Shown: in pieces, positions 1-64,000 of the stretch
Numbering within the stretch: the first letter of the stretch is position 1
How the letters are laid out: each line of letters begins with the position of its first letter
NCBI GenBank assembly: GCA_015233895.1
Contig: JADFXG010000013.1
Coordinates: 1-64,000 of the forward strand
Length of the DNA: 64,000 nucleotides
Direction: 5' to 3'
DNA from: Nitrospirota bacterium
Lineage (GTDB): Bacteria > Nitrospirota > Thermodesulfovibrionia > Thermodesulfovibrionales > Magnetobacteriaceae
Translations under genes and position numbers: made by a program
The notes under the pieces: generated by a model
Told to the model about the DNA's origin: nothing
Database searches by the model: none
Seen by the model: the letters and a program-made list of their open reading frames with translations, nothing else

Positions 1-315
1 TTTCTCCAGCGAAACCGCACTTCTAAAGCTCCTGTATCTGTCGATTCAGAACCTCCCCATAGGGGATGCCCCTGTTCAGAAAAATGGAGCCAGCCTTTAA
101 GAAACTGGAGCCAAACTATTTCTCAACTTGCTTTATTTTTCGAGGGCAGGCTAATATTGGATATCACTGTGTGACGGAGTTTCAGACTTGACACAGTTTA
201 ATGAATTTATCCTTTAAAAATCCAAATCCATCATTTAATCAAAAAAATCATAGTTCAGATAGATTTGAATCACACAAAAACAACAGTTTAAAAGAGGATA
301 GAATTACAGTAGATT
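1..315. other. Gene-free left edge, possible insertion-sequence terminus
   Basis: No convincing gene is seen here. Frame +1 is open for about 57 codons from base 1 but resembles nothing I recognise. The motif tggagcca occurs twice about 25 bases apart (near 91 and 113). Short direct repeats of this kind occur at the ends of IS21-family elements, so the first 180 bases could be the tail of an element lying outside the window; this is a weak guess. Bases 180-315 are AT-rich with no recognisable signal. Confidence 0.2.
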
Positions 316-690
316 TCATTTCCCCTGTTTTTTAATTTTCCCTTTAGCCTCTTTATTGGATGCCTCTGTGTTTTCGTACTTAAAGATATACTCATCCGGT
401 TTGGCAAGCCCAAGGTCTTCACGTGCCTGTTTCTCTATGTAAAACGGATCGCTTCTAATTACTCCTATGTCCTCTTTTAGTTTGACGATACTCTTTTCCA
501 TGTCCGATATGCTGCTTTCAAGCACCTTCTCTTCACTTTTGAGTTTCATGTACCGCAACACTCCCATATCGTCAAAGACTAAATCAAACATTATCAGCAA
601 AAAGGCTATCGTAAACAAAAATACAAATATACGGCTTCGATTCTTACGCTCTTTTACAATCTGCGTCCTAAGAAGATTTCTTTTGCTCAA
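316..690 (-). CDS. ftsB: FtsB/DivIC-family septum formation initiator
   Basis: A 124-residue bitopic membrane protein. A basic N-terminus is followed by one transmembrane helix (about residues 20-40), then a coiled coil with heptad spacing (about 48-80). After the coil comes the family-typical segment with FYIEKQAREDLGLAKPDEYIF. In the family it joins FtsL and FtsQ to recruit late division proteins. It follows eno on the same strand, an arrangement common in bacteria. The start at 690 has an AAGGGA-type ribosome site. The C-terminal tail is Lys-rich and variable. DivIC and FtsB cannot be told apart from sequence alone. Confidence 0.85.
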   Translation of the reverse strand: MSKRNLLRTQIVKERKNRSRIFVFLFTIAFLLIMFDLVFDDMGVLRYMKLKSEEKVLESSISDMEKSIVKLKEDIGVIRSDPFYIEKQAREDLGLAKPDEYIFKYENTEASNKEAKGKIKKQGK

Positions 691-745
691 TAAATTACCG
701 TCCCTTCATAAATTTCTCATATGAAACTCTCCTGCTAATCAGAGA

Positions 746-782
746 GCGCTCAGGGACACACTGCCGAGTGCTCCCTGAGCGC
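746..782 (-). terminator. Hairpin between eno and ftsB
   Basis: GCGCTCAGGGA (746-756) pairs perfectly with TCCCTGAGCGC (772-782), and an inner CACT/AGTG pair stacks on the loop. No clear T-run follows on the minus strand. It may be a weak terminator, attenuator or RNA-processing site that lowers ftsB expression relative to eno. Confidence 0.5.
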
Positions 783-811
783 ATTTATGTCTTATAACAG
801 TCGCTTTTAAA

Positions 812-2131
<1,320 letters not shown>

Positions 2132-2184
2132 TCAATACTACGGCTCATTTCAAACAACTCTCACCTTATTAACTAAAATAGTAC

Positions 2185-3570
2185 CTATTTTTTAGGCATA
2201 TGGATGGCATGGCCTAAAACATCCTCTGCTGCCTCCATTAGCCCTTCGGAAAGAGTCGGATGGGCATGAATGGTTTCTGCCAAATCCTGCACCGTCAATC
2301 CGTTTTTCATGGCTACTGCCGCCTCATGAACTATATCGGAGGCGTTTTGCCCTATTATGTGTACACCTAGTATACGTTTTGCGTCCTCATCTGAGATGAC
2401 CTTAAAAAGCCCGGATATTTCTCCCATAGCGTGGGCTTTGCCAAGGGCGCGGTACTGAAACCTGCCAACACGGTACTTTAACCCCCGCTCCTCAAGTTGA
2501 TGCTCCCTAAGTCCTACTGAGCCTATCTCAGGATGGGTAAAAATCCCTCCAGGCACAACCGTATAGTCCATCTCTTCAGAGTGTCCCATTATGTTATTTG
2601 CCGCAACAACGCCCTCTTTTGAAGCCGTATGGGCTAATAACATACCACCCGTTACATCTCCTATTGCGTATATGTCCGGATTTGACGTTTCCATATATCT
2701 GTTTACTTTTATCTCAGCTCGTTTACCTGTCTCCACACTCACCTTATCCAGTCCCATACCCTGGGTGTTAAACGACCTGCCGATAGTTACCAGGAGCTTC
2801 TCAGCCAACAAGTCCTTGCCGTTTGACAATGATACCTTTACACCGTTTGCTTCTACCGATACCTTTTCTACTTTTACCTGGGTTATGAGTTTTATCTTCT
2901 TTTTCTTTAACTCTCTCTCAATAGTCTGTGAAATCTCAGGGTCCTCAGTGGTAAGCGCTCGCGGCATCAACTCAACCATTGTTACCTCTGTGCCAAACTC
3001 CTGATATATACAGGCAAACTCACAGCCCATAACGCCTGCCCCCACAATTATCATAGAGGCTGGTATGGAACTGATCTCAAGAGCATCAGTGCTATTAAGT
3101 ATATGTTTACCATCAAAGGGAAAAATCGGAATCTCAGCCGGTCTTGAACCGGTAGCAACTATGAATTTATCGGCGGTAAAGGTTTCCTCTCCGCCGCCTT
3201 TTAAAGATATTCGCAGCTCCTTTTCTGATATAAACTCTCCGCGTCCCTCTTTTAATTTAACCCCCCAGCTTTTAAAGAGTCCTTTTATACCCTTGACCTG
3301 AGTGGAAATAACCTCGTTTTTTCTGGCTATAATCTTTGATGGATTAGGCTTAATATCTCCGGTAACGTCTATCCCGAATTCGCTGAGATGTTTTGCCTTT
3401 GAGTATGCCTCTGCTGAGGCAATGAGTGTTTTTGTGGGAATACAGCCCTCATTTAAGCAGGTGCCTCCAACTTCTTTTCCCTCAATGACGGTTACATCGG
3501 CCCCCAGTTGAGCGGCCTTAAGGGCGGCTACATAGCCTCCAGGGCCTGCTCCCAATATAGCTAATTTCAT
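2185..3570 (-). CDS. lpdA: Dihydrolipoyl dehydrogenase
   Basis: A 461-residue FAD disulfide oxidoreductase that re-oxidises dihydrolipoyl groups with NAD+. It has an N-terminal FAD-binding GAGPGGYVAA, the redox disulfide in GGTCLNEGCIPTKT (about residues 36-49), a second FAD motif near ATGSRP, an NAD-binding GAGVMGCEFA (about 177-186), and the interface HAHPTLSEG with its catalytic His-Glu pair near the C-terminus. Its start overlaps the end of gcvH by four bases. The pair therefore probably supplies the L and H proteins of the glycine cleavage system; the P and T proteins are not in this window. It could also serve a 2-oxoacid dehydrogenase. Confidence 0.95.
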   Translation of the reverse strand: MKLAILGAGPGGYVAALKAAQLGADVTVIEGKEVGGTCLNEGCIPTKTLIASAEAYSKAKHLSEFGIDVTGDIKPNPSKIIARKNEVISTQVKGIKGLFKSWGVKLKEGRGEFISEKELRISLKGGGEETFTADKFIVATGSRPAEIPIFPFDGKHILNSTDALEISSIPASMIIVGAGVMGCEFACIYQEFGTEVTMVELMPRALTTEDPEISQTIERELKKKKIKLITQVKVEKVSVEANGVKVSLSNGKDLLAEKLLVTIGRSFNTQGMGLDKVSVETGKRAEIKVNRYMETSNPDIYAIGDVTGGMLLAHTASKEGVVAANNIMGHSEEMDYTVVPGGIFTHPEIGSVGLREHQLEERGLKYRVGRFQYRALGKAHAMGEISGLFKVISDEDAKRILGVHIIGQNASDIVHEAAVAMKNGLTVQDLAETIHAHPTLSEGLMEAAEDVLGHAIHMPKK

Positions 3571-3953
3571 CCCTCTTCCTCTTCTACAAACTTTTCATAC
3601 TCCGGCAGATCCATAAGATCGTCCAGCTCCGACTCATCGCTCATCTCCACCACTGCTATCCAGCCCTTACCGTACGGGTCCTCGTTAATCACCTCAGGCG
3701 CATCCTCAAGCTCTTCATTTATGCTGACCACTGTGCCGCTTAAAGGCGCTATTACCGACGAGGTTGCTTTCGTTGACTCTATCTCAGACATCTCCGTGTT
3801 AGCCTCCACCTCTGTGTCCATCTCCGGCAAATCCAGATAGACGATATCCCCCAGTGCGTCCTGCGCATAATCCGTTATACCTATCGTTGCTTTCTTACCC
3901 GAAAGACTCACCCATGTGTGTTTTTTATGGTATCGAAGATCTTCTGGATTCAT
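3567..3953 (-). CDS. gcvH: Glycine cleavage system H protein
   Basis: This 128-residue lipoyl carrier shuttles the aminomethyl group of glycine between the P, T and L proteins. It opens with the family-typical HKKHTWVSLSGKKATIGITDYAQ and contains the lipoylation site ESTKATSSV (Lys about residue 64), followed by APLSGTVVSINEEL. The C-terminus is highly acidic. An AGGAGG ribosome site precedes the start at 3953. It is the first gene of gcvH-lpdA-eno-ftsB on the minus strand. Confidence 0.95.
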   Translation of the reverse strand: MNPEDLRYHKKHTWVSLSGKKATIGITDYAQDALGDIVYLDLPEMDTEVEANTEMSEIESTKATSSVIAPLSGTVVSINEELEDAPEVINEDPYGKGWIAVVEMSDESELDDLMDLPEYEKFVEEEEG

Positions 3954-4105
3954 CTCTAACCTCCTGAAAAAGTTTTTTTCCCGTCTTATATTTTAGGGCC
4001 TACAATTTCTTATCATACCTATTAGGGCTTTGTCAACAAAAAATTTTTCCCTTAAGTTTTTCCAGGATTCTTGACTTTAATTTAATTGTTATATTACACT
4101 CCGTT

Positions 4106-4399
4106 ATGAGAGTTTCAGGGGCTTTTTTAATTGCAGCGTTTGTGCTAATTGCTGTGGTTATGCCGGGTACGGGCATTGTAGCAATGAATCCGTTTTTAGG
4201 CGGAAATCCAACGATTTTAGCCCTTGATGTTTGTCATATCTCTCCTCCCGGAGCACTGGTAGCCGATATTCCGGTTATTAATGAGCAAAATTTTACATTT
4301 CTTATATTTAGCGTTTATAAATTATATGTTTATAAAAGTTTTACCTCCCATAAACCAGTTCTTTTAACCGAAATAAGTCATCCCCCTCAGTCTGCATAA
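4106..4399 (+). CDS. Small secreted or membrane-anchored protein of unknown function
   Basis: A 97-residue ORF just upstream of the NosL/barrel gene. It has a hydrophobic N-terminal segment (about residues 5-25) that could be a signal peptide or anchor, then DVCHISPPGAL and a C-terminal HKPVLLTEISHPPQ. The Cys-His and His-Pro motifs might bind metal, but that is inference. No ribosome site is visible before the ATG. I recognise no named family. Its position before a metal-related gene on the same strand suggests a linked role. Confidence 0.45.
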   Translation: MRVSGAFLIAAFVLIAVVMPGTGIVAMNPFLGGNPTILALDVCHISPPGALVADIPVINEQNFTFLIFSVYKLYVYKSFTSHKPVLLTEISHPPQSA

Positions 4400-4539
4400 A
4401 CGCCATCAATATTACAAAATAGCTACCTCATTCAAAATCATGTAAACCTGACTGAGCCAATACTCTCAGGCAGTTTACGATGATATGTTTATTAAGTGGC
4501 CGCAATAAATTATGAATTAGATTATAAGGAGAATTTGTT

Positions 4540-5967
4540 ATGAAAATTATGTCATTACTTCTTACTGTTTGTCTGTTACTTACTGCTGCGACAGCTATTG
4601 CTGCCGCAGATTCTGGGAAATGCGCCTTTTGTGGTATGGAGCTTGACGCTCGCAGCCGTATGCAGATTACTTACACTGACGGCACAAAAGTGGACTTTTG
4701 CTGTATAAATTGTGTTGCAAATTATATGAAAGCACATCCGGATGCTAAAATTGAATCTGTCAGGGCAGCCGATTATGTTACAAAGGAACTTATTGATGCT
4801 AAAGGTGCGTTTTGGATTGTTGGGGGAGCTAAGGGGGGCGTAATGAGCTCTGTGGCAAAATGGGCTTTTGCTAATAAAGAGGATGCTGTAAAATATACTC
4901 AGGCAAACGGCGGGAATATAACATCTTTTGATGATGCAATAGATACAGCACAGCATGAGGCAGCTAATGCCCCTCATGGCGGCCACGACATGATGCATAT
5001 GGATATGGGAGCAGGTGCACAACTTGTATATAACCCTGCATTTGGCGACGATGTCTATCACACCCATCCAGCTGGCATGTGGATGGTTAACTATAAGTTT
5101 ATGCACATGGACATGAGGGGCCTTAGGGACGGCACCTCTAACGTCAGTCAGACAGATGTTGGGTACAATCGAAGAACTCCGTACAGATATATGATGATTC
5201 CCACCGATATGACTATGGACATGCAGATGTTGATGGTGATGTATGGAATTACAGACAGACTGACTGTGATGGCAATGGCAAACTATCAATCAACCAAAAT
5301 GGGTATGCTTATGGATATGGGGCCTATGTCCAGAAGAGGGATAACACCCGAGGCTCCAATGGTAACAAGCGGATTTGGGGATATGGAGTTGCGCGGCATG
5401 TACAAGCTTAATAAATATCTGACTGGAAGCCTTGGTGTTGCCCTTCCCACTGGTGACATTAATCAGGAAATTGCAATGATGGGAACCACCTATCGGGCCC
5501 CTTACGACATGCAGTTAGGGGATGGTACGTTTGACCTTAAGCCTGCCCTTACACTATCTGTGACAACTGACGATGGGAACTGGAACTACGGCGGACAGAC
5601 CATGTTTACGTGGCATACTGGCAGGAACTCTAACGGGTGGAGTTATGGGGACAACTTTAAGGCAATGACATGGATTCAGCGTGCCATGGGGCCAGCTGCC
5701 GCATGGCTTCGTCTGACCTACAATGACACAGGCGCAATCAAAGGAGAGGACACTGAAATTGCCAGGATAAACACAGGCGCTCCAATGCCTGATTCGGTAA
5801 CATCCAATTACGGAGGACAGCGATTGGATGGCATATTGGGTTTCAGTTTCACTAAGGGGCCCTTCAGTGTTGGAGTGGAGGGCGGTATGCCACTGTATCA
5901 GGATCTAAACGGCCTGCAGATGAAAACCACATGGTTTATGACAGCAGGCGTTCAGGTAATGTTTTAA
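4540..5967 (+). CDS. NosL-like domain fused to a Met/His-rich outer-membrane beta-barrel
   Basis: A 475-residue exported protein. A cleavable signal peptide ends near residue 22 (TAIAAADS). A NosL-type domain (about 25-145) follows, with CAFCGMELD and FCCINC as likely Cu(I) ligands. A Met/His-rich linker (HDMMHMDMGAG) leads to a beta-barrel-like half (about 160-475) resembling the MetA-pathway or transporter type of outer-membrane protein. It ends in Phe (GVQVMF), the usual signal for barrel insertion. Runs such as DMTMDMQM and MGMLMDMGPM line the predicted strands. NosL is normally a separate copper-delivery lipoprotein; the fusion suggests copper handling at the outer membrane. AGGAG precedes the start, and a strong hairpin follows. 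Confidence 0.75.
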   Translation: MKIMSLLLTVCLLLTAATAIAAADSGKCAFCGMELDARSRMQITYTDGTKVDFCCINCVANYMKAHPDAKIESVRAADYVTKELIDAKGAFWIVGGAKGGVMSSVAKWAFANKEDAVKYTQANGGNITSFDDAIDTAQHEAANAPHGGHDMMHMDMGAGAQLVYNPAFGDDVYHTHPAGMWMVNYKFMHMDMRGLRDGTSNVSQTDVGYNRRTPYRYMMIPTDMTMDMQMLMVMYGITDRLTVMAMANYQSTKMGMLMDMGPMSRRGITPEAPMVTSGFGDMELRGMYKLNKYLTGSLGVALPTGDINQEIAMMGTTYRAPYDMQLGDGTFDLKPALTLSVTTDDGNWNYGGQTMFTWHTGRNSNGWSYGDNFKAMTWIQRAMGPAAAWLRLTYNDTGAIKGEDTEIARINTGAPMPDSVTSNYGGQRLDGILGFSFTKGPFSVGVEGGMPLYQDLNGLQMKTTWFMTAGVQVMF

Positions 5968-5980
5968 CGATAAAATCTTC

Positions 5981-6009
5981 ATACCCTTAGGCGTTGTGCC
6001 TAAGGGTAT
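5981..6009. terminator. Terminator hairpin between convergent genes
   Basis: ATACCCTTAGGC (5981-5992) pairs perfectly with GCCTAAGGGTAT (5998-6009) around a five-base loop. It sits between the converging NosL/barrel gene and the chemotaxis receptor, so it could stop transcription from both sides. The T-runs are short. Confidence 0.7.
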
Positions 6010-6036
6010 AAAGGATGCTTTATGCAACATTGATTC

Positions 6037-8037
6037 TTAGTTATTTCCAATTCTCTTTTGAAACGTAGTGTCCATGGGTGTGTGGATGGTTTGTTTAAGG
6101 ATAAATTGGCCAACCACGTTGTTTAAATTCTGGGAAAGGGTTCGTAAATTATTAGAGGCATCGCTTAACCCATCAGCCATAGATGCAGTTTGTGCCGAAA
6201 TGCCGACTATCTCACCCATGTCGCTTATTATGGTATCCGCTAGTGAGGACATCTTAGGGGTAAAGTCAAGTATATAGTTTACTTTACTGTCCAGCTCTCC
6301 TACGCTCTGAACGATATGTTGAAGTGACTCACCGGCCTCCTTAGATAAATTAACACCAGCCGTAACGCGATTTAAACTCTCTTGCATAGAGAAAACCGCT
6401 TTTTCAGTCTCAGTCTGAATGGAACTAATCATAGAGCCGATTTCGGTGGTAGCTTTAGAGGTTTTTTCGGCAAGTTTTCTTACCTCATCGGCAACCACCG
6501 CAAAACCTCTGCCGTGTTCTCCGGCCCTTGCAGCCTCAATTGCCGCATTAAGGGCAAGCAGGTTGGTCTGGTCTGCAATATCGTTAATAACGCTGATTAT
6601 CTCTCCAATTTGTTTTGAACGGTCACCAAGGGTTGACATAACCTGAGAGGACTCAACAACTGTGGCCTCTATACATTGCATTTCAGAAACGGTTTTATTT
6701 ACGATATCACCTCCGCTTGTTGCTATTTTGAGAGTCTGGGAGGCGCTGTCCGCTATTTCTCTGGCACTTGAGCCAATCTGTCCGGCTGATTCGGAAAGCT
6801 CATTTGTTGATTCCATAACAAGCGAGGTACGTTTAGTTTGTTCTTTTATGTGGTTTTTTATTTCGGTTGATGATTCGTTTAATTTATCACTTGCCGAGGC
6901 CATATTATGAGAAGCGTCAGATACATTTCTCATATCGTGGTTTAACCGCTCTATCATGTTGTTCATAGAATGCGTCAGAGCTCCAACCTCATCGTTGTTA
7001 TCGTAATTGACATTTATTGTGAGGTTGCCCTCTGAAAGTCTGTTTATTGCGGTAACGGCTGTATTAAGCGGCCTTATAAACACTTTAAGCATAATCATAT
7101 AAAGTATAAGCACAGTTATAACCATAGCGATAACAATAAATGCAGCTTGTATCAAAATTTCTTTATGAATTGCAGAAACTATCTGTGATACGTCCTTTAT
7201 AACCAGAATCTCTCCAATATCGTTTCCGGAATAATCCTTAAACGTAAAACTTTTAAAAAATATTGTTTTACCGTCTAACTTAGAAATCTTTCCGGCTCTT
7301 TGTATATCCAACTTAAGTATCATGTCTCTGACCTGTGGCTCAGAATAAAGAAAAAACGTAAGGCCGTCCTTTTCAAGGTCCTTGTCCTTATCCTCAAATC
7401 TTTTTGATTCTTTAAAAATGGCGCTCTTTACAGAAACGGCATATGCAACAAGGCTTGCATTTTGTGCCGTCTCAAGGATAGCGTCCAGGTCTCCGCCAAA
7501 CTCCACACTGCCAACATGGTTACCATCGGAAAAAACCGGATAAACAATTCTTAATCCCAATCCCTCACGGCCTGCCTCCAGTCCGACAACCGGTTTTTTT
7601 GTGTTGTTAGCTGCAACCACGGTGTGTCTGAACGATGACAGGTCGTCATCGAATTTCTCCGGCTTATGGACACGGAAAAAGCTCTTAGCCTGCGGCGAAT
7701 GAAATTGAAATTGTTTAACACTGTATTGCGGTTTTAAATCTTTCTTAAAGTAATCCACCGTAAGTTTAGCCAAAGCATCTCTGTCACCTTTGGCAAAGGC
7801 GGAAACAATGTCATGATTTAAAAGCAAAATTTCCATAGACATACTGAGGTCTTTTGTTTTAGTTTCCAGTTCATTCTTATAGACTTTTTGAAAAACGTCA
7901 AAAGCACTCTGAGCGTTTTCTATGACGCTTTGCTGATTCTTTAAATAGTTATTAATTAAAAAGATTGTGCCTGATATGGAAATTACAATAGCTATAGATA
8001 ATAAAATCTTAGTTTTTATGCTGACAAACTTCTTCAT
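6037..8037 (-). CDS. Methyl-accepting chemotaxis protein with periplasmic Cache domain
   Basis: A 666-residue receptor. TM1 is about residues 10-28. The periplasmic sensor (about 30-295) has the [20 protein letters not shown] and [18 protein letters not shown] segments typical of the double-Cache-3-like family. TM2 is about 296-318, HAMP about 318-372. The signalling coiled coil (about 380-640) has the conserved tip [23 protein letters not shown]. It should pass ligand signals to CheA and CheW; the ligand is unknown. No che genes are nearby, so this is an orphan receptor. No C-terminal CheR-docking pentapeptide is seen. Confidence 0.93.
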
Positions 8038-8213
8038 GTGATTTTTGCCTCCACCAATGCAATTATTATAGTAGTGTCACTTAAGTATTACGGAGTATAT
8101 TATATTGCAATTGCACAGATATTTTCAAATAGAAGTTCATTGCGTATGTTTGAACTAATACAGCCGTTCTCCAAATAATACATCTTTACATGATTATTGT
8201 GGTTTATTGTGTC

Positions 8214-8244
8214 TTGACACTCCATACCTCATAAACGTTATAAT
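8214..8244 (+). promoter_or_regulatory. Sigma70-like promoter of the RND efflux operon
   Basis: TTGACA (8214-8219) and TATAAT (8239-8244) are both perfect consensus hexamers, separated by 19 bases, which is slightly long. They lie 45 bases before the adaptor gene start at 8289. Confidence 0.6.
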
Positions 8245-8288
8245 TATGATTAGCAAATTAGTTTATTAATTAAAGTGAAAAGCTTACA

Positions 8289-9431
8289 ATGAAGATAAAC
8301 ACAAATATCAATTTTCGTTTTTTAATTCTGATAATTATTTCACTTACCGGATGTGATAAGTCTGTAACTGCATCCAAAGGACCACCTCCTGTGCCTGTTA
8401 CTGTGCAAAAGGCAATTGCTAAGTCCATGCCGGTTGAGATAACCGCATTTGGCACGGTTGAGGCTTATAATTCCCTGTCCATTATGCCTCAGGTTCCCGG
8501 TAGAATCCTGAAGATTCACTTTAAAGAAGGCCAATATGTAAAAAAAGGCGAACTGCTTATCACTATTGACCCCGAGCCGTATAATGAAAAACTTACACAG
8601 GCTGAGGCCGTCCTTGCTAAAGACAAAGCAAACCTGACCTATGCCAAAGAAGAGGCTCAAAGATACACGTTCCTGCTTGAAAAAGGCGCCGTCTCACGCT
8701 CCGAATACGATAAAAACACTAGCGGTTACAGGGCTCAGGAGGAACTTGTTAAGTCCGATGAGGCTTTAGTAAAGCAAGCGAAACTTAATCTCAACTACTG
8801 CTCCGTGCGCTCTCCGATTGAGGGTAAAACCGGAGGGCTTATACTGAAAGAGGGCTCCGTGGTTGAGGAAAATAAAACCAAAGTCGTCACCATTAACCAG
8901 ATTCACCCCATATTGGCCAGGTTTTCAGTGCCCGAAAAATATCTGAACGAAATCAAACGCTATAGCGATAACGGCAGCCTTAAAGTCCTCGCATATCCCC
9001 CTAAGTACGAAAACACACCGCACGAGGGTAAGCTCACCTTCATAAGCAACTCCGTTGACCAGAGCTCCGGAATGATTGAGCTTAAGGCTGAGTATGAAAA
9101 CAAGGACGGATTCCTTTGGCCCGGACAGTTTGTCAATGTCATCGTCTATCTGACTATTCAACCTAACGCCGTTGTGGTTCCCTCATCCTGCGTACAAGCC
9201 GGCCTTAAGGGTAACTACGCCTTTGTAGTTAAGCCCGATATGACCGCAGAGCTTAGAAATGTGGTCGTTGACAGAGTGCAGAGGGATGAAACTGTTATTG
9301 CCTCAGGCATTGCACCAGGTGATACTGTCGTAACCGATGGCCAGATAAAACTTAAAAACGGTTTAACTGTAAAGATCAATGAGATGCCGACAGAGGGGCC
9401 GCTACAGAGCCCGCAACCTAACAAATTGTGA
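8289..9431 (+). CDS. RND efflux periplasmic adaptor lipoprotein
   Basis: A 380-residue membrane-fusion protein of the MexA/AcrA type that links an inner-membrane RND pump to an outer-membrane channel. The lipobox is LTGC (Cys about residue 22). A split lipoyl/barrel-sandwich domain is marked by PQVPGRILKIHFKEGQYVKKGELL (positions about 72-95) and RSPIEGKTGG (about 180). A helical hairpin lies between them, and beta-barrel and membrane-proximal domains follow (VVPSSCVQAG, IASGIAPGDTVVTDGQIKLKNG). The stop overlaps the pump start by four bases. No TolC-type channel gene is adjacent. Confidence 0.93.
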   Translation: MKINTNINFRFLILIIISLTGCDKSVTASKGPPPVPVTVQKAIAKSMPVEITAFGTVEAYNSLSIMPQVPGRILKIHFKEGQYVKKGELLITIDPEPYNEKLTQAEAVLAKDKANLTYAKEEAQRYTFLLEKGAVSRSEYDKNTSGYRAQEELVKSDEALVKQAKLNLNYCSVRSPIEGKTGGLILKEGSVVEENKTKVVTINQIHPILARFSVPEKYLNEIKRYSDNGSLKVLAYPPKYENTPHEGKLTFISNSVDQSSGMIELKAEYENKDGFLWPGQFVNVIVYLTIQPNAVVVPSSCVQAGLKGNYAFVVKPDMTAELRNVVVDRVQRDETVIASGIAPGDTVVTDGQIKLKNGLTVKINEMPTEGPLQSPQPNKL

Positions 9432-12400
9432 ATCTTTCTGAAATCTGGATAAGACGCCCCATCATGACCATTTTGTTTATGGCCGGGATCTTGTTTTTTG
9501 GGATAATCAGTTACAAAAAGCTCCCTATCAATAACCTTCCTAATGTTGACTTTCCAACAATAGAGGTAAGTGCCGCTCTTCCCGGCGCTAACAGCGAAAC
9601 CATGGCCTCCACTGTTGCCATGCCTTTGGAAAAGCAGTTTTCAGGTATTTCAGGCGTTGACTCCATGGTCTCATCAAGCGTGCAGGGGAAAACCACCATC
9701 AATCTTCAGTTTTCGCTGGATAGAAACATTGACGATGCCGCTCAGGATGTTAATGCCGCAATTTCCGCCGCTATGGGTGTGCTCCCCGGAAATATGCCTA
9801 ACCCCCCCACGTACAAAAAGGTTAATCCCGGCGATATGCCTATTATCTTTCTGGGACTTGTCTCAGACACCCTGCCAATCACTGCCCTTAATGATTACGC
9901 AGAAAACATTCTGACCCCACATCTTTCCACTATTAACGGTGTGGCACAGGTGCGTGTTGTCGGCACTCAACGATTTGCTGTCAGAGTGCAGGTCAATCCC
10001 CGTACACTTGCAAACAAGGGGATAGGGATTAACGAGGTGCAAGACGCACTGGCAGCCGGAAATGTAAATCTCCCCGGCGGTGAGCTGCAAGGCACAAACA
10101 CCGGATTTATGCTTAAGCCCTCCGGACAGATTTTTGACGCCGAGGGGTACAATAATCTCATCGTTACATATCAAAACGGTTATCCGGTTAGAGTAAAAGA
10201 CATAGGAACAGCGATTGACGGCGTTGAGTATAAAAAACAAAGGGCCTGGTTTTATACTAAAGGACACGCAAAACGCGGCATCTTTCTTTTAGTAAGCAGA
10301 CAACCCGGTACAAACACTGTAGCACTTGCTAAAGAAATCAAATCCCTCATGCCAATGCTTAAAGCCTCCATGCCGGGCGCTATGGATATGGCAATTTTCT
10401 ATGATCAGTCGCTGTTTATCAAAGAATCCATTAACGATGTTCAATATACTCTGATTCTCACAGTTATTCTGGTTATTATAGTCATTTTTCTTTTTATAAG
10501 AGCCGTGAGGCCGACTCTTATTCCGGCACTCAGTGTGCCTCTGTCGCTGATTGGAACCTTTGCCATAATGGATCTAATGGGTTACACTCTTAATAACTTA
10601 TCCCTAATGTCCCTGACCCTTGCCGTAGGGTTTGTGGTTGATGACGCTATAGTTGTGCTTGAAAATATCGTACGGCGAATAGAGATGGGTGAAAATGCAA
10701 TGGATGCCTCACTTAACGGCTCCAAAGAGATTGGGTTTACAATTCTATCTATGACTCTTTCTCTGGTAGTTGTCTTTATTCCCATTATGTTTATGGGAGG
10801 AATAATTGGGCGGCTTTTCAGGGAATTTTCTGTGTGTATCACATCTGCCATTTTGTTTTCCGGGCTTGTCTCACTAACCCTTACTCCAGTTATGGGATCT
10901 CGCTTTATGGGAGCTGTTAGCCACACCCATGGCAGGTTTTATGAGTACTCTGAGGCGTTTTTTAAGAGGATGCTTAACTTTTACTCTGACACTTTAAAGT
11001 GGGTCATTTATCATCGCAAGTACGTTGTCGTTTTTTTAGTGTTTATAGTGGTTGGCACAGTTTTTTTGGCACGGGCGGTTCCTAAGGGGTTTATTCCAAC
11101 TCAGGACCAAAACTTTTTCAGAGTTTTTTCCATAGCCTCAGACAGTATCTCCTTTGACAGTATGGTAAAGCATCAGGAGGAGGTAATAAAAAGATTCTTA
11201 GAAGACCCTGACATAAAAGAGGCAAGCGGAGCATCTGCCGCGGGTTTTCCCGGAGACACAAGCGGTATTCTTTTTTGCGGCCTCAAAGATAAGGCAGAAC
11301 GTAAGAGCTCGGTTGATCAAATTATCAATCGTTTAAGGCCAAAGCTTAATCAGATTCCGGGCCTTATCGTCTCTTTAGTAAACCCTCCGCTTATTACAAT
11401 TGGAGCCAGAATTGCCAGCGCCCAGTGGCAATACACGCTGCAAACAACTGACATTGATGAGTTATTTAAGTATGGCACCCAAATGGAGGAAAGCCTTAGC
11501 AAGCTTCCGGCACTTACCGATGTCAGATCAGATCTTCAAATGAGAAAACCCACCGTGGAAATCATCATCGACAGAGATAAAGCCTCAGCACTGGGGCTTA
11601 CCTTGAAGCAGATTCAGGATGCTTTTTATAGCGCTTATAGTGACAGGCAGGTCTCCACCATGTACACGGCTGCAAACCAGTACTACGTCATACTTGAACT
11701 TGCTCCCGGATTTACAGAATCCCCTGAGCTGCTTTCCATGCTCTACATTAAATCCTCCAATGGTAAACTAATTCCCCTTTCCACGGTTGCGCAGACTCGC
11801 CAGACTGTTTCCCCGCTAAGTGTAAATCACATAGGACAGGTGCCAGCTGCTACAATATCGTTTAATCTTAAACCGGGGTACTCAATAGGAACTGCTATGG
11901 AAGACATTAATAAACTTGCCAAAGACACTCTGCCTGCCACTATTAGCACAAGTTTTCAGGGCTCTGCACAGGCCTTTAAGCAATCATTTGCAAGCATGGG
12001 TTTTCTGCTGATTGTGACGGTGGTTATTATTTATCTGGTTTTGGGGATGCTTTATGAGAGCTTTTTTCATCCTCTTACAATCCTGACTGCACTACCGCTT
12101 GCCGGTTTTGGCGCTCTGTTTGCCCTGTGGATTTTTGGCAGAGAGCTTGATATGTACGCATACGTAGGGATGATTATGCTTATTGGAATTGTAAAGAAAA
12201 ATGGAATCATGATGGTTGACTTTGCTCTCGATGCTGAAAGACACGAGGGACTCTCTGCCGAAGACTCAATTTTTAAAGCCTGCCAGATTAGATTCCGACC
12301 AATTATGATGACAACAATGGCGGCGCTTTTTGGCACTCTACCGATAGCTCTTGGGATTGGCGCCGGAGGTGAAGCACGTCAACCTCTTGGCATATGCGTC

Positions 12401-12532
12401 GTAGGCGGCTTGTTTTTTTCTCAGTTTATGACTCTATACATTACGCCGGTGTTTTATATCTACATTGATAAATTCAATCGCTGGATATCGCACTCAAAGA
12501 GTAATAATGGGGAGGCGCTGCCTCCCCATTAG
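9428..12532 (+). CDS. RND efflux pump, HAE1 (AcrB-like) family
   Basis: A 1034-residue inner-membrane proton antiporter. It opens with the family-typical SEIWIRRPIMTILFMAGILFFG as TM1. Two large periplasmic loops and two six-helix bundles follow. The proton-relay Asp pair is in GFVVDDAIVVLENIVRR (about residues 400-415), and the relay Lys in GIVKKNGIMMVDFA (about 918-931). The hydrophobic-substrate (HAE1) class is more likely than metal RND because the metal-family charged motif is absent. It starts at a GTG that overlaps the adaptor stop. Its last codons form half of a hairpin (12506-12530). Confidence 0.95.
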   Translation: MNLSEIWIRRPIMTILFMAGILFFGIISYKKLPINNLPNVDFPTIEVSAALPGANSETMASTVAMPLEKQFSGISGVDSMVSSSVQGKTTINLQFSLDRNIDDAAQDVNAAISAAMGVLPGNMPNPPTYKKVNPGDMPIIFLGLVSDTLPITALNDYAENILTPHLSTINGVAQVRVVGTQRFAVRVQVNPRTLANKGIGINEVQDALAAGNVNLPGGELQGTNTGFMLKPSGQIFDAEGYNNLIVTYQNGYPVRVKDIGTAIDGVEYKKQRAWFYTKGHAKRGIFLLVSRQPGTNTVALAKEIKSLMPMLKASMPGAMDMAIFYDQSLFIKESINDVQYTLILTVILVIIVIFLFIRAVRPTLIPALSVPLSLIGTFAIMDLMGYTLNNLSLMSLTLAVGFVVDDAIVVLENIVRRIEMGENAMDASLNGSKEIGFTILSMTLSLVVVFIPIMFMGGIIGRLFREFSVCITSAILFSGLVSLTLTPVMGSRFMGAVSHTHGRFYEYSEAFFKRMLNFYSDTLKWVIYHRKYVVVFLVFIVVGTVFLARAVPKGFIPTQDQNFFRVFSIASDSISFDSMVKHQEEVIKRFLEDPDIKEASGASAAGFPGDTSGILFCGLKDKAERKSSVDQIINRLRPKLNQIPGLIVSLVNPPLITIGARIASAQWQYTLQTTDIDELFKYGTQMEESLSKLPALTDVRSDLQMRKPTVEIIIDRDKASALGLTLKQIQDAFYSAYSDRQVSTMYTAANQYYVILELAPGFTESPELLSMLYIKSSNGKLIPLSTVAQTRQTVSPLSVNHIGQVPAATISFNLKPGYSIGTAMEDINKLAKDTLPATISTSFQGSAQAFKQSFASMGFLLIVTVVIIYLVLGMLYESFFHPLTILTALPLAGFGALFALWIFGRELDMYAYVGMIMLIGIVKKNGIMMVDFALDAERHEGLSAEDSIFKACQIRFRPIMMTTMAALFGTLPIALGIGAGGEARQPLGICVVGGLFFSQFMTLYITPVFYIYIDKFNRWISHSKSNNGEALPPH
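12506..12530. terminator. Hairpin overlapping the end of the RND pump gene
   Basis: AATGGGGAGGC and GCCTCCCCATT form an 11-bp perfect stem with a three-base loop. It encodes the last residues before the stop, and the stop TAG begins at its end. There is no T-run, so it is either an RNA-stabilising hairpin or the first of the palindromes that fill the next 650 bases. Confidence 0.5.
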
Positions 12533-13223
12533 AGGGATTTTAAGAGAGGGCTCTGCCCTCCCTTAAACCCACCCGCACGGGGAATGATTCCCCGTGACCC
12601 CCGGTTTTTTGTCAACGATTTTTCATTGTGTGTAGGGGCAGCCCCCTGTGGCTGCCCGGATAAAAGAATTTTTTAACCGGCGTTCCGCCGCTTAGGGGAG
12701 GTGAGCCTTGCCCGCAAATTAAAGATTTGCTCTATCATTATACTGCCTCTTTGGGGGCTACTTGGTATTATTCTTTAAAAATTTCGTGTTTTTTCGTGCC
12801 TTTCGTGGTTAAAATTCTTTTTCTCAATACTCAGCGTTGGTGCAATCTTGTAGATTGCACCACAGTGTTTGTACCTTTGGTTTCAGATTTGAAGTAAAAG
12901 GAGTAACATTTCGGAGCAGTCTGCAAGACTGCTCCAACGTGGATTCATTTTACCTGCGCAATTTATACAGAATATCGTTTAAAGAAATAATACTTATAAA
13001 TCTCTTAATCTGTTCGTCTGTTTTGAGGGCGGAGCTCTCATTGAAACTTTTTAATTGGCGGAACGCCAATTGAAAAATTCTCTACCAACAAGGATAACGA
13101 AAAAGCATTAGACTAAGCCTATCACACGTTGTTAACAAACCGGGGGTCAAGGGGAATCATTCCCCTTCTTAACTTACTTCATCCACGGTTGTCTTTTTTT
13201 TAGAAGTAAGATTAAACTGGATA
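12533..13223. repeat. Gene-free region with a cluster of short palindromes
   Basis: About 690 bases with no credible gene. At least eight three-to-six-base-loop palindromes occur: 12546-12560, 12576-12596, 12636-12657, 12678-12690, 12838-12862, 12913-12935, 13053-13071 and 13149-13167. Several form inverted pairs that share flanks: 12576 with 13149 (core GGGGAATGATTCCCC plus flank ACCCCCGGTTT), 12838 with 12913 (flank CGTTGG), and 12678 with 13053 (core GGCGGAACGCC). Stem differences between partners are compensatory. A stretch rich in TTTCGTG (about 12782-12810) looks like a dispersed non-coding repeat. Confidence 0.8.
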
Positions 13224-14084
13224 ATGGATGATAACGTTTTATTATCGGTACGAAATCTTACGAAAAACTATGGTGGCAAAAAAGCAGCCGTGGATGGTGT
13301 AAGCTTTAGTTTTCTAAAGGGAGAATTTGTTGGACTTTTAGGGCCTAACGGAGCCGGTAAAACTACAATTATTAAAATTCTAACCGGTCTTATAAAACCC
13401 TCATCTGGTGAGGTTAGCTACTACGGCGAGGATTTTTTTGAAAACTCAAAGCGTTTAAAGGCAATCATTGGAGTTGTGCCTCAGCAAAACAACCTTGACA
13501 GGGATTTGACTGCTTACGAAAACCTCTACCTTCACTGTATGCTCCACGGCATTCCTAAACGTGAACGTTCAAAGAGGATTGAAGAGTTCCTGACATTTGC
13601 TGGTCTTTTGGATGTGAAAGACAAAGCAGTTAAGACATTTTCCGGAGGTATGATGAGGCGTCTTGTCATCTTACGCGCACTGCTGCATGAACCACAAATC
13701 ATATTCCTTGATGAGCCCACTATCGGGCTTGACCCTCAGATTAGACGTACCATATGGGATTTTATCGTAACTATAAATCAGACAAAAAAAACCACCATTC
13801 TCTTAACCACTCATTATATCGAGGAGGCTGAAAAGCTCTGTGCACGGGTACTTATAATAGACGGAGGAGTGATAATAACAAGCGGCACTCCGGGCGAACT
13901 TAAAGCCGCAACAGGAAAGTTTGTCCTGGAAACTTTTAAAGAGGACAAAACCGAGGAGAATTTTTTTGAAAATAAAGAAGATGCAATTGAGGCTATTAAA
14001 AGCTGCTCCTATGCCTGTAAGATACGGGAGTGCACACTTGAGGACGTGTTTTTACAAATAACGGGACGGAAAATTAATGTTTAA
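13224..14084 (+). CDS. ABC-2 type exporter, ATP-binding subunit
   Basis: A 286-residue ATPase. Walker A is GPNGAGKT (about residues 39-46), the Q-loop is VVPQQNNLD, the signature is FSGGMMRR (about 140), Walker B is IIFLDEPT (about 158-165) and the switch His is in LTTHYIEEAE. This layout is typical of the NodI/DrrA/CcmA-like class that exports drugs, lipids or polysaccharides. It overlaps the next gene, the permease, by eight bases, so the two form one exporter. The substrate cannot be read from sequence. Start 13224 is an ATG, with only a weak ribosome site. Confidence 0.93.
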   Translation: MDDNVLLSVRNLTKNYGGKKAAVDGVSFSFLKGEFVGLLGPNGAGKTTIIKILTGLIKPSSGEVSYYGEDFFENSKRLKAIIGVVPQQNNLDRDLTAYENLYLHCMLHGIPKRERSKRIEEFLTFAGLLDVKDKAVKTFSGGMMRRLVILRALLHEPQIIFLDEPTIGLDPQIRRTIWDFIVTINQTKKTTILLTTHYIEEAEKLCARVLIIDGGVIITSGTPGELKAATGKFVLETFKEDKTEENFFENKEDAIEAIKSCSYACKIRECTLEDVFLQITGRKINV

Positions 14085-14814
14085 CGGCTTTTATGCGGTT
14101 TTATATAGAGATCTCTCGATTTTCAGAAAACGGTTAAAAAAACAGCTTCTGTCTCAGTCGCTGTCGCCGCTTCTTTACTTAATCGCCTTTGGCTGGGGTA
14201 TGGGAAATTCTGTTGTGGTTGGGAATATGTCATATATGTCGTTTCTTATTCCGGGATTAATTACAATGAACAGCCTTAACCAAAGTTATGCCATCTCTGG
14301 GGAGATGAACATATCGAGATTTTACTTTCACACATTTGAGCAATACCTGACAGCTCCGGTGTCTCACTTTGAAATAGTGCTGGGTGAGGCGGTCTTTGGA
14401 GTGCTGCGAGGGGTGCTGAGCGGGCTTATGATTTTTGCTTTTGCAGTTGTCTTTAACGTTAAGCTGCAATTTAACGCTGCCTTTATCCCTGCATTGCTTT
14501 TGCACACCTTTTTGTTTGCCTCACTTGCCGTAACCACCTCGATGGTTGTAAAAGACCATGCCGGTCAGGCATTGGTTAATAATTTTGTGATAACGCCGAT
14601 GATTTTTCTTTGTGGCACGTTTTATCCCGTTGACAGACTCCCAGTGTTTTTTAAGGCAGTAGTATATATGCTGCCTCTGACCTATTCAGTTAAGGTAATA
14701 CGGGCCTCACTTACAGGCGGTGAGATTAATCCACTGTATATGCTTTTGCTTTTTGCATACTCTGTGGTATTCTTTCTTACAGCCGTTATGGCATTAAAAA
14801 AGGTGGAGAGTTAA
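14077..14814 (+). CDS. ABC-2 type exporter, permease subunit
   Basis: A 245-residue inner-membrane permease with about six hydrophobic segments. It carries the ABC2-membrane signature region near FVITPMIFLCGTFYPVDRLP (about residues 168-190) followed by LPLTYSVKVIRASLTGG, typical of NodJ/DrrB-like proteins. It is the partner of the ATPase encoded just upstream. It ends eight bases before cbiL, so exporter and cobalamin genes may be co-transcribed. Confidence 0.9.
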   Translation: MFNGFYAVLYRDLSIFRKRLKKQLLSQSLSPLLYLIAFGWGMGNSVVVGNMSYMSFLIPGLITMNSLNQSYAISGEMNISRFYFHTFEQYLTAPVSHFEIVLGEAVFGVLRGVLSGLMIFAFAVVFNVKLQFNAAFIPALLLHTFLFASLAVTTSMVVKDHAGQALVNNFVITPMIFLCGTFYPVDRLPVFFKAVVYMLPLTYSVKVIRASLTGGEINPLYMLLLFAYSVVFFLTAVMALKKVES

Positions 14815-14822
14815 ACTTACAA

Positions 14823-15530
14823 ATGAATAACATTATGAATAAAAATATTGTGTATTCTCTTGGGCTTGGGCCCGGTGATCCTGAGCTTGTCACAGTAAAA
14901 GCCATGCGGATTTTAGAGCAATCCGATGTGGTAATTGTGCCGCAGTCGGATGAGTTAGGCAGAAGTGTGGCTAAAGACATCGTATCACATTATGCACCGG
15001 ATGAAAAAATTCAGATGTACTATTTCCCGATGAATAACAAAAAAGATGAGTTATCAAAAAGATACACTGAGCTTGCAGAGACGATTAAATCTCTCCTTAG
15101 TTCCGGTAAAACCGTTTCCTACGTCTCTATGGGAGACCCCACACTGTTTAGCACATCAAACTATCTGACCGATAAACTTAAAAATATCGGAGTAGCGATA
15201 AAACACATTCCCGGGATAAGTTCAGTGAATGCGTCCTCTGCACTTTTAGGTATTTCGCTTGCCAGCAAAGGAGACAACATTGGCATCTATGAACTCAGCG
15301 CAAAGGCAGACGTTAACACCGAAAGGATAAAAAACCACTCAACCGTAGTATTTATGAAAGTCCACAAGAAATTGAATGCCCTGATTGAGGCCATAAGAGA
15401 ATCCTCACCCGATGTGGCATATTTGGTGCAAAGGGTTGGACTTGAGGGCGAAAACATTGTAGATTTACTTGAATCCTCTCCGGATTTTGATGCCGCTTAT
15501 CTGTCACTTGCCATTATAAAAAAAGCTTAA
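14823..15530 (+). CDS. cbiL: Precorrin-2/cobalt-factor-2 C20-methyltransferase
   Basis: A 235-residue SAM-dependent methyltransferase of the tetrapyrrole methylase fold, adding the C-20 methyl group in corrin ring formation. The N-terminus has SLGLGPGDPELVTVKA (the GxGPGDPEL substrate loop). YVSMGDPTLFST (about residues 100-111) and HIPGISSVNAS (about 131-141) are the SAM-contacting motifs. Start 14823 follows GGAGAG; ATG 14835 is a possible alternative. The stop TAA at 15528-15530 directly abuts cbiD. CbiL is preferred over CobI because CbiD next door indicates the early-cobalt, anaerobic route. Confidence 0.88.
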   Translation: MNNIMNKNIVYSLGLGPGDPELVTVKAMRILEQSDVVIVPQSDELGRSVAKDIVSHYAPDEKIQMYYFPMNNKKDELSKRYTELAETIKSLLSSGKTVSYVSMGDPTLFSTSNYLTDKLKNIGVAIKHIPGISSVNASSALLGISLASKGDNIGIYELSAKADVNTERIKNHSTVVFMKVHKKLNALIEAIRESSPDVAYLVQRVGLEGENIVDLLESSPDFDAAYLSLAIIKKA

Positions 15531-16586
15531 ATGGCTCAGACTCTTAGCAGGTGTGGATTTACCACGGGTTCAGCTGCTACAGCGGCAGCCAAAGCTGCTG
15601 CCATGTTTCTTAAGACTGGTGTTCTGCCGGAAAGAGTTCACATCACGCTGCCAAATCTAAAAGAGAGTCTGCTTATTAATATCAAAAGTTGTACACTTAC
15701 CCCTGATGATAACTCTGCAACCGCCTCTGTAATCAAACAAAGCGGCGATGACCCGGATGTAACTAATGGACTTGAAATCGTTGCCACACTGAGACTGCTT
15801 AAACAAAGTGCTGACAACGAAAGTAAAATCGTTATAAAAGGAGGAGCAGGAGTAGGCAGAGTGACAAAAAAGGGGCTTCAGCAGCAAGTAGGCGACTGGG
15901 CGATCAATCCTGTGCCAAAAGCCATGATAACGCAGGCGGTGCGTGAGGTTTTTTCAAAGGATTCATTAAATTTAGAGGTTGAGATTTCTGTCAGTAACGG
16001 AGAACTTGCTGCCCAAAAGACTTTTAATCCACGGCTAGGTATAACGGGCGGAATCTCAATCCTTGGCACTACCGGCATAGTTGAACCCATGAGTGTTGAT
16101 GCTATAAAAGAGACGGTTAAATGTGAGATAGATGTATCGTTTTACGAAAACCCTGAGACTATCCGCCTTGCTCCCGGAAAAATCGGGGAGGATGCCCTCA
16201 AGCGTATTTTAGGGCCAACCAGAGTTGTGCAGTTTAGTAATTTCCCAGGTTTAGCTATGGACTATGTCAAATCAAAAGGATTTAAGCACGTAACGCTTGG
16301 CGGCCATCCCGGCAAATTAGCCAAAATTCTGATGGGATACACAGATACCCACTCGGGACGTTCCCCGCAGGCTGCAGCATTTGTATCAGAGTTTATGGGT
16401 TTAAACGGCAATTTTAACACGGTAGAGGAAATAATTGATAAAATTACCGAAACAGGGGGAGATTTTACGAAATTAGCACATGAAATTTGCTTTAAGATAA
16501 AAAGTATTTACAGGCTACCCTCAATAGAGGTATATTTGTTTGATATGAAAAAAACACTTATTGGCCATAGCACATGCACAGAATAA
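15531..16586 (+). CDS. cbiD: Cobalt-precorrin-5B C1-methyltransferase
   Basis: A 351-residue protein that methylates C-1 during the anaerobic cobalamin pathway. It begins with CGFTTGSAATAAAKAA, the CbiD signature, and contains DDPDVTNGLEI, the glycine-rich GGAGVGRVTKKGLQ (about residues 104-117), GITGGISILGTTGIVEPMS (about 165-183) and HVTLGGHPGKLAKI. It begins immediately after cbiL and overlaps cbiE by 13 bases. CbiD occurs only in the oxygen-independent route, which supports an anaerobic or microaerobic lifestyle. Confidence 0.95.
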   Translation: MAQTLSRCGFTTGSAATAAAKAAAMFLKTGVLPERVHITLPNLKESLLINIKSCTLTPDDNSATASVIKQSGDDPDVTNGLEIVATLRLLKQSADNESKIVIKGGAGVGRVTKKGLQQQVGDWAINPVPKAMITQAVREVFSKDSLNLEVEISVSNGELAAQKTFNPRLGITGGISILGTTGIVEPMSVDAIKETVKCEIDVSFYENPETIRLAPGKIGEDALKRILGPTRVVQFSNFPGLAMDYVKSKGFKHVTLGGHPGKLAKILMGYTDTHSGRSPQAAAFVSEFMGLNGNFNTVEEIIDKITETGGDFTKLAHEICFKIKSIYRLPSIEVYLFDMKKTLIGHSTCTE

Positions 16587-17206
16587 CTCTGATAGGGGTT
16601 GGCCCGGGTGGTAGCGATTATGTAACGTTTAGAGCCGTAAAGAGCGCTCAGAACTGTGAGGTCTTAATTGGGATGAAACATCAGATAGCGGCAATTGGTG
16701 AAATCACGGGAAAGGTGATTTATGAGGAAAGTGGGATAGAGGAGATTTTAAATCTTATCGGTAAAAATGAGGGCAAAGCCGTAGGAGTTTTGATTACAGG
16801 AGATGCTGGGATATACAGCCTGTCGGAAAAAATCATGGAACGCTTCGGACGGGATTCAGTTACAGAAATAGTGCCAGGAATATCAAGTGTCATGGCGGCT
16901 TTTTCAAAGGTAAAACAACAGTGGCTTAACGTACGAATTATCTCCGTACATGGCCGTCCGCTTAATGGACTCAATGATGCGCCTAATCACGAAAGAGTCG
17001 CTATCCTCTGTGACAGAAAAAACAACTCTCCGCTGGTTGTAAAAACTCTCTCACAAATGGGTATCCTTAACAGAAGCAAAACCGTTTATGTGTGCCGTAA
17101 TATTACCTGTAACAACGAGCAAATAATAGAAGTAAACACCATTGCGGATTTAAACATACCCGATGACAACGATAAAGAAGTTGTCTTAATTGTGCCTCGC
17201 AGATAG
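16574..17206 (+). CDS. cbiE: Cobalt-precorrin-7 C5-methyltransferase
   Basis: A 210-residue tetrapyrrole methylase matching CbiE or the N-terminal half of CobL. Motifs are TLIGVGPGGSDYVTFRA at the start, VLITGDAGIYSL (about residues 74-85) and IVPGISSVMAAFSKV (about 97-111). The decarboxylating CbiT half is not fused and is not encoded next to it, so it must lie elsewhere. It overlaps cbiD by 13 bases and is the last gene of the exporter-cbiLDE run. Confidence 0.88.
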   Translation: MHRITLIGVGPGGSDYVTFRAVKSAQNCEVLIGMKHQIAAIGEITGKVIYEESGIEEILNLIGKNEGKAVGVLITGDAGIYSLSEKIMERFGRDSVTEIVPGISSVMAAFSKVKQQWLNVRIISVHGRPLNGLNDAPNHERVAILCDRKNNSPLVVKTLSQMGILNRSKTVYVCRNITCNNEQIIEVNTIADLNIPDDNDKEVVLIVPRR

Positions 17207-17328
17207 TGTTTTTTCCATTATATTTCTTAGTGGAAAGCTCTGATAGAAAGGCTTCTTGACTAATCATTTATATGATGTTAAAGTAATATATAGGTACAAG
17301 AAATGAGATTTAAAGGATTGCCGGAAAT

Positions 17329-17661
17329 ATGAGAAAAGACCGTGGTTTTACCATAAGAAGGACTGTTAAGAAGCCGGCTGACAGCAGGCCGGTCGGAGAT
17401 ATAATAAAAGAGCTGAAGGGACAGAGTGCTAAAAATCAAGCTGATTACAGAGATTTATCACTTAAAATCCACGGACTGATATGTGCAAAATGCGGTACTG
17501 AATTTAATGAAAAAAATAAATCCCTTCTTACGGTCCACCATAAGGACGGAAACCATGATAACAATCCTGCCGATGGTTCTAACTGGGAAAATCTGTGCGC
17601 ATACTGTCACGATGACGAACACAGCAGGGGGGTTTTAGGTGACTATCTGTCAGGAAAGTGA
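17329..17661 (+). CDS. YajD-like HNH nuclease family protein
   Basis: A 110-residue protein whose C-terminal half holds a compact HNH fold: CAKCGTEF (first Zn pair), VHHKDGNHDNNPADGSNWENL (His-His and Asn of HNH, spaced as in YajD) and CAYCHDDEH (second Zn pair and final His). The N-terminal 45 residues are basic and unlike YajD. Cellular role is unknown even in E. coli. It stands alone between cbiE and the methyltransferase fusion. No toxin, prophage or restriction genes are nearby. Confidence 0.8.
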   Translation: MRKDRGFTIRRTVKKPADSRPVGDIIKELKGQSAKNQADYRDLSLKIHGLICAKCGTEFNEKNKSLLTVHHKDGNHDNNPADGSNWENLCAYCHDDEHSRGVLGDYLSGK

Positions 17662-17755
17662 AGCTTATAATTCTGTGAGAGTTCTCTGCCATTTATTAAA
17701 ACCTCAGCAGTCGAGGAGGAGCTTTTGACGCAGGTCAACAAAGTTAGACGATAGA

Positions 17756-19192
17756 ATGCAGCTTGGTATGACTAACAAAAAGCAGAGGGTTATGGAGTAC
17801 TATAACTCGGTAGCAGAGAAACGCGATTATTATATAAATAAGAACAAGTACTACTATGACGATCTGACTGGGTTTTTAAAGTTTACCATTCCTGCCGGTA
17901 AAAGAGTTCTTGAGATTGGCTCAGGCACAGGACATGTCCTTGCCGCTCTTGAGCCCTCCTACGGAGTTGGTATTGATTTTTCTCCAAAGATGGTTCAGAT
18001 AGCTAAGCTAAAGTATCCCTCTCTGAGGTTTTTCAAAATAGATGCCGAGGACCTTGACCTTGACGATCAACCCTTTGACTACATAGTTATTTCAGATACA
18101 ATCGGTCTTTTTGAAGACATCCAGCAGGTCTTTAAACACATGAAACACCTTGCTAATGAACACACACGAGTGGTTATAACATATAACTGTTCTCTCTGGC
18201 ATCCTATACTAAGCATCGCTGAAACTCTGAGACTTAAAATGCCGAGGCAGCAGTTGAATTGGCTTGATGCGGAGGATGTCAGCCAACTTTTGTATCTTGA
18301 GGATTTTGAAGTAGTGAAAACCGGCAGAAGATTCTTATTTCCTAAGAATATATCATTTATATCTCCATTTATAAACGAATTTATTGCTCATCTTCCGTTT
18401 TTTAACTCTCTGTGTCTGACTGGTTACATAATAGCAAAGAAGGCACACAGAGCAGATGACACAAAACCTGAACCTACTGTAAGCGTTGTAATACCTGCAA
18501 GAAACGAACGGGGAAACATTGAAAACGCAGTAAAACGAACTCCAAAACTTGGCAGACATACGGAAATTATTTTTGTTGAGGGGCACTCTACTGATGGTAC
18601 GCTGGATGAGATAAGACGCGTTTGCACACTTTACGGGGATAAATGCGATATCAAATACGCAGTGCAGGACGGTAAAGGCAAAGGGGATGCCGTAAGAAAG
18701 GGGTTTGCTATGGCAACCTGTGATATTCTCATGATACTGGATGCCGACCTCACTGTGCCTCCTGAGGAACTCCCTAAGTTTTACGAGGCTGTTGCCACTG
18801 GAAAGGGAGAATTTATAAACGGCACACGCCTTGTGTATCCTCTTGAAAAGGAGTCAATGAGGTTTTTAAACATGCTTGGAAATAAGTTTTTCTCAATAAT
18901 GTTTACGTGGATTTTAGGTCAGCGCCTCAAAGACACACTGTGCGGCACAAAGGTTTTATCAAGAGAAAACTACCTGAGTATTCAGGCAAACAGGCACTTC
19001 TTTGGCGACTTTGACCCGTTTGGCGATTATGATCTCATATTTGGCTCAGCCAAGTTAAACTTAAAAATTATTGAAATTCCTATCACATACAGGGCCAGAG
19101 AGTACGGACAGACTAATATCTCAAGATTTTCACACGGCTGGCTGCTACTTAAGATGACGATGTTTGCCGTTAATAAGTTGAAATTCAAATAA
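17756..19192 (+). CDS. SAM methyltransferase fused to a GT2 glycosyltransferase
   Basis: A 478-residue two-domain protein. Residues about 10-160 are a class I methyltransferase with VLEIGSGTGHVLAAL (SAM motif I, about 55-69), GIDFSPKM, KIDAEDLDLDDQPFDYIVISD. Residues about 238-478 are a GT-A family 2 domain with SVVIPARNERGNIE, HSTDGTLDEI, GKGKGDAVRKGFAMATCDILMILDADLT (the DxD, positions about 298-325) and a C-terminal part like dolichyl-phosphate sugar synthases (TLCGTKVLSR, YRAREYGQTNISRF). It probably modifies a lipid-linked or surface glycan. It could make a polyprenyl-phosphate sugar; the methyl acceptor is unknown. No ribosome site decides between ATG 17756 and 17768. Confidence 0.85.
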   Translation: MQLGMTNKKQRVMEYYNSVAEKRDYYINKNKYYYDDLTGFLKFTIPAGKRVLEIGSGTGHVLAALEPSYGVGIDFSPKMVQIAKLKYPSLRFFKIDAEDLDLDDQPFDYIVISDTIGLFEDIQQVFKHMKHLANEHTRVVITYNCSLWHPILSIAETLRLKMPRQQLNWLDAEDVSQLLYLEDFEVVKTGRRFLFPKNISFISPFINEFIAHLPFFNSLCLTGYIIAKKAHRADDTKPEPTVSVVIPARNERGNIENAVKRTPKLGRHTEIIFVEGHSTDGTLDEIRRVCTLYGDKCDIKYAVQDGKGKGDAVRKGFAMATCDILMILDADLTVPPEELPKFYEAVATGKGEFINGTRLVYPLEKESMRFLNMLGNKFFSIMFTWILGQRLKDTLCGTKVLSRENYLSIQANRHFFGDFDPFGDYDLIFGSAKLNLKIIEIPITYRAREYGQTNISRFSHGWLLLKMTMFAVNKLKFK

Positions 19193-19199
19193 TACCAGG

Positions 19200-19262
19200 T
19201 TGAAACCATTGCAAAATCCTCAAAATGGAAAAGGGGTATTTTCCAATTAAGGGAATTTTTTA
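19200..19262 (-). repeat. Degenerate single end of the GAGACCGTTGCAAAA repeat
   Basis: TTGAAACCATTGCAAAAT at 19200-19217 matches the terminal repeat of the elements at 34624 and 57970 with a few changes. The next 40 bases, including a GGAAAA/TTTTCC hairpin and CCAATTAA, align with the inverted right end of the 34624-34984 element. No second end was found nearby, so this appears to be a solo relic just after the fusion gene's stop. Confidence 0.6.
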
Positions 19263-19338
19263 ACTTACCCTTCTTTATTCTCTTACATTACTCTTACACT
19301 TGCTGACTACTACTCCAGTCCATAGTCTGACATGATTT

Positions 19339-19764
19339 CTATTGTTTACAGTAGGTATCAATTACAGCTTTCCAATCAGTTTCAAACTCACAGGATTCGG
19401 GTTTCTCTTTCTCCCACGTCCGGACTTCAACCATATTATTATTGCAACTAAAATCCTCCATAACTTTATTATTACTTTGCTTATCACAAAGCATCACAGT
19501 AATAACGTCATAATTAACGATTCTTGCCTTGAGTTTATAGTTATTCAATATGTTAGCAACGCTTGTGCAGGTGGGGCATAGTTCCTGAAGTGCCCTTTTA
19601 TATTCGACTTCACTGAAATTATTTGGAATCTTACCGCTATAGTATCCCTCTACTTTTTGTGTCAAAGATGTCAAGTCCTCTTGCACAGGTGTGTATTTTT
19701 CAACTCTAACCTCTACGCATCCAAATAATACAATTCCTAAAAGTACCGTAAGAAGTTTCTTCAA
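19339..19764 (-). CDS. Lipoprotein of unknown function
   Basis: A 141-residue protein with a lipoprotein signal (KKLLTVLLGIVLFGC, lipidated Cys about residue 16). The mature part holds four to six further cysteines (CPTC, MLCDKQ, SCNNN, ESCEFE, TYCKQ), consistent with periplasmic disulfides. It recalls no named family. It overlaps the zinc-dependent phospholipase gene by four bases, so the two are translated together and probably act together. Confidence 0.65.
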   Translation of the reverse strand: MKKLLTVLLGIVLFGCVEVRVEKYTPVQEDLTSLTQKVEGYYSGKIPNNFSEVEYKRALQELCPTCTSVANILNNYKLKARIVNYDVITVMLCDKQSNNKVMEDFSCNNNMVEVRTWEKEKPESCEFETDWKAVIDTYCKQ

Positions 19765-20726
19765 TTTGATCCTCCTTTAGACCAAAGGTCAATTTTGTCC
19801 TCATTCACACCTGTGTCGAGATTCCAGTCCTTGAGGTATTCCCCCATACTCTTTGTTGTAGCGGCATCAATGGTTTTAAAAAGCTTTATCCATATATCAG
19901 CAACCATACGCAGAGTTTCATCAAACACGGTATCAAAAGTAACGGTTCTGCCATCTGGCAGTTTCACGTTTTTTATGTACTTATCAGTGTCTTCTTCTGA
20001 AATTTCCGAAGAATACTTATATTCAAAGTCTTTAAAACCCCATACATGCCTGAATATAGGATTTGGATCGGTTATAAAATTGACACGCTTCAAATAATTC
20101 TCATGCCATGTATCAGGGTCAATGCTATCAAAATAAGCCGTCGCATTGGGATGTGCTTCCTGTAAAAGCTCTGTCCAGAACTGACTAATGGCAGGGTGAA
20201 GATGATTGGGGTCATTTGGGTCAGAGCAATCTTCAAGAGTGTTCAGGTATCCAAACCCGTTTCTTGGATTGGCATCCCGGATTTCATCACCTGTTCTATT
20301 TTTGAATATATGGACATCCCAGATCATTTCACAATGCCTGTGGTTTTCATGAGTAAACAGATAAATCCCTCCGACAACGGAGTTGACCACAGGATGAAGA
20401 AACGAGTCTACAATAACATGGCTGACATATCCGCATAACCAGGACAGGCAAATAGCAAAGTTATTATCATCCTTGTTCATTTTTAAAAGCTTGTCAGCCC
20501 CCAACTCAATAATTTTGCTTGTGTTCTCATAATGCATCCTGTTTGCCCAATTGTGTCCTCCCAACATCCCATTAATAATATCTGTAAGGTAAGGGTAATC
20601 GGGACCTGCAGCTCCTATTCTTGCAAACTGGTTGTACATCGCAATCTTGCCGGAATAAGGATGCTGTTTCCTGATTAAATCAGTTGCTCCCTGGGCTATT
20701 AAACAATGTGTAAATGTTGCTGGCAT
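19761..20726 (-). CDS. Zinc-dependent phospholipase C family protein
   Basis: A 321-residue protein of the Zn_dep_PLPC family. It starts MPATFTHCLIAQGA and carries RIGAAGPDYPYL, GGHNWANRMHYENT and the His/Asp-rich CGYVSHVIVDSFLHPVVN (about residues 95-112), where the zinc ligands lie. There is no signal peptide, so it is likely cytoplasmic, unlike secreted clostridial enzymes; its substrate is unknown. The start at 20726 follows GGAGAAGG. The downstream lipoprotein gene overlaps its end by four bases. Confidence 0.8.
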   Translation of the reverse strand: MPATFTHCLIAQGATDLIRKQHPYSGKIAMYNQFARIGAAGPDYPYLTDIINGMLGGHNWANRMHYENTSKIIELGADKLLKMNKDDNNFAICLSWLCGYVSHVIVDSFLHPVVNSVVGGIYLFTHENHRHCEMIWDVHIFKNRTGDEIRDANPRNGFGYLNTLEDCSDPNDPNHLHPAISQFWTELLQEAHPNATAYFDSIDPDTWHENYLKRVNFITDPNPIFRHVWGFKDFEYKYSSEISEEDTDKYIKNVKLPDGRTVTFDTVFDETLRMVADIWIKLFKTIDAATTKSMGEYLKDWNLDTGVNEDKIDLWSKGGSN

Positions 20727-20950
20727 GGCCTTCTCCTCCCTAATTATTGCAATTTAACATCTTCAAAAATTTCTGGATTGTTAACTTGGCTATTATACAA
20801 TACAACATGCTATATATAACATATATATTAGTAAAGTTATTATTATACATATAATATTTTTGCAAATGCCTTAAGTCACATTCTGTCCCTAACTTTTTTG
20901 GCTTAGTTATACTTCTGAATCAGACACTATAGAAGAAAGCTGGAGTAAAT

Positions 20951-22048
20951 TTAGTAAATACTTAAATTTTTAGATAAGTTTTTAAAAAGTAAAGAGTTTT
21001 CCCTGTGGGTTTTTACCGATATTCTTAAGAACTGTTCGTTTAATCCTCTGTAGTTAGCACAGCTCCTTAACAATATGCCGCGGCTTCTGAGCTTATCATA
21101 AATATGTGCCGCCCGTGTATCTTTAATCAGATAATAATTAACCATTGAAGGAAAATATTGAATTTCATTTTTATTTAATGATTTTTCAAAGAATGCTTTT
21201 TCAGTCTTAAGCAAAGAAAATGTGTCCCGCTCATAGACATTGTCTTTAAGCGCTGTTACTAAAGCCCGCTGAGAGAGTGTGTTAACTGTCCATGGTTCTT
21301 TATATGTTTTTAAGAGGTTTGTAAGCCGTGCGTCCAAAAACACTGCGCCAATTCTAAGGCCGCACAGAGCATAAAACTTAGTGTATGACTTTAAGACTAT
21401 AAGAAGTGGATTGTTTAAGATCTCGCCTGTCATGCTAAAGCTGTCAGGGTTTTTACTGTGAGAATATAAAAAATCCATAAACGCCTCATCCACTATCAGA
21501 TAACAGCCAAAGGCATGTGCAGCCGCGGCAATCTTTAACATATCCTCTTTGCTTATAAATCCAGCTGTTGGAGTGTTTGGGTTACAGAGAAACGCTATAT
21601 CGTGTCCTTTTAACGTTTCTATAAATGTTTGTGCATCAAGTTTGAAATTATCAGTCTCGTTAAGCGGGAAAAAGGAGATATCACTGACGCCATACATTGA
21701 AAGTGCTCGTTCATATTCGCTAAATGTGGGTGAGACAATGAGTGCCTTTTGAGGTTTTAATGCCCGTACTATTAAGTATATCAACTCGGTGCTGCCGTTA
21801 CCACAGAGAATGTTTTCCGTGTTGACTCTGTAACGCTCAGAGAGTACCTGTGTCAACCTTCTACACTCCGTATCGGGGTAATTATTCAGAAATTTCAGAA
21901 ATTTGCGAACCTCTGCTTTTACCTTTTTAGAGACACCACACGGGTTAGGGGAGGAGCTGAAATCAATTATCTTCCTCTGCGGTATGTTTAATGATTCAGC
22001 CAAAGAGTAAATATCTCCGCCATGAAGATGTGATGATGTGTTTGACAT
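20951..22048 (-). CDS. cobD: Threonine-phosphate decarboxylase (CobD-like aminotransferase fold)
   Basis: About 365 residues. It is a PLP enzyme of the HisC/CobD group, and the opening HLHGGDIYSLAESLNIP followed by DFSSSPNPCGVS is typical of CobD, which makes aminopropanol phosphate for the cobalamin nucleotide loop. CNPNTPTAG, DEAFMDF and KSYTKFYALCGLRIG (PLP lysine) are present. The open frame extends upstream to a TTG at 22105, overlapping the previous gene, but the ATG at 22048 places the conserved N-terminus correctly. HisC cannot be fully excluded. The cbi genes 4 kb away support CobD. Confidence 0.82.
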   Translation of the reverse strand: MSNTSSHLHGGDIYSLAESLNIPQRKIIDFSSSPNPCGVSKKVKAEVRKFLKFLNNYPDTECRRLTQVLSERYRVNTENILCGNGSTELIYLIVRALKPQKALIVSPTFSEYERALSMYGVSDISFFPLNETDNFKLDAQTFIETLKGHDIAFLCNPNTPTAGFISKEDMLKIAAAAHAFGCYLIVDEAFMDFLYSHSKNPDSFSMTGEILNNPLLIVLKSYTKFYALCGLRIGAVFLDARLTNLLKTYKEPWTVNTLSQRALVTALKDNVYERDTFSLLKTEKAFFEKSLNKNEIQYFPSMVNYYLIKDTRAAHIYDKLRSRGILLRSCANYRGLNEQFLRISVKTHRENSLLFKNLSKNLSIY

Positions 22049-22082
22049 TATAATCTCAAAATAATCATAACAAGTATTGTTA

Positions 22083-22562
22083 TCATGTCTTACCCAACTC
22101 AGCAACTATACCCTTAAACACCTTGTAAAACTGGTCATTTTCGGATATTGCCTTACTGAGAATTACCTTTAAATTTGGCAGGTCATTAACGTTTATGACC
22201 ACATTTACGCTTTTAATATAGGCCGGCATACTGTCAAGTGTTTTATAGTTATTTCCTATAAGGGCAAGAAATATCCGTCTTCTGTTATTGACGGGCATAG
22301 TTTGAAATGTTTCAAGCAGCTCATTCTTTTCCGGGTCTCCGCCTCCAAAAGTCTCATTAAGAACCAGCACATCAAACTGGTTATACCTGATGCGGTCAAA
22401 GGCATTCTCTAAGTCAGGCGATATGGCCACATTGTATTTCAAGTCTCTGAGGGTCTCACTTATGATCTTAAGGTTACTCTGATTATCATCACACACGAGT
22501 GAGTCCTTAAACCCCTCCGTGTATTGCTCAAAATCCATTCCTCTGTAGTTTTGTTGTGCCAC
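22083..22562 (-). CDS. Degenerate receiver-domain protein next to pilT genes
   Basis: A 159-residue single-domain protein with a CheY-like fold. The acidic pair DDN is near residue 26, but the usual phospho-acceptor Asp after the third strand is Asn (DVLVLNETFGG), and the conserved C-terminal Lys position reads INVNDL. It should therefore not be phosphorylated in the usual way; it may be a constitutive protein-binding receiver. It follows two PilT-type ATPase genes on the same strand (35 bases gap), which suggests a role in pilus control. Its stop TGA lies 34 bases before the cobD ATG. Confidence 0.7.
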   Translation of the reverse strand: MAQQNYRGMDFEQYTEGFKDSLVCDDNQSNLKIISETLRDLKYNVAISPDLENAFDRIRYNQFDVLVLNETFGGGDPEKNELLETFQTMPVNNRRRIFLALIGNNYKTLDSMPAYIKSVNVVINVNDLPNLKVILSKAISENDQFYKVFKGIVAELGKT

Positions 22563-22597
22563 ATGTCTCTCCTTTCTATTTCCGCTGAGGTGGAATG

Positions 22598-23776
22598 CTA
22601 TTTAGTCTTAGCCTTGCGGGCATACTCTCTGTCCAATGACAGATTCTCTATATCTGTGGTTTTTTCGCCTCTGGTGCTCTTTACCGTATCTATGCCGCGG
22701 CCTACAAGAGCCTTACGTGAGGCGTAAGCCATCGCCGTTTCCTCAGTTATCAATCCAACCCTGAAGAGATTTACGATGGACTTGTCAAATGTCTGCATGC
22801 CGTAAGTCTCACCGGCATCTATGATTTCGTAGAAGGTTTTACCATCGGACTCACCGTTAACGAGGGTGTCCTTTACACGTAGGTTTGTTTTCATAATTTC
22901 AATGGCTGCAACCCTGCCTCCGCCCACTTTTGGCAGCAGCCGCTGGCTTACTATCCATCGGACTGTGTCTGAGAGACGGTTCCTGACTAAAACCTCCTCC
23001 TCTTTATCAAACATACCTATAATCCTGTTTATTGTTTGCCCAGCGTCTATCGTATGCAGGGTGGAAAGCACAAGGTGGCCGGTTTCAGCGGCAGTCATAC
23101 CAATTTCCACAGTCTCTCTGTCTCTCATCTCTCCAACCAGTATGACCTTTGGAGCCTGTCTGAGAGCAGCCCTCAGTCCATTAGAAAATGTATCAAAATC
23201 CGAACCCATTTCCCGTTGGTTAAATGTGGCTTTCTTGTGCGGATGAACAAACTCAACCGGGTCCTCAAGCGTAAGGACATGTACCTGTTTGTTTTCATTA
23301 ATTATATTTAACACGGCAGCAAGAGTTGATGATTTACCGCTTCCGGTGGCGCCGGTAATGAGTACAAGCCCGTTTTTTTCCTCCGCTATCTGCCCTAACA
23401 CCTTGGGCACTTTTAAATCGGCAAGCGTAGGGATTCTTGACTCAAGTTTTCTTAAAACAATCGAATAGCTGCCTCTTTGGGAAAAAATATTTACCCTGAA
23501 TCTGGCCTTGCCGGGAAGGGAATAAGACAGATCGCAGGAGCCGTGTTTAAGGAGATTTTCTGTAAGCCGCCTGTCAGCATTAATCAGATTCATGGCGAAA
23601 ATTTCAGTCTGAAACGGGGTCAGTTCCTCTATTGGCATCTCTTCAAGATGTACCGGAAGGAGCACACCGGAGGATTCCACCTGAAGAGGTTTGCCAACGG
23701 TAAAGTTAAGGTCAGATACGTTACCAACGCTCTCTAACATCCCTGAAAGTATAAAGTCAACCTCAGCTCTTCTCAT
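22598..23776 (-). CDS. PilT/PilU-type pilus retraction ATPase
   Basis: A 392-residue hexameric ATPase. The N-terminal PAS-like part has SDLNFTVGKPL, and the C-terminal RecA-like core has Walker A GATGSGKSS (about residues 140-148), the Asp box LEDPVEFVH, Walker B VILVGEMRDRETV (about 212-224) and the His box STLHTIDAG. It drives type IV pilus disassembly or assists PilT. It is 30 bases downstream of a second pilT gene and differs from it in the N-terminal part and a longer C-terminus, so it is the likelier PilU-like accessory copy. Confidence 0.88.
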   Translation of the reverse strand: MRRAEVDFILSGMLESVGNVSDLNFTVGKPLQVESSGVLLPVHLEEMPIEELTPFQTEIFAMNLINADRRLTENLLKHGSCDLSYSLPGKARFRVNIFSQRGSYSIVLRKLESRIPTLADLKVPKVLGQIAEEKNGLVLITGATGSGKSSTLAAVLNIINENKQVHVLTLEDPVEFVHPHKKATFNQREMGSDFDTFSNGLRAALRQAPKVILVGEMRDRETVEIGMTAAETGHLVLSTLHTIDAGQTINRIIGMFDKEEEVLVRNRLSDTVRWIVSQRLLPKVGGGRVAAIEIMKTNLRVKDTLVNGESDGKTFYEIIDAGETYGMQTFDKSIVNLFRVGLITEETAMAYASRKALVGRGIDTVKSTRGEKTTDIENLSLDREYARKAKTK

Positions 23777-23805
23777 AATTATATCACCTCATTCTTAAGT
23801 TTTAT

Positions 23806-24879
23806 TTAGAATTCCGGCGGCGGTTCCTTCAAAAATGGAATAAACCGTTTTTTGTCCATTGATTTATCATAGGCATCCTCGGCAGCTATCCACCCCTTAT
23901 TAAGCAGATCAAGGATGGCGTCATCAAGAGTAACCATGCCAAGCTTCTTACCGGTCTGCATAACAGACGCAAGCTGCGGAGTCTTAGCTTCTCGTATAAG
24001 GTTTGCAGCGGCATAGGTTATAACCAGAATTTCAAGTGCAGCGCAGCGTCCCTTTTTATCTATCCGTTTAAACAGGTTTTGGGCAACAACACCCTTTAGG
24101 GCCTCAGACAGGGTGGTGCGAATCTGAGCCTGCTGGTTAGCAGGAAATACGTCTATTACTCTGTCAACAGTTTTAGTGGCACTTTGTGTGTGCAGGGTGC
24201 CAAAGACAAGATGGCCGGTTGAGGCTGCCTCTAATGCCAGTTGTATTGTTTCAAGGTCTCTCATTTCACCAACCAGTATTATGTCAGGGTCCTCACGAAG
24301 GGCACCTCTCAGGGCTGCCCCAAATGATCTGGTATCCGGCCCCACCTCACGGTGGTTAACTATACAGCTTGCACTTTTATGCACAAACTCTACAGGGTCC
24401 TCTATGGTTAGAATATGGTCTTTTCTGTTTTTATTAGCATAATCAACAATTGCGGCAAGGGTTGTTGATTTACCGCTTCCGGTTGGCCCTGTAACAAGCA
24501 CAAGCCCCTTGTTAAGCATTGCAAACTTCTTACACACCGGCGGCAACCCAAGTTCATCAACTGTGGCGATTTTTTCCGGAATTTGTCTGAACACTGCGCC
24601 GACACCCCATTTTTGCTTGAAGAAATTAGACCTGAATCTGCCAAGCTTAGGGATTTCATAAGCAAAGTCCACATCGCCTGTTTCCTCGTAGAGTTTAACT
24701 TTCTCCTCAGGGGCTATCTCATAAAGCATAGCCTTAAGCTCGTCATTGTCAAGCTCTTTGTACTTAATACGCTCCATCTCCCCGCGGATACGCAATATTG
24801 GCTGAGAACCTGCCACCATATGCAAGTCCGATGCTCCCTGTTCATTCATAAGTTTAAAAAAGGCATCTATTTTTGCCAT
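23806..24879 (-). CDS. pilT: Twitching motility ATPase PilT
   Basis: A 357-residue retraction ATPase. The N-terminal ASDLHMVAGSQPILRIRGEM is typical of PilT. Walker A is GPTGSGKST (about residues 132-140), the Asp box is IEDPVEFVH, Walker B is IILVGEMRDLETIQ and the His box is GTLHTQSA. The C-terminal PilT motif AAEDAYDKSMDKKRF is present. It powers pilus retraction at the inner membrane. It heads the minus-strand run pilT - pilU-like - degenerate receiver - cobD. Other pilus genes are absent apart from the GspE/PilB-like gene at 49.9 kb. Confidence 0.93.
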   Translation of the reverse strand: MAKIDAFFKLMNEQGASDLHMVAGSQPILRIRGEMERIKYKELDNDELKAMLYEIAPEEKVKLYEETGDVDFAYEIPKLGRFRSNFFKQKWGVGAVFRQIPEKIATVDELGLPPVCKKFAMLNKGLVLVTGPTGSGKSTTLAAIVDYANKNRKDHILTIEDPVEFVHKSASCIVNHREVGPDTRSFGAALRGALREDPDIILVGEMRDLETIQLALEAASTGHLVFGTLHTQSATKTVDRVIDVFPANQQAQIRTTLSEALKGVVAQNLFKRIDKKGRCAALEILVITYAAANLIREAKTPQLASVMQTGKKLGMVTLDDAILDLLNKGWIAAEDAYDKSMDKKRFIPFLKEPPPEF

Positions 24880-25069
24880 TTAGACCTCCAGCGTAAAAAG
24901 TCTTCAAATTTGTGTTTGCCTCACCCGCTTATGATTTTATCAAACGTTTCATGAGTTTGTCAAAAAAACGTTTGGCATTGTATGCTCTTAACGAGTATGG
25001 CTTAATGATTTCACTAAAAAAATGTTTTTATAGATAATTAAAGATATAGATTTAATTTTTTATTTTTTG

Positions 25070-25075
25070 TATAAT
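25070..25075 (+). promoter_or_regulatory. TATAAT box directly before alaC
   Basis: A perfect -10 hexamer lies seven bases before the ATG at 25082. A transcript starting at the usual distance would begin at or next to the start codon, giving a leaderless mRNA. No clear -35 hexamer and no ribosome site are visible. Confidence 0.4.
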
Positions 25076-25081
25076 ATACAG

Positions 25082-26254
25082 ATGTTTGAGTTTAAGAGGA
25101 TAAAACGCCTGCCACCGTACGTGTTTGCTATTGTAAACAGCCTGAAGTCAGAGGCAAGGCGGCGCGGTGAGGACATAATTGACCTCGGCATGGGAAACCC
25201 TGACCTTCCAACCCCTGACCATATAGTCAGTAAACTCAGAGAGTCTGTTAAAAACCCTAAAAACCACAGGTATTCGGCCTCTCGTGGTATAACCCAGCTG
25301 AGAATGGCTATTTGTGAGTGGTATGAAAGAAGATATGGAGTGTATCTTGAGCCGGACCTTCACACCGTTGTTACAATCGGCTCAAAAGAAGGGCTGAGCC
25401 ATCTTGCTCTGGCCGTTATTGAGCCAGGGGATGTTGCACTTACGCCAACCCCGGCGTATCCGATTCATCCGTATGCCGTTATAATTGCCGGGGGCCAGGT
25501 CAGAAACATTCCAATTGGCCCTGGTATTGATTTTTTTGAAGAGATGGAAAATGCTTACAAAAACTCATGGCCCCGCCCTAAACTACTTATTATTAATTTT
25601 CCGCATAACCCTACAACAGAAGTCGTCGGATTGGATTTCTTTGAGAAAGTCGTGGATTTTGCTAAGGAAAATAAACTTCTCGTTATACACGATCTGGCTT
25701 ATGCCGATTTAGTGTTTGACGGCTACAAAGCGCCCAGCTTTCTGCAGGTAAAGGGAGCGCTTGACGTTGGCGTTGAGTTTTTCTCTATGACTAAGAGTTA
25801 CTCTATGGCTGGATGGCGGATGGGGTTTTGTTCCGGTAATAAGGAAATTGTGGGTGCCCTTACGAAAATAAAAAGTTATCTTGACTATGGAACCTTTCAG
25901 CCAATTCAGATAGCCTCCATTGTGGCACTAAGAGGCAAACAGGACTGTGTGGATAAAATTGCAAAAACCTACGAAAAGCGCAGAGATGTTCTTATAGATG
26001 GGCTTAAAAGACTCGGCTGGGACATCCCGGCCCCTAAGGCTACGATGTTTGTCTGGGCTCAGATACCGGAGGAGTTCAGGAAACTTGGCTCACTGGAATT
26101 TTCAAAACTAATGATGATGGAGGCTAAAGTGGCAGTGTCTCCGGGAATTGGTTTTGGTGAGGGCGGAGACGATTACGTGCGTTTTGCGCTTGTCGAAAAC
26201 GAGCAGAGAATCAAACAAGCTGTAAAGGGAATTAAAAAGTTCCTGTCAAAATGA
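25082..26254 (+). CDS. alaC: AlaC-type glutamate-pyruvate aminotransferase
   Basis: About 390 residues, a fold-type I PLP aminotransferase closely following E. coli Ala[77 protein letters not shown], and the PLP lysine in [16 protein letters not shown] (about residue 240). It likely makes alanine from pyruvate, although related enzymes serve methionine or diaminopimelate routes. The open frame begins at a TTG (25067), but that lies upstream of a TATAAT, so the ATG is preferred. Its end overlaps hom by four bases, linking it to threonine and methionine synthesis. Confidence 0.88.
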
Positions 26255-27540
26255 CAACCTTTAATGTTGGTATTATCGGCCTTGGCACAGTGGGTGGCGG
26301 CACCGCTAAAATCCTGCTTAACAATACAGATTTAATCCAAAAACGCTCCGGAATAGATATCCGGCTGAAAAAGATATCCGACCTTGATATTGAAAGAGAC
26401 CGCGGGTTTAATATACCTGCCGGTGTTTTGACCAGAGATGCCTATGAAATAATAAATGACCCGGAAATATCCGTTGTGGTTGAACTTATTGGCGGCATAA
26501 ATCCCGCTAAAAAATTCATCATTGATGCTCTGAAAAACGGCAAACATGTGGTTACGGCTAATAAGGCGCTCCTTGCTACCCACGGAACTGACATCTTTCA
26601 GGTTGCTGCCGACTGTAAGCGAATTGTTGGTTTTGAGGCAGCCGTGGCTGGCGGTATCCCCATTATAAAGGTATTAAAGGAGGGGCTTGCCGCAAATCAC
26701 ATACAATCCATATATGGCATAATTAATGGAACATCCAACTACATTCTGACAAAGATGACTACAGAGGGGGCAGAGTTTGCCAAAACCCTGTCTGACGCTC
26801 AACGCCTTGGTTATGCTGAGGCAGACCCGACCTTTGACATCGAAGGTATTGATACGGCACACAAGCTGACACTTTTAGCATCGCTGTCTTACGGTATTCC
26901 GCTATCATTTGACAGCATCTATAAAGAGGGAATCACAGCTATTACCCCTGAGGATATACAGTATGCTGCGGAGTTGGGTTATAAAATCAAGTTGCTTGCC
27001 ATAGCTAAAATTGGGGGAGCAGAAATAGAACTCCGCGTTCATCCAACCATGATACCAAATAGTTTTATGATCTCAAAAGTTGACGATGTTCTTAACGCAG
27101 TGTATATAACCGGAGATGCTGTGGGAGAGACTATGTATTACGGGCGCGGGGCCGGGGATATGCCTACGGGCAGTGCCGTAGTGAGCGACATAATTGATAT
27201 AGCCAAAAACCCAAACGCTCCGCTTACACAGGTTATAGGGGCAGAGCGTGAAAAATTTAAAATCAAAAACATAAAAGACATAGAAACTATGTACTATTTC
27301 CGCTTTACGGCACTTGATAAACCCGGTGTGCTTTCTAAAATATCCGGAGTGCTGGGGGCGCACAACATCAGTATCTCGGCAGTGATTCAAAAAGAACGCC
27401 GTGCCGGTGAGGCCGTTCCTCTTGTGGTACTGACCCATAAGGCAGTTGAAAGTAATGTCACAGGCGCAATCAGTGAAATAGACACATTACCTATTGTCTC
27501 AGCAAAGACTAAATTCATACGTGTAGAGGGAAAAGAATAA
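26251..27540 (+). CDS. hom: Homoserine dehydrogenase with ACT domain
   Basis: A 429-residue enzyme reducing aspartate semialdehyde to homoserine, the branch point to threonine and methionine. The Rossmann motif is [15 protein letters not shown] (about residues 7-21). The catalytic core has [49 protein letters not shown] (the Asp and Lys catalytic region, about 192-211). A C-terminal ACT domain (about 350-425, [20 protein letters not shown]) suggests feedback control, usually by threonine. ATGA overlap with alaC. It is followed at 17 bases by tusA and then a ThiF-type gene. Confidence 0.95.
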
Positions 27541-27557
27541 TCCCCACAGGGAGCCAA

Positions 27558-27803
27558 ATGGATGACATCATTCCAAATAAGAAATTAGATATAAGAGGGC
27601 TTAAATGCCCTTACACGTTTGTCAGATCAAAACTCACCATAGAGTCCATGGAGCCCGGTCAGGTGCTGGAAATACTGCTGGATTATCAGGAGGCGTCAAA
27701 CAGCATCCCAAAGTCTATGGAGGACCACGGGCATAAGGTTCTACGAGTAGAGAAGATAAACGCCACAGAATGGATAATTCTCGTAAGAAAAGAAAACGAT
27801 TAG
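27558..27803 (+). CDS. TusA/SirA-family sulfur carrier
   Basis: An 81-residue protein with the family's LDIRGLKCPYTFVRSK, in which the CPxP-type motif reads CPYT with the active Cys at about residue 15, then MEPGQVLEILLDYQEASNSIP and a C-terminal beta strand. TusA-type proteins carry a persulfide sulfur between donors and acceptors. The usual CPxP second proline is Thr here. It is sandwiched between hom and a ThiF/MoeB-like gene, so its sulfur could be destined for amino-acid or cofactor synthesis. Confidence 0.88.
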   Translation: MDDIIPNKKLDIRGLKCPYTFVRSKLTIESMEPGQVLEILLDYQEASNSIPKSMEDHGHKVLRVEKINATEWIILVRKEND

Positions 27804-27831
27804 TTTCAGATACAGGTTTTAAGGAGAGGGA

Positions 27832-28638
27832 ATGGATTTTACTGAAGAACAGATATTACGATACAGCCGGCACATAATCCTGCCTGAGATAGGCGGAAAA
27901 GGGCAGGCTAAAATTGCCAAAGCAAAGGTTTTCATAATAGGCGCTGGCGGACTGGGCTGTCCGGTTGGATTTTTCTTAACTGCCGCCGGAGTCGGTACCA
28001 TAGCGATGATTGATGACGATTACGTGGAGTTAAGCAATCTGCAAAGGCAGATAGCCCATAGCACCCGTACCATTGGAATGCCGAAGGTGGACTCAGCTCG
28101 TGCTACTTTTGAAGCCCTCAACCCGGATGTTGATTTCATTGCATTAAAGCAACGAATTACAGCCGAAAACATAATGGAGCTTATCGAGGGCTACGACATA
28201 GTGGTGGACGGAAGTGATAACTTTCCTACCAGATACCTGATAAACGACGCTTGCGTGCTTATGGGAAAACCACTGGCAAGTGCTGCAATTTTACGGTTTG
28301 AAGGGCAGGTGACTACTATAATCCCAGGGGTTGGACACTGTTACCGCTGCTTGTTTGAAGAGATGCCGCCGGCTGGCCTTGTGCCCTCGTGTCAGGAGGC
28401 CGGAGTGCTTGGAGTTTTACCGGGCATCATAGGCGGACTTCAGGCTATGGAGGTTCTTAAGATAATACTCGGTAAGGGGGATGTGTTAAAGGAATCACTG
28501 CTTATTTATGATGCGCTTAAGACAACTTTCAGAAAAGTTAAAGTGCCCAGAAACCCTGACTGTAAGGTTTGCGGAAAACACCCCACTATTACCTCTATGG
28601 ATGGAGCTAACTATGGCGGGGACTATTGCCAGGGATAG
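27832..28638 (+). CDS. ThiF/MoeB/HesA-family adenylyltransferase
   Basis: A 268-residue E1-like enzyme that adenylates the C-terminus of a small ubiquitin-like sulfur carrier. It starts with RYSRHIILPEIGGKGQAKI, then the ATP loop GAGGLGCPVGF (about residues 37-47), DDDYVELSNLQRQIAH (about 60-75), PSCQEAGVLGVLPG (possible catalytic Cys) and two Zn pairs, CYRC and CKVC. There is no rhodanese domain. No ThiS, MoaD or similar carrier gene is next to it. AGGAGAGG precedes the ATG. Its TusA neighbour and hom suggest sulfur insertion into homocysteine or a cofactor; MoeB or ThiF proper cannot be chosen. Confidence 0.88.
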   Translation: MDFTEEQILRYSRHIILPEIGGKGQAKIAKAKVFIIGAGGLGCPVGFFLTAAGVGTIAMIDDDYVELSNLQRQIAHSTRTIGMPKVDSARATFEALNPDVDFIALKQRITAENIMELIEGYDIVVDGSDNFPTRYLINDACVLMGKPLASAAILRFEGQVTTIIPGVGHCYRCLFEEMPPAGLVPSCQEAGVLGVLPGIIGGLQAMEVLKIILGKGDVLKESLLIYDALKTTFRKVKVPRNPDCKVCGKHPTITSMDGANYGGDYCQG

Positions 28639-28726
28639 GTGGTCTGAGACGTAATCCTGATTTAGAGAAAATGCTGTATTTTAATATTGATTGTAGAGTC
28701 TTTGCCAGAGCAGCAAGCTGTCAGCC

Positions 28727-29554
28727 GTGAAAAAATCCTTTCAGATAACAATAGAGCCGGAAAGAGGTGCTGCTCACTTCTTTCGTGAACTTTATGACTA
28801 CCGTGAGCTTTTAGTGTTTCTTTCTATCAAGGATGTTCTTGTACGCTACAAACAAACCGTCTTTGGTGTTGCATGGGCAGTTATGAGACCAGTTTTAACT
28901 ATGGCAATTTTCACCTTTATCTTTGGTAAGCTGGCTAAGATGCCATCACACGGAATCCCATACCCGGTACTGGTCTTTACAGCAATGCTTCCATGGCAGT
29001 TTTTCTCTAACACCGTAGCAGAAAGCAGTAACTCGCTTATCCTGAATGAAAACATGGTCTCAAAGGTATTTTTCCCTAAAATAATCATACCCACATCTGC
29101 TGTGATGGTTAGTTTATTAGATTTTTTTATATCCTTTGCTTTATTAGTTGGTATGCTGTCATATTACAACATCTGGTTTAATGTGAGAATTGTGTTTCTG
29201 CCTTTTTTTTTACTTCTGTTGACAATGCTGTCCCTTGGAATTGGCTACTGGCTCTCTGCGCTGAATGTAAAGTACAGGGATTTTCGGTATGTTATACCAT
29301 TTGTTTTGCAGATAGGACTCTATGTGACCCCTGTTGGGTTTTCCAGTACAGTTGTGCCCGATAAGTGGAAACTTTTTTATTCACTAAATCCGATGGTTGG
29401 TATAATTGAAGGTTTCAGATGGGTTTTATCTGGCAGCTCAGCAGAGCTCTATACCATGGAAATCTATTTGGCAATTTTTATAACCTTATTGATATTGTTT
29501 ACAGGTGTCTGGTTTTTTAATAAGAACGAATCAACTTTTGCAGATATAATCTGA
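28727..29554 (+). CDS. wzm: Polysaccharide ABC exporter permease (Wzm-like)
   Basis: A 275-residue inner-membrane permease. It opens with an amphipathic stretch and RELLVFLSIKDVLVRYKQTVFGVAWAVMRPV, a segment typical of the Wzm/TagG/KpsM group (positions about 25-55), then six hydrophobic segments including the FIFGKLAKMPSHGIPYPVLVF and YVTPVGFSSTVVPDKW regions. It starts with a GTG at 28727. Its stop overlaps the ATP-binding partner's start by one base. With Wzt it should move a complete lipid-linked glycan, such as O-antigen, across the inner membrane. Confidence 0.9.
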   Translation: MKKSFQITIEPERGAAHFFRELYDYRELLVFLSIKDVLVRYKQTVFGVAWAVMRPVLTMAIFTFIFGKLAKMPSHGIPYPVLVFTAMLPWQFFSNTVAESSNSLILNENMVSKVFFPKIIIPTSAVMVSLLDFFISFALLVGMLSYYNIWFNVRIVFLPFFLLLLTMLSLGIGYWLSALNVKYRDFRYVIPFVLQIGLYVTPVGFSSTVVPDKWKLFYSLNPMVGIIEGFRWVLSGSSAELYTMEIYLAIFITLLILFTGVWFFNKNESTFADII

Positions 29555-30828
29555 TGGCGCCAATAATTTTAGTTGAAAACCTCGGTAAAAGTTACATGAT
29601 AAGCCATAAACTTGTGGGTACTTATAAGACCCTTCGTGAGTCTGTCTCTGCGTTGGTAAAAGGTGTTTTCAAAAAACTGTTGAGACTCAATAGTTCAGGA
29701 ACCACGCAGGAGGAGTTATGGGCACTTAAGGATATTAATCTTGAGATAGCCGAGGGGGAGAGAATAGGCTTAATTGGACGAAATGGTGCAGGTAAAAGCA
29801 CGCTGCTTAAAATTCTAAGCCGGATAACAGCGCCCACAGAGGGGCGAGCGGTACTAAGAGGGCGTGTAGGCAGTCTTTTAGAGGTAGGAACCGGCTTTCA
29901 CCAGGAACTTACCGGACGTGAAAACATTTATCTAAACGGCGCTGTGCTTGGTATGAAAAAAAGTGAGATAAAGGCAAGTTTCGATAGAATTGTGGACTTT
30001 GCAGGGGTTGAAAAATTTCTCGATACGCCGGTTAAAAGATACTCATCGGGGATGTACGTGCGGCTGGCCTTTGCTGTTGCAGCTCATTTGGACACAGACA
30101 TATTGCTTGTTGATGAGGTGCTGGCTGTTGGAGACATCAGTTTCAGAAAAAAGTGTATGGAGCGTATAAGAGAGATAAACACAGAAACAGGACGAACAAT
30201 AGTTTATGTAAGCCATGATATTCCTACTGTCAGGCAAATATGCCAAAGGGTAATAATTCTGTCTGAGGGCAGGATAGTAAATGACGGGGAGGCAAACGAA
30301 ACCACTTTATTATATGAACAAAATGCTCTTTACGGCTCTGATGTCTCACCGGCTGAGGTGGTAAGAAAACCTCTAAACAGCCCATTTTACCTTTCAAAAG
30401 TACAGATAAGAGATTTGGATGGTAATATTTGTAACAGATTTGAGACAGGTCAAACCCTGGAGCTTCATATATGGGCAGAGGGAGAGGCTCCTTATGAGAA
30501 TTTTACCGTCGGATTTGACTTACACAGCGAATACGGTGACAGGATAACATTTGGTACCGCCAATCCAATCAATGACTGTTTCTTTAAAAAAACTGACCGC
30601 TACTTTGTCTGCACCCTGGGGCCGCTGCCGCTAACAACAGGCAAATACTTCTTTACGCTACACACTGAAATATGGCAAATGCACCCATGGGATGTTTGGC
30701 AGCAGGCCGTCTCTTTTTATATAACCGACTGTGACCCATACAAGACTGGATTTAACATTTATGCCTCCAATGTTACAATGTTTATTAATCAGAGTTGGCA
30801 GAGCTTACCGCCAGGGCAAGGTGAGTAA
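29554..30828 (+). CDS. wzt: Polysaccharide ABC exporter ATPase with glycan-binding tail (Wzt-like)
   Basis: A 424-residue protein. Residues about 1-250 are an ATPase with an extended N-terminus, Walker A GRNGAGKST (about 75-83), VGTGFHQELTGRENIYLNG, signature YSSGMYVRLAFA and Walker B ILLVDEVLAVGD (about 184-195). Residues about 270-415 form a Wzt_C beta-sandwich, which in O8/O9a-type systems recognises the terminal residue of the finished glycan. Such a tail implies that export needs a capped chain. The methyltransferase/GT2 fusion at 17.8 kb or the sugar enzymes at 54.6-58 kb could feed this route, but linkage is distant. Confidence 0.92.
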   Translation: MAPIILVENLGKSYMISHKLVGTYKTLRESVSALVKGVFKKLLRLNSSGTTQEELWALKDINLEIAEGERIGLIGRNGAGKSTLLKILSRITAPTEGRAVLRGRVGSLLEVGTGFHQELTGRENIYLNGAVLGMKKSEIKASFDRIVDFAGVEKFLDTPVKRYSSGMYVRLAFAVAAHLDTDILLVDEVLAVGDISFRKKCMERIREINTETGRTIVYVSHDIPTVRQICQRVIILSEGRIVNDGEANETTLLYEQNALYGSDVSPAEVVRKPLNSPFYLSKVQIRDLDGNICNRFETGQTLELHIWAEGEAPYENFTVGFDLHSEYGDRITFGTANPINDCFFKKTDRYFVCTLGPLPLTTGKYFFTLHTEIWQMHPWDVWQQAVSFYITDCDPYKTGFNIYASNVTMFINQSWQSLPPGQGE

Positions 30829-30834
30829 TTAAGG

Positions 30835-31827
30835 TTACCTAGCTATTGAATCCGGATTGGTATGAGTGTCGTTTAGTGAAGATAGCACAGCATCAACGGT
30901 TGTTACAGCAGTACCTACAAAGCCAACCACAATGCCTGCGGCATGATTAGCTATCACAGCACTTTCCACTAAAGAAGCGCCTGACACATGAGCAAGCGTA
31001 AATGCTGATATGACAGTATCTCCGGCACCGGTAACGTCATAGACGGCTTTTGCCACTGTAGGAATGTGGTGAACCTGCGTTTCGTAAAAAAGACTCATCC
31101 CTTCATCGCCTCTGGTAATCAGCACAGTGTTAAGATTCAGGGTTTTAAGGAGTTTTTTGCCGGCTCGCTCCAGTGATTGCTTGTCTTCTATGGTAATCCC
31201 TGAGCCCTCCTGTGCCTCCTTTTTATTGGGAGTAATCAGGGAAAGCCCATGGTAGTATTGAAAGTGGCCAACTTTGGGGTCAGCAGATATAAACTTATGT
31301 TCACCTGCGGTCTTATCTACAAGAAACTTAATAAAACCCTGTGTTATGACGCCCTTTTTGTAGTCTGATATGATTATCCCGTCAAATTTATCAAAATTAT
31401 CGCCAACATACTCTGTGATGTGTTTTAGAGCGGATTTGCCTATTGCAGCCCTGTTCTCTTTGTCAAAACGCACGACCTGCTGGCCGTGTGCCATGACACG
31501 GGATTTTGTCGTTGTCGGTCTTTGATCACGATATATACCAGCAGTGCTTATCCCGCGCTCTTTAAACAGAGACGATAACACAACCTCGTTGTAATCATCG
31601 CCAGCGACACCGGATATTGTTACGGATGCCCCAAGTGAAACCACATTGTTTGCCACATTGCCAGCCCCCCCAAGAAGATAACTCTCCCTCTCTACATCCA
31701 CAACCGGCACTGGTGCCTCCGGAGATATCCTTTCCACCTTACCCCACACATAGTGGTCAAGTATTATATCCCCTATGACCAGAATGTGTCTGTCCTTAAA
31801 TCTTTCCAATATGCTCGCAAATGACAT
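30835..31827 (-). CDS. rfaE1: Heptose 7-phosphate 1-kinase (RfaE1-type PfkB kinase)
   Basis: A 330-residue sugar kinase of the ribokinase/PfkB family. HILVIGDIILDHYVWGKVERISPEAPVPV (positions about 14-42) and LLGGAGNVANNVVSLGASV match the kinase half of HldE/RfaE. The ATP/anion-hole motif is DVTGAGDTVISAF (about 264-276). The adenylyltransferase half is absent, so a separate RfaE2 must exist if this acts in ADP-heptose synthesis for LPS core. It converges with wzt, six bases apart. Confidence 0.88.
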   Translation of the reverse strand: MSFASILERFKDRHILVIGDIILDHYVWGKVERISPEAPVPVVDVERESYLLGGAGNVANNVVSLGASVTISGVAGDDYNEVVLSSLFKERGISTAGIYRDQRPTTTKSRVMAHGQQVVRFDKENRAAIGKSALKHITEYVGDNFDKFDGIIISDYKKGVITQGFIKFLVDKTAGEHKFISADPKVGHFQYYHGLSLITPNKKEAQEGSGITIEDKQSLERAGKKLLKTLNLNTVLITRGDEGMSLFYETQVHHIPTVAKAVYDVTGAGDTVISAFTLAHVSGASLVESAVIANHAAGIVVGFVGTAVTTVDAVLSSLNDTHTNPDSIAR

Positions 31828-31926
31828 CAGAAAACAAATAATATAACATGAGGCCTCTTTAAATCAATAAGAATAATTTTTAAATAACCCATCACACTAA
31901 ATTGTCTTACAATTTTGACTTAATTT

Positions 31927-31944
31927 ATTGAAATATGTTTCAAT
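31927..31944. promoter_or_regulatory. Operator-like palindrome upstream of the SUMF1-type gene
   Basis: ATTGAAA-tatg-TTTCAAT is a perfect 7-4-7 inverted repeat 64 bases before the ATG at 32008. It could bind a dimeric regulator. The sequence matches no consensus I can name. Confidence 0.35.
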
Positions 31945-32007
31945 ATGATGTTAGTAAATAAATTCTCCATCCGTGAGAATGCTACTATTTGTTAAGGAGG
32001 TTGTTTG

Positions 32008-32733
32008 ATGAAAAGGATAGTAACCATTCTGATGTTCGCGGCTTTCACTTTGACAGCTGTAATGGTACTAAAAGAGGACGTATATGGTGAGACATATACT
32101 GACAGAGTTACATCAATGGAATTTGTAAAAATAGGTGCTGGCTTGTATATTGGTAAATATGAGGTTACAAACGCACAGTACAGAAAATTCAAACCTAATC
32201 ACAACAGCAAAGCGCTTCATGAAATCTCTTTAAACGGTGATAAACAGCCCGTGGTGTATGTATCTTTTGATGATGCAGAGGAATTCGCAAAGTGGTTATC
32301 ACATAAGACAGGGATGAAGTACAGACTGCCAACAGAAAAAGAGTGGGAGACTGCCTGTAAAGCAGGAGCAGATATTGACACATACTGGGAAAAGAGTGAA
32401 GATGCCTGTCGTTATGCTAATCTCATGGATGAAACGCATAGAGCTAAGGTATTTCCATACCTTCCACAGGAGAGTCTCATTATGGTTAATTGTGAAGATG
32501 GCTTTGTGCTAACAGCACCGGTAGGCAGCAAAGAGCCAAACAAATTTGGATTGTATGATATGTTGGGAAACGTGTCGGAGTGGACGGACACTCCCCATGT
32601 TGACAAACGTATTACACGAGGTGGAAGTTGGACTTCTATCCCAGAAAGAGCAACATGTTCTTACAGTAAACCAATATTGCCAAAAACATGGGCTGCTGAT
32701 ATAGGTTTTCGTCTAGTCCTTGAAAAGAAGTAG
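32008..32733 (+). CDS. Secreted SUMF1/formylglycine-generating-enzyme family protein
   Basis: About 241 residues with an N-terminal signal peptide or anchor (RIVTILMFAAFTLTAVMVL), then an FGE-sulfatase domain: MEFVKIGAGLYIGKYEVTNAQYRKF, GMKYRLPTEKEWETACKAG, LGNVSEWTD, RGGSW and GFRLVLE. The cysteines that true formylglycine-generating enzymes use are not obvious, and no sulfatase is nearby, so another role is likely. NirV, a SUMF1-type protein found with nitrite reductase, is one comparison, given the NO-reductase relic that follows. AAGGAGG lies seven bases before the ATG at 32008; an in-frame TTG at 32005 is less likely. Confidence 0.78.
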   Translation: MKRIVTILMFAAFTLTAVMVLKEDVYGETYTDRVTSMEFVKIGAGLYIGKYEVTNAQYRKFKPNHNSKALHEISLNGDKQPVVYVSFDDAEEFAKWLSHKTGMKYRLPTEKEWETACKAGADIDTYWEKSEDACRYANLMDETHRAKVFPYLPQESLIMVNCEDGFVLTAPVGSKEPNKFGLYDMLGNVSEWTDTPHVDKRITRGGSWTSIPERATCSYSKPILPKTWAADIGFRLVLEKK

Positions 32734-32884
32734 TAACTAATTAATAAACCTCAGTAAACACGGATGGACACAGATTATGGCCAGTAAATAAATCTGTGTT
32801 CATCTGCCATTAAAGCTCTCTCTTTGAATCTTTTTTTTTCGTTCGTTATTTATTTATCTTTCCTGCTTAAAATTAATGTAAAGT

Positions 32885-32900
32885 TATGATGTGAATCATA
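32885..32900. promoter_or_regulatory. CRP/FNR-like palindrome upstream of the norC relic
   Basis: TATGAT-gtga-ATCATA is a perfect 6-4-6 inverted repeat 109 bases before the relic's start codon. It resembles the half-site spacing of FNR/DNR/NnrR-type sites (TTGAT-N4-ATCAA), which often control NO-reductase genes, but the outer bases differ. It may be a remnant operator. Confidence 0.4.
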
Positions 32901-32910
32901 GAATATCAAG

Positions 32911-32981
32911 CCCTTAATAAGAGACAATCAGTGAAAAAAAGAGCTGTTAGTATCAGGATCAGTACAGATCCTTATTAAGGG
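32911..32981 (+). promoter_or_regulatory. Long-range inverted repeat in the norC leader
   Basis: CCCTTAATAAG (32911-32921) pairs perfectly with CTTATTAAGGG (32971-32981) across 49 bases. An alternative small hairpin GGATC/GATCC (32956-32971) overlaps the right arm by one base. It could be a structured leader or a regulator site. Confidence 0.4.
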
Positions 32982-33008
32982 TTAAAATATTCATAGAGGT
33001 GAGTTTTT

Positions 33009-33656
33009 ATGTGAAACAAACGCGTAAGGAATCTGTTCGTCTTTGGCAGTTTTCTATGTTTTGTTGTGCTGGTAATTTTGACAGTTAACACATTCTCTCA
33101 ACTTGATTCAAGAGCACCAAAAATAACTGAAGAGGTGGATTTGGGTAAGCAGATATGGCACAAGTATGACTGAATTGGTTTTCACACGATTTTTGGTAAC
33201 GGCTCTTACTTTGCGCCTGATATGACAAAAATAACCGAGAAGGATCCAAAATCTTACCTTTAGAAGTTCCTGGTTAATCCAAAGAAAGTTAATCCCTCGG
33301 CTGCTATGCCGGTTTTGGGAATTACCGATGATGAGGCCGATACGTTAATCGCATTCCTTGAGTGGACTTCTAAAGTGGACACAAACGTCTGGCCGCCTAA
33401 ACCAGTTCCTGGATTAAAGGTCTCCGGTGGAGGTACGGGCGATGTGGCTTACGAAAAGAACAATTGCTCCTCTTGTCACATTATCAACTGAGTGGGAGGA
33501 ACTTCAGGTTCTGATATAACACACGTTGCTTTAAGGCATCCTGATCCGCAATGGCACAGAAAACATCTCGATAACCCGTCATCAATTACTCCTGATTCAG
33601 TTATGCCACCATATGCACAGCTTTCAAATGATGAGAAGAATCAACTTGCGGATTGA
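33009..33656 (+). pseudogene. Decayed norC-like cytochrome c subunit of NO reductase
   Basis: One frame from ATG 33009 reads through 215 codons with recognisable NorC sequence: an N-terminal membrane anchor, then GKQIWHKYD, HTIFGNGSYFAPDMTKI, KFLVNPKKVNPSAAMPVLGI, EADTLIAFLEWTSKVDTNVWPP and a second heme domain with NNCSSCHIIN and DSVMPPYAQLSNDEKNQLAD. It is broken by TGA at codons 2, 55, 161 and 216 and TAG at codon 85. The first heme motif, expected CxxCH, reads stop-I-G-F-H, so both heme cysteines are lost. The second CxxCH is intact. No indel occurs in the frame, so decay is by substitution. Confidence 0.85.
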
Positions 33657-34280
33657 TGGTGGCAACGTATTATGTGGTGCCTGAGGAGTCGGGGCGTGAG
33701 CTGTGGAGCATTCCACTTGCACAGTTTCAGTTTGGGCAACCGTTGTAACTGTACTTGTCGTAGTTGTTGGCTATATAATTATGGGATTATTCCCTCAGGC
33801 TAATATAACAGTATTTGGCACACTGATTTTAAATGAAGGACGTGAGTACATAGAAGCACCGCGGTGGGCCGATATTATGATCGCAGTGTCTGCAATCCTG
33901 TTTCTTATCAACAACGCTATGACTATGTTTAAGAGTAAGAAGATTACTGGAATCATGGGCACCCTGTTAGGAGGAATGTTGTTTCTGACTCTTATGTATC
34001 TGCCGGGAATGTTCTACACCAGCAGCATGGTTAAGGACCAGTACTGGTGGTGGTGGGTTGTGCACCTTTGGGTTGAGGGCGCATGGGAGGTAATAGCCGG
34101 AGCATGGAACGTCTCCTTGGGCTTGACTACGTAACCGTTAAAAATAACTTAAATACATGGTTCAGGATATGGAGAGCTGTCTTTGGAGTAACATATATAA
34201 TAGGCGTATGTATGTTTGTTTATGACTTCTTTAAAATTGGTAAAGAACCGGTAACCGTAAAACAACCAGCCACTATCTAA
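33653..34280 (+). pseudogene. Decayed, internally deleted norB-like subunit of NO reductase
   Basis: Right after the NorC frame ends, a different frame continues with LMVATYYVVPEESGRELWS, which belongs well inside NorB, so the end of norC and the start of norB are deleted. A one-base shift near 33730 moves to the frame with GREYIEAPRWADIMIAVSAILFLINNAMTMF and DQYWWWWVVHLWVEGAWEV, the NorB helix with the heme-copper family His. After about 34105 most of NorB is missing. A third frame gives the C-terminal helix (WFRIWRAVFGVTYIIGVCMF) and stops at 34280. About half of a normal NorB is lost. Confidence 0.85.
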
Positions 34281-34487
34281 GGCTATTAAAGTGTAAGGAG
34301 AGGTTTAAAGAATTTCATCCACAGATTGCGCAGATTTTCACAGATTTTTATGTCTGTGTTAATCTGTGGTTTAATCCTTTTGTGTATATTTAACTCTTTT
34401 ATACACCATTATGATATACCTCATAGCTAAGCAATTCAAATTTATATTATAAGTATTGATGAATAAACTAAAAATTATAAGAAAAAT
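34281..34487. repeat. Spacer with a CACAGAT-type inverted repeat
   Basis: Between the norB relic and the next repeat. Bases about 34311-34378 are made of short CACAGAT units facing ATCTGTG units, giving an imperfect hairpin. A similar but shorter pair lies at about 32757-32808, and further copies are at 34515-34590 and 58370-58425. No gene is seen. Confidence 0.6.
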
Positions 34488-34619
34488 AACTCATACCGAG
34501 TTGCAGTCAGAAAAAATTTTAACCACAGATGGATACAGATAAATTAAATAATCATAATCTGTGTTCATCAGTGTTTATCTGTGGTTTATTCGTTTTTTGT
34601 TAATCTACTTTTTTGACAG
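34488..34619 (+). repeat. ACTCATACCGAGT/CACAGAT repeat, copy 1
   Basis: About 130 bases starting AACTCATACCGAGTTGCA, then ATTTTAACCACAGATGGA, AAATTAAATAAT, an ATCTGTG block, and GTTAATCTACTTTTTTGAC at the end. A closely matching copy lies at 58337-58454 in the same orientation. It ends five bases before the MITE-like element here, while at 58 kb it follows that element, so the two repeats are separate modules. Confidence 0.75.
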
Positions 34620-34623
34620 CTAA

Positions 34624-34984
34624 TTGAGACCGTTGCAAAAATATTATAACACCAAAGTTGAGTTCAAAAATATAACAAAATGTTATAGAAAAAGGATGAG
34701 ATTGCCACACCCCCTGCGGGAGTTCGCAATGACGGCGTGGGCTGTGCGTGGGCGTACCTATCCGTCATTACGAGGAGCGATAGCGACGTGGGCTGTGCGT
34801 GGGCGTACCTATCCGTCATTACGAGGAGCGATAGCGGCGTGGGCTGTGCGTGGGCGTACCTATCCGTCATTACGAGGAGCGATAGCGACGTGGTAATCTC
34901 ATCATTATTATATTTTAGGCTGCTACTCGGTATTAATTGGGAAATACTTTTCCCACATTTTGGGAATTTTGCAACGGTCTCTAA
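34624..34984. mobile_element. MITE-like element, copy 1
   Basis: A 361-base non-coding element. The ends are inverted: TTGAGACCGTTGCAAAAAT at 34624-34642 and ATTTTGCAACGGTCTCTAA at 34966-34984. Inside is a nested inverted structure, GAGATTGCCAC (34698) to GTGGTAATCTC (34900), with the CGTCATTACGAGGAGCGATA motif amplified three times. There is no transposase, so it must be moved in trans. It sits directly at the truncated 5' edge of a polyferredoxin gene. A second copy with the same ends and core is at 57970-58271. Confidence 0.75.
34737..34889 (+). repeat. Three tandem 51-base repeats inside the element
   Basis: Three near-identical 51-base units begin at 34737, 34788 and 34839, with a single A/G change. 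A fourth, partial boundary follows at 34889. The unit holds the CGAGGAGCGATAGCGACG motif that occurs once in the 58 kb copy. Because 51 is a multiple of three, open frames run through on both strands, but these are artefacts of the repeat. Confidence 0.85.
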
Positions 34985-35291
34985 TTGGTATCAGTTAGTG
35001 TTTATTTTGTTTTTCTTTTGCAGATATGTGTGTGCAGCCGGCCTTATGCAGATGTTATTTGGGTGGTTTAGTCCAATTTCGCTAAAATTAAAGTTTGACC
35101 ATAAGAATTTCCATAAATGCACGGATTGCCGCCAATGTGAAAAGGCATGTTTTATGGACGTCAAACCGCGTCTGCCTAAAAAAGACGTCAGTTGCGTTAA
35201 CTGCGGTGAATGTATAACGGCATGTAATAAAGAGTTAGGAGTTAGTAACGGCCTGTTTAGTTTAACGTTTGGCGACGATAAAAAAGATTAA
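34985..35291 (+). pseudogene. 5'-truncated polyferredoxin (NapH/NosR C-terminal type)
   Basis: The last about 100 codons of a membrane-bound 4Fe-4S protein. A helix (LVFILFFFCRYVCAAGLMQM) carries the CxxxC found after the last helix of NapH/CcoG/NosR-like proteins, followed by FHKCTDCRQCEKACFMDV and VNCGECITACNKE, two clusters' worth of cysteines with one irregular spacing. No membrane part or start remains; the reading frame runs back only into the MITE-like element. It appears the element's insertion, or a deletion at its edge, removed the 5' half. It may once have worked with the NO reductase. Confidence 0.75.
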
Positions 35292-37045
35292 CCCATAGCC
35301 CTGTTAATCATTTCCTTAATAAAGGTAAAGCCGCCGTGCCAAAACTGCGCATCTCTCATATCTATCCCTGCCTCTTTCAATATTACATCCGGTGAGGCTG
35401 ACCCCCCGTAAGAGAGGATTTTTATAATTTTGGGAATAAATCCTCTGCCAACCTCCTTAAATCTCTTATACAGAGAAAGAGAGAGCAGCTCTCCAAAACT
35501 ATAAGCATAGCAGTAAAACGGTGTGTGATAGATATGTGGAATGGTTATCCATTCAATCTGAAAATCATCTGAGACATCAACAGAGTCACCAAACTGCTCT
35601 CTGAGAAGTTCCATATAGACGCGGTTTAATTCGTTAACCGGGGCGCCATATTCAATCATTTCGTGAGCGGTTTTTTCAAAAATCACAAAGAAAGCCTGCC
35701 TGAGCACTGTTGCATACATGTCGTCAATGGCAGAGCTTAGGATTAGACGGCGTGTGGCGTCATCTTTTTCCTCTTCAAGCAGCCGCTCTGTAAGCAGCAT
35801 CTCGGAAAACACGGAGGCTGTTTCAGCAAGGGGAAGTGGTGCATGGAAGGTCAGCACCGAGTGCTTTTGCGCTAATAGCGAGTGAACGGCGTGTCCAAGC
35901 TCGTGTGCCAATGTCGCTACCTGACGCGGCTCTCCAGTGTAGTTAAGAAGCACCCAGGGCGTTAGCTCAGGGAGCACTCCGTAACAAAACGCTCCTCCGC
36001 GCTTACCTGTGCGGTCCTCAGAATCAATGTGTTGTTTATCAAAGACACAGCCCGCTAGTTTAGCAAATTCCGGGCTAAAGTCGGCAAAACTTTCCAGCAC
36101 CATTGAAACAGCTTGAGAATAATCAATTTTTTCCTTACTCTCAGCCTTTATAGGAGCATAGAGGTCAAATCGCCGAAGTTTTGGCAGATTAAGCCACTTT
36201 GCTTTTAATTTAAAATAATCATGAAACACGTATGAATCCTCTTTACATACCGAAAGGAGGGTCTCTATAACGTCATCCGGTATGTCGTTTGACTTATTGC
36301 GGACATTTATAGGACTTTTGAATTTCCTTAATCCAATTTGCTCCTTTGCCCAGTCTCTTACTCTGTAAGCGTACATCTGTGAAAGCACTGTTTCATCATT
36401 ACCAAACACTCTGAAAAGCTCCTTATACGCTCTTTCACGAATCTCCGGGCGCATGTCTCTGACATAAACCATCAGGCCATCACGGGTGTTGTGCGTTGTC
36501 TTACCATCCACATCAATCACAAAGTCGTACTTGCTTGTAAACATGTCGTAGAGGGTTAACAAAGCGCCTGAGCCGTTTGTGTCTTTTATGTTGATTATTT
36601 TTTCCTCAGGCTCAGTAAGTGTATGCTCTTTGAACTGCCTCAGTCTTTCAAGATAATATTTCAGATTGCCGGAGGAATCTAAAAGCCGCTCCGATTCCTC
36701 ATCGGTGAGTGATTTCCACCACAGACTGAAAAACAGTATCCGGTTTTGCATATCAGTCAGGAAATTCTCAACATTTCCCATGATGGCAAGAGCCTCTGTA
36801 TCCTGAGTATCCTCGGAGAATCTGAGAACACTGTAAGCGGTTATTTTTCCGGCAACAGTTGCAAAATTCTCTGTTAATGTCAGAATTTCCCGGAAAGCTC
36901 CGACATTCATATCAGCTTTAAGCGTGTTTCTTTTTGACTCAATCTGAGCCACACAGTTCTCTATTTCTATAAAAACCTTTTGGACTTCTTTATCGGATGG
37001 TAAAAGCTCAGTCAAATCCCACCGGCTCTTTTGATATTGTTGCAC
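35288..37045 (-). CDS. pepF: Oligoendopeptidase F
   Basis: A 585-residue M3-family zinc metallopeptidase that degrades short peptides in the cytoplasm. The zinc motif is TLAHELGHAVHS (HExxH, about residues 382-386), and the downstream third ligand lies in AETASVFSEMLL. IYHTPFYCYAYSFGELLSLSLY near the C-terminus is a typical M3B substrate-site segment. Length is normal for the family. Its 3' end overlaps the polyferredoxin relic by four bases in the opposite orientation, so the element insertions next door did not damage it. Confidence 0.94.
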   Translation of the reverse strand: MQQYQKSRWDLTELLPSDKEVQKVFIEIENCVAQIESKRNTLKADMNVGAFREILTLTENFATVAGKITAYSVLRFSEDTQDTEALAIMGNVENFLTDMQNRILFFSLWWKSLTDEESERLLDSSGNLKYYLERLRQFKEHTLTEPEEKIINIKDTNGSGALLTLYDMFTSKYDFVIDVDGKTTHNTRDGLMVYVRDMRPEIRERAYKELFRVFGNDETVLSQMYAYRVRDWAKEQIGLRKFKSPINVRNKSNDIPDDVIETLLSVCKEDSYVFHDYFKLKAKWLNLPKLRRFDLYAPIKAESKEKIDYSQAVSMVLESFADFSPEFAKLAGCVFDKQHIDSEDRTGKRGGAFCYGVLPELTPWVLLNYTGEPRQVATLAHELGHAVHSLLAQKHSVLTFHAPLPLAETASVFSEMLLTERLLEEEKDDATRRLILSSAIDDMYATVLRQAFFVIFEKTAHEMIEYGAPVNELNRVYMELLREQFGDSVDVSDDFQIEWITIPHIYHTPFYCYAYSFGELLSLSLYKRFKEVGRGFIPKIIKILSYGGSASPDVILKEAGIDMRDAQFWHGGFTFIKEMINRAMG

Positions 37046-37189
37046 TGCCAGATACCTCCTCAGTAATCAATATTCGCACTGCTTGTATTATATACCTTTT
37101 AACATTTTAATACGAGGTGATGAAAGTTACTGCAAAGTTAAGAATGATATTGTACAGTAAAGTGTACATTCCATCTAAACCTTCCTCTC

Positions 37190-37219
37190 AGGCCCTGACG
37201 TAGTTAGGGCCTTTTTTTT
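37190..37219 (+). terminator. Rho-independent terminator
   Basis: AGGCCCT (37190-37196) and AGGGCCT (37206-37212) form a stem followed by a run of eight T. It points rightward although no annotated plus-strand gene ends before it, so it ends some short transcript from the pepF upstream region, or insulates the next operon. Confidence 0.75.
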
Positions 37220-37254
37220 GCAGTCTTCCGGATTTTTGGAGGATGAAAATATTA

Positions 37255-37283
37255 TTGACAACATAAATAAAATAATGTTATAG
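37255..37283 (+). promoter_or_regulatory. Sigma70-like promoter of the YtxH operon
   Basis: TTGACA (37255-37260), a 17-base spacer and TTATAG (37278-37283). It is just after a terminator and about 95 bases before the first gene at 37380. Confidence 0.65.
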
Positions 37284-37379
37284 TTTTTTACAGTTATAGG
37301 TGGCTGGGGTTTGCGTAATAGGCATCCGTGATTGAATGGAAAATGTCTGGGTTAAAATCTGTAAAAGCGGAGGGCAGTT

Positions 37380-37676
37380 ATGGTTACACATGAGGCAGGG
37401 CATAACGTAAAAAGATATGTGTTTTTAGGTTCGTTTCTGGGCGGACTGATAGGGGCAACGGCAGCTCTGTTACTTGTGCCGCAAAGTCCTGAGGACAGAA
37501 AAAAGACCCTTACCGATATTCAAAGAGATTTGTTTAATCCGATAAAAAACAAGTTTAACGAGCTGGTGGAACACGTTGGTGATACGCTTATAAAGGCAAT
37601 TGATGACGCCGCTAAGAATGCTGTGGAAAATGTAACTGACAGCACAGTTGACAGTATTGATGATATTGATGACTAA
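37380..37676 (+). CDS. YtxH-domain membrane-associated protein 1
   Basis: A 98-residue protein with one glycine/alanine-rich transmembrane segment (FLGSFLGGLIGATAALLLVPQS, positions about 16-37), the YtxH hallmark of a helix ending in a PQS/T motif and then a charged amphipathic tail, here ending in Asp-rich sequence. YtxH proteins are linked to general stress or envelope in Firmicutes; the role here is unknown. It begins a three-gene set with two related small membrane proteins. Confidence 0.75.
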   Translation: MVTHEAGHNVKRYVFLGSFLGGLIGATAALLLVPQSPEDRKKTLTDIQRDLFNPIKNKFNELVEHVGDTLIKAIDDAAKNAVENVTDSTVDSIDDIDD

Positions 37677-37702
37677 ATTAATTTCTGGTAAGGGGTGAGT
37701 GT

Positions 37703-38116
37703 ATGGATATGAAGCTCTTTTTATTGCTTTGTTTTGTGCTGCTTGCCGTGTTAGTACCGTTTTTAGTTCATATACTGATTCAAATCAGCCGAATGATAGG
37801 TTCACTGACAGGATTAATAAAAACCACGGATACATCTCTTTCCAACCTGATGTCTGAGGTCACTCTAACTGTTAAAATAGCAAACAATATAGTTAAAACA
37901 ATAGATGAGGTCATAGCCGGATTCAGAGAGTTTGTTGGTGCACTCAAGGAATTAGGAGAGGGTGCCAGGAAACTATCCGGTGCACTTAAGGACTCGGTCG
38001 GATATATTGTTAATCTGATGTCCCAAACATCCGGCCTGTTCGCTTTATTAAAAAAAGCAATAGAAATGTTAATGAAAGGAATAAAGAAAAAAGGAGGTCA
38101 AAATGAGCAAGAATGA
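37703..38116 (+). CDS. DUF948-like small membrane protein
   Basis: A 137-residue protein with one N-terminal membrane helix (LFLLLCFVLLAVLVPFLVHIL) and a long amphipathic helix after it (about residues 30-130) without polar catalytic residues. It resembles YtxG/DUF948 proteins, which are commonly encoded next to YtxH. It lies between two YtxH genes and overlaps the second by 14 bases. AGGGGTGAG precedes the ATG. Confidence 0.7.
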   Translation: MDMKLFLLLCFVLLAVLVPFLVHILIQISRMIGSLTGLIKTTDTSLSNLMSEVTLTVKIANNIVKTIDEVIAGFREFVGALKELGEGARKLSGALKDSVGYIVNLMSQTSGLFALLKKAIEMLMKGIKKKGGQNEQE

Positions 38117-38528
38117 GGAAAATAAGGGGGTTTCATCTGCTTTTATAGCAGTAGCAACGGTGCTTGGCAGCATGGCGGGCGCTTTGTTAGGTCTTGTGGT
38201 TGCCCCTCAGACGGGTAAACAGACGAGAGAGAAAATTAAGGAAACCTACTCTGGTATGGTTGATAGCATCAACACGGTTGTTAAGAAGGTTGATGGTACA
38301 CTGCCGGGTGTGCTGGAAAAATTTAGAACAGAGCTTAAAGAAGTCCCTGAGCAGTTGAAAAGCGATATAATAATGCTGTCTAAGGAGGCTGAGGGTAAGA
38401 TGAATGAAGCCGTTGAAATGGGTAGTACAATAATAAGCGGTTTTAAAAACACTATTTCCTCTACTTTGGATGATGGTAAAAAAGTTATTGCTGCTAAATT
38501 TGACAATGATGAAAAAAAAAAGGATTAG
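38103..38528 (+). CDS. YtxH-domain protein 2, possibly shortened at an A10 run
   Basis: As read, 141 residues: a glycine-rich membrane segment (VLGSMAGALLGLVVAPQTGKQTR, positions about 19-41) then an amphipathic tail ending DNDEKKKD at 38528. The end lies on a run of ten A (38512-38521). If the run were eleven A, the frame would continue for 27 more codons to a stop at 38608, adding a basic tail with KRRGRKKKK, a type of tail seen in such proteins. So the stop may reflect slippage or a sequence error. GGAGG precedes the ATG, which overlaps the previous gene. Confidence 0.75.
   Translation: MSKNEENKGVSSAFIAVATVLGSMAGALLGLVVAPQTGKQTREKIKETYSGMVDSINTVVKKVDGTLPGVLEKFRTELKEVPEQLKSDIIMLSKEAEGKMNEAVEMGSTIISGFKNTISSTLDDGKKVIAAKFDNDEKKKD
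38512..38521 (+). repeat. A10 homopolymer at the end of the YtxH gene
   Basis: Ten consecutive A. One additional A would join the gene to a 27-codon basic extension ending at 38608. Runs of nine or more A are known sites of replication or transcription slippage, and also of sequencing error. Confidence 0.6.
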
Positions 38529-38730
38529 CCTCTGATACCACAAACAAGGAAACTGTAGTGAAGAGAAGGGGCCGCAAAAAGAAAAAAAACGAAACAGCGT
38601 TAGAGTAAACTTAGTTTCGATTTAGAGTCAAGCTTTTTTAAGTGATATCAATTCGTATTCGCAGATGGAGGTTAATAAGTGACGGGCGTTTTTGCCCATG
38701 GTAAAAGGTTTGCCTCACATAACCCCTTTA

Positions 38731-39744
38731 ATGTTAAACACATCCGATTTCAACTACGACTTGCCAGTGCAGCTAATAGCTATGCGGCCAGCTGCTAAGA
38801 GACAGAAATCCCGCCTTATGGTGTTAAAAAAAGACGGCGCAATCAAACATAACTTATTTGAAAAGATACCGGATTATTTTAACTCCGGCGATATGCTGAT
38901 TCTTAATGAAACAAAAGTAGTTCCGGCAAGACTAATCGGTAAAACTCAGTACGGCAAGACTTTGGATATTCTTATAACCGGAAAATCCTCCGGAGACCGT
39001 TATGGCATACTTTCAAGAGGAAAATACAGCGGTATACTGCACTTTGAAGGCGGTTTTACGTGCCGGGTTTATGAGGGCAAAGAGGCAGAGTTTCAAAGCC
39101 CTGAAATCCTTAAAGAACTAATTTCTAAAAACGGCCTTATGCCCCTGCCCCCCTATATCAACCGCTTGCCAGAAGACTCAGACAGAGAGCGCTACCAGTG
39201 TGTTTACGCAAAACACGAGGGCTCAATAGCTGCACCAACTGCAGGACTTCATTTCACTGATGAGTTACTTGCAGACATCAAAACCAAAGGCATAACCATC
39301 CGTGCCGTAACTCATCACGTGGGAACTGGTACTTTCAGGCCTGTGAAAACTGAATTTGTTGAGGCACACAGGATGGATGAGGAGTCATTTGAGATGGACT
39401 CATTGCTGACAGATGATATAATTGGTGTGAAAGCCAACGGCGGCAGGGTTATCTATGTGGGAACCACAGTAACCAGAGCAGTTGAAAGCGTATTGTCAGG
39501 GACTTATGAAGCAGATGTCTCAACAGATGGAAAACTTAGAGGGAGAACCTCATTTTTTATTTACCCCGGCTATGTGTTTAAAGGAGCGGATGCGATAATT
39601 ACAAATTTTCATCTGCCGCGCTCTACTCCGCTTTTTCTTGTCAGCGCTTTTATCGGCAAAGATAATGTGCTAAACGCTTATAACGAGGCAATTAGTGCAG
39701 GATATAGATTTTTTTCATATGGTGATGCTATGCTATTATTATGA
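38731..39744 (+). CDS. queA: tRNA preQ1(34) S-adenosylmethionine ribosyltransferase-isomerase
   Basis: About 337 residues. It converts preQ1-tRNA to epoxyqueuosine-tRNA using the ribosyl part of SAM. Motifs: TSDFNYDLPVQLIAMRPAAKR at the N-terminus, MLILNETKVVPARL, EGSIAAPTAGLHFT (about residues 165-178), ITIRAVTHHVGTGTFRPVKTE and ITNFHLPRSTPLFLVSAFIG. The open frame extends upstream to a TTG at 38692, but the family N-terminus matches ATG 38731. A short GTG ORF at 38679, with GGAGG at the right distance, overlaps in another frame. The stop overlaps the SPOR gene by four bases. Confidence 0.93.
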   Translation: MLNTSDFNYDLPVQLIAMRPAAKRQKSRLMVLKKDGAIKHNLFEKIPDYFNSGDMLILNETKVVPARLIGKTQYGKTLDILITGKSSGDRYGILSRGKYSGILHFEGGFTCRVYEGKEAEFQSPEILKELISKNGLMPLPPYINRLPEDSDRERYQCVYAKHEGSIAAPTAGLHFTDELLADIKTKGITIRAVTHHVGTGTFRPVKTEFVEAHRMDEESFEMDSLLTDDIIGVKANGGRVIYVGTTVTRAVESVLSGTYEADVSTDGKLRGRTSFFIYPGYVFKGADAIITNFHLPRSTPLFLVSAFIGKDNVLNAYNEAISAGYRFFSYGDAMLLL

Positions 39745-40496
39745 AGTTAGGTTTTTTTGGTAAATTCGATTACAACTTCATAGAGGGAAAGGGGCTATTG
39801 ATAGCTATAATTATTTCTTTTTCATCAATCAGTTTCATAATAGGTTTTTTTGCCGGCAAGAAGTTCTCTGGTGGTGAGATACCGCAGTCAGCTAAGAAGA
39901 TAGGCGGATTTGTAGTTACAGAGGTTAAGACGATTAAAGAGGAAACAGCGCACACTGTAGCAACACCCACCCCTGATATAACCACAGAACAGGAGCGCCC
40001 GGCACCAGAGACTACAAAACACCAGCAACAACAGCAAAAAATAGCCGGCTTAACTGAAACTCCACATGCCATCGAGGAAACCTATACAGAGCCCGTGGCA
40101 GAAGTACATGAGCCCTCACCAAAACCCCAACGGCAAGTCCATCAGACGCCCAGGCAGGAACAAAAACCAGAGCCAAAAGCAGCAGTGAAAAAAACTGCGC
40201 AGCCAAAGGTAAAACCAGTTCCGGAAAAGCTGTTAAAGCAGCCTGAGGCAGCACACGGACAGAGGTATTTCATACAGGTTGGTGCTTTTAAAAATGTACT
40301 GGAAGCTGAAAAAGTACAGGAAGACCTAAAGAGAAAAGGTTTTAGTGCAAACATACTAAAAACTCCAATAAAAGACGGTGTCACTTTATTTAAGGTACGG
40401 GTAGGCGACTACAGTTCGCAGACGGAGGCTAATGCAGTCTTAGGACGGCTCAGCAAAAAAGGCTTCAAAGCCTTCATAAGAGGTGAACCACGATAA
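39741..40496 (+). CDS. SPOR-domain membrane protein
   Basis: A 251-residue bitopic protein. One transmembrane helix (about residues 20-38, ending in FFAGKKF), a long Pro/Glu/Gln-rich linker (about 65-175) and a C-terminal SPOR domain (about 178-250: RYFIQVGAFKNVLEAEKVQEDL, FKVRVGDYSSQTEANAVL). SPOR domains bind denuded peptidoglycan at the septum, so a division or wall role is likely. The ATG overlaps the queA stop. Confidence 0.88.
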   Translation: MKLGFFGKFDYNFIEGKGLLIAIIISFSSISFIIGFFAGKKFSGGEIPQSAKKIGGFVVTEVKTIKEETAHTVATPTPDITTEQERPAPETTKHQQQQQKIAGLTETPHAIEETYTEPVAEVHEPSPKPQRQVHQTPRQEQKPEPKAAVKKTAQPKVKPVPEKLLKQPEAAHGQRYFIQVGAFKNVLEAEKVQEDLKRKGFSANILKTPIKDGVTLFKVRVGDYSSQTEANAVLGRLSKKGFKAFIRGEPR

Positions 40497-40528
40497 CCGT
40501 ACAACTTAGCGCTGAATCGGAAAAAGAC

Positions 40529-41434
40529 ATGAATGTACTAAACGGGGCAGTATCGGGAGCGTTCAAGTTGATACAAGACTCTCTTGGGGTTGTGATAAGC
40601 CTAAGAGGCAGCACTGTCATCATTGACAGTGACGATATTGAGAAAGCAAAAATTGCTGAAAAACTTGTTCTTGATATTTATGATCTGAAGCGTGAGGGGC
40701 CTAATCTAAAAACAAATGACATAATACAGGCTGTTATGAATCTAAACACAAATGGAGGCAGCCTGAAAAATATAATAATTCCTGTCCCTTCAAAGATAAA
40801 ATACGTTATTCCCAAAACTGAAACCCAAAGAAAGTACGTGGAGGCAATCAAACACAATGACATAGTGGTGGGAATAGGTCCGGCAGGGACCGGGAAAACG
40901 TATCTTGCAGTAGCAATGGCCGTGGCAGCGTATATGAAAAAAGAGGTTAGCAGGATAATTCTGGCAAGGCCTGCTGTTGAGGCTGGAGAGAAGCTGGGTT
41001 TTCTTCCCGGTGATATACACGAAAAAATTAATCCGTACCTCAGACCCCTCTATGACGCCCTGTTTGACATGATGGACGCCGACAGGGTATCATTGCTGAT
41101 TGAGCGCGGGGTGCTTGAAATAGCGCCGCTTGCGTATATGCGGGGGAGAACTCTGCGGGATGCTTTTATTATACTTGATGAGGCACAGAATACGACATCT
41201 GAACAGATGAAAATGTATCTGACAAGACTGGGTCCTGAGTCAAGAACGGTTATAACCGGGGATGTGACTCAGGTGGATTTACCCCGTGAGAGGGTCTCCG
41301 GCCTGGTTGAAATAGAGACTATTTTACGAGGCATTGACGGCATAGAATTTGTTTATTTCAACGAAAAGGACGTTGTCAGGCATCGGCTGGTAAAGGAAAT
41401 CATAAAAGCTTATGAGAAGCATGAAAATCATTGA
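40529..41434 (+). CDS. PhoH-like ATPase
   Basis: A 301-residue P-loop protein. The N-terminal KH-like segment (about 20-60) precedes the ATPase with TQRKYVEAIKHNDIVVGIGPAGTGKTYLAVA (Walker A about residues 114-122), ARPAVEAGEKLGFLPGD, and Walker B FIILDEAQNTT (about 216-226). This is the PhoH2-free YbeZ/PhoH class, usually beside ybeY and linked to ribosome quality control or phosphate stress. Its last codons overlap the start of the HD-domain gene by 23 bases. Confidence 0.92.
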   Translation: MNVLNGAVSGAFKLIQDSLGVVISLRGSTVIIDSDDIEKAKIAEKLVLDIYDLKREGPNLKTNDIIQAVMNLNTNGGSLKNIIIPVPSKIKYVIPKTETQRKYVEAIKHNDIVVGIGPAGTGKTYLAVAMAVAAYMKKEVSRIILARPAVEAGEKLGFLPGDIHEKINPYLRPLYDALFDMMDADRVSLLIERGVLEIAPLAYMRGRTLRDAFIILDEAQNTTSEQMKMYLTRLGPESRTVITGDVTQVDLPRERVSGLVEIETILRGIDGIEFVYFNEKDVVRHRLVKEIIKAYEKHENH

Positions 41435-42980
41435 CATTAAACATAAAAAACTGTTACTAAGCGGTACAACTGTCAGTAATTCGGTTTTTTTAGCTGTACT
41501 TTCCTTATTAATTTCTCTTTTAATCAGTAAAGCATTCGTTCTTGAGCATTTTATCGGGGTCTTTTTTATAACTGCCATAAGCCTTTCAATATTGTTTGTA
41601 GATATTTTCCGCTATAAGCCGTCATATCTAAAACAGCGTAAAATGCTTATTTTATTGGGAATAATGTTTTTTATGACTATGGTTTTTAGCAGGGCAACCG
41701 AGTATGTGCTTTTCACCTTCGTTAAGGGCTTTGGCATACCGGAGCTAAAATCCCTGACCTATGGAATACCGGTACACTCTGGGGCTATGCTGGTTGCCTT
41801 AATGTTTGATTCGCACACGGCCATAGTGTTTGCATTTGTGATGAGCATAATATCTGGCATTTGGCAGCAAGACCCGTACTACACATTTTACGTGTTTGCG
41901 GGGAGCATCGTTGCGGCTTTCAGTGTTATACGGTGTAAGAGGCGCACTGATTTATTGCGCGGCGGGTTATACATAAGTGCTGTAAATGTTGTCACTGCAG
42001 CAATTGTAGCTTTCCTAAGCGCCGGAGATGACATATTTCAGTCCTTTCATTCTCTGATTTTTGCCGCCACAACTGGTATCACCATATCGGCATACGTATC
42101 AATTGTTCTACCCACTTTTGAGTATCTGTTTAAGATTACCACAGACATAACTTTGATAGAGCTTCTGGATTTAAACCAGCCGCTTATGAAAAACCTGATG
42201 ATAAATGCCCCCGGCACGTATCATCACAGCGTGATTGTGGGAAACCTTGTTGAGGCTGCCTCAGAGCAAATAGGGGTCAACCCGCTTTTGGCAAGAGTCA
42301 CAGCTTATTACCACGACATAGGCAAGATAAAGATGCCGGACTACTTTGTCGAAAACCAGTCAAGCGCCATAAGTAAACACGAAAAACTCACTCCTCATAT
42401 GAGCAGCATGATACTGATTTCTCATGTTAAAGAGGGACTTGAACTGGCCGATGAGTATAAGCTGCCAGAGCCTGTAAAAGACATTATAACGCAACACCAC
42501 GGCACTAACATCATAATGTACTTTTATCAGAAAGCTAAAGAAGAACAGGCGGAGCCACCGGATGAGGAGGATTACAGATACCCCGGGCCAAAACCACAAA
42601 CCAGAGTGGCAGCCCTTGTAATGATAGCTGACGCAGTGGAGGCAGCCTCAAGAGTGATTAAAGAGCCAACACCTGCAAGGGTTTCAGGGCTTGTTGATAA
42701 AATTATTAATAACGTGCTGCTGGATGGCCAGTTGAATGAGTGTGATCTGACTCTTAAAAATATAAATGTTATCAAGGAGCGTTTTACATATATTCTTCTG
42801 GGTATTCTTCATAAGAGAATAGAGTATCCGGGGTTTGATTTCAATAAACCAACGTTTGGGGAGGGTGAGAAAGATAAGGGTCTCGATAAGGAATCTCAGC
42901 AAAAAGATAAAGACAGACACAGTGGCGATAAAACGCCGCCTCAAACTGGCGCTAAGGTACTTGAATTTAAAAAGGGCTGA
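41412..42980 (+). CDS. 7TM-HD phosphodiesterase (PgpH/YqfF type) without extracellular domain
   Basis: A 522-residue membrane protein with seven or so hydrophobic helices (about 20-250), then an HD domain with YHHSVIVGNLVEAAS (about 271-285), YYHDIGKIKMPDYF (HD, about 302-315) and QHHGTNIIMYFY. In Firmicutes this family hydrolyses c-di-AMP. The large N-terminal extracellular domain of the usual about 700-residue form is missing. The C-terminal 40 residues are Lys/Asp/Gln-rich and overlap ybeY in another frame. Start at 41412 or ATG 41421. Confidence 0.88.
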   Translation: MRSMKIIDIKHKKLLLSGTTVSNSVFLAVLSLLISLLISKAFVLEHFIGVFFITAISLSILFVDIFRYKPSYLKQRKMLILLGIMFFMTMVFSRATEYVLFTFVKGFGIPELKSLTYGIPVHSGAMLVALMFDSHTAIVFAFVMSIISGIWQQDPYYTFYVFAGSIVAAFSVIRCKRRTDLLRGGLYISAVNVVTAAIVAFLSAGDDIFQSFHSLIFAATTGITISAYVSIVLPTFEYLFKITTDITLIELLDLNQPLMKNLMINAPGTYHHSVIVGNLVEAASEQIGVNPLLARVTAYYHDIGKIKMPDYFVENQSSAISKHEKLTPHMSSMILISHVKEGLELADEYKLPEPVKDIITQHHGTNIIMYFYQKAKEEQAEPPDEEDYRYPGPKPQTRVAALVMIADAVEAASRVIKEPTPARVSGLVDKIINNVLLDGQLNECDLTLKNINVIKERFTYILLGILHKRIEYPGFDFNKPTFGEGEKDKGLDKESQQKDKDRHSGDKTPPQTGAKVLEFKKG

Positions 42981-43317
42981 GCTTGACGTATTATTTGTCG
43001 GCAGCCGCAGGATGAAAATTATGAACAACCGGTACAGGGCGGAAAATACTGCCACCGATGTGTTGTCCTTTCCACAGTATAATTCATTGAAAGAGCTGCC
43101 CGGTGATATGGACTATCTGTTGGGCGATATTGTTGTAAACATAGAACATCCCTCACTGGATGCAGCCCATGATCATATAGACCGGCTGTTAGTTCACGGG
43201 CTTTTGCATCTGGCAGGGTATGACCATGAAAAAAGCCCCAGAATGGCTGCAAAGATGTTTAAAAAAGAAGAGGAAGTGCTCAGTGCCGTTAAGAAGATGG
43301 CTGGAGAGTGCCAATAA
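42865..43317 (+). CDS. ybeY: Endoribonuclease/rRNA maturation factor YbeY
   Basis: About 150 residues. The zinc-binding motif HGLLHLAGYDHE (Hxx-H-xxxxx-H, about residues 117-128) and FVGSRRMKIMNNRYRAENTATDVLSFP (positions about 44-70) identify YbeY, which processes 16S rRNA ends. The open frame extends back to TTG 42835; GTG 42865 fits the family's N-terminus (IRVSIRN). Either way the first 110-140 bases lie inside the end of the HD-domain gene in another frame. It is next to phoH as usual, and its end overlaps the dgkA/PAP2 gene. Confidence 0.9.
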   Translation: MRKIRVSIRNLSKKIKTDTVAIKRRLKLALRYLNLKRAELDVLFVGSRRMKIMNNRYRAENTATDVLSFPQYNSLKELPGDMDYLLGDIVVNIEHPSLDAAHDHIDRLLVHGLLHLAGYDHEKSPRMAAKMFKKEEEVLSAVKKMAGECQ

Positions 43318-43987
43318 TGCCATAGAGGGTATATTAGGTGCGGCAAAGTCTCAGCGCCACCTGCGCTATCACCTGTATGCTGCCGCTTTTGTGTTGCTAT
43401 TTTGCTATGTCCTTGGTATAACCAAAATCGAGTTTCTTATTATTGCTGTAACAATCATGTTAGTCATTGCGCTTGAGTTGATTAATACAAGCATAGAGAC
43501 CACGGTGAATTTGCTGTCACCGGAGATAAATGAATTAGCAAGGGTGGCAAAGGACGTTGCAGCAGGGGCTGTACTTACCATTGCAGTAGGAGCGGCAGTT
43601 ATAGGCTATATAATTTTGTTTCCATACCTGGTCACATTTTTTAACAATGGACTAACTGTTGCCACTCACGGTGGTAACGATATTGCGGTGCTTGCCTTGT
43701 TAATTGTTATTATTTTAGTGGTAATTATTAAAGCCCTCACTAAAAGTGGACATCCGCTGAGGGGTGGAATGACAAGCGGCCATGCCGCTGTTGCTTTTTC
43801 CATTTGGGTATCTATCACGCTTATAACTAAAAATCTGCTTGCCTCAGTGTTTGCTCTTTTTGCAGCTCTTATGATAGCACAAAGCAGGGTTGCGACAAGG
43901 GTGCATACTAAATGGGAGGTTTTTATTGGCGCAACAATTGGTTCTTTAATTACGTATGTGCTTTTTAGATTGTTTTCCCATGTATGA
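43283..43987 (+). CDS. Diacylglycerol kinase fused to a PAP2-type phosphatase
   Basis: About 234 residues. The N-terminal part is a DgkA/UdpK-like membrane kinase with SANNAIEGILGAAKSQRHLR, LELINTSIETTVNLLSPE and ARVAKDVAAGAVL (catalytic Glu and Asn region). After a further helix the C-terminal half is PAP2-like: KSGHPLRGGMTSGHAAVAF (KxxxxxxRP and SGH motifs, modified) and SRVATRVHTKWEVFIGATIG (final SRxxxxxH). The likely role is undecaprenol or diacylglycerol recycling by kinase and phosphatase. The frame opens at 43220, but GTG 43283 has an AAGAAGAGGAAG ribosome site at the right distance. It overlaps ybeY by 35 bases. Confidence 0.82.
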   Translation: MPLRRWLESANNAIEGILGAAKSQRHLRYHLYAAAFVLLFCYVLGITKIEFLIIAVTIMLVIALELINTSIETTVNLLSPEINELARVAKDVAAGAVLTIAVGAAVIGYIILFPYLVTFFNNGLTVATHGGNDIAVLALLIVIILVVIIKALTKSGHPLRGGMTSGHAAVAFSIWVSITLITKNLLASVFALFAALMIAQSRVATRVHTKWEVFIGATIGSLITYVLFRLFSHV

Positions 43988-43997
43988 TTCAAAAATG

Positions 43998-45715
43998 TTA
44001 TTTTCGGCCATCAAGTGCATAAATAGTTATCTTTTCTGTTTTACCCTTAACAACTACAGAACCTAAAGGACGTATTAAGTAGTCCCCTGTGGATTTAATC
44101 AGGGTAGCGCTGCTTACGATAATTTTTGCTTTAAACTCTTCATTTTTTGTAAGCGTCTCAAGTCTTGAAGCAACGTTGACACCGTCCCCTATTACTGTGT
44201 AGTTAAGCCTGGACTTAGAGCCCATGTTTCCTGCTAATACAATGTCTGTGTTTATCCCGATACCTATGTCAAGGGGCAAAAAGCCCATCTGTTCAATTTC
44301 TTTGTTTAAACTGCTCAGAGCCTCCACCATGTCTAAAGCTGAGTTAAGGGCCCTGTCGGTATCGTCGGGGTTGCCGATAGGAGCACCATACAGAGCCATG
44401 ATGGCATCTCCTATGTATTTATCTATGACACCGCCATATTTTTCTATTATAGCACTCATCTCTGTTATATACATGTTTAAGAGACGAAGGGTTTCCTTAG
44501 GCGTAAGGTTTTCGCTTATTGTCGTAAAATTTCTTATATCAGAAAACAATATGGTTACCTCACGTTCCTCACCGCCGAGTTCGACCTGCTTTTTAAGCAG
44601 TTCATGGGCAATAGGGGCAGAAACAACCTTTCCGAGTAAGTCGGCCACCAGTTCCTTTTCCTCAAGCCCTATGCTCATGCTATTAAAGGCCTCGGCAAGT
44701 TCACCTATTTCGTCCCTGTGCCGGATTTCCACCCGATGGGTGTAGATACCTTTAGCGATTTTTCTTACACCTTCAACAAGAATACTTACCGGCCTGGTAA
44801 CAGTTCTGGCTATGCGTAACGATGCAAGGATGGAAAGAAGCAAGGTAAGAGCAAAAAACACGTATAGAGCCCTTCTTAACCTGTAAAATGGTTTGAGGAC
44901 ATCGTTTAGTGAGCGCTGAAGAGCTGTTATTATTGAGTAACCATTAGCATTATGCAAAGTAGTTATTGCCGTAACATATTTGTCGCCTCCATAGTTTACC
45001 TCCAGTGTCTTTACTTTTTTGATGTCAACGTTAGAAATAGTTTGAAGCAGGGTTTGAGAGTCTTGTTTAGTTAAAGTTGATGCGATAACAGGCTGGTTCT
45101 CTTTCCGGCTCGTATTTATAATGGTTACATCCGCTAAGATAAAATTTTTTAGCTCAGAAAGCAGAGCATCATCTATTACAAATCCTGTACATAACCAGTC
45201 GATAGGGTCTGGGGCAAGAAGAGGCACTATAATAATCTGGTACGTTTTTCCGTCCATTGTGACAATTGCCGATGCCTCACCATGGTTTTCGGCCTCAGTT
45301 AACGCCTCATTCAACGTATCAGGCACCCGCGTATTATCTTTTACAGTTTCCGAGTGCATCGTACTTGCCAAAACAGTGTGATCCATGGATATGAGCATCA
45401 CCAGATGAGAATTTATGCGGATTTTCAAGTTTTCAAGTACGGATACGATTGTTTCGTGGTCAGAGGTTGTAATAGCGTTTTTAAAAGCAAAATCCATTGA
45501 AAGAAGATGGGTCATCTGTCCAAGCTGCCGGGCTCTTCTGAGCATAAGTTCAATAAACACACGTCCACCTATGGAGAGGTTTTCATAAATCTGGGTTTTA
45601 GCATTATCTATCGTAACAGTATCTATAAAAACTATAGTAACAAGCTGAACAAAGCCAAGGAGGGTTAAAATAAAGAAAAGAATTCTTGAGTTAAAACGGC
45701 GAAAAAAAAAGTCAT
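43998..45715 (-). CDS. Membrane-bound class III nucleotidyl cyclase, out of frame at a T9 run
   Basis: The uninterrupted coding part is 43998-45560 (520 codons from GTG 45560): a periplasmic sensor, a membrane helix (VFFALTLLLSILASLRIA), HAMP (about residues 245-300) and a class III cyclase with VTILFSDIRNFTTIS, IDKYIGDAIMALYG (metal Asp residues and Lys) and NYTVIGDGVNVASRLE. The frame is open back to 45716 and encodes the missing first helix (SRILFFILTLLGFVQLVTIVF) but without a start. ATG 45715 is one base away and is separated from it by T9 (45702-45710). A tenth T would join them. Cyclase product is probably cAMP. Confidence 0.8.
45702..45710 (-). repeat. T9 homopolymer at the cyclase start
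   Basis: On the minus strand, ATG AC is followed by nine T and then CGCC. With nine T the ATG frame stops after 16 codons. With ten T it runs into the full-length cyclase, including its N-terminal membrane helix. Confidence 0.65.
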
Positions 45716-45716
45716 A

Positions 45717-46418
45717 TTAGTGATAAAGTCCCACCCCACCTAATACGGGGGCACGCCTTGAGCTCCATTGATGTGTAAGGTGCAGTGTAAAGTTAACACT
45801 GGTGTCTTTGTTATTAACTACGGAGACCTTCATTGTTTGTCCCGGAGACTTAGGATCCAGGTTTGGATGCCAAATGGCTACATCATATTGGCCATCCGGC
45901 AAATTATTTATGGTCATTTTACCTTGAGAATCGCTTCTTGCAAAATATGGTGTTTCCAGGACATAGATATATGCTTTCATCCAGTCGTGAATATTACATC
46001 CAATAACTACCACACCAGGTTTGTCAAAAAGCACTTTGTTTTCGGCTTTAACACCAGGGGGATACAAGGGAATTTCAAATGTTTTTGCAGGAGAAAAGGA
46101 GTAAATGTGATGGCGGATTTTATCATTATTGGGAAATGACACAGTAGTGCCAACCTGTATAGGTGTTACATAGTCTATAAATTCTTTGTCAACCTGGTCA
46201 ATAATAACAGTTACCTGAGGTTTTGACTCTTTAACAGTAAAAGAAGTGGGGGTTGCTGTTACAACTGCAAATTCTACTGGTTTGCCCTCAGTATCGGTAA
46301 CAAGCGCTTTCAGATTTGCGCCATAACAGTTGGATACTAAAACTACAATAAAGAAAAAACTAATGGTTATCTCAGTAAAAATCATAAAATAGTTATTTTT
46401 TTTCATACAATTTCTCAT
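45717..46418 (-). CDS. Exported cupredoxin-type protein (methylamine-utilization-like)
   Basis: A 233-residue protein with a signal peptide (about residues 13-33). An N-terminal carboxypeptidase-regulatory-like region (LKALVTDTEGKPVEFAVVTATP) leads into a plastocyanin-like fold with FPNNDKIRHHIYSFSPAKTFEIPL and VVVIGCNIHDWMKAYIYV, which supply the His, Cys and His/Met copper ligands, followed by a second beta region (KMTINNLPDGQYDVAIWHPN). It may carry electrons or sense copper in the periplasm. It is between an outer-membrane protein and a cyclase whose ATG lies one base after its stop, so the three genes form a unit. Confidence 0.85.
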   Translation of the reverse strand: MRNCMKKNNYFMIFTEITISFFFIVVLVSNCYGANLKALVTDTEGKPVEFAVVTATPTSFTVKESKPQVTVIIDQVDKEFIDYVTPIQVGTTVSFPNNDKIRHHIYSFSPAKTFEIPLYPPGVKAENKVLFDKPGVVVIGCNIHDWMKAYIYVLETPYFARSDSQGKMTINNLPDGQYDVAIWHPNLDPKSPGQTMKVSVVNNKDTSVNFTLHLTHQWSSRRAPVLGGVGLYH

Positions 46419-46436
46419 TGTAATATACCTCTTCTT

Positions 46437-47354
46437 TTAAAAACTATACATAATAGCAAACTTTGCAATGTTTTCATAATAATTCCACCCACTGGAACGT
46501 CCTAAAATACGTGAATAATCGGTATTTAAAGATAAATGTCCGCTCAGGGCATAGCTGGCTCCAAGTAAAAGCTGATGGGAGAATCCGTGCATCTTGTATG
46601 TCCACAAGGTTTCCCCATAAGCATCATCAAGAATGTTTGCCTTAGAAAACCTTTTAATAGCCCTGATATACTCCGCACCTGCTGAGGAGAGGAAATCACC
46701 AGTATTGTAAAAATAACCCGGAGTGATAACTAAACGGGGAGCAACAAGAAAGTTTGCTATAAGTGAAATCCTCTGGTTGTTGAGATCAAAAACGCGGCCT
46801 GAGGCACCCAGTTCAGCAGCATTAAGGTCTTTGCCCCTTCTTGCGGTAAACAGATACCCTGCCTGCAAGTCTATCCGCTCACCAAAGTATTTTCCGGCAT
46901 TAATACCGGCTGTATATATCATGCTGTCTCTGTTACTGTCACTTACGCTTAGATATGAGGCTGAGCCCTTCAGGGAAATCCAGGGAATTTCGTGGCCTAA
47001 ACCTAGTTTTTGTATTAAAACAAATGAAGGCCCTGCAACAACGCTATCCAACTTATGATATCTGCCAAATATCTCACTGGATATATCGGACGTAAGCCTT
47101 AATCTTGTATATTCACCAAGCTGATAATATCTGCCAAGGGAAATAGCTGGTGCTGTCACGAAATCTTCTCTTTTCTCATCAGGAATATATATATAATTTA
47201 TATTATCCCTGTACTGGGTAGACAGGCTGGCATCTATTATCCATTCCGCCCATTCAGCATGCGAGGTGGATGGAAACATAATTATCAATAAAAAGAGGGA
47301 TATACAAATGTTTAGAAGCCGGAATTTCCTAAAATTCTTCAAGGTAAACACCAT
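46437..47354 (-). CDS. Outer-membrane beta-barrel protein of unknown function
   Basis: A 305-residue protein with a signal peptide ending near residue 32 (TSHAEWAEW) and alternating-hydrophobicity strands throughout. It ends in Phe (KFAIMYSF), as barrel proteins do. No plug or peptidoglycan domain is seen. It starts the minus-strand set barrel - cupredoxin - cyclase, with 18 bases to the next gene. The same trio occurs in other Gram-negative bacteria as I recall, but its function is not known. Confidence 0.75.
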   Translation of the reverse strand: MVFTLKNFRKFRLLNICISLFLLIIMFPSTSHAEWAEWIIDASLSTQYRDNINYIYIPDEKREDFVTAPAISLGRYYQLGEYTRLRLTSDISSEIFGRYHKLDSVVAGPSFVLIQKLGLGHEIPWISLKGSASYLSVSDSNRDSMIYTAGINAGKYFGERIDLQAGYLFTARRGKDLNAAELGASGRVFDLNNQRISLIANFLVAPRLVITPGYFYNTGDFLSSAGAEYIRAIKRFSKANILDDAYGETLWTYKMHGFSHQLLLGASYALSGHLSLNTDYSRILGRSSGWNYYENIAKFAIMYSF

Positions 47355-47504
47355 CTTAGTTACCTCCGTATATAACTTATTTTGAAAAAGCCTAAAAAAG
47401 TGAACTCAGATTGTATGAAGTAGTGTACTCTAAGCTGGCCTCTGAAGTCAACATTTTATTTGTCAAGCTAAATGATATTCAACAGCATGAGAGAGTAAAT
47501 TCAT

Positions 47505-48590
47505 TTAATTACCGTCTTTTTCCCTTTCATCCCAGAATTCTTTAAGTCTTCTGATTTCATCCTCAACATCAAAAAAACGAGCAACTATATGCGGATCAAA
47601 ATGACTGCCGGCACACCTCTTAATCTCATCCATAGCCTTGTCAACAGGCCATGCCTCTTTGTATGGCCGTACCATGGTAAGAGCATCAAACACATCGGCT
47701 ACAGCCACGATTGCTGCGCTTTGTGGTATTTCTTTCCCTCTTAAACCCTTAGGATAACCCGTTCCGTCCCACCTCTCATGGTGATAGTAAGCAATGTCAG
47801 CAGACATCCTGAAAAGCGGCGTATTGCTCTTAGAGAGGATGCTGTGCCCGATTGAGCTGTGTGTCATCATTATTTTCCACTCTTCAGGGTCAAGTTTGGC
47901 AGGTTTTCTTAAAATACTGCCGGGCACTCCTATTTTACCTGTATCGTGCATTGCAGCTGCAAGTGCTATTATCTCAACCACTTCAACAGGCCATGCACAT
48001 GCCCTTGCTATTTCTACAGAATAAGAGGCCATTCTCCATATATGGCTTCCCGTATCAGAGTCGTTAAAGTGTCCTGCGTCTCCAAGCATAAATATTGCTG
48101 ACTCCTGGCTTTCCTGTAACTGCTTTGTGCGCCTCTTAACAGTCTCTTCACACAGCCGCTTTTGATTAAATATTTCTAAATGAGCTGCAACCCTGTGTAA
48201 TACAACAGACGGGGATACGGGTTTTGTGATGTAATCAACCCCTCCCGCTTCAAACCCGCGGGACTCATCTCCCACCTCTGCCAGTGAGGTTATAAAAATA
48301 ACCGGAATCTCTTCAGTCTCAGGGTTTTCTTTCAAACGGCAGCACGTATCGTATCCATCAATTCCCGGCATCATAACGTCCAGCAAAATCATATCTGGTT
48401 TTTCTCTTTGCGCTATATTCAAAGCCTCAGTGCCGTCTGTAGCAAAGGACAGTTTGTACGAATCTTTCAATATCTGCCTCATGGCTTGTCTGTTGCCGGC
48501 CTCATCGTCAACTACCAGAATATTAAACTTAAGGGGCGAGGCGCCCCCGCCGTAATGGGGTGAGGCACCCCCGTCGTAAATGCCTGTCAT
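47505..48590 (-). CDS. Response regulator with HD-GYP phosphodiesterase
   Basis: A 361-residue protein. The receiver (about 20-140) has VVDDEAGN and the phospho-acceptor in MILLDVMMPG (Asp about residue 70), with the signalling Lys in ITKPVSP. The output (about 170-340) is an HD-GYP c-di-GMP phosphodiesterase with AMHDTGKIGVPGSIL, HHERWDGTGYPKGLRG and VADVFDALT. The first 18 residues are an unusual extension made of two GGASP repeats, encoded by two palindromes. ATG 48590 overlaps the kinase gene's stop, so the pair is a likely two-component system. Confidence 0.93.
   Translation of the reverse strand: MTGIYDGGASPHYGGGASPLKFNILVVDDEAGNRQAMRQILKDSYKLSFATDGTEALNIAQREKPDMILLDVMMPGIDGYDTCCRLKENPETEEIPVIFITSLAEVGDESRGFEAGGVDYITKPVSPSVVLHRVAAHLEIFNQKRLCEETVKRRTKQLQESQESAIFMLGDAGHFNDSDTGSHIWRMASYSVEIARACAWPVEVVEIIALAAAMHDTGKIGVPGSILRKPAKLDPEEWKIMMTHSSIGHSILSKSNTPLFRMSADIAYYHHERWDGTGYPKGLRGKEIPQSAAIVAVADVFDALTMVRPYKEAWPVDKAMDEIKRCAGSHFDPHIVARFFDVEDEIRRLKEFWDEREKDGN
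48533..48571. repeat. Two covarying palindromes inside the HD-GYP gene
   Basis: GGGGCG-agg-CGCCCC (48533-48547) and GGGGTG-agg-CACCCC (48557-48571), followed by matching flanks CCGCCGTAA and CCGTCGTAA. The two copies differ by one stem base pair, C:G against T:A, so the hairpin is conserved. They encode the GGASP repeats at the N-terminus of the HD-GYP protein. Confidence 0.75.
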
Positions 48591-49765
48591 TGTAACTCTC
48601 CATCAGGTTTAACAAGCGGCAGGTTTATAGTAAACTGCGCTCCGCCCTCTATATTTGATACTGAAATGCTACCGTTCATCTTATTCTCTATAATGGCTTT
48701 AGACATGTAGAGCCCTATCCCTGTGCCACTTTTCCCTTTGGTGGTTACATACGGCTCAAATAGTTTATCTGCTATCGAATCGTCTATGCCGCCTCCATTG
48801 TCGCTTATGCGTGCAACCACGTTATTGTCTCCCTCACTTATATCAATCGTAATCAAACCCTCTTCTTTAACGGACACCCCCTTTTTGCGTTCTGTATTTA
48901 TCGCGTCACGGCTGTTATTTATCAGATTTAAAATAACCTGTTTTAATTCATTACGATAACCTGTTGTATATATGCGACATGTTTCCGGAGTGTTAATCCG
49001 CACGCAGATGTCGTTCTTTTTCAGCATATCAGAGAACAGATGAATGACCTCATAAAAGGCCTCAGTCACGTCAAAAGTATCTTGTCTGCCAGATGGCTTT
49101 AGAAAGTTTTGGAAATCCTCTACTGTGTGGGACATAAGCTTAATAAGCCCCATACATTGACTGACAGATTGTTTAAGATAATCTTTAGTTACCTCTCCTG
49201 CCTCAAAAGCCTCCTCAACGTCCTGCACTATAAGCCCCAGGGAATTTAGCGGCTGCCTCCACTGATGGGCAATAGCGCCTATCATTTCGCCCGTGGCTGC
49301 CATCTTTGACTGCTGAATCAGCATCTGCTCATCCATTCTTCGCCTGTTAACCTCTATCTCCACCTGTTTTTCCAGATGCCGCTGCAGATTATAAAGTTTC
49401 AGATGGGTCTCGATTCTTGAGATAACCTCATCGCTTTGAAAAGGTTTGCAAACATAATCTACAGCACCGCTTTTAAACGCGTTAACTTTTTCGGTGGTGT
49501 CAGTAAGGGCGCTGATAAAAATTACCGGAATATCAGAAATTTCCGGTATGGCTTTGAGTTTCTTACACGCCTCATATCCGTCCATCTCTGGCATTATAAT
49601 GTCAAGAAGTATCAAGTCCGGCTGTACACTCTTAGCCGCTTCAAGTGCCATAATGCCGCTTGCAGCAAACGACAGCCTGTACTTATCCTGAAGTATCTGC
49701 CTCAGCAACTGTCTGCTGCCGGATTCATCATCCACTATCAACACGGTGCATCTGTTGTCTGCCAT
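48587..49765 (-). CDS. Receiver-histidine kinase hybrid
   Basis: About 392 residues. The N-terminal receiver has LIVDDESGSRQ, LILLDIIMPEMDG (Asp about residue 54) and VCKPFQ. A coiled-coil follows, then the His-containing dimerisation helix IGAIAHQWRQPLNSLG, N-box LNLINNSRDAI, G1 ISDNGGGIDDSI, and GKSGTGIGLYMSKAI. No membrane segment, so it is cytoplasmic. The open frame begins at 49825, but ATG 49765 has AGGAGG at the right distance. It overlaps the HD-GYP regulator by four bases and probably phosphorylates it. Confidence 0.92.
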   Translation of the reverse strand: MADNRCTVLIVDDESGSRQLLRQILQDKYRLSFAASGIMALEAAKSVQPDLILLDIIMPEMDGYEACKKLKAIPEISDIPVIFISALTDTTEKVNAFKSGAVDYVCKPFQSDEVISRIETHLKLYNLQRHLEKQVEIEVNRRRMDEQMLIQQSKMAATGEMIGAIAHQWRQPLNSLGLIVQDVEEAFEAGEVTKDYLKQSVSQCMGLIKLMSHTVEDFQNFLKPSGRQDTFDVTEAFYEVIHLFSDMLKKNDICVRINTPETCRIYTTGYRNELKQVILNLINNSRDAINTERKKGVSVKEEGLITIDISEGDNNVVARISDNGGGIDDSIADKLFEPYVTTKGKSGTGIGLYMSKAIIENKMNGSISVSNIEGGAQFTINLPLVKPDGELQ

Positions 49766-49889
49766 CTCAGACCTCCTGCAATTATTCTCCTGAAGCTCCT
49801 GTTTATTAAGCAGATAGTATATCATTTTAGGAATTGATTAGGGTAAGGGATATTATTGAAAATTTACGTCCTTTGGAAAAAAACTGATA

Positions 49890-52001
49890 CTACATGCTGT
49901 TTACTGTGCGGCCAAATCCATCCGGCTCAAAACCATAACTAAACATGGCAGATAGTATATCCTGTCTTTGCATATTGCCTTCAAGCAGGTATCTGATTTC
50001 ATCAACAGTCCGTTTATTTTTAGGATTTTCAAGATTCTTCGACACCCTCAGCACCTCCTCTATGGTAGTTACCCCCTCGACTGCTTTCAAAAAACCATCC
50101 TCCACAAGCGAGGTCATCCCATAACGTCTGGCAATGTTTTCCGCCTCTTTTGACACTGCACCCTGTAACACTGCCCGTTTTATCTCATCATTCATGCAAA
50201 GCAGCTCGTGAATTGCTATCATGCCCTTAAACCCTGTGTTATTACACTTTTTGCACCCGCTGCCCCTGGAAAAACGTATCTTACCGTTTTTAATATCTGT
50301 TTCCACATCATGAATAAATAACGTGAAAAACTCAAGTTCCTCCCATCCCGGAGTATATTCCACCTTACAGCCGGGACAAACTACTCTGACCAGTCTTTGC
50401 CCCAGTATGGAGACCAGTGTTGAAGACAACAGAAACGGCCTGATTCCCATATCAAACAGTCTGGCTATGGCTGACGCTGCATCATTGGTATGAAGCGTTG
50501 TAAAGAGCAGGTGGCCGGTTAATCCAGCCGTTAATGCCACCGAGGCGGATTCATGATCCCGCATTTCACCAAACATTATAATGTCAGGGTCCTGCCTTAG
50601 TGCCGCTTTTATCCCCTTACTGTACGATGTTTCCCTTGAATCATCAGACCCTACCCGTACCTGTGATACCCCGTCAATCAAATACTCAGGGGGGTCCTCA
50701 AGTGTTAGTATGCTGATGTCTTCACGGTTTAGGTAATCAAGGGTTGAGTAAAGCGTGGTGCTCTTACCAGAGCCCGTAGGCCCAGTCACTATCACAATCC
50801 CTGAGGACATAGAGCACACGATTCGATACTTCTCGATAAGGTTTTTAAACATACCAAGTTTTTCAAATGTAGGCACTACCTCAGCCTGAATTAAAATCCG
50901 TAACACCATCTTATCACCATAAACAGTAGGAATTACGGCTATTCTTAAGTCTGCCTCAATGTCTTTGTCCTCATAATAAACCCGCTTTCGGTCATCCACT
51001 ATCATGTTTGGCACATGTGAATCTTTAAACCTGAAAAAATTCTTCAAACCCCTTACAAACGCAGCATTCAGTGTCTTTGGCAAACCAGGCTGTTCTATCA
51101 ATATGCCGTCTATACGGAAACGGATTCTGAGATTGTGCTTTGAGGGTTCGATATGAATGTCTGAAGCGCAGGAATCTAATGCTCTCATTAAAAGCTGCAT
51201 AAAAATATTCATATTGTGGTTTGATGAGTAGTACTTAGTGCCAACAGTAAGAACATCGGTAGCAGCCGAGGATTCCACTACAACTTTTTGTGATAATGAT
51301 ACGGCATCTTTATTGTCATAAACATGCGGAATAAACTCCAATATTTCATTTAAGCTGGCAAAAGCAAATTCCACGCTCAACGTACGTTTAGTCTTGTCAC
51401 CGCAGGCAGCCAAAGAACTTGTTATTTCTCTTGCCATGTAGTTTTTAATCTTTTGCATATTTTTTATATCAAATTCAGAAATAATACATTGGTAAACCAC
51501 TGTTGATGGCTCTCCCTGGTACTTCTTATAAGGAATAAATCTGTTTTCCATTAAAGTCTTCTGTGAAAAAGTGAAAAACAGTTCAGGGTCAACCTCCGAC
51601 ATATCCGGCTTGATGCGCGGTATGTTGTTTTGTTTTGCTATGGTTTTAAGGAGTGTCTCTTCACTAATTAGTTTCAGGTCTTCTATTAAGAGAGTGCCAA
51701 GTTTCTTTTGAGGATTAACTTTCTGAATTTCTAAAACTTTTCTTAGTTGATCTTTAGTTATTTTCCTGTTAATAACAAGGTATTCACCAAGCGGGACATT
51801 TATCTTATTTAGTTGGATAAAAGATATTAACTGGTTGGATGTTAATATCTTTAATTCTATAAGTACGCTGCCCAAAAGGGCTACCTCGCCCTGTTCTCTT
51901 AACTGATTTTGTCTCTGCAGGGCCGACATCAGCTGCTTTTTGTTAATGACTCCGGAGTCAATCAGCATTTCACCGATTCGCCTCCTCCGCTCCGTTGCCA
52001 T
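49890..52001 (-). CDS. GspE/PilB-family assembly ATPase
   Basis: A 703-residue ATPase of type II secretion or type IV pilus assembly. The N-terminus has two or three MshEN-like repeats (RRRIGEMLIDSGVINKKQL, LGEYLVINRKITKDQL, LGTLLIEDLKLISEETL). The core has Walker A GPTGSGKST (about residues 408-416), LTLEDPPEYLI, Walker B IIMFGEMRDHESA, LHTNDAASAIARL, and a four-Cys zinc site (CPGC and CKKCNNTG). A long middle insert (about 130-260) is unusual. No pilin or secretin genes are near, so PilB or GspE cannot be assigned; the pilT genes at 23 kb favour a pilus. Confidence 0.85.
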   Translation of the reverse strand: MATERRRRIGEMLIDSGVINKKQLMSALQRQNQLREQGEVALLGSVLIELKILTSNQLISFIQLNKINVPLGEYLVINRKITKDQLRKVLEIQKVNPQKKLGTLLIEDLKLISEETLLKTIAKQNNIPRIKPDMSEVDPELFFTFSQKTLMENRFIPYKKYQGEPSTVVYQCIISEFDIKNMQKIKNYMAREITSSLAACGDKTKRTLSVEFAFASLNEILEFIPHVYDNKDAVSLSQKVVVESSAATDVLTVGTKYYSSNHNMNIFMQLLMRALDSCASDIHIEPSKHNLRIRFRIDGILIEQPGLPKTLNAAFVRGLKNFFRFKDSHVPNMIVDDRKRVYYEDKDIEADLRIAVIPTVYGDKMVLRILIQAEVVPTFEKLGMFKNLIEKYRIVCSMSSGIVIVTGPTGSGKSTTLYSTLDYLNREDISILTLEDPPEYLIDGVSQVRVGSDDSRETSYSKGIKAALRQDPDIIMFGEMRDHESASVALTAGLTGHLLFTTLHTNDAASAIARLFDMGIRPFLLSSTLVSILGQRLVRVVCPGCKVEYTPGWEELEFFTLFIHDVETDIKNGKIRFSRGSGCKKCNNTGFKGMIAIHELLCMNDEIKRAVLQGAVSKEAENIARRYGMTSLVEDGFLKAVEGVTTIEEVLRVSKNLENPKNKRTVDEIRYLLEGNMQRQDILSAMFSYGFEPDGFGRTVNSM

Positions 52002-52004
52002 GTT

Positions 52005-52280
52005 TTATCCTGTTCTGAAGTGCAGCTCATATGTGCTTTTTGAACTTATGTCCAGGGCATTTAGAGACTCTATAATCTTAATCATACCGGTCTCTTTGCC
52101 TGACTTGTTGCAATTAGCACATTCCTTATATCCGTCCGGTGAGTGGGCAAAGCGTATGAAGACATCGTCGCCTTTGACTGTTTCTGACACGATTTTACAC
52201 GTATCCTCGCCCTTGACTCTTTTTATTCGTACAACATGATCCAAATTAAGCAGCTCGAAATGCTCCGTTATTATCCACAT
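52005..52280 (-). CDS. Small protein upstream of the assembly ATPase
   Basis: About 91 residues, without a signal peptide: WIITEHFELLNLDHVVRIKRVK, then DVFIRFAHSPDGYKECANCNKSGKE with a single CxxC. No family recognised. The frame opens at 52298, but ATG 52280 has GGGGAGG nine bases upstream. It ends three bases before the ATPase start, so the two are probably expressed together. Confidence 0.65.
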   Translation of the reverse strand: MWIITEHFELLNLDHVVRIKRVKGEDTCKIVSETVKGDDVFIRFAHSPDGYKECANCNKSGKETGMIKIIESLNALDISSKSTYELHFRTG

Positions 52281-52492
52281 AAACGCAGACCTCCCCATTT
52301 ATAAACTAACCCGCCTGTTCCACATCAAAACCCAAGACCTTTCACATATGGAATAGCCGTTATCACACTATACATGACAACCCACAGATTCTAATAAAAA
52401 ACATATTGTATTGTCAAATTGCCATCTCCTGATGTAAAATTGTGGACATCATGTTTGCCATAGGTTGAAAATGCTTTAATAAAGGGGTTGAT

Positions 52493-53794
52493 TTGTTTAC
52501 AGCAGTGAAGGAGGAGGCTCTTTGCGGCAGATATAGCCATTGTCTGTCATATTATCTGAGTGCTGTCATTGAAGTCTCTAAGGCTGTACAACGTGAAGTT
52601 GAACTTGAAAGCATTCTTAGCGTAATTGTTGAACATACTGCCGTTGTAATGGAGGCTGACAGATGTACGGTTTTTGTTTATGACGACGAAAAGGAGGAGC
52701 TGTGGAGCTATGTTGGAAAGGGCCTGAATCAAAATGAAATCAGATTTCCTGTAACTTACGGAATAGCCGGATATGCAGCAAGAACCCGCCAAAAAGCGAA
52801 TATTCCTGATGCTTATGATGATGAAAGGTTTAATAAAGAATTTGATTTAAAAACAGGCTACAGGACGCGCTCCGTACTGTGCCAGCCAATGATTAATAAT
52901 GAGGAAACACTGGTTGGAGTTTTGCAGGTAATTAACAAAAAAGACGGATTACATTTTGACGAAAACGACGAGATGCTGATTGAATCTTTAGCAGCTCATG
53001 TGTCAATTGCGATTGAACGGGCTTTTTTAACGGAACATTATATAGAAAACAAAAAAAATCAGGAAATGATGAATCTCTCTCATGACATCCAGATGGGAAT
53101 GCTTCCAAATGATTTTTCAGTCAGCAAATACGTTGAAATACACGCCTTCATCTCTCCTACAAAAGAGGTAGGGGGGGATTTTTACGATTTCCACTTTATT
53201 GCCGAAAATCTGCTGTGCTTTACCATTGGGGATGTCTCCGACAAGGGCGTACCAGCCGCTTTATTTATGATGATGGTTAAGACGCTGTTCAGGGCTCTTT
53301 CCAAAAAATATACAAATCCGGCAGATATCCTGAAGGCTATAAACAGTGAAATTGCAGAGGATAATGAGACAATGATGTTTGTAACCATGTTTGTGGGAGT
53401 TCTGGATATAAACACAGGTAAACTATTATATTGTAGTGGTGGGCATAATCCTCCGTTTATACTGACTGGAGGGGGTACTGCTGTGGAGTTAGAAACAGAT
53501 ATGGGCCCGGCTCTGGGACTTATGAGTGATGCAAATTTTAAGGAAAACACTGTCACACTTGACAAAGATAATGTTATATTCACATACACAGACGGTGTGG
53601 ATGAGGCTAAGGATGGAGACGGTAAGATGTTTACGTTAAAACGTCTTAAACATTCACTGTGCAGAGCTCATATCGGCTCATTAAAGGCACTGAATGACAG
53701 TGTGTTGGCAGAGGTTGGAGTATTTACAAAAGCTGCCCCGCAATCTGACGACATAACCATATTGTCTGTTAAATACCTTGGCAACACAGTTTGA
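52493..53794 (+). CDS. GAF-domain PP2C-type phosphatase (RsbU/SpoIIE-like)
   Basis: A 433-residue regulator. Residues about 25-190 are a GAF domain (LSVIVEHTAVVMEADRCTVF, GIAGYAARTRQKANIPDAY, GVLQVINKKDG). Residues about 215-430 are a SpoIIE-type Ser phosphatase with VGGDFYDFHFI, FTIGDVSDKGVPAALFM, YCSGGHNPPFIL and FTYTDGVDEAKD (metal-binding Asp residues). It should dephosphorylate a STAS anti-anti-sigma factor, here encoded two genes on. TTG 52493 is the likely start. GAF may sense a small molecule or redox state. Confidence 0.9.
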   Translation: MFTAVKEEALCGRYSHCLSYYLSAVIEVSKAVQREVELESILSVIVEHTAVVMEADRCTVFVYDDEKEELWSYVGKGLNQNEIRFPVTYGIAGYAARTRQKANIPDAYDDERFNKEFDLKTGYRTRSVLCQPMINNEETLVGVLQVINKKDGLHFDENDEMLIESLAAHVSIAIERAFLTEHYIENKKNQEMMNLSHDIQMGMLPNDFSVSKYVEIHAFISPTKEVGGDFYDFHFIAENLLCFTIGDVSDKGVPAALFMMMVKTLFRALSKKYTNPADILKAINSEIAEDNETMMFVTMFVGVLDINTGKLLYCSGGHNPPFILTGGGTAVELETDMGPALGLMSDANFKENTVTLDKDNVIFTYTDGVDEAKDGDGKMFTLKRLKHSLCRAHIGSLKALNDSVLAEVGVFTKAAPQSDDITILSVKYLGNTV

Positions 53795-53796
53795 CT

Positions 53797-54231
53797 ATGA
53801 TAGATATGCCTGATAACGACAACTATGAACTTACAGTATCGGCTGTGGTAGAAAATATACCGGTCATTTTGAAATTTACAAAGGGTATTTTGAATGAGCT
53901 GGGCTTTAACAAACATGACTCTTTTGACGTGCAAACGGCTGTGGATGAGGCATGTATAAATATAATAAACCACGGGTATGAAAAAGAGGAAAGTGGTGAT
54001 ATTTGCATTAAAGTTAATAACAGTGTGGCTGACATTGTGATTTCAATACAAAGTTACGGGAAACCCTTTGACCCTGAAACTGCAGCCAAACCCGATTTAA
54101 CATCACAAGTATCTGAAAGGAGGATTGGCGGCCTTGGAGTTTATCTTATACAGCAGCTTATGGATAAGGTCAGTTACCATTACTCTGATAACGTAAGTAC
54201 ACTTACAATGATAAAACACAGAAATGTTTGA
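53797..54231 (+). CDS. RsbW/SpoIIAB-type anti-sigma serine kinase
   Basis: About 144 residues: a small HATPase_c protein with DSFDVQTAVDEACINIINHGYE (N-box, positions about 41-62), VISIQSYGKPFDP (G1) and RRIGGLGVYLIQQLMDKVSY (G2). It would bind and phosphorylate the STAS protein. The start at 53797 follows the phosphatase stop closely. Confidence 0.88.
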   Translation: MIDMPDNDNYELTVSAVVENIPVILKFTKGILNELGFNKHDSFDVQTAVDEACINIINHGYEKEESGDICIKVNNSVADIVISIQSYGKPFDPETAAKPDLTSQVSERRIGGLGVYLIQQLMDKVSYHYSDNVSTLTMIKHRNV

Positions 54232-54261
54232 CTATAACAAACTATAAAAGGGGGAATTTTT

Positions 54262-54636
54262 ATGAAATTTGATTCTAAAAAAGACAAGGAAGGGAATCTC
54301 TGTTTTGATTTTAAAAAACAAAACGATGTTTTGGTAGTAACTATGTCGGGAAGCATGGACAGCCAGAGCGCCTCTGAGTTTGCTAAGGTCATTGACGAAA
54401 AGCTCAACTCAGGTGAAAATGTTTTCATAGTGAATCTTAATTCTCTTGAGCATTTAAGCAGCGCCGGTTTGAGAAATATCGTAATAGTCTTAAAGAAACT
54501 TGATACGATGGGTAAAAAAATGTTCTTTGTTTCCTCAAATGAAGATGTTAACAGGATATTTAAAATGGCAGGGCTGTATAACAGCCTCATCAAGATTTTT
54601 GATTCTGATGAGGCAGCTTATAACGCCATCAAATGA
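54262..54636 (+). CDS. STAS-domain anti-anti-sigma factor (RsbV/SpoIIAA-like)
   Basis: A 124-residue protein with a STAS fold: [44 protein letters not shown] (phosphorylatable Ser in the LSSAGL motif, about residue 72). AAAGGGGG precedes the ATG. It is the substrate for the phosphatase and kinase encoded before it. No sigma factor gene is next to it, so the target may be another protein. Its stop overlaps the next aminotransferase gene by four bases, which ties the switch to sugar enzymes. Confidence 0.9.
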
Positions 54637-55775
54637 CGGCAAAGCAGGATAAGGGATTGAAAAAATTTGAAAAAGTGCCATTTGCGGATTTAAGGGCGCA
54701 GTATCTTTCAATTAAAGGAGAGATGGATGCGGCGATAGAAAGCGTAATAATGGACAGTGCCTTTATTGGCGGCAAGCACGTTAAAGATTTTGAGGAGAGT
54801 TTTGCCAAATATACTAAAGCAAAACACGCTATAGGAGTGGGAAACGGAACCGATGCCCTCTCAGTCTCTCTGAAATGCCTCGGAGTTGCCGCAGGAGATG
54901 AGGTCATAGTACCGGCAAACAGTTTTATTGCCACCTCTGAGGCCGTCACTGCAATAGGTGCAAAAATTATCTTTGTTGATTGCAACCCTAAAACTTACAA
55001 CATTGATACCGATAAACTCTCAAGTGCAGTTACCAGAAAAACGAAAGCCATTATCCCTGTTCATTTGTACGGCCAGCCAGCCGATATGGATAAAGTTACG
55101 GGCTTTGCAGAGGCTTATAACCTGTACGTGATAGAGGATGCCGCTCAGGCTCACGGAGCGCTTTATAAAGGCAGAGCGGTTGGTACGTTAGGACACGCCG
55201 CTTGTTTTAGTTTCTTCCCCGGTAAAAATCTCGGCGCTTACGGAGATGCCGGCGCTGTAACCACAAATGATGATAACCTTGCCGTTAAGATAAAGATGTA
55301 CGCTAACCACGGCAGAGTGGATAAATATAACCACGAGTTTGAGGGCATAAACAGCCGCCTTGACGGCCTTCAGGCTGCTATATTAAATGTTAAATTGAGG
55401 CATTTAGATAGCTGGACACTTAGAAGACGCCAAATTGCGGATATTTATAATGAGAAACTAAAAGACATAGTTATAACCCCCTGGGTTTTGCCCGATGCCA
55501 CTCACGTCTATCATCTGTATGTGATTCAGGTACATGGTGACAGACAACAACTTATAAAACATCTCTCTGAACATGGCATCTCAACCGGTATTCACTACCC
55601 AACTGCGCCTCCTTTTCTTAAAGCCTACGGTTACCTTTCCCATAAGCCGGAGGACTTTCCGGTTTCATTTGGTTTAAAAGACAAAATACTAAGTTTACCC
55701 ATACATGGGGATATGACAGATAAAGAAGCGCACTACGTGACTGATGTTATAAGGGATTTTTATAATGCAGGTTGA
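54633..55775 (+). CDS. DegT/DnrJ/EryC1/StrS-family sugar aminotransferase
   Basis: A 380-residue PLP enzyme, acting on nucleotide-linked keto-sugars. The N-terminus [23 protein letters not shown], then [34 protein letters not shown], and the PLP lysine in [17 protein letters not shown] (about residue 200), and [26 protein letters not shown]. It starts with an ATGA overlap with the STAS gene. It probably makes an amino sugar for surface glycan. Confidence 0.93.
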
Positions 55776-55811
55776 AGCCTCTAACGCCTCATCTGATTTA
55801 GAGAATATATT

Positions 55812-57962
55812 GTGAAACAGGTACTGATGCGAGGCGGTGAGGTGTTTGTTGAAGATGTGCCGGCACCTGTGGCAGCCCCCGGCTTTGTAGTTGTAAAAAC
55901 AGCTTTTTCGGCAATTTCAGCAGGGACAGAGTTAACCGGCATCAAACACGGAGCAACTCCACTGTGGGAGCGTGCGCTAAGAGAGCCGGAAAAAATAAAG
56001 CAGGCTGTCGGTATGGCAGCCCAAATAGGCATAAAAAACACATACTCTTTGATTATGGATAAACTCAACAGCGGAAACCCTGCCGGATACTCTCTTTCCG
56101 GTACGGTTATAGAAACTGGTCAGGGTGTAAATGAGTTTACTGTTGGAGACAGAGTGGCCTGTGGCGGAAACAAGTATGCGTATCACAGTGAGGCCATAAC
56201 AGCTCCTCAAAATCTCGTTGTAAAAATTCCTGACGGCTTAGGAATGCCACAAGCATCAACAGCAACAATTGGAGCAATTGCACTTCAGGGAGTTCGCAGG
56301 GCAGCGCCCACAATTGGAGAGGTATTTTGTGTCATAGGGCTTGGCATACTTGGACAGTTGACAGCTCAAATTTTAAAAGCAAACGGCTGTGTGGTTATCG
56401 GTACTGATGTTGACCCTCAAAGGACAGCTCTTGCCATGACCCTTGGAATGCAGTACGCTTTAGAGCCTGAACACGGAGCAGCTGCCGGTGTGGATGCGAT
56501 AAAGCGCCTAAGTAACGGGCCTGGCGTTGACGGAGTTATAATTACGGCCTCATCTGTCTCTGATAGTATAATTTCAACCGCGTTTAAGATGTGCAGAAAA
56601 AAGGGACGCGTTGTGCTTGTAGGAGACGTGGGGCTTAATCTTAACAGGGGGGATTTTTACGAAAAAGAGCTGGATTTTTTTATCTCGGCCTCCTATGGAC
56701 CGGGCAGATATGACGGCATGTATGAGGAAAAGGGACTTGATTATCCGATAGGGTATGTCAGGTGGACTGAAAACCGGAATATGTCAGAGTTTCTGCGCCT
56801 TGTTGCCGCAGGCCTTATAACGCTTGATCCGCTTATATCTGCAACATTTCCGCTTAATGAGGCAAAACACGCTTATGAGGAATTAAAAAGGCCGGAGAGT
56901 AAACCGCTTATTATTCTTTTATCATATCCTCAAACCGATACTCTTGCAGTAAGCCGGGTGGTATTTAACCATTCAGCAAAACCTATGAAAGGTAACCGGA
57001 TACAAATAGCCATTGCCGGATGCAGTAAATTTGCACGTGCCGTACATTTGCCTAATTTGAGGGAGTTAAAAAACCTTTATCACTTACGAGCAATTATGAA
57101 CAGAACCGGTCTTGTTGCAAAAAACTCGGCAAAACAATTCGGAGCAGAGTACTCAACGACAGATTACAATGCGCTTCTAAAAGACGAAACCATAGATTCA
57201 GTTTTAATTGCAACAACGCACAATCTTCATGCTAAAATGGCTTATGATGCGCTTTGTGCCGGAAAGCACGTTTTTGTGGAAAAACCTCTTGCTCTGACAA
57301 GGGAGGAACTATCGCGTTTTACCGATTTCTATCAAACAGATTCTCAGTTATCGCCTAAACCCATACTTATGGTTGGTTTTAACAGGCGGTTTTCTCCCCA
57401 CATTCAAAAAATTAAAAAGCTGACAGAGAAGCGTACCAGTCCTTTGATAATAACCTACCGGATAAATGGCGGATTCGTTGCCCCGGATAATTGGATACAA
57501 ACCCCGGAGGGTGGAGGACGAAACCTCGGGGAGGCCTGCCACATTTATGATATCTTCACATTTCTAACCAACTCACCTGTAAAAACCATAGAGGCAATGT
57601 CTGTCTCCCCGCTTGCCGGATATTATATGAGAAATGATAATTTTACAGCCGTTATGAGGTTTGAGGATGGCTCTCTTTGTACACTAACTTATACGTCTAT
57701 GGGCAGCAGTGACTATCCCAAGGAGCGTATGGAGGTGTTTTTTGATGGTAAGACGGTTTTATTAGACGATTATAAAAGCACACAGATATATGGGACTCCC
57801 TCTGCGGTGTTAAAAACAAAAACAGCAGAAAAAGGCCACAAAGAGGAACTGACAGCCTTTGCTAAGGCTTTTTCAACTGCTGATACTGTTTGGCCAATTG
57901 AGTTTTGGCAACTCTTGCAGGCAACCGATATAGCACTGAGAGTTGAGGAGCTTATCACCTGA
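55812..57962 (+). CDS. Bi-domain oxidoreductase: zinc-type alcohol dehydrogenase plus Gfo/Idh/MocA
   Basis: A 716-residue fusion. Residues about 1-375 are an MDR/alcohol-dehydrogenase-like domain with FVVVKTAFSAISAGTELTGIKHG, SLSGTVIETGQGVNEFTVGDRVAC, CVIGLGILGQLTAQILK (NAD site, about 178-194). Residues about 395-716 are a Gfo/Idh/MocA domain with RIQIAIAGCSKFARAVHLPNL, CAGKHVFVEKPLALTREELS (EKP, about 486-505), GGRNLGEACHIYDIFTFLTN. Such fusions are found in polysaccharide clusters. GTG start 55812. It follows the sugar aminotransferase and is likely part of the same operon. Confidence 0.9.
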   Translation: MKQVLMRGGEVFVEDVPAPVAAPGFVVVKTAFSAISAGTELTGIKHGATPLWERALREPEKIKQAVGMAAQIGIKNTYSLIMDKLNSGNPAGYSLSGTVIETGQGVNEFTVGDRVACGGNKYAYHSEAITAPQNLVVKIPDGLGMPQASTATIGAIALQGVRRAAPTIGEVFCVIGLGILGQLTAQILKANGCVVIGTDVDPQRTALAMTLGMQYALEPEHGAAAGVDAIKRLSNGPGVDGVIITASSVSDSIISTAFKMCRKKGRVVLVGDVGLNLNRGDFYEKELDFFISASYGPGRYDGMYEEKGLDYPIGYVRWTENRNMSEFLRLVAAGLITLDPLISATFPLNEAKHAYEELKRPESKPLIILLSYPQTDTLAVSRVVFNHSAKPMKGNRIQIAIAGCSKFARAVHLPNLRELKNLYHLRAIMNRTGLVAKNSAKQFGAEYSTTDYNALLKDETIDSVLIATTHNLHAKMAYDALCAGKHVFVEKPLALTREELSRFTDFYQTDSQLSPKPILMVGFNRRFSPHIQKIKKLTEKRTSPLIITYRINGGFVAPDNWIQTPEGGGRNLGEACHIYDIFTFLTNSPVKTIEAMSVSPLAGYYMRNDNFTAVMRFEDGSLCTLTYTSMGSSDYPKERMEVFFDGKTVLLDDYKSTQIYGTPSAVLKTKTAEKGHKEELTAFAKAFSTADTVWPIEFWQLLQATDIALRVEELIT

Positions 57963-57969
57963 TACCAAC

Positions 57970-58271
57970 TTGAGACCGTTGCAAAAATCATTTTTCAGCC
58001 AAAACTTTACAAAAAACACAATTGTAAATATACCAAAATTCAAAAAGATATTCATATTGATTATTTAAAAGGATGAGATTGCCACGCCCCCTGCGGGGGC
58101 TCGCAATGACGATAAATAATAGTTTTTACTGTGTTTTTTATTCGTCATTGCGAGGAGCGATAGCGACGTGGCAATCTCAGCCTTTAAAAATAATTAACGT
58201 AATTATGCATATCGCTATAAGAGTTTTTTTATTGTGAAAATTCAAAATATCGAATTATGCAACGGTCTCAA
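57970..58271. mobile_element. MITE-like element, copy 2
   Basis: 302 bases. The left end TTGAGACCGTTGCAAAAAT (57970-57988) and right end ATGCAACGGTCTCAA (58257-58271) form the terminal inverted repeat. The nested part runs from GAGATTGCCAC (58075) to GTGGCAATCTC (58178) and holds CCCCCTGCGGG and CGAGGAGCGATAGCGACG once. No coding capacity. It begins eight bases after the oxidoreductase stop. Confidence 0.75.
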
Positions 58272-58336
58272 GTAGCTACAGTTGCGAGATCCTTAATATG
58301 TAAACAGATATAAGCACCAGCGATAAGCAGCTTCAA

Positions 58337-58454
58337 AACTCATACCGAGTTGCACTCATAAAAATTTTAACCACAGATGGACACAGATACACACAGATAA
58401 ATTAAATAATAATCTGTAGTTTATTCGTTTTTTGTTAATCTACTTTTTTGACGG
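58337..58454 (+). repeat. ACTCATACCGAGT/CACAGAT repeat, copy 2
   Basis: It starts AACTCATACCGAGTTGCA, then ATTTTAACCACAGATGGA, AAATTAAATAAT and GTTAATCTACTTTTTTGAC, as copy 1 (34488-34619) but shorter in the middle. It lies 65 bases after MITE copy 2 and reaches close to the end of cimA, so it may act as its 3' untranslated region. Confidence 0.75.
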
Positions 58455-58464
58455 CAAATTGGTA

Positions 58465-60042
58465 TTATTTGCTTTCACGTAGCAGTTTATACTCAATACT
58501 ATCAAGAAGCGCCTGCCATGAGGCCTCAATTACATTTTCACTAACGCCAACCGTGCTCCATTTCGTGGCGTCATCGCCGGATTCAATCAACACCCGCACG
58601 CCGGTAGCAGTCCCCAATCCGGACTGAAGCACCCTTACCTTGTAGTCAAGCAACTTGACGGACTTCAGCTCAGGATAGTGCTTATCAAGCGCTTTTCTTA
58701 ACGCCTTGTCAAGAGCATTTACAGGACCGTTTCCCTCTGACACGGTGTGAACAATCGTACCATCTTCATTGGCTTTGGCTGGTAGCCTGAGTTTGACCGT
58801 TGCCTCGCACAGGCAGTCCTTGTCCCGTCCCCACTTTTCCACTATCACTCTGAATCCTAAAAGTTCAAACGCCTCAGCATAGTGGCCAGTCATTTTTTTA
58901 ATCATAATTTCAAAAGATGCCTCGGCAGCTTCAAACTGGAACCCCTGGTTTTCCAGAGTCTTAAGCTTGTGCAAAAGCCCTGATGCCTCATCATCTATTT
59001 TTAAGCCAAACTCCTCGGCTTTCCGCATAATTGTGCTTTTTCCGGCCAAATCTGAAACCAGTATCCGCTGAGTATTTCCTACTGACTCAGGACTTATATG
59101 CTCATAGGTGCTGGAACACGCCCTGATAGCGCTTACGTGTATTCCCCCTTTATGGGCAAAAGCACTGTCGCCAACAAACGGCTGCCTCTTTACGTGGCTT
59201 TGATTAGCTATCTCAGTAACAAAACGGGAAATCTCTCGTAGTTTTTTCAGCTTATTGTCATCAATACAACGAATCTTACGTTTAAGTTGCAGGTTTGGTA
59301 TGATTGAGCACAGATTGGCGTTTCCGCATCTTTCCCCAATACCGTTAATTGTGCCCTGAACCTGCTTTACGTTAGCCAAAACTGCCTCTAACGTGTTAGC
59401 AACTGCACAGTCGGAGTCGTTATGGGCATGAATGCCAAGTTTTACAGCGGTTTTTGCTCTGACATCCCGTGTAATCAGCCGTATATCGTCAGGCAGACAG
59501 CCGCCGTTTGTTTCACAAAGCACTATACAGTCGGCTCCGGCATCCTCAGCAGCTTTGATACACTTAAGCGAGTATTCGGAATTACACAAATAACCCTGAT
59601 AAAAGTGCTCAGCGTCAAAAAATACGGTTTTCCCGTGCTTTTTAAGATACGTTATCGAGTCGTGGATTAGTTTCAGGTTGTCATCAAATGTGATTTTAAG
59701 CGCCTCCGTAACATGTAAATCCCACGTTTTCCCAACAATTGTAACAACCGGTGTTTCAGCCTCAAGGAGATGTTTAATGTTAGTATCCTTATAGACCGGG
59801 TGTCCGTGTCTGTGAGTGCTGCCAAATGCCGCTATGCGTGCAGTTTTTAGTTTAAGCTTTCTTACCTCTTTAAAATAGTCAACATCACGGGGATTGGAGC
59901 CTGGCCATCCTCCCTCGATAAAGGGAATCCCAAATTCGTCAAGTGCCACGGTTATCCGTAACTTATCCTCCACAGAAAACGACACGTCCTCAGACTGAGC
60001 ACCGTCCCTGAGCGTTGTGTCATAAATTTCTACTGCATCCAT
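58465..60042 (-). CDS. cimA: (R)-citramalate synthase
   Basis: A 525-residue enzyme joining pyruvate and acetyl-CoA to give citramalate, the start of the threonine-independent isoleucine route. [19 protein letters not shown] (active-site Arg-Asp), [34 protein letters not shown] and [15 protein letters not shown] are as in CimA of Geobacter and Leptospira. The C-terminal regulatory domain (about 400-520, [19 protein letters not shown]) is complete; it usually binds isoleucine. It shares family with LeuA and HcS, but the EGGWPGSNP motif supports CimA. Confidence 0.93.
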
Positions 60043-60140
60043 AGCCTTTTTTTATAACACATTACGTGCGGTAAAATAAAGAGGCGCCAATTCACTTTCA
60101 AAAAGCTAAATTGCTATAATGTCTTAGGAGTTGTCACAAT

Positions 60141-61553
60141 ATGATGAAAAAAAGACATACACTTAGCCTTTATGAATTTAATCTTCTGGTAAAAGAAGTG
60201 CTTGAGCATACGTTTGCCAAAAGCTATCTGATAACGGCAGAGATTGCCTCGTTAAATGTTGATGCCCGCGGGCATTGCTATATGGAACTGGTGGAAAAAG
60301 ACGAGGGTGGAATACGGGCTAACGCCTCAGCCAGGATTTGGGCGTCGTCTTATAAATTAATCAAAGCAGAGTTTGAAAATGCAACAGGGGCTGCGCTTTC
60401 AAAAGGGCTAAAGATACTCCTTGAGGCAACCCTAACGTTTCATGAAAGATACGGTCTAAGTTTAATAATTAAGTGGATAGACCCGTCATATACGCTGGGT
60501 GAGATGGCAAGGAAAAAGCGTGAAATTCTTCAGAGGCTTGAGGCTGAGGGCATATTAGACCGCAACAAGTCGTTAGCTCTGCCACTTGTGATACAAAAAA
60601 TAGCGGTGTTCTCTTCTAAAGGAGCAGCAGGGTTTGAGGATTTTATGAGGCATCTGCAGTCAAATCCGTACGGGTACATATTTCACGTGACTCTGTATGA
60701 GACCGTCATGCAGGGGGACCGTGTGGAGGAGTCCTTTGTTGACTCACTCAGAAGGAGTCAGGCTCTTGCCGAACAAATAGATGTTGTTGTAATCGTACGA
60801 GGCGGGGGGGGAGCAGTTGAGCTGGATGCTTTCAATAGTTACTTAATCGGCAGAGGCATAGCACTTTTGGCCATTCCGGTTATATGCGGGGTAGGACATG
60901 AGCGGGATCGCTCTGTAATAGATGAGGTTAGCCACTTATCGGTAAAGACTCCCACGGCGGCGGCGGCTTTTATCATAGAGAGAACAAGAGCTTTTGAGGA
61001 GACTCTTGACAGCAGACTTAATGAGTTGGTTCTAACAGTCAGAGAAAGAGACAGCAGGCTTAACACTGAGCTGATTACGCTTTCCAGGACTCTTGAGCAT
61101 GGAGCCTCAGCTGCAATTTTAAGAGGCAGATATGCAATTAAATCCTACAGTACATCTCTCTATGTCACTCTTAAAATTGTGCAACGGCACAGAAATCATG
61201 TCACAGTGCTTAGCGAAAAGTTTAAAACTATAGCGGTTGGTGATTTACGCGCTCTTAAGGCTAAACTTAGTTACCTCAGAAGCCGGCTTGAATTATCACT
61301 TAAACAACTGGTTAACAGACAACAGGAGAGATTAAAGATGTTAACAACATCTGCAGCTAACTTAAATCCTGAAAATGTGCTAAAACGAGGCTACAGTATA
61401 ACTATGGGTGAGGGAGGACTGCTCATAAAAACAGCAGACCAGGTAAGAGAGGGAATGAAACTTCAGACAGTTTTATCCTCCGGACAGATAGAGAGCACGG
61501 TGACAGGCACTATCAGTGCCTCAGCACCAATAATTAATACTAAAGAGGGTTAA
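60141..61553 (+). CDS. xseA: Exodeoxyribonuclease VII large subunit
   Basis: A 470-residue single-strand-specific nuclease subunit. An OB-fold (about residues 10-115, with LITAEIASLNVDARGHCYMEL) precedes the catalytic domain: IAVFSSKGAAGFEDFMRHL, VVIVRGGGGAVELDAFN (about 223-239), VICGVGHERDRSVIDEVS (catalytic Asp and Arg) and VKTPTAAAAFI. A coiled-coil tail follows and then LNPENVLKRGYSI. Its stop is four bases before xseB. It is rather longer than the 400-460 usual residues. Confidence 0.94.
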   Translation: MMKKRHTLSLYEFNLLVKEVLEHTFAKSYLITAEIASLNVDARGHCYMELVEKDEGGIRANASARIWASSYKLIKAEFENATGAALSKGLKILLEATLTFHERYGLSLIIKWIDPSYTLGEMARKKREILQRLEAEGILDRNKSLALPLVIQKIAVFSSKGAAGFEDFMRHLQSNPYGYIFHVTLYETVMQGDRVEESFVDSLRRSQALAEQIDVVVIVRGGGGAVELDAFNSYLIGRGIALLAIPVICGVGHERDRSVIDEVSHLSVKTPTAAAAFIIERTRAFEETLDSRLNELVLTVRERDSRLNTELITLSRTLEHGASAAILRGRYAIKSYSTSLYVTLKIVQRHRNHVTVLSEKFKTIAVGDLRALKAKLSYLRSRLELSLKQLVNRQQERLKMLTTSAANLNPENVLKRGYSITMGEGGLLIKTADQVREGMKLQTVLSSGQIESTVTGTISASAPIINTKEG

Positions 61554-61557
61554 ACAA

Positions 61558-61839
61558 ATGAAAAAGGAAAAAAAATACTCAGAAGCCATACAAGAAATTG
61601 AGGGTATAATAACTGAAATTGAAAATGAAACCATAGATGTTGATTTACTTACAGAAAAAGTCCGGACAGCTGTCGGCCTTATAAAGTTGTGCAAATCGAG
61701 ACTGAGAAGCACCGAGGAGGAATTGGAAAATGTGCTGAAAGAATTTGAGAAACCCGATGAGCCTGATAAACCAGATGAATCCGGAAAGAACCCTAAAAGA
61801 AAAACTCAGGCTGAGGAAAAGAACTCATTATTCACATAA
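61558..61839 (+). CDS. xseB: Exodeoxyribonuclease VII small subunit
   Basis: A 93-residue helical protein with YSEAIQEIEGIITEIENETIDVDLLTEKV (positions about 7-35) and LIKLCKSRLRSTEEELENVL, matching XseB, which wraps the large subunit's coiled coil. The charged, Pro-rich C-terminal tail is longer than usual. It directly follows xseA. Confidence 0.92.
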   Translation: MKKEKKYSEAIQEIEGIITEIENETIDVDLLTEKVRTAVGLIKLCKSRLRSTEEELENVLKEFEKPDEPDKPDESGKNPKRKTQAEEKNSLFT

Positions 61840-61916
61840 GCCAAAGAGTTGAAAAATCAGCGGCATTAAATATATCATAACAATGTATTTGTTCAATTTC
61901 AGGAGGGATGATTGTA

Positions 61917-62186
61917 ATGGAAAAGCAAAACATAAACATAAAAGAAATAAGGGAATTGGCACAGAAATTTTCCACTGTTGAGATAGAAACCTGTATAACC
62001 CAGCAACTGCAAGAGGGTATAAATGAGTGCAAACTCGGAGGCCCCGCAGACCACGTCATCAACGAACTCTCAAAAGCAGAATATGTAAGCAACAGAATGG
62101 CAGACGGCGTATCTGTCGTTGACGCTATGAGAGAACTCGCCAAAAAAATCCGCAATGTTCAGAGCGGATTTGAAAACGGCAGTTAA
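61917..62186 (+). CDS. Small helical protein of unknown function
   Basis: An 89-residue acidic, all-helical protein without a membrane segment. It has INIKEIRELAQKFSTVEIETCITQQLQEG, then NECKLGGPADHVINELSKAEYVSNRMADG. I recognise no named domain, though the sequence looks conserved rather than random. ATG 61917 has AGGAGGG nine bases upstream; ATG 61908 is too close to it. It stands alone downstream of xseB. Confidence 0.65.
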   Translation: MEKQNINIKEIRELAQKFSTVEIETCITQQLQEGINECKLGGPADHVINELSKAEYVSNRMADGVSVVDAMRELAKKIRNVQSGFENGS

Positions 62187-62232
62187 CCGACAGCATACAT
62201 CTGCCCAACCTGGTTATTCTAAACCCTCAATT

Positions 62233-62793
62233 TTAATTAACCCTGATAGCTGGCTCAACATCCGGACGCTTGTTCTTTAAGTTCTGGTTACCCTTTAAAT
62301 CCTGGTCAAGAGGTTGCGCGCCCTTCTGGGCAGAGTTACTTACCCATATCTGTACTCGAGTGTTTCTTTGCCAGTCTCCGGGGGCCTGTATGAATATCAT
62401 ACAGTTTTTATAGGGTTTTATAAATGTTAAAACTGTTGACTTCTTTGCAAAGGATGAGACCACAAAATCCCAGCCGTTTTTTGGCATACTTATTCTGAAA
62501 AATTTTATAATTGATTCTGTTGTTACATTACCGCGATAAACAAGAGTGCCGCCGCTAAAGTTGGTTGTATTGATAATTATAGATTCATCCTGCACAATCT
62601 CAAGTTCAGTCGGTACTTCTACATCTTCAAAATTGGTACCCATCAAAGACAAATGCGAAGGCTCTGCAGGCGCTTCAGTTGCAGAAGTGCCCTGTTCTGA
62701 GGTTTCCTGTCTGACCGTTGTCTTATTAAAACACCCGCTTGCAAAAAACACCACAATTAATGGAACAGCCATCAGAAACTTTTTAAACAACAT
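62233..62793 (-). CDS. Lipoprotein of unknown function
   Basis: About 186 residues. The signal ends in a lipobox (VVFFASGC, Cys about residue 21). Following a Thr/Glu/Ser-rich linker is a compact domain (about 60-150) with TTESIIKFFRISMPKNGWDFVVSSF and a hydrophobic core, a fold also seen in other small bacterial lipoproteins, where a stretch of FYxxxMPxxGW is common. The frame opens at 62838, but ATG 62793 follows GGGGGTGAG and gives the correct signal start. C-terminal tail is polar. Confidence 0.72.
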   Translation of the reverse strand: MLFKKFLMAVPLIVVFFASGCFNKTTVRQETSEQGTSATEAPAEPSHLSLMGTNFEDVEVPTELEIVQDESIIINTTNFSGGTLVYRGNVTTESIIKFFRISMPKNGWDFVVSSFAKKSTVLTFIKPYKNCMIFIQAPGDWQRNTRVQIWVSNSAQKGAQPLDQDLKGNQNLKNKRPDVEPAIRVN

Positions 62794-62869
62794 ACACTCA
62801 CCCCCCTGATAAATTATCGTGGCAAAATCATAACACATTCTTCTTTAATAAATAAACCTGACGCACATG

Positions 62870-63517
62870 TCAGCTCAGGAACTTTACAATTGGCAAAAGC
62901 TCAATTAACCTCTCTTTGATTATATAGTCAGCAGCTGTAAGAGTCTCTATTGATCTGTAACCATAGGCGGCAGCCACGGTTTTTGTGCCGGCGCGTTTTC
63001 CGGCCTCAATGTCAAAGGAACTATCCCCTACGACAATGGTCTCGCTCTGTGTTGTGCCGCAAAGCTCCATTGCTTTTAGTACAGGCATAGGAGACGGCTT
63101 ACATTTGGCAAAAGAATCGTGACCAAATACATATCTGAAATGCTTTGACATATTAAGCCTGTCTATGACAAGTTTTGACATCGCCTCAGTCTTATTACTT
63201 ACCACTACCATATTGAATGAGGAAAGCGCTGACAGAGTTTCCTCCACCGTATCAAATGCCCTGGTGTTGTCCAGCATGTGGGTTTCGTAGTGAGAAAGAA
63301 ATGTTTTTAAAACAGACTCTTTTTTATGGAGAAGACCGCTGCCAATCGCTCTTTCAACCAATTTCCCTACGCCCTCGCCAACCAGACTGACCACAGCAGA
63401 TGAATTCAAAGGCTTAAGCCCCACCGTGGCTATTGCATGATTTAGCGAGGCAGCTATATCCTCTATTGAATCTATTAAGGTGCCATCCAAATCAAAAACA
63501 ATTAATTTAAGTCCCAC
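62870..63517 (-). CDS. gph: HAD phosphatase, phosphoglycolate-phosphatase type
   Basis: A 215-residue HAD hydrolase: nucleophile motif FDLDGTLIDSIEDI (Asp about residues 8-10), alpha-helical cap (SLNHAIATVGLKPLNSSAVV..), VVVSNKTEAMSKLVI (motif II), FAKCKPSPMPVLKAM (Lys motif) and VVGDSSFDIEAGKRAGTKTV (motif IV). It most likely clears 2-phosphoglycolate, but it could dephosphorylate other small substrates. Next to an unrelated CxxC protein gene on the same strand. Confidence 0.85.
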   Translation of the reverse strand: MGLKLIVFDLDGTLIDSIEDIAASLNHAIATVGLKPLNSSAVVSLVGEGVGKLVERAIGSGLLHKKESVLKTFLSHYETHMLDNTRAFDTVEETLSALSSFNMVVVSNKTEAMSKLVIDRLNMSKHFRYVFGHDSFAKCKPSPMPVLKAMELCGTTQSETIVVGDSSFDIEAGKRAGTKTVAAAYGYRSIETLTAADYIIKERLIELLPIVKFLS

Positions 63518-63526
63518 AGTTACCGC

Positions 63527-63763
63527 CTAACGTCCTGTTTTCATCAATCTTTCGTATTTTTCAATCCCAATGCACTCCTTAGCAGCAGGACACCACTGGA
63601 TACACGTTGGTTTCATTTCTCTTGTTAAGAGAGCATTGCAACTTTTGCAGTTCATTTCATTTTCATCAGACCATATCTCGTTAGAAAAACCGCAATGCAC
63701 ACACAGAAGTTGCTCAGGATACGGTTTGGTGATCTCTTTGCTTCCAGGACAGGTTTCCTTCAT
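63527..63763 (-). CDS. Small Cys-rich, probably zinc-binding protein
   Basis: About 78 residues: a single CPG-type Cys near the start, CVHCGF, CKSC, CIQWCPAAKECIGIEKY. Two CxxC pairs (CVHC and CKSC) suit a zinc ribbon, while CIQWCPAAKEC looks like a further metal-binding knuckle. The frame opens at TTG 63814, but ATG 63763 has a GAGGA ribosome site overlapping the upstream gene's stop. Function unknown. Confidence 0.65.
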   Translation of the reverse strand: MKETCPGSKEITKPYPEQLLCVHCGFSNEIWSDENEMNCKSCNALLTREMKPTCIQWCPAAKECIGIEKYERLMKTGR

Positions 63764-63770
63764 AGAATCC

Positions 63771-64000
63771 TCACTGTTTGTACCCTTTATCTTGTAGCGG
63801 TTTATCGTTTTCAAATATCATGTTTTTTCTTGAGCCGTCAGGGTAGGTAAGCACTCCGGGGCCGTTTTTCTTATCGTCCTTAAATTCCCCCTCATAGCTG
63901 CTTGCATCAGTATAGGTGTAGGTACCGTGGCCATCTTTTTTCCCGTCTTTAAATGCACCAGTATAAATTATCCCTGAGGGGTCTGTATATGTTCCCTTAC
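63771..64000 (-). CDS. C-terminal part of a MORN-repeat protein
   Basis: The gene runs in from beyond the right edge; only the last 75 codons are here. The repeats GIIYTGAFKDGKKDGHGTYTY and SSYEGEFKDDKKNGPGVLTYPDG are MORN units of about 23 residues (YxGxFxxGxxxGxGxxxY). It ends DKGYKQ at a TGA (63771-63773), seven bases before the next gene's ATG. MORN repeats mark membrane-associated or structural proteins. Confidence 0.8.
   Translation of the reverse strand, partial: KGTYTDPSGIIYTGAFKDGKKDGHGTYTYTDASSYEGEFKDDKKNGPGVLTYPDGSRKNMIFENDKPLQDKGYKQ

Follow-up and report, generated by a model that had tools for sequence, protein, structure and literature searches.

A conserved T9 run at the start of a class III cyclase gene in Nitrospirota: a candidate site of programmed transcriptional slippage

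Described slippage sites and the cyclase locus

The threshold for transcriptional slippage in bacteria has been placed at runs of nine bases (PMC1088944). In mxiE of Shigella flexneri, slippage on a run of nine T in the sense strand adds one non-templated U, which restores the frame and yields a longer protein, the run joining two overlapping ORFs inside the regulator gene (PMC1088944, PMC6260861). In dnaX of Thermus thermophilus, a cellular gene, slippage on an A9 run near the 3′ end is functional, the slipped mRNA giving the shorter product and the unslipped one the full product (PMC1088944). An A11 run near the 3′ end of Citrobacter rodentium tssM1, not widely shared, restores an otherwise broken gene with about 20% frameshifting, and both products occur (PMC4256274). 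Six of the seven conserved slippage cases in PMC1088944 are insertion sequences.

The cyclase locus described here resembles mxiE in its nine sense-strand T and in the longer protein that one extra U would give, dnaX in having a nine-base run in a cellular gene, and tssM1 in that slippage would restore a gene otherwise broken. It differs from mxiE in the position of the run, two codons into the gene, which would limit the product of unslipped mRNA to a 16-residue peptide, and in that slippage is here predicted from the sequence. Unlike the runs of dnaX and tssM1, it lies at the 5′ end and, in contrast to that of tssM1, it is conserved across species. With homopolymer phase variation at gene starts it shares a mononucleotide run next to a start codon, but its length does not vary between species and always leaves the gene in the non-coding phase.

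The locus lies in the window (the whole 64,000-nucleotide stretch analysed) of G000, the query genome in a sample of 19 genomes of the family. Its features, all on the minus strand, are:

46437–47354, minus: beta-barrel protein, first gene of a three-gene cluster shared across genera (OMP_b-brl match just under the cut-off)
45717–46418, minus: upstream gene with a carboxypeptidase-regulatory-like domain (ORF and domain match); the cyclase ATG follows its stop almost directly
45713–45715, minus: ATG, proposed start, one base past the upstream stop and one base off the cyclase frame (from the sequence and the N-termini of relatives)
45702–45710, minus: T9 run (U9 in the mRNA), proposed slippage site, identical in five species of two genera
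45665–45715, minus: 16-codon ORF from the unslipped U9 mRNA, ending at a shared position in the five T9 species
43998–45716, minus: cyclase open frame with dCache_3 sensor, HAMP and class III nucleotide cyclase domains (ORF and domain matches)
45624–45680, minus: first transmembrane helix, residues 13–31, reachable only from ATG 45715 with a frame change (pN/pS 0.18, hydropathy 2.7, model helix 8–73)
45558–45560, minus: internal GTG, rejected as start
44940–45584, minus: dCache_3 sensor domain, residues 45–259 (E 3.7e-14)
44661–44816, minus: HAMP domain, residues 301–352 (E 2e-14)
44013–44564, minus: adenylate/guanylate cyclase catalytic domain, residues 385–568 (E 3.3e-28)

On the minus strand the upstream stop TAA (45719–45717) is followed by T (45716), ATG (45715–45713), ACT, the T9 run (45710–45702) and CGC. 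Re-reading of the strand from 45719 to 43998 bore out the coordinates of a preliminary description and its ATG off by one base, as well as its statement that the cyclase frame, open from 45716 to 43998, lacks a start ahead of GTG 45560: there is no ATG, GTG or TTG in that frame between 45716 and this GTG. Unshifted, ATG 45715 opens only the 16-codon ORF (45715–45665); with one T added to T9, it is joined to the intact dCache–HAMP–class III cyclase frame. The observation of an off-frame ATG followed by T9 is therefore correct, and a run of about nine or more A/T stands at the frame transition (45702–45710), as at slippage sites of the mxiE and dnaX kind.

The Guanylate_cyc, HAMP and dCache_3 matches all exceed the curated cut-off, identifying a class III cyclase with dCache and HAMP domains. 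Residues D393, D437, K433, D511, N514 and R518 are invariant in the alignment (A2) and comprise what we take to be the metal-binding Asp pair and other conserved residues of the catalytic domain. The upstream gene product is probably periplasmic. The three-gene cluster (window 44006–47361) has ~76–83% DNA identity to genomes of another genus, with flanks on the same contigs that mostly do not align, as if the cluster had moved as a unit; a search of plasmid and viral collections found no relatives.

The start region and its conservation

The 47 codons between T9 and GTG 45560 show a pN/pS of 0.18 in the cyclase frame versus 0.97 and 2.7 in the other frames, and thus evolve as protein in the cyclase frame, under purifying selection. 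The upstream membrane helix that the preliminary description had read from the letters is accordingly real, conserved coding sequence. That description had also allowed for relatives starting at the internal GTG without an upstream helix; the relatives show the reverse, the helix being conserved and the GTG not (it is GTC in G013, locus L007). In an AlphaFold2 model (mean pLDDT 83.6) the GTG codon (residue 53) falls midway along a single helix spanning residues 8–73, and the dCache_3 match starts ahead of this codon. We reject GTG 45560 as the cyclase start, since it is unconserved and lies mid-helix.

Relatives in Gammaproteobacteria and elsewhere that do carry a start codon begin at the residue given by ATG 45715 after the shift, and the shifted product MTFFFRRFNSRIL aligns without gaps with MSFRFRRFQTRLL of L051, which has an ordinary start codon. 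The cyclase most likely starts at ATG 45715, and the earlier proposal that one extra T completes the N-terminus is supported, as an extra base in the RNA.

Among the 19 family genomes, TATGACTTTTTTTTTCG (TATGACT9CG) is letter-identical in five species of two genera (G000, G003, G011, G016 and G013), in each immediately behind the upstream stop (TAA or TGA). The five amount to about four lineages because G000 and G003 are closely related, too closely for run conservation between them to be informative as a baseline. The five are related uncultured Nitrospirota, probably magnetotactic. Their cyclase proteins are 75–96% identical, with 9–41% of the codons for shared residues differing, and nowhere else in the gene is there a stretch of fully identical codons as long as the five of the site. 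By the rate at other invariant columns, codon identity of the five-codon site alone is modestly unlikely (p ~0.01–0.04). Of the five more distant species, four have an interrupted version of a T8 run that lies ~690 bases upstream within the three-gene cluster. The run at the frame transition is thus conserved across five species, as in the mxiE and dnaX kind of site. ATGACTTTTTTTTTC has a single occurrence in each T9 species; a sixth genome also contains it once, at an unrelated position. The ATGACT9C match in G009 does not lie at the ortholog; the gene downstream of it resembles an asparagine-synthetase/amidotransferase N-terminus and begins in another frame.

We surveyed runs in 464 kb of G000 (the window plus G000:C1:1–400000). 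The frequency of T9 in the window is unremarkable (5 matches versus 5.9 expected), and the cyclase T9 is the only A/T run of eight or more in the 464 kb at which a one-base change restores a long ORF lacking a start. A second apparent case in the window, T8 at 13194, proved false, the ATG of that ABC ATPase coming after the run. The identical TATGACTTTTTTTTTCG in five species and the sole start-restoring run in 464 kb put the site beyond chance, though T9 itself is not rare. Many other A9/T9 runs of G000 sit in long intact ORFs, indicating that run lengths in this assembly are not systematically wrong. At L153 (G000:C3 near 3129) an A9 overlaps an ATGA gene junction, where a one-base deletion would merge two ORFs, lengthening the frame from 492 to 642 codons; this is perhaps only translational coupling.

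Not all close relatives keep the site. G015 and G005 have T8 and T7, lack the ATG and carry in the cyclase frame a CTG overlapping the upstream TGA; G006 has a TTG overlapping TGA and G008 an ATG. Since G015 is sister to the T9-bearing G016 with strong support, T9 requires at least two changes on the tree, implying either one or more losses or repeated gains. The close group probably inherited T9 from its ancestor, and the run and its ATG would both have been displaced once another start came into frame. Weak starts recur in the family (TTG in L008, apparent CTG in L004 and L006), which suggests to us that low cyclase dosage is favoured. In L004 and L006 the apparent CTG overlaps the upstream TGA and HH replaces RR after the T run; the two are not sisters in the tree, and local recombination may perhaps account for the shared HH. 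In the more distant orthologs L010, L043 (G012) and L011 (G004) we found no ATG, GTG, TTG or CTG near the conserved N-terminus (..GTATATCCTTAAAT.. and ..GTATATCCGTAG..); these may use an AUA or AUC start or another recoding.

Recoding at T9 and competing explanations

The account we consider probable is a conserved programmed recoding at the cyclase start by realignment on U9, most likely transcriptional slippage. Translation would begin at ATG 45715, probably through reinitiation by ribosomes that end the upstream gene one base before. The templated U9 mRNA would yield only the 16-residue peptide. RNA polymerase would slip on T9 in a fraction of transcripts; in those with one extra U (or with lengths equal modulo 3) the ATG would come into the cyclase frame, and the full MTFFFRRFNSR...-dCache-HAMP-cyclase would be made. 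Enzyme levels would thereby stay at a small, constant share of what the operon produces, and the site looks like built-in dosage control, not like a DNA switch between on and off or a mistake in sequencing. We infer slippage itself, its transcriptional nature, its rate and its role in dosage; that two close relatives (G015 and G005) do without the site counts against programmed recoding.

The composition of coding sequence in G000 bears on this. Compared with 100 synonymous shuffles of 357 ORFs, coding A runs of nine or more number 3 versus 13.9 expected and T runs 4 versus 17.1, with none of the 100 shuffles as low, an about fourfold depletion, while A/T 7-mers exceed the shuffles. In stretches from relatives T runs of nine or more are also depleted (0 versus 6.5). 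Depletion at nine with an excess of 7-mers seems to mark a sharp slippage threshold in G000, and by the filter of PMC1088944 the organism, on these 464 kb, avoids runs of nine. Baranov and colleagues attribute such depletion to the avoidance of transcriptional slippage on runs of nine (PMC1088944); avoidance of long runs could also reflect slippage in DNA replication.

The main rival is programmed −1 ribosomal frameshifting, an unlikely but serious alternative, in which ribosomes from the ATG would slip back one base on U_UUU_UUC four or five codons in, the codons UUU UUC re-pairing as UUU UUU. The heptamer, of the X_XXY_YYZ form, stands in the right frame relative to ATG 45715 in all five T9 species, and the shift would yield the same protein as an extra U. 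The Phe tRNA is able to re-pair in the −1 frame. However, frameshifting of this kind would leave the first T free to vary, as the third position of an ACN codon, yet the whole run of nine is retained; nor is in-frame T_TTT_TTC depleted in G000 coding sequence (31 versus 22.5 expected). There is too little space behind the start for an internal SD, and no significant or conserved structure downstream; indeed, we found no conserved stimulatory RNA structure around U9 on either side, and simple slippage on T9 needs none. In E. coli, moreover, slippage at U_UUU_UUA and U_UUU_UUU is much weaker than at A_AAA_AAG (PMC5009743). Given the lack of conserved RNA structure, these weak slip sites and the pattern of run avoidance, we favour, rather than consider proven, transcriptional slippage over ribosomal frameshifting.

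Slipped-strand DNA phase variation, the mechanism put forward in the preliminary description, would leave the gene off at T9 and on at T10 in a minority of cells. A T9 run at a start codon has the classic geometry, one T switching the gene. Nevertheless, a phase-variable tract should vary between close relatives, and this one is T9 (always the ‘off’ length) and never T10 in each of the five species retaining the ATG, despite their large synonymous divergence; the relatives that depart from T9 have also lost the ATG and carry an in-frame CTG. The proposal is therefore unsupported, and we regard such a switch as improbable.

Equally improbable is that no frame change occurs, the cyclase being translated from a non-standard start in its own frame or by read-through of the upstream stop, which shares that frame in the T9 species. 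The weak starts of L008, L004 and L006 and the lack of a recognisable one in L010, L011 and L043 speak for this. However, no near-cognate codon is common to the five (codon 12 is ATT, ATT, CTA, ATT and CTC), read-through would fuse the helix, whose RR-rich beginning is expected in the cytoplasm, to a protein that is probably periplasmic, the frame relation of upstream stop and cyclase differs in G015 and G005, and neither variant explains the kept ATG and T9.

An assembly or sequencing error masking a true T10 is very unlikely, as is a decaying gene: homopolymers are error-prone and the family genomes mostly drafts, but the same T9 stands in five separate assemblies, many other A9/T9 runs of G000 lie in long intact ORFs, and the pN/pS of 0.18 in the affected stretch argues against decay.

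Meaning for the cyclase and its family

Although the class of mechanism is known, the cyclase instance is new. A limited literature search found no second-messenger enzyme under conserved slippage, no slippage site at a start codon, and nothing relevant on cyclases with regard to either slippage or phase-variable homopolymers; few ordinary chromosomal genes of bacteria are documented to carry conserved programmed slippage sites. If transcriptional slippage does operate here, automatic annotation of the cyclase, with an internal GTG start or as a broken gene, would be wrong, and start-proximal homopolymers in AT-rich genomes would deserve a systematic look. This 60-base stretch would also make a cheap test case in a reporter fusion. 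A further and rather doubtful possibility is that the site is a regulated gate, with NTP pools, elongation rate or ribosome coupling on the upstream gene setting the cyclase level via slippage, which would provide control of expression level, or cell-to-cell heterogeneity in second messenger, without any change in the DNA.
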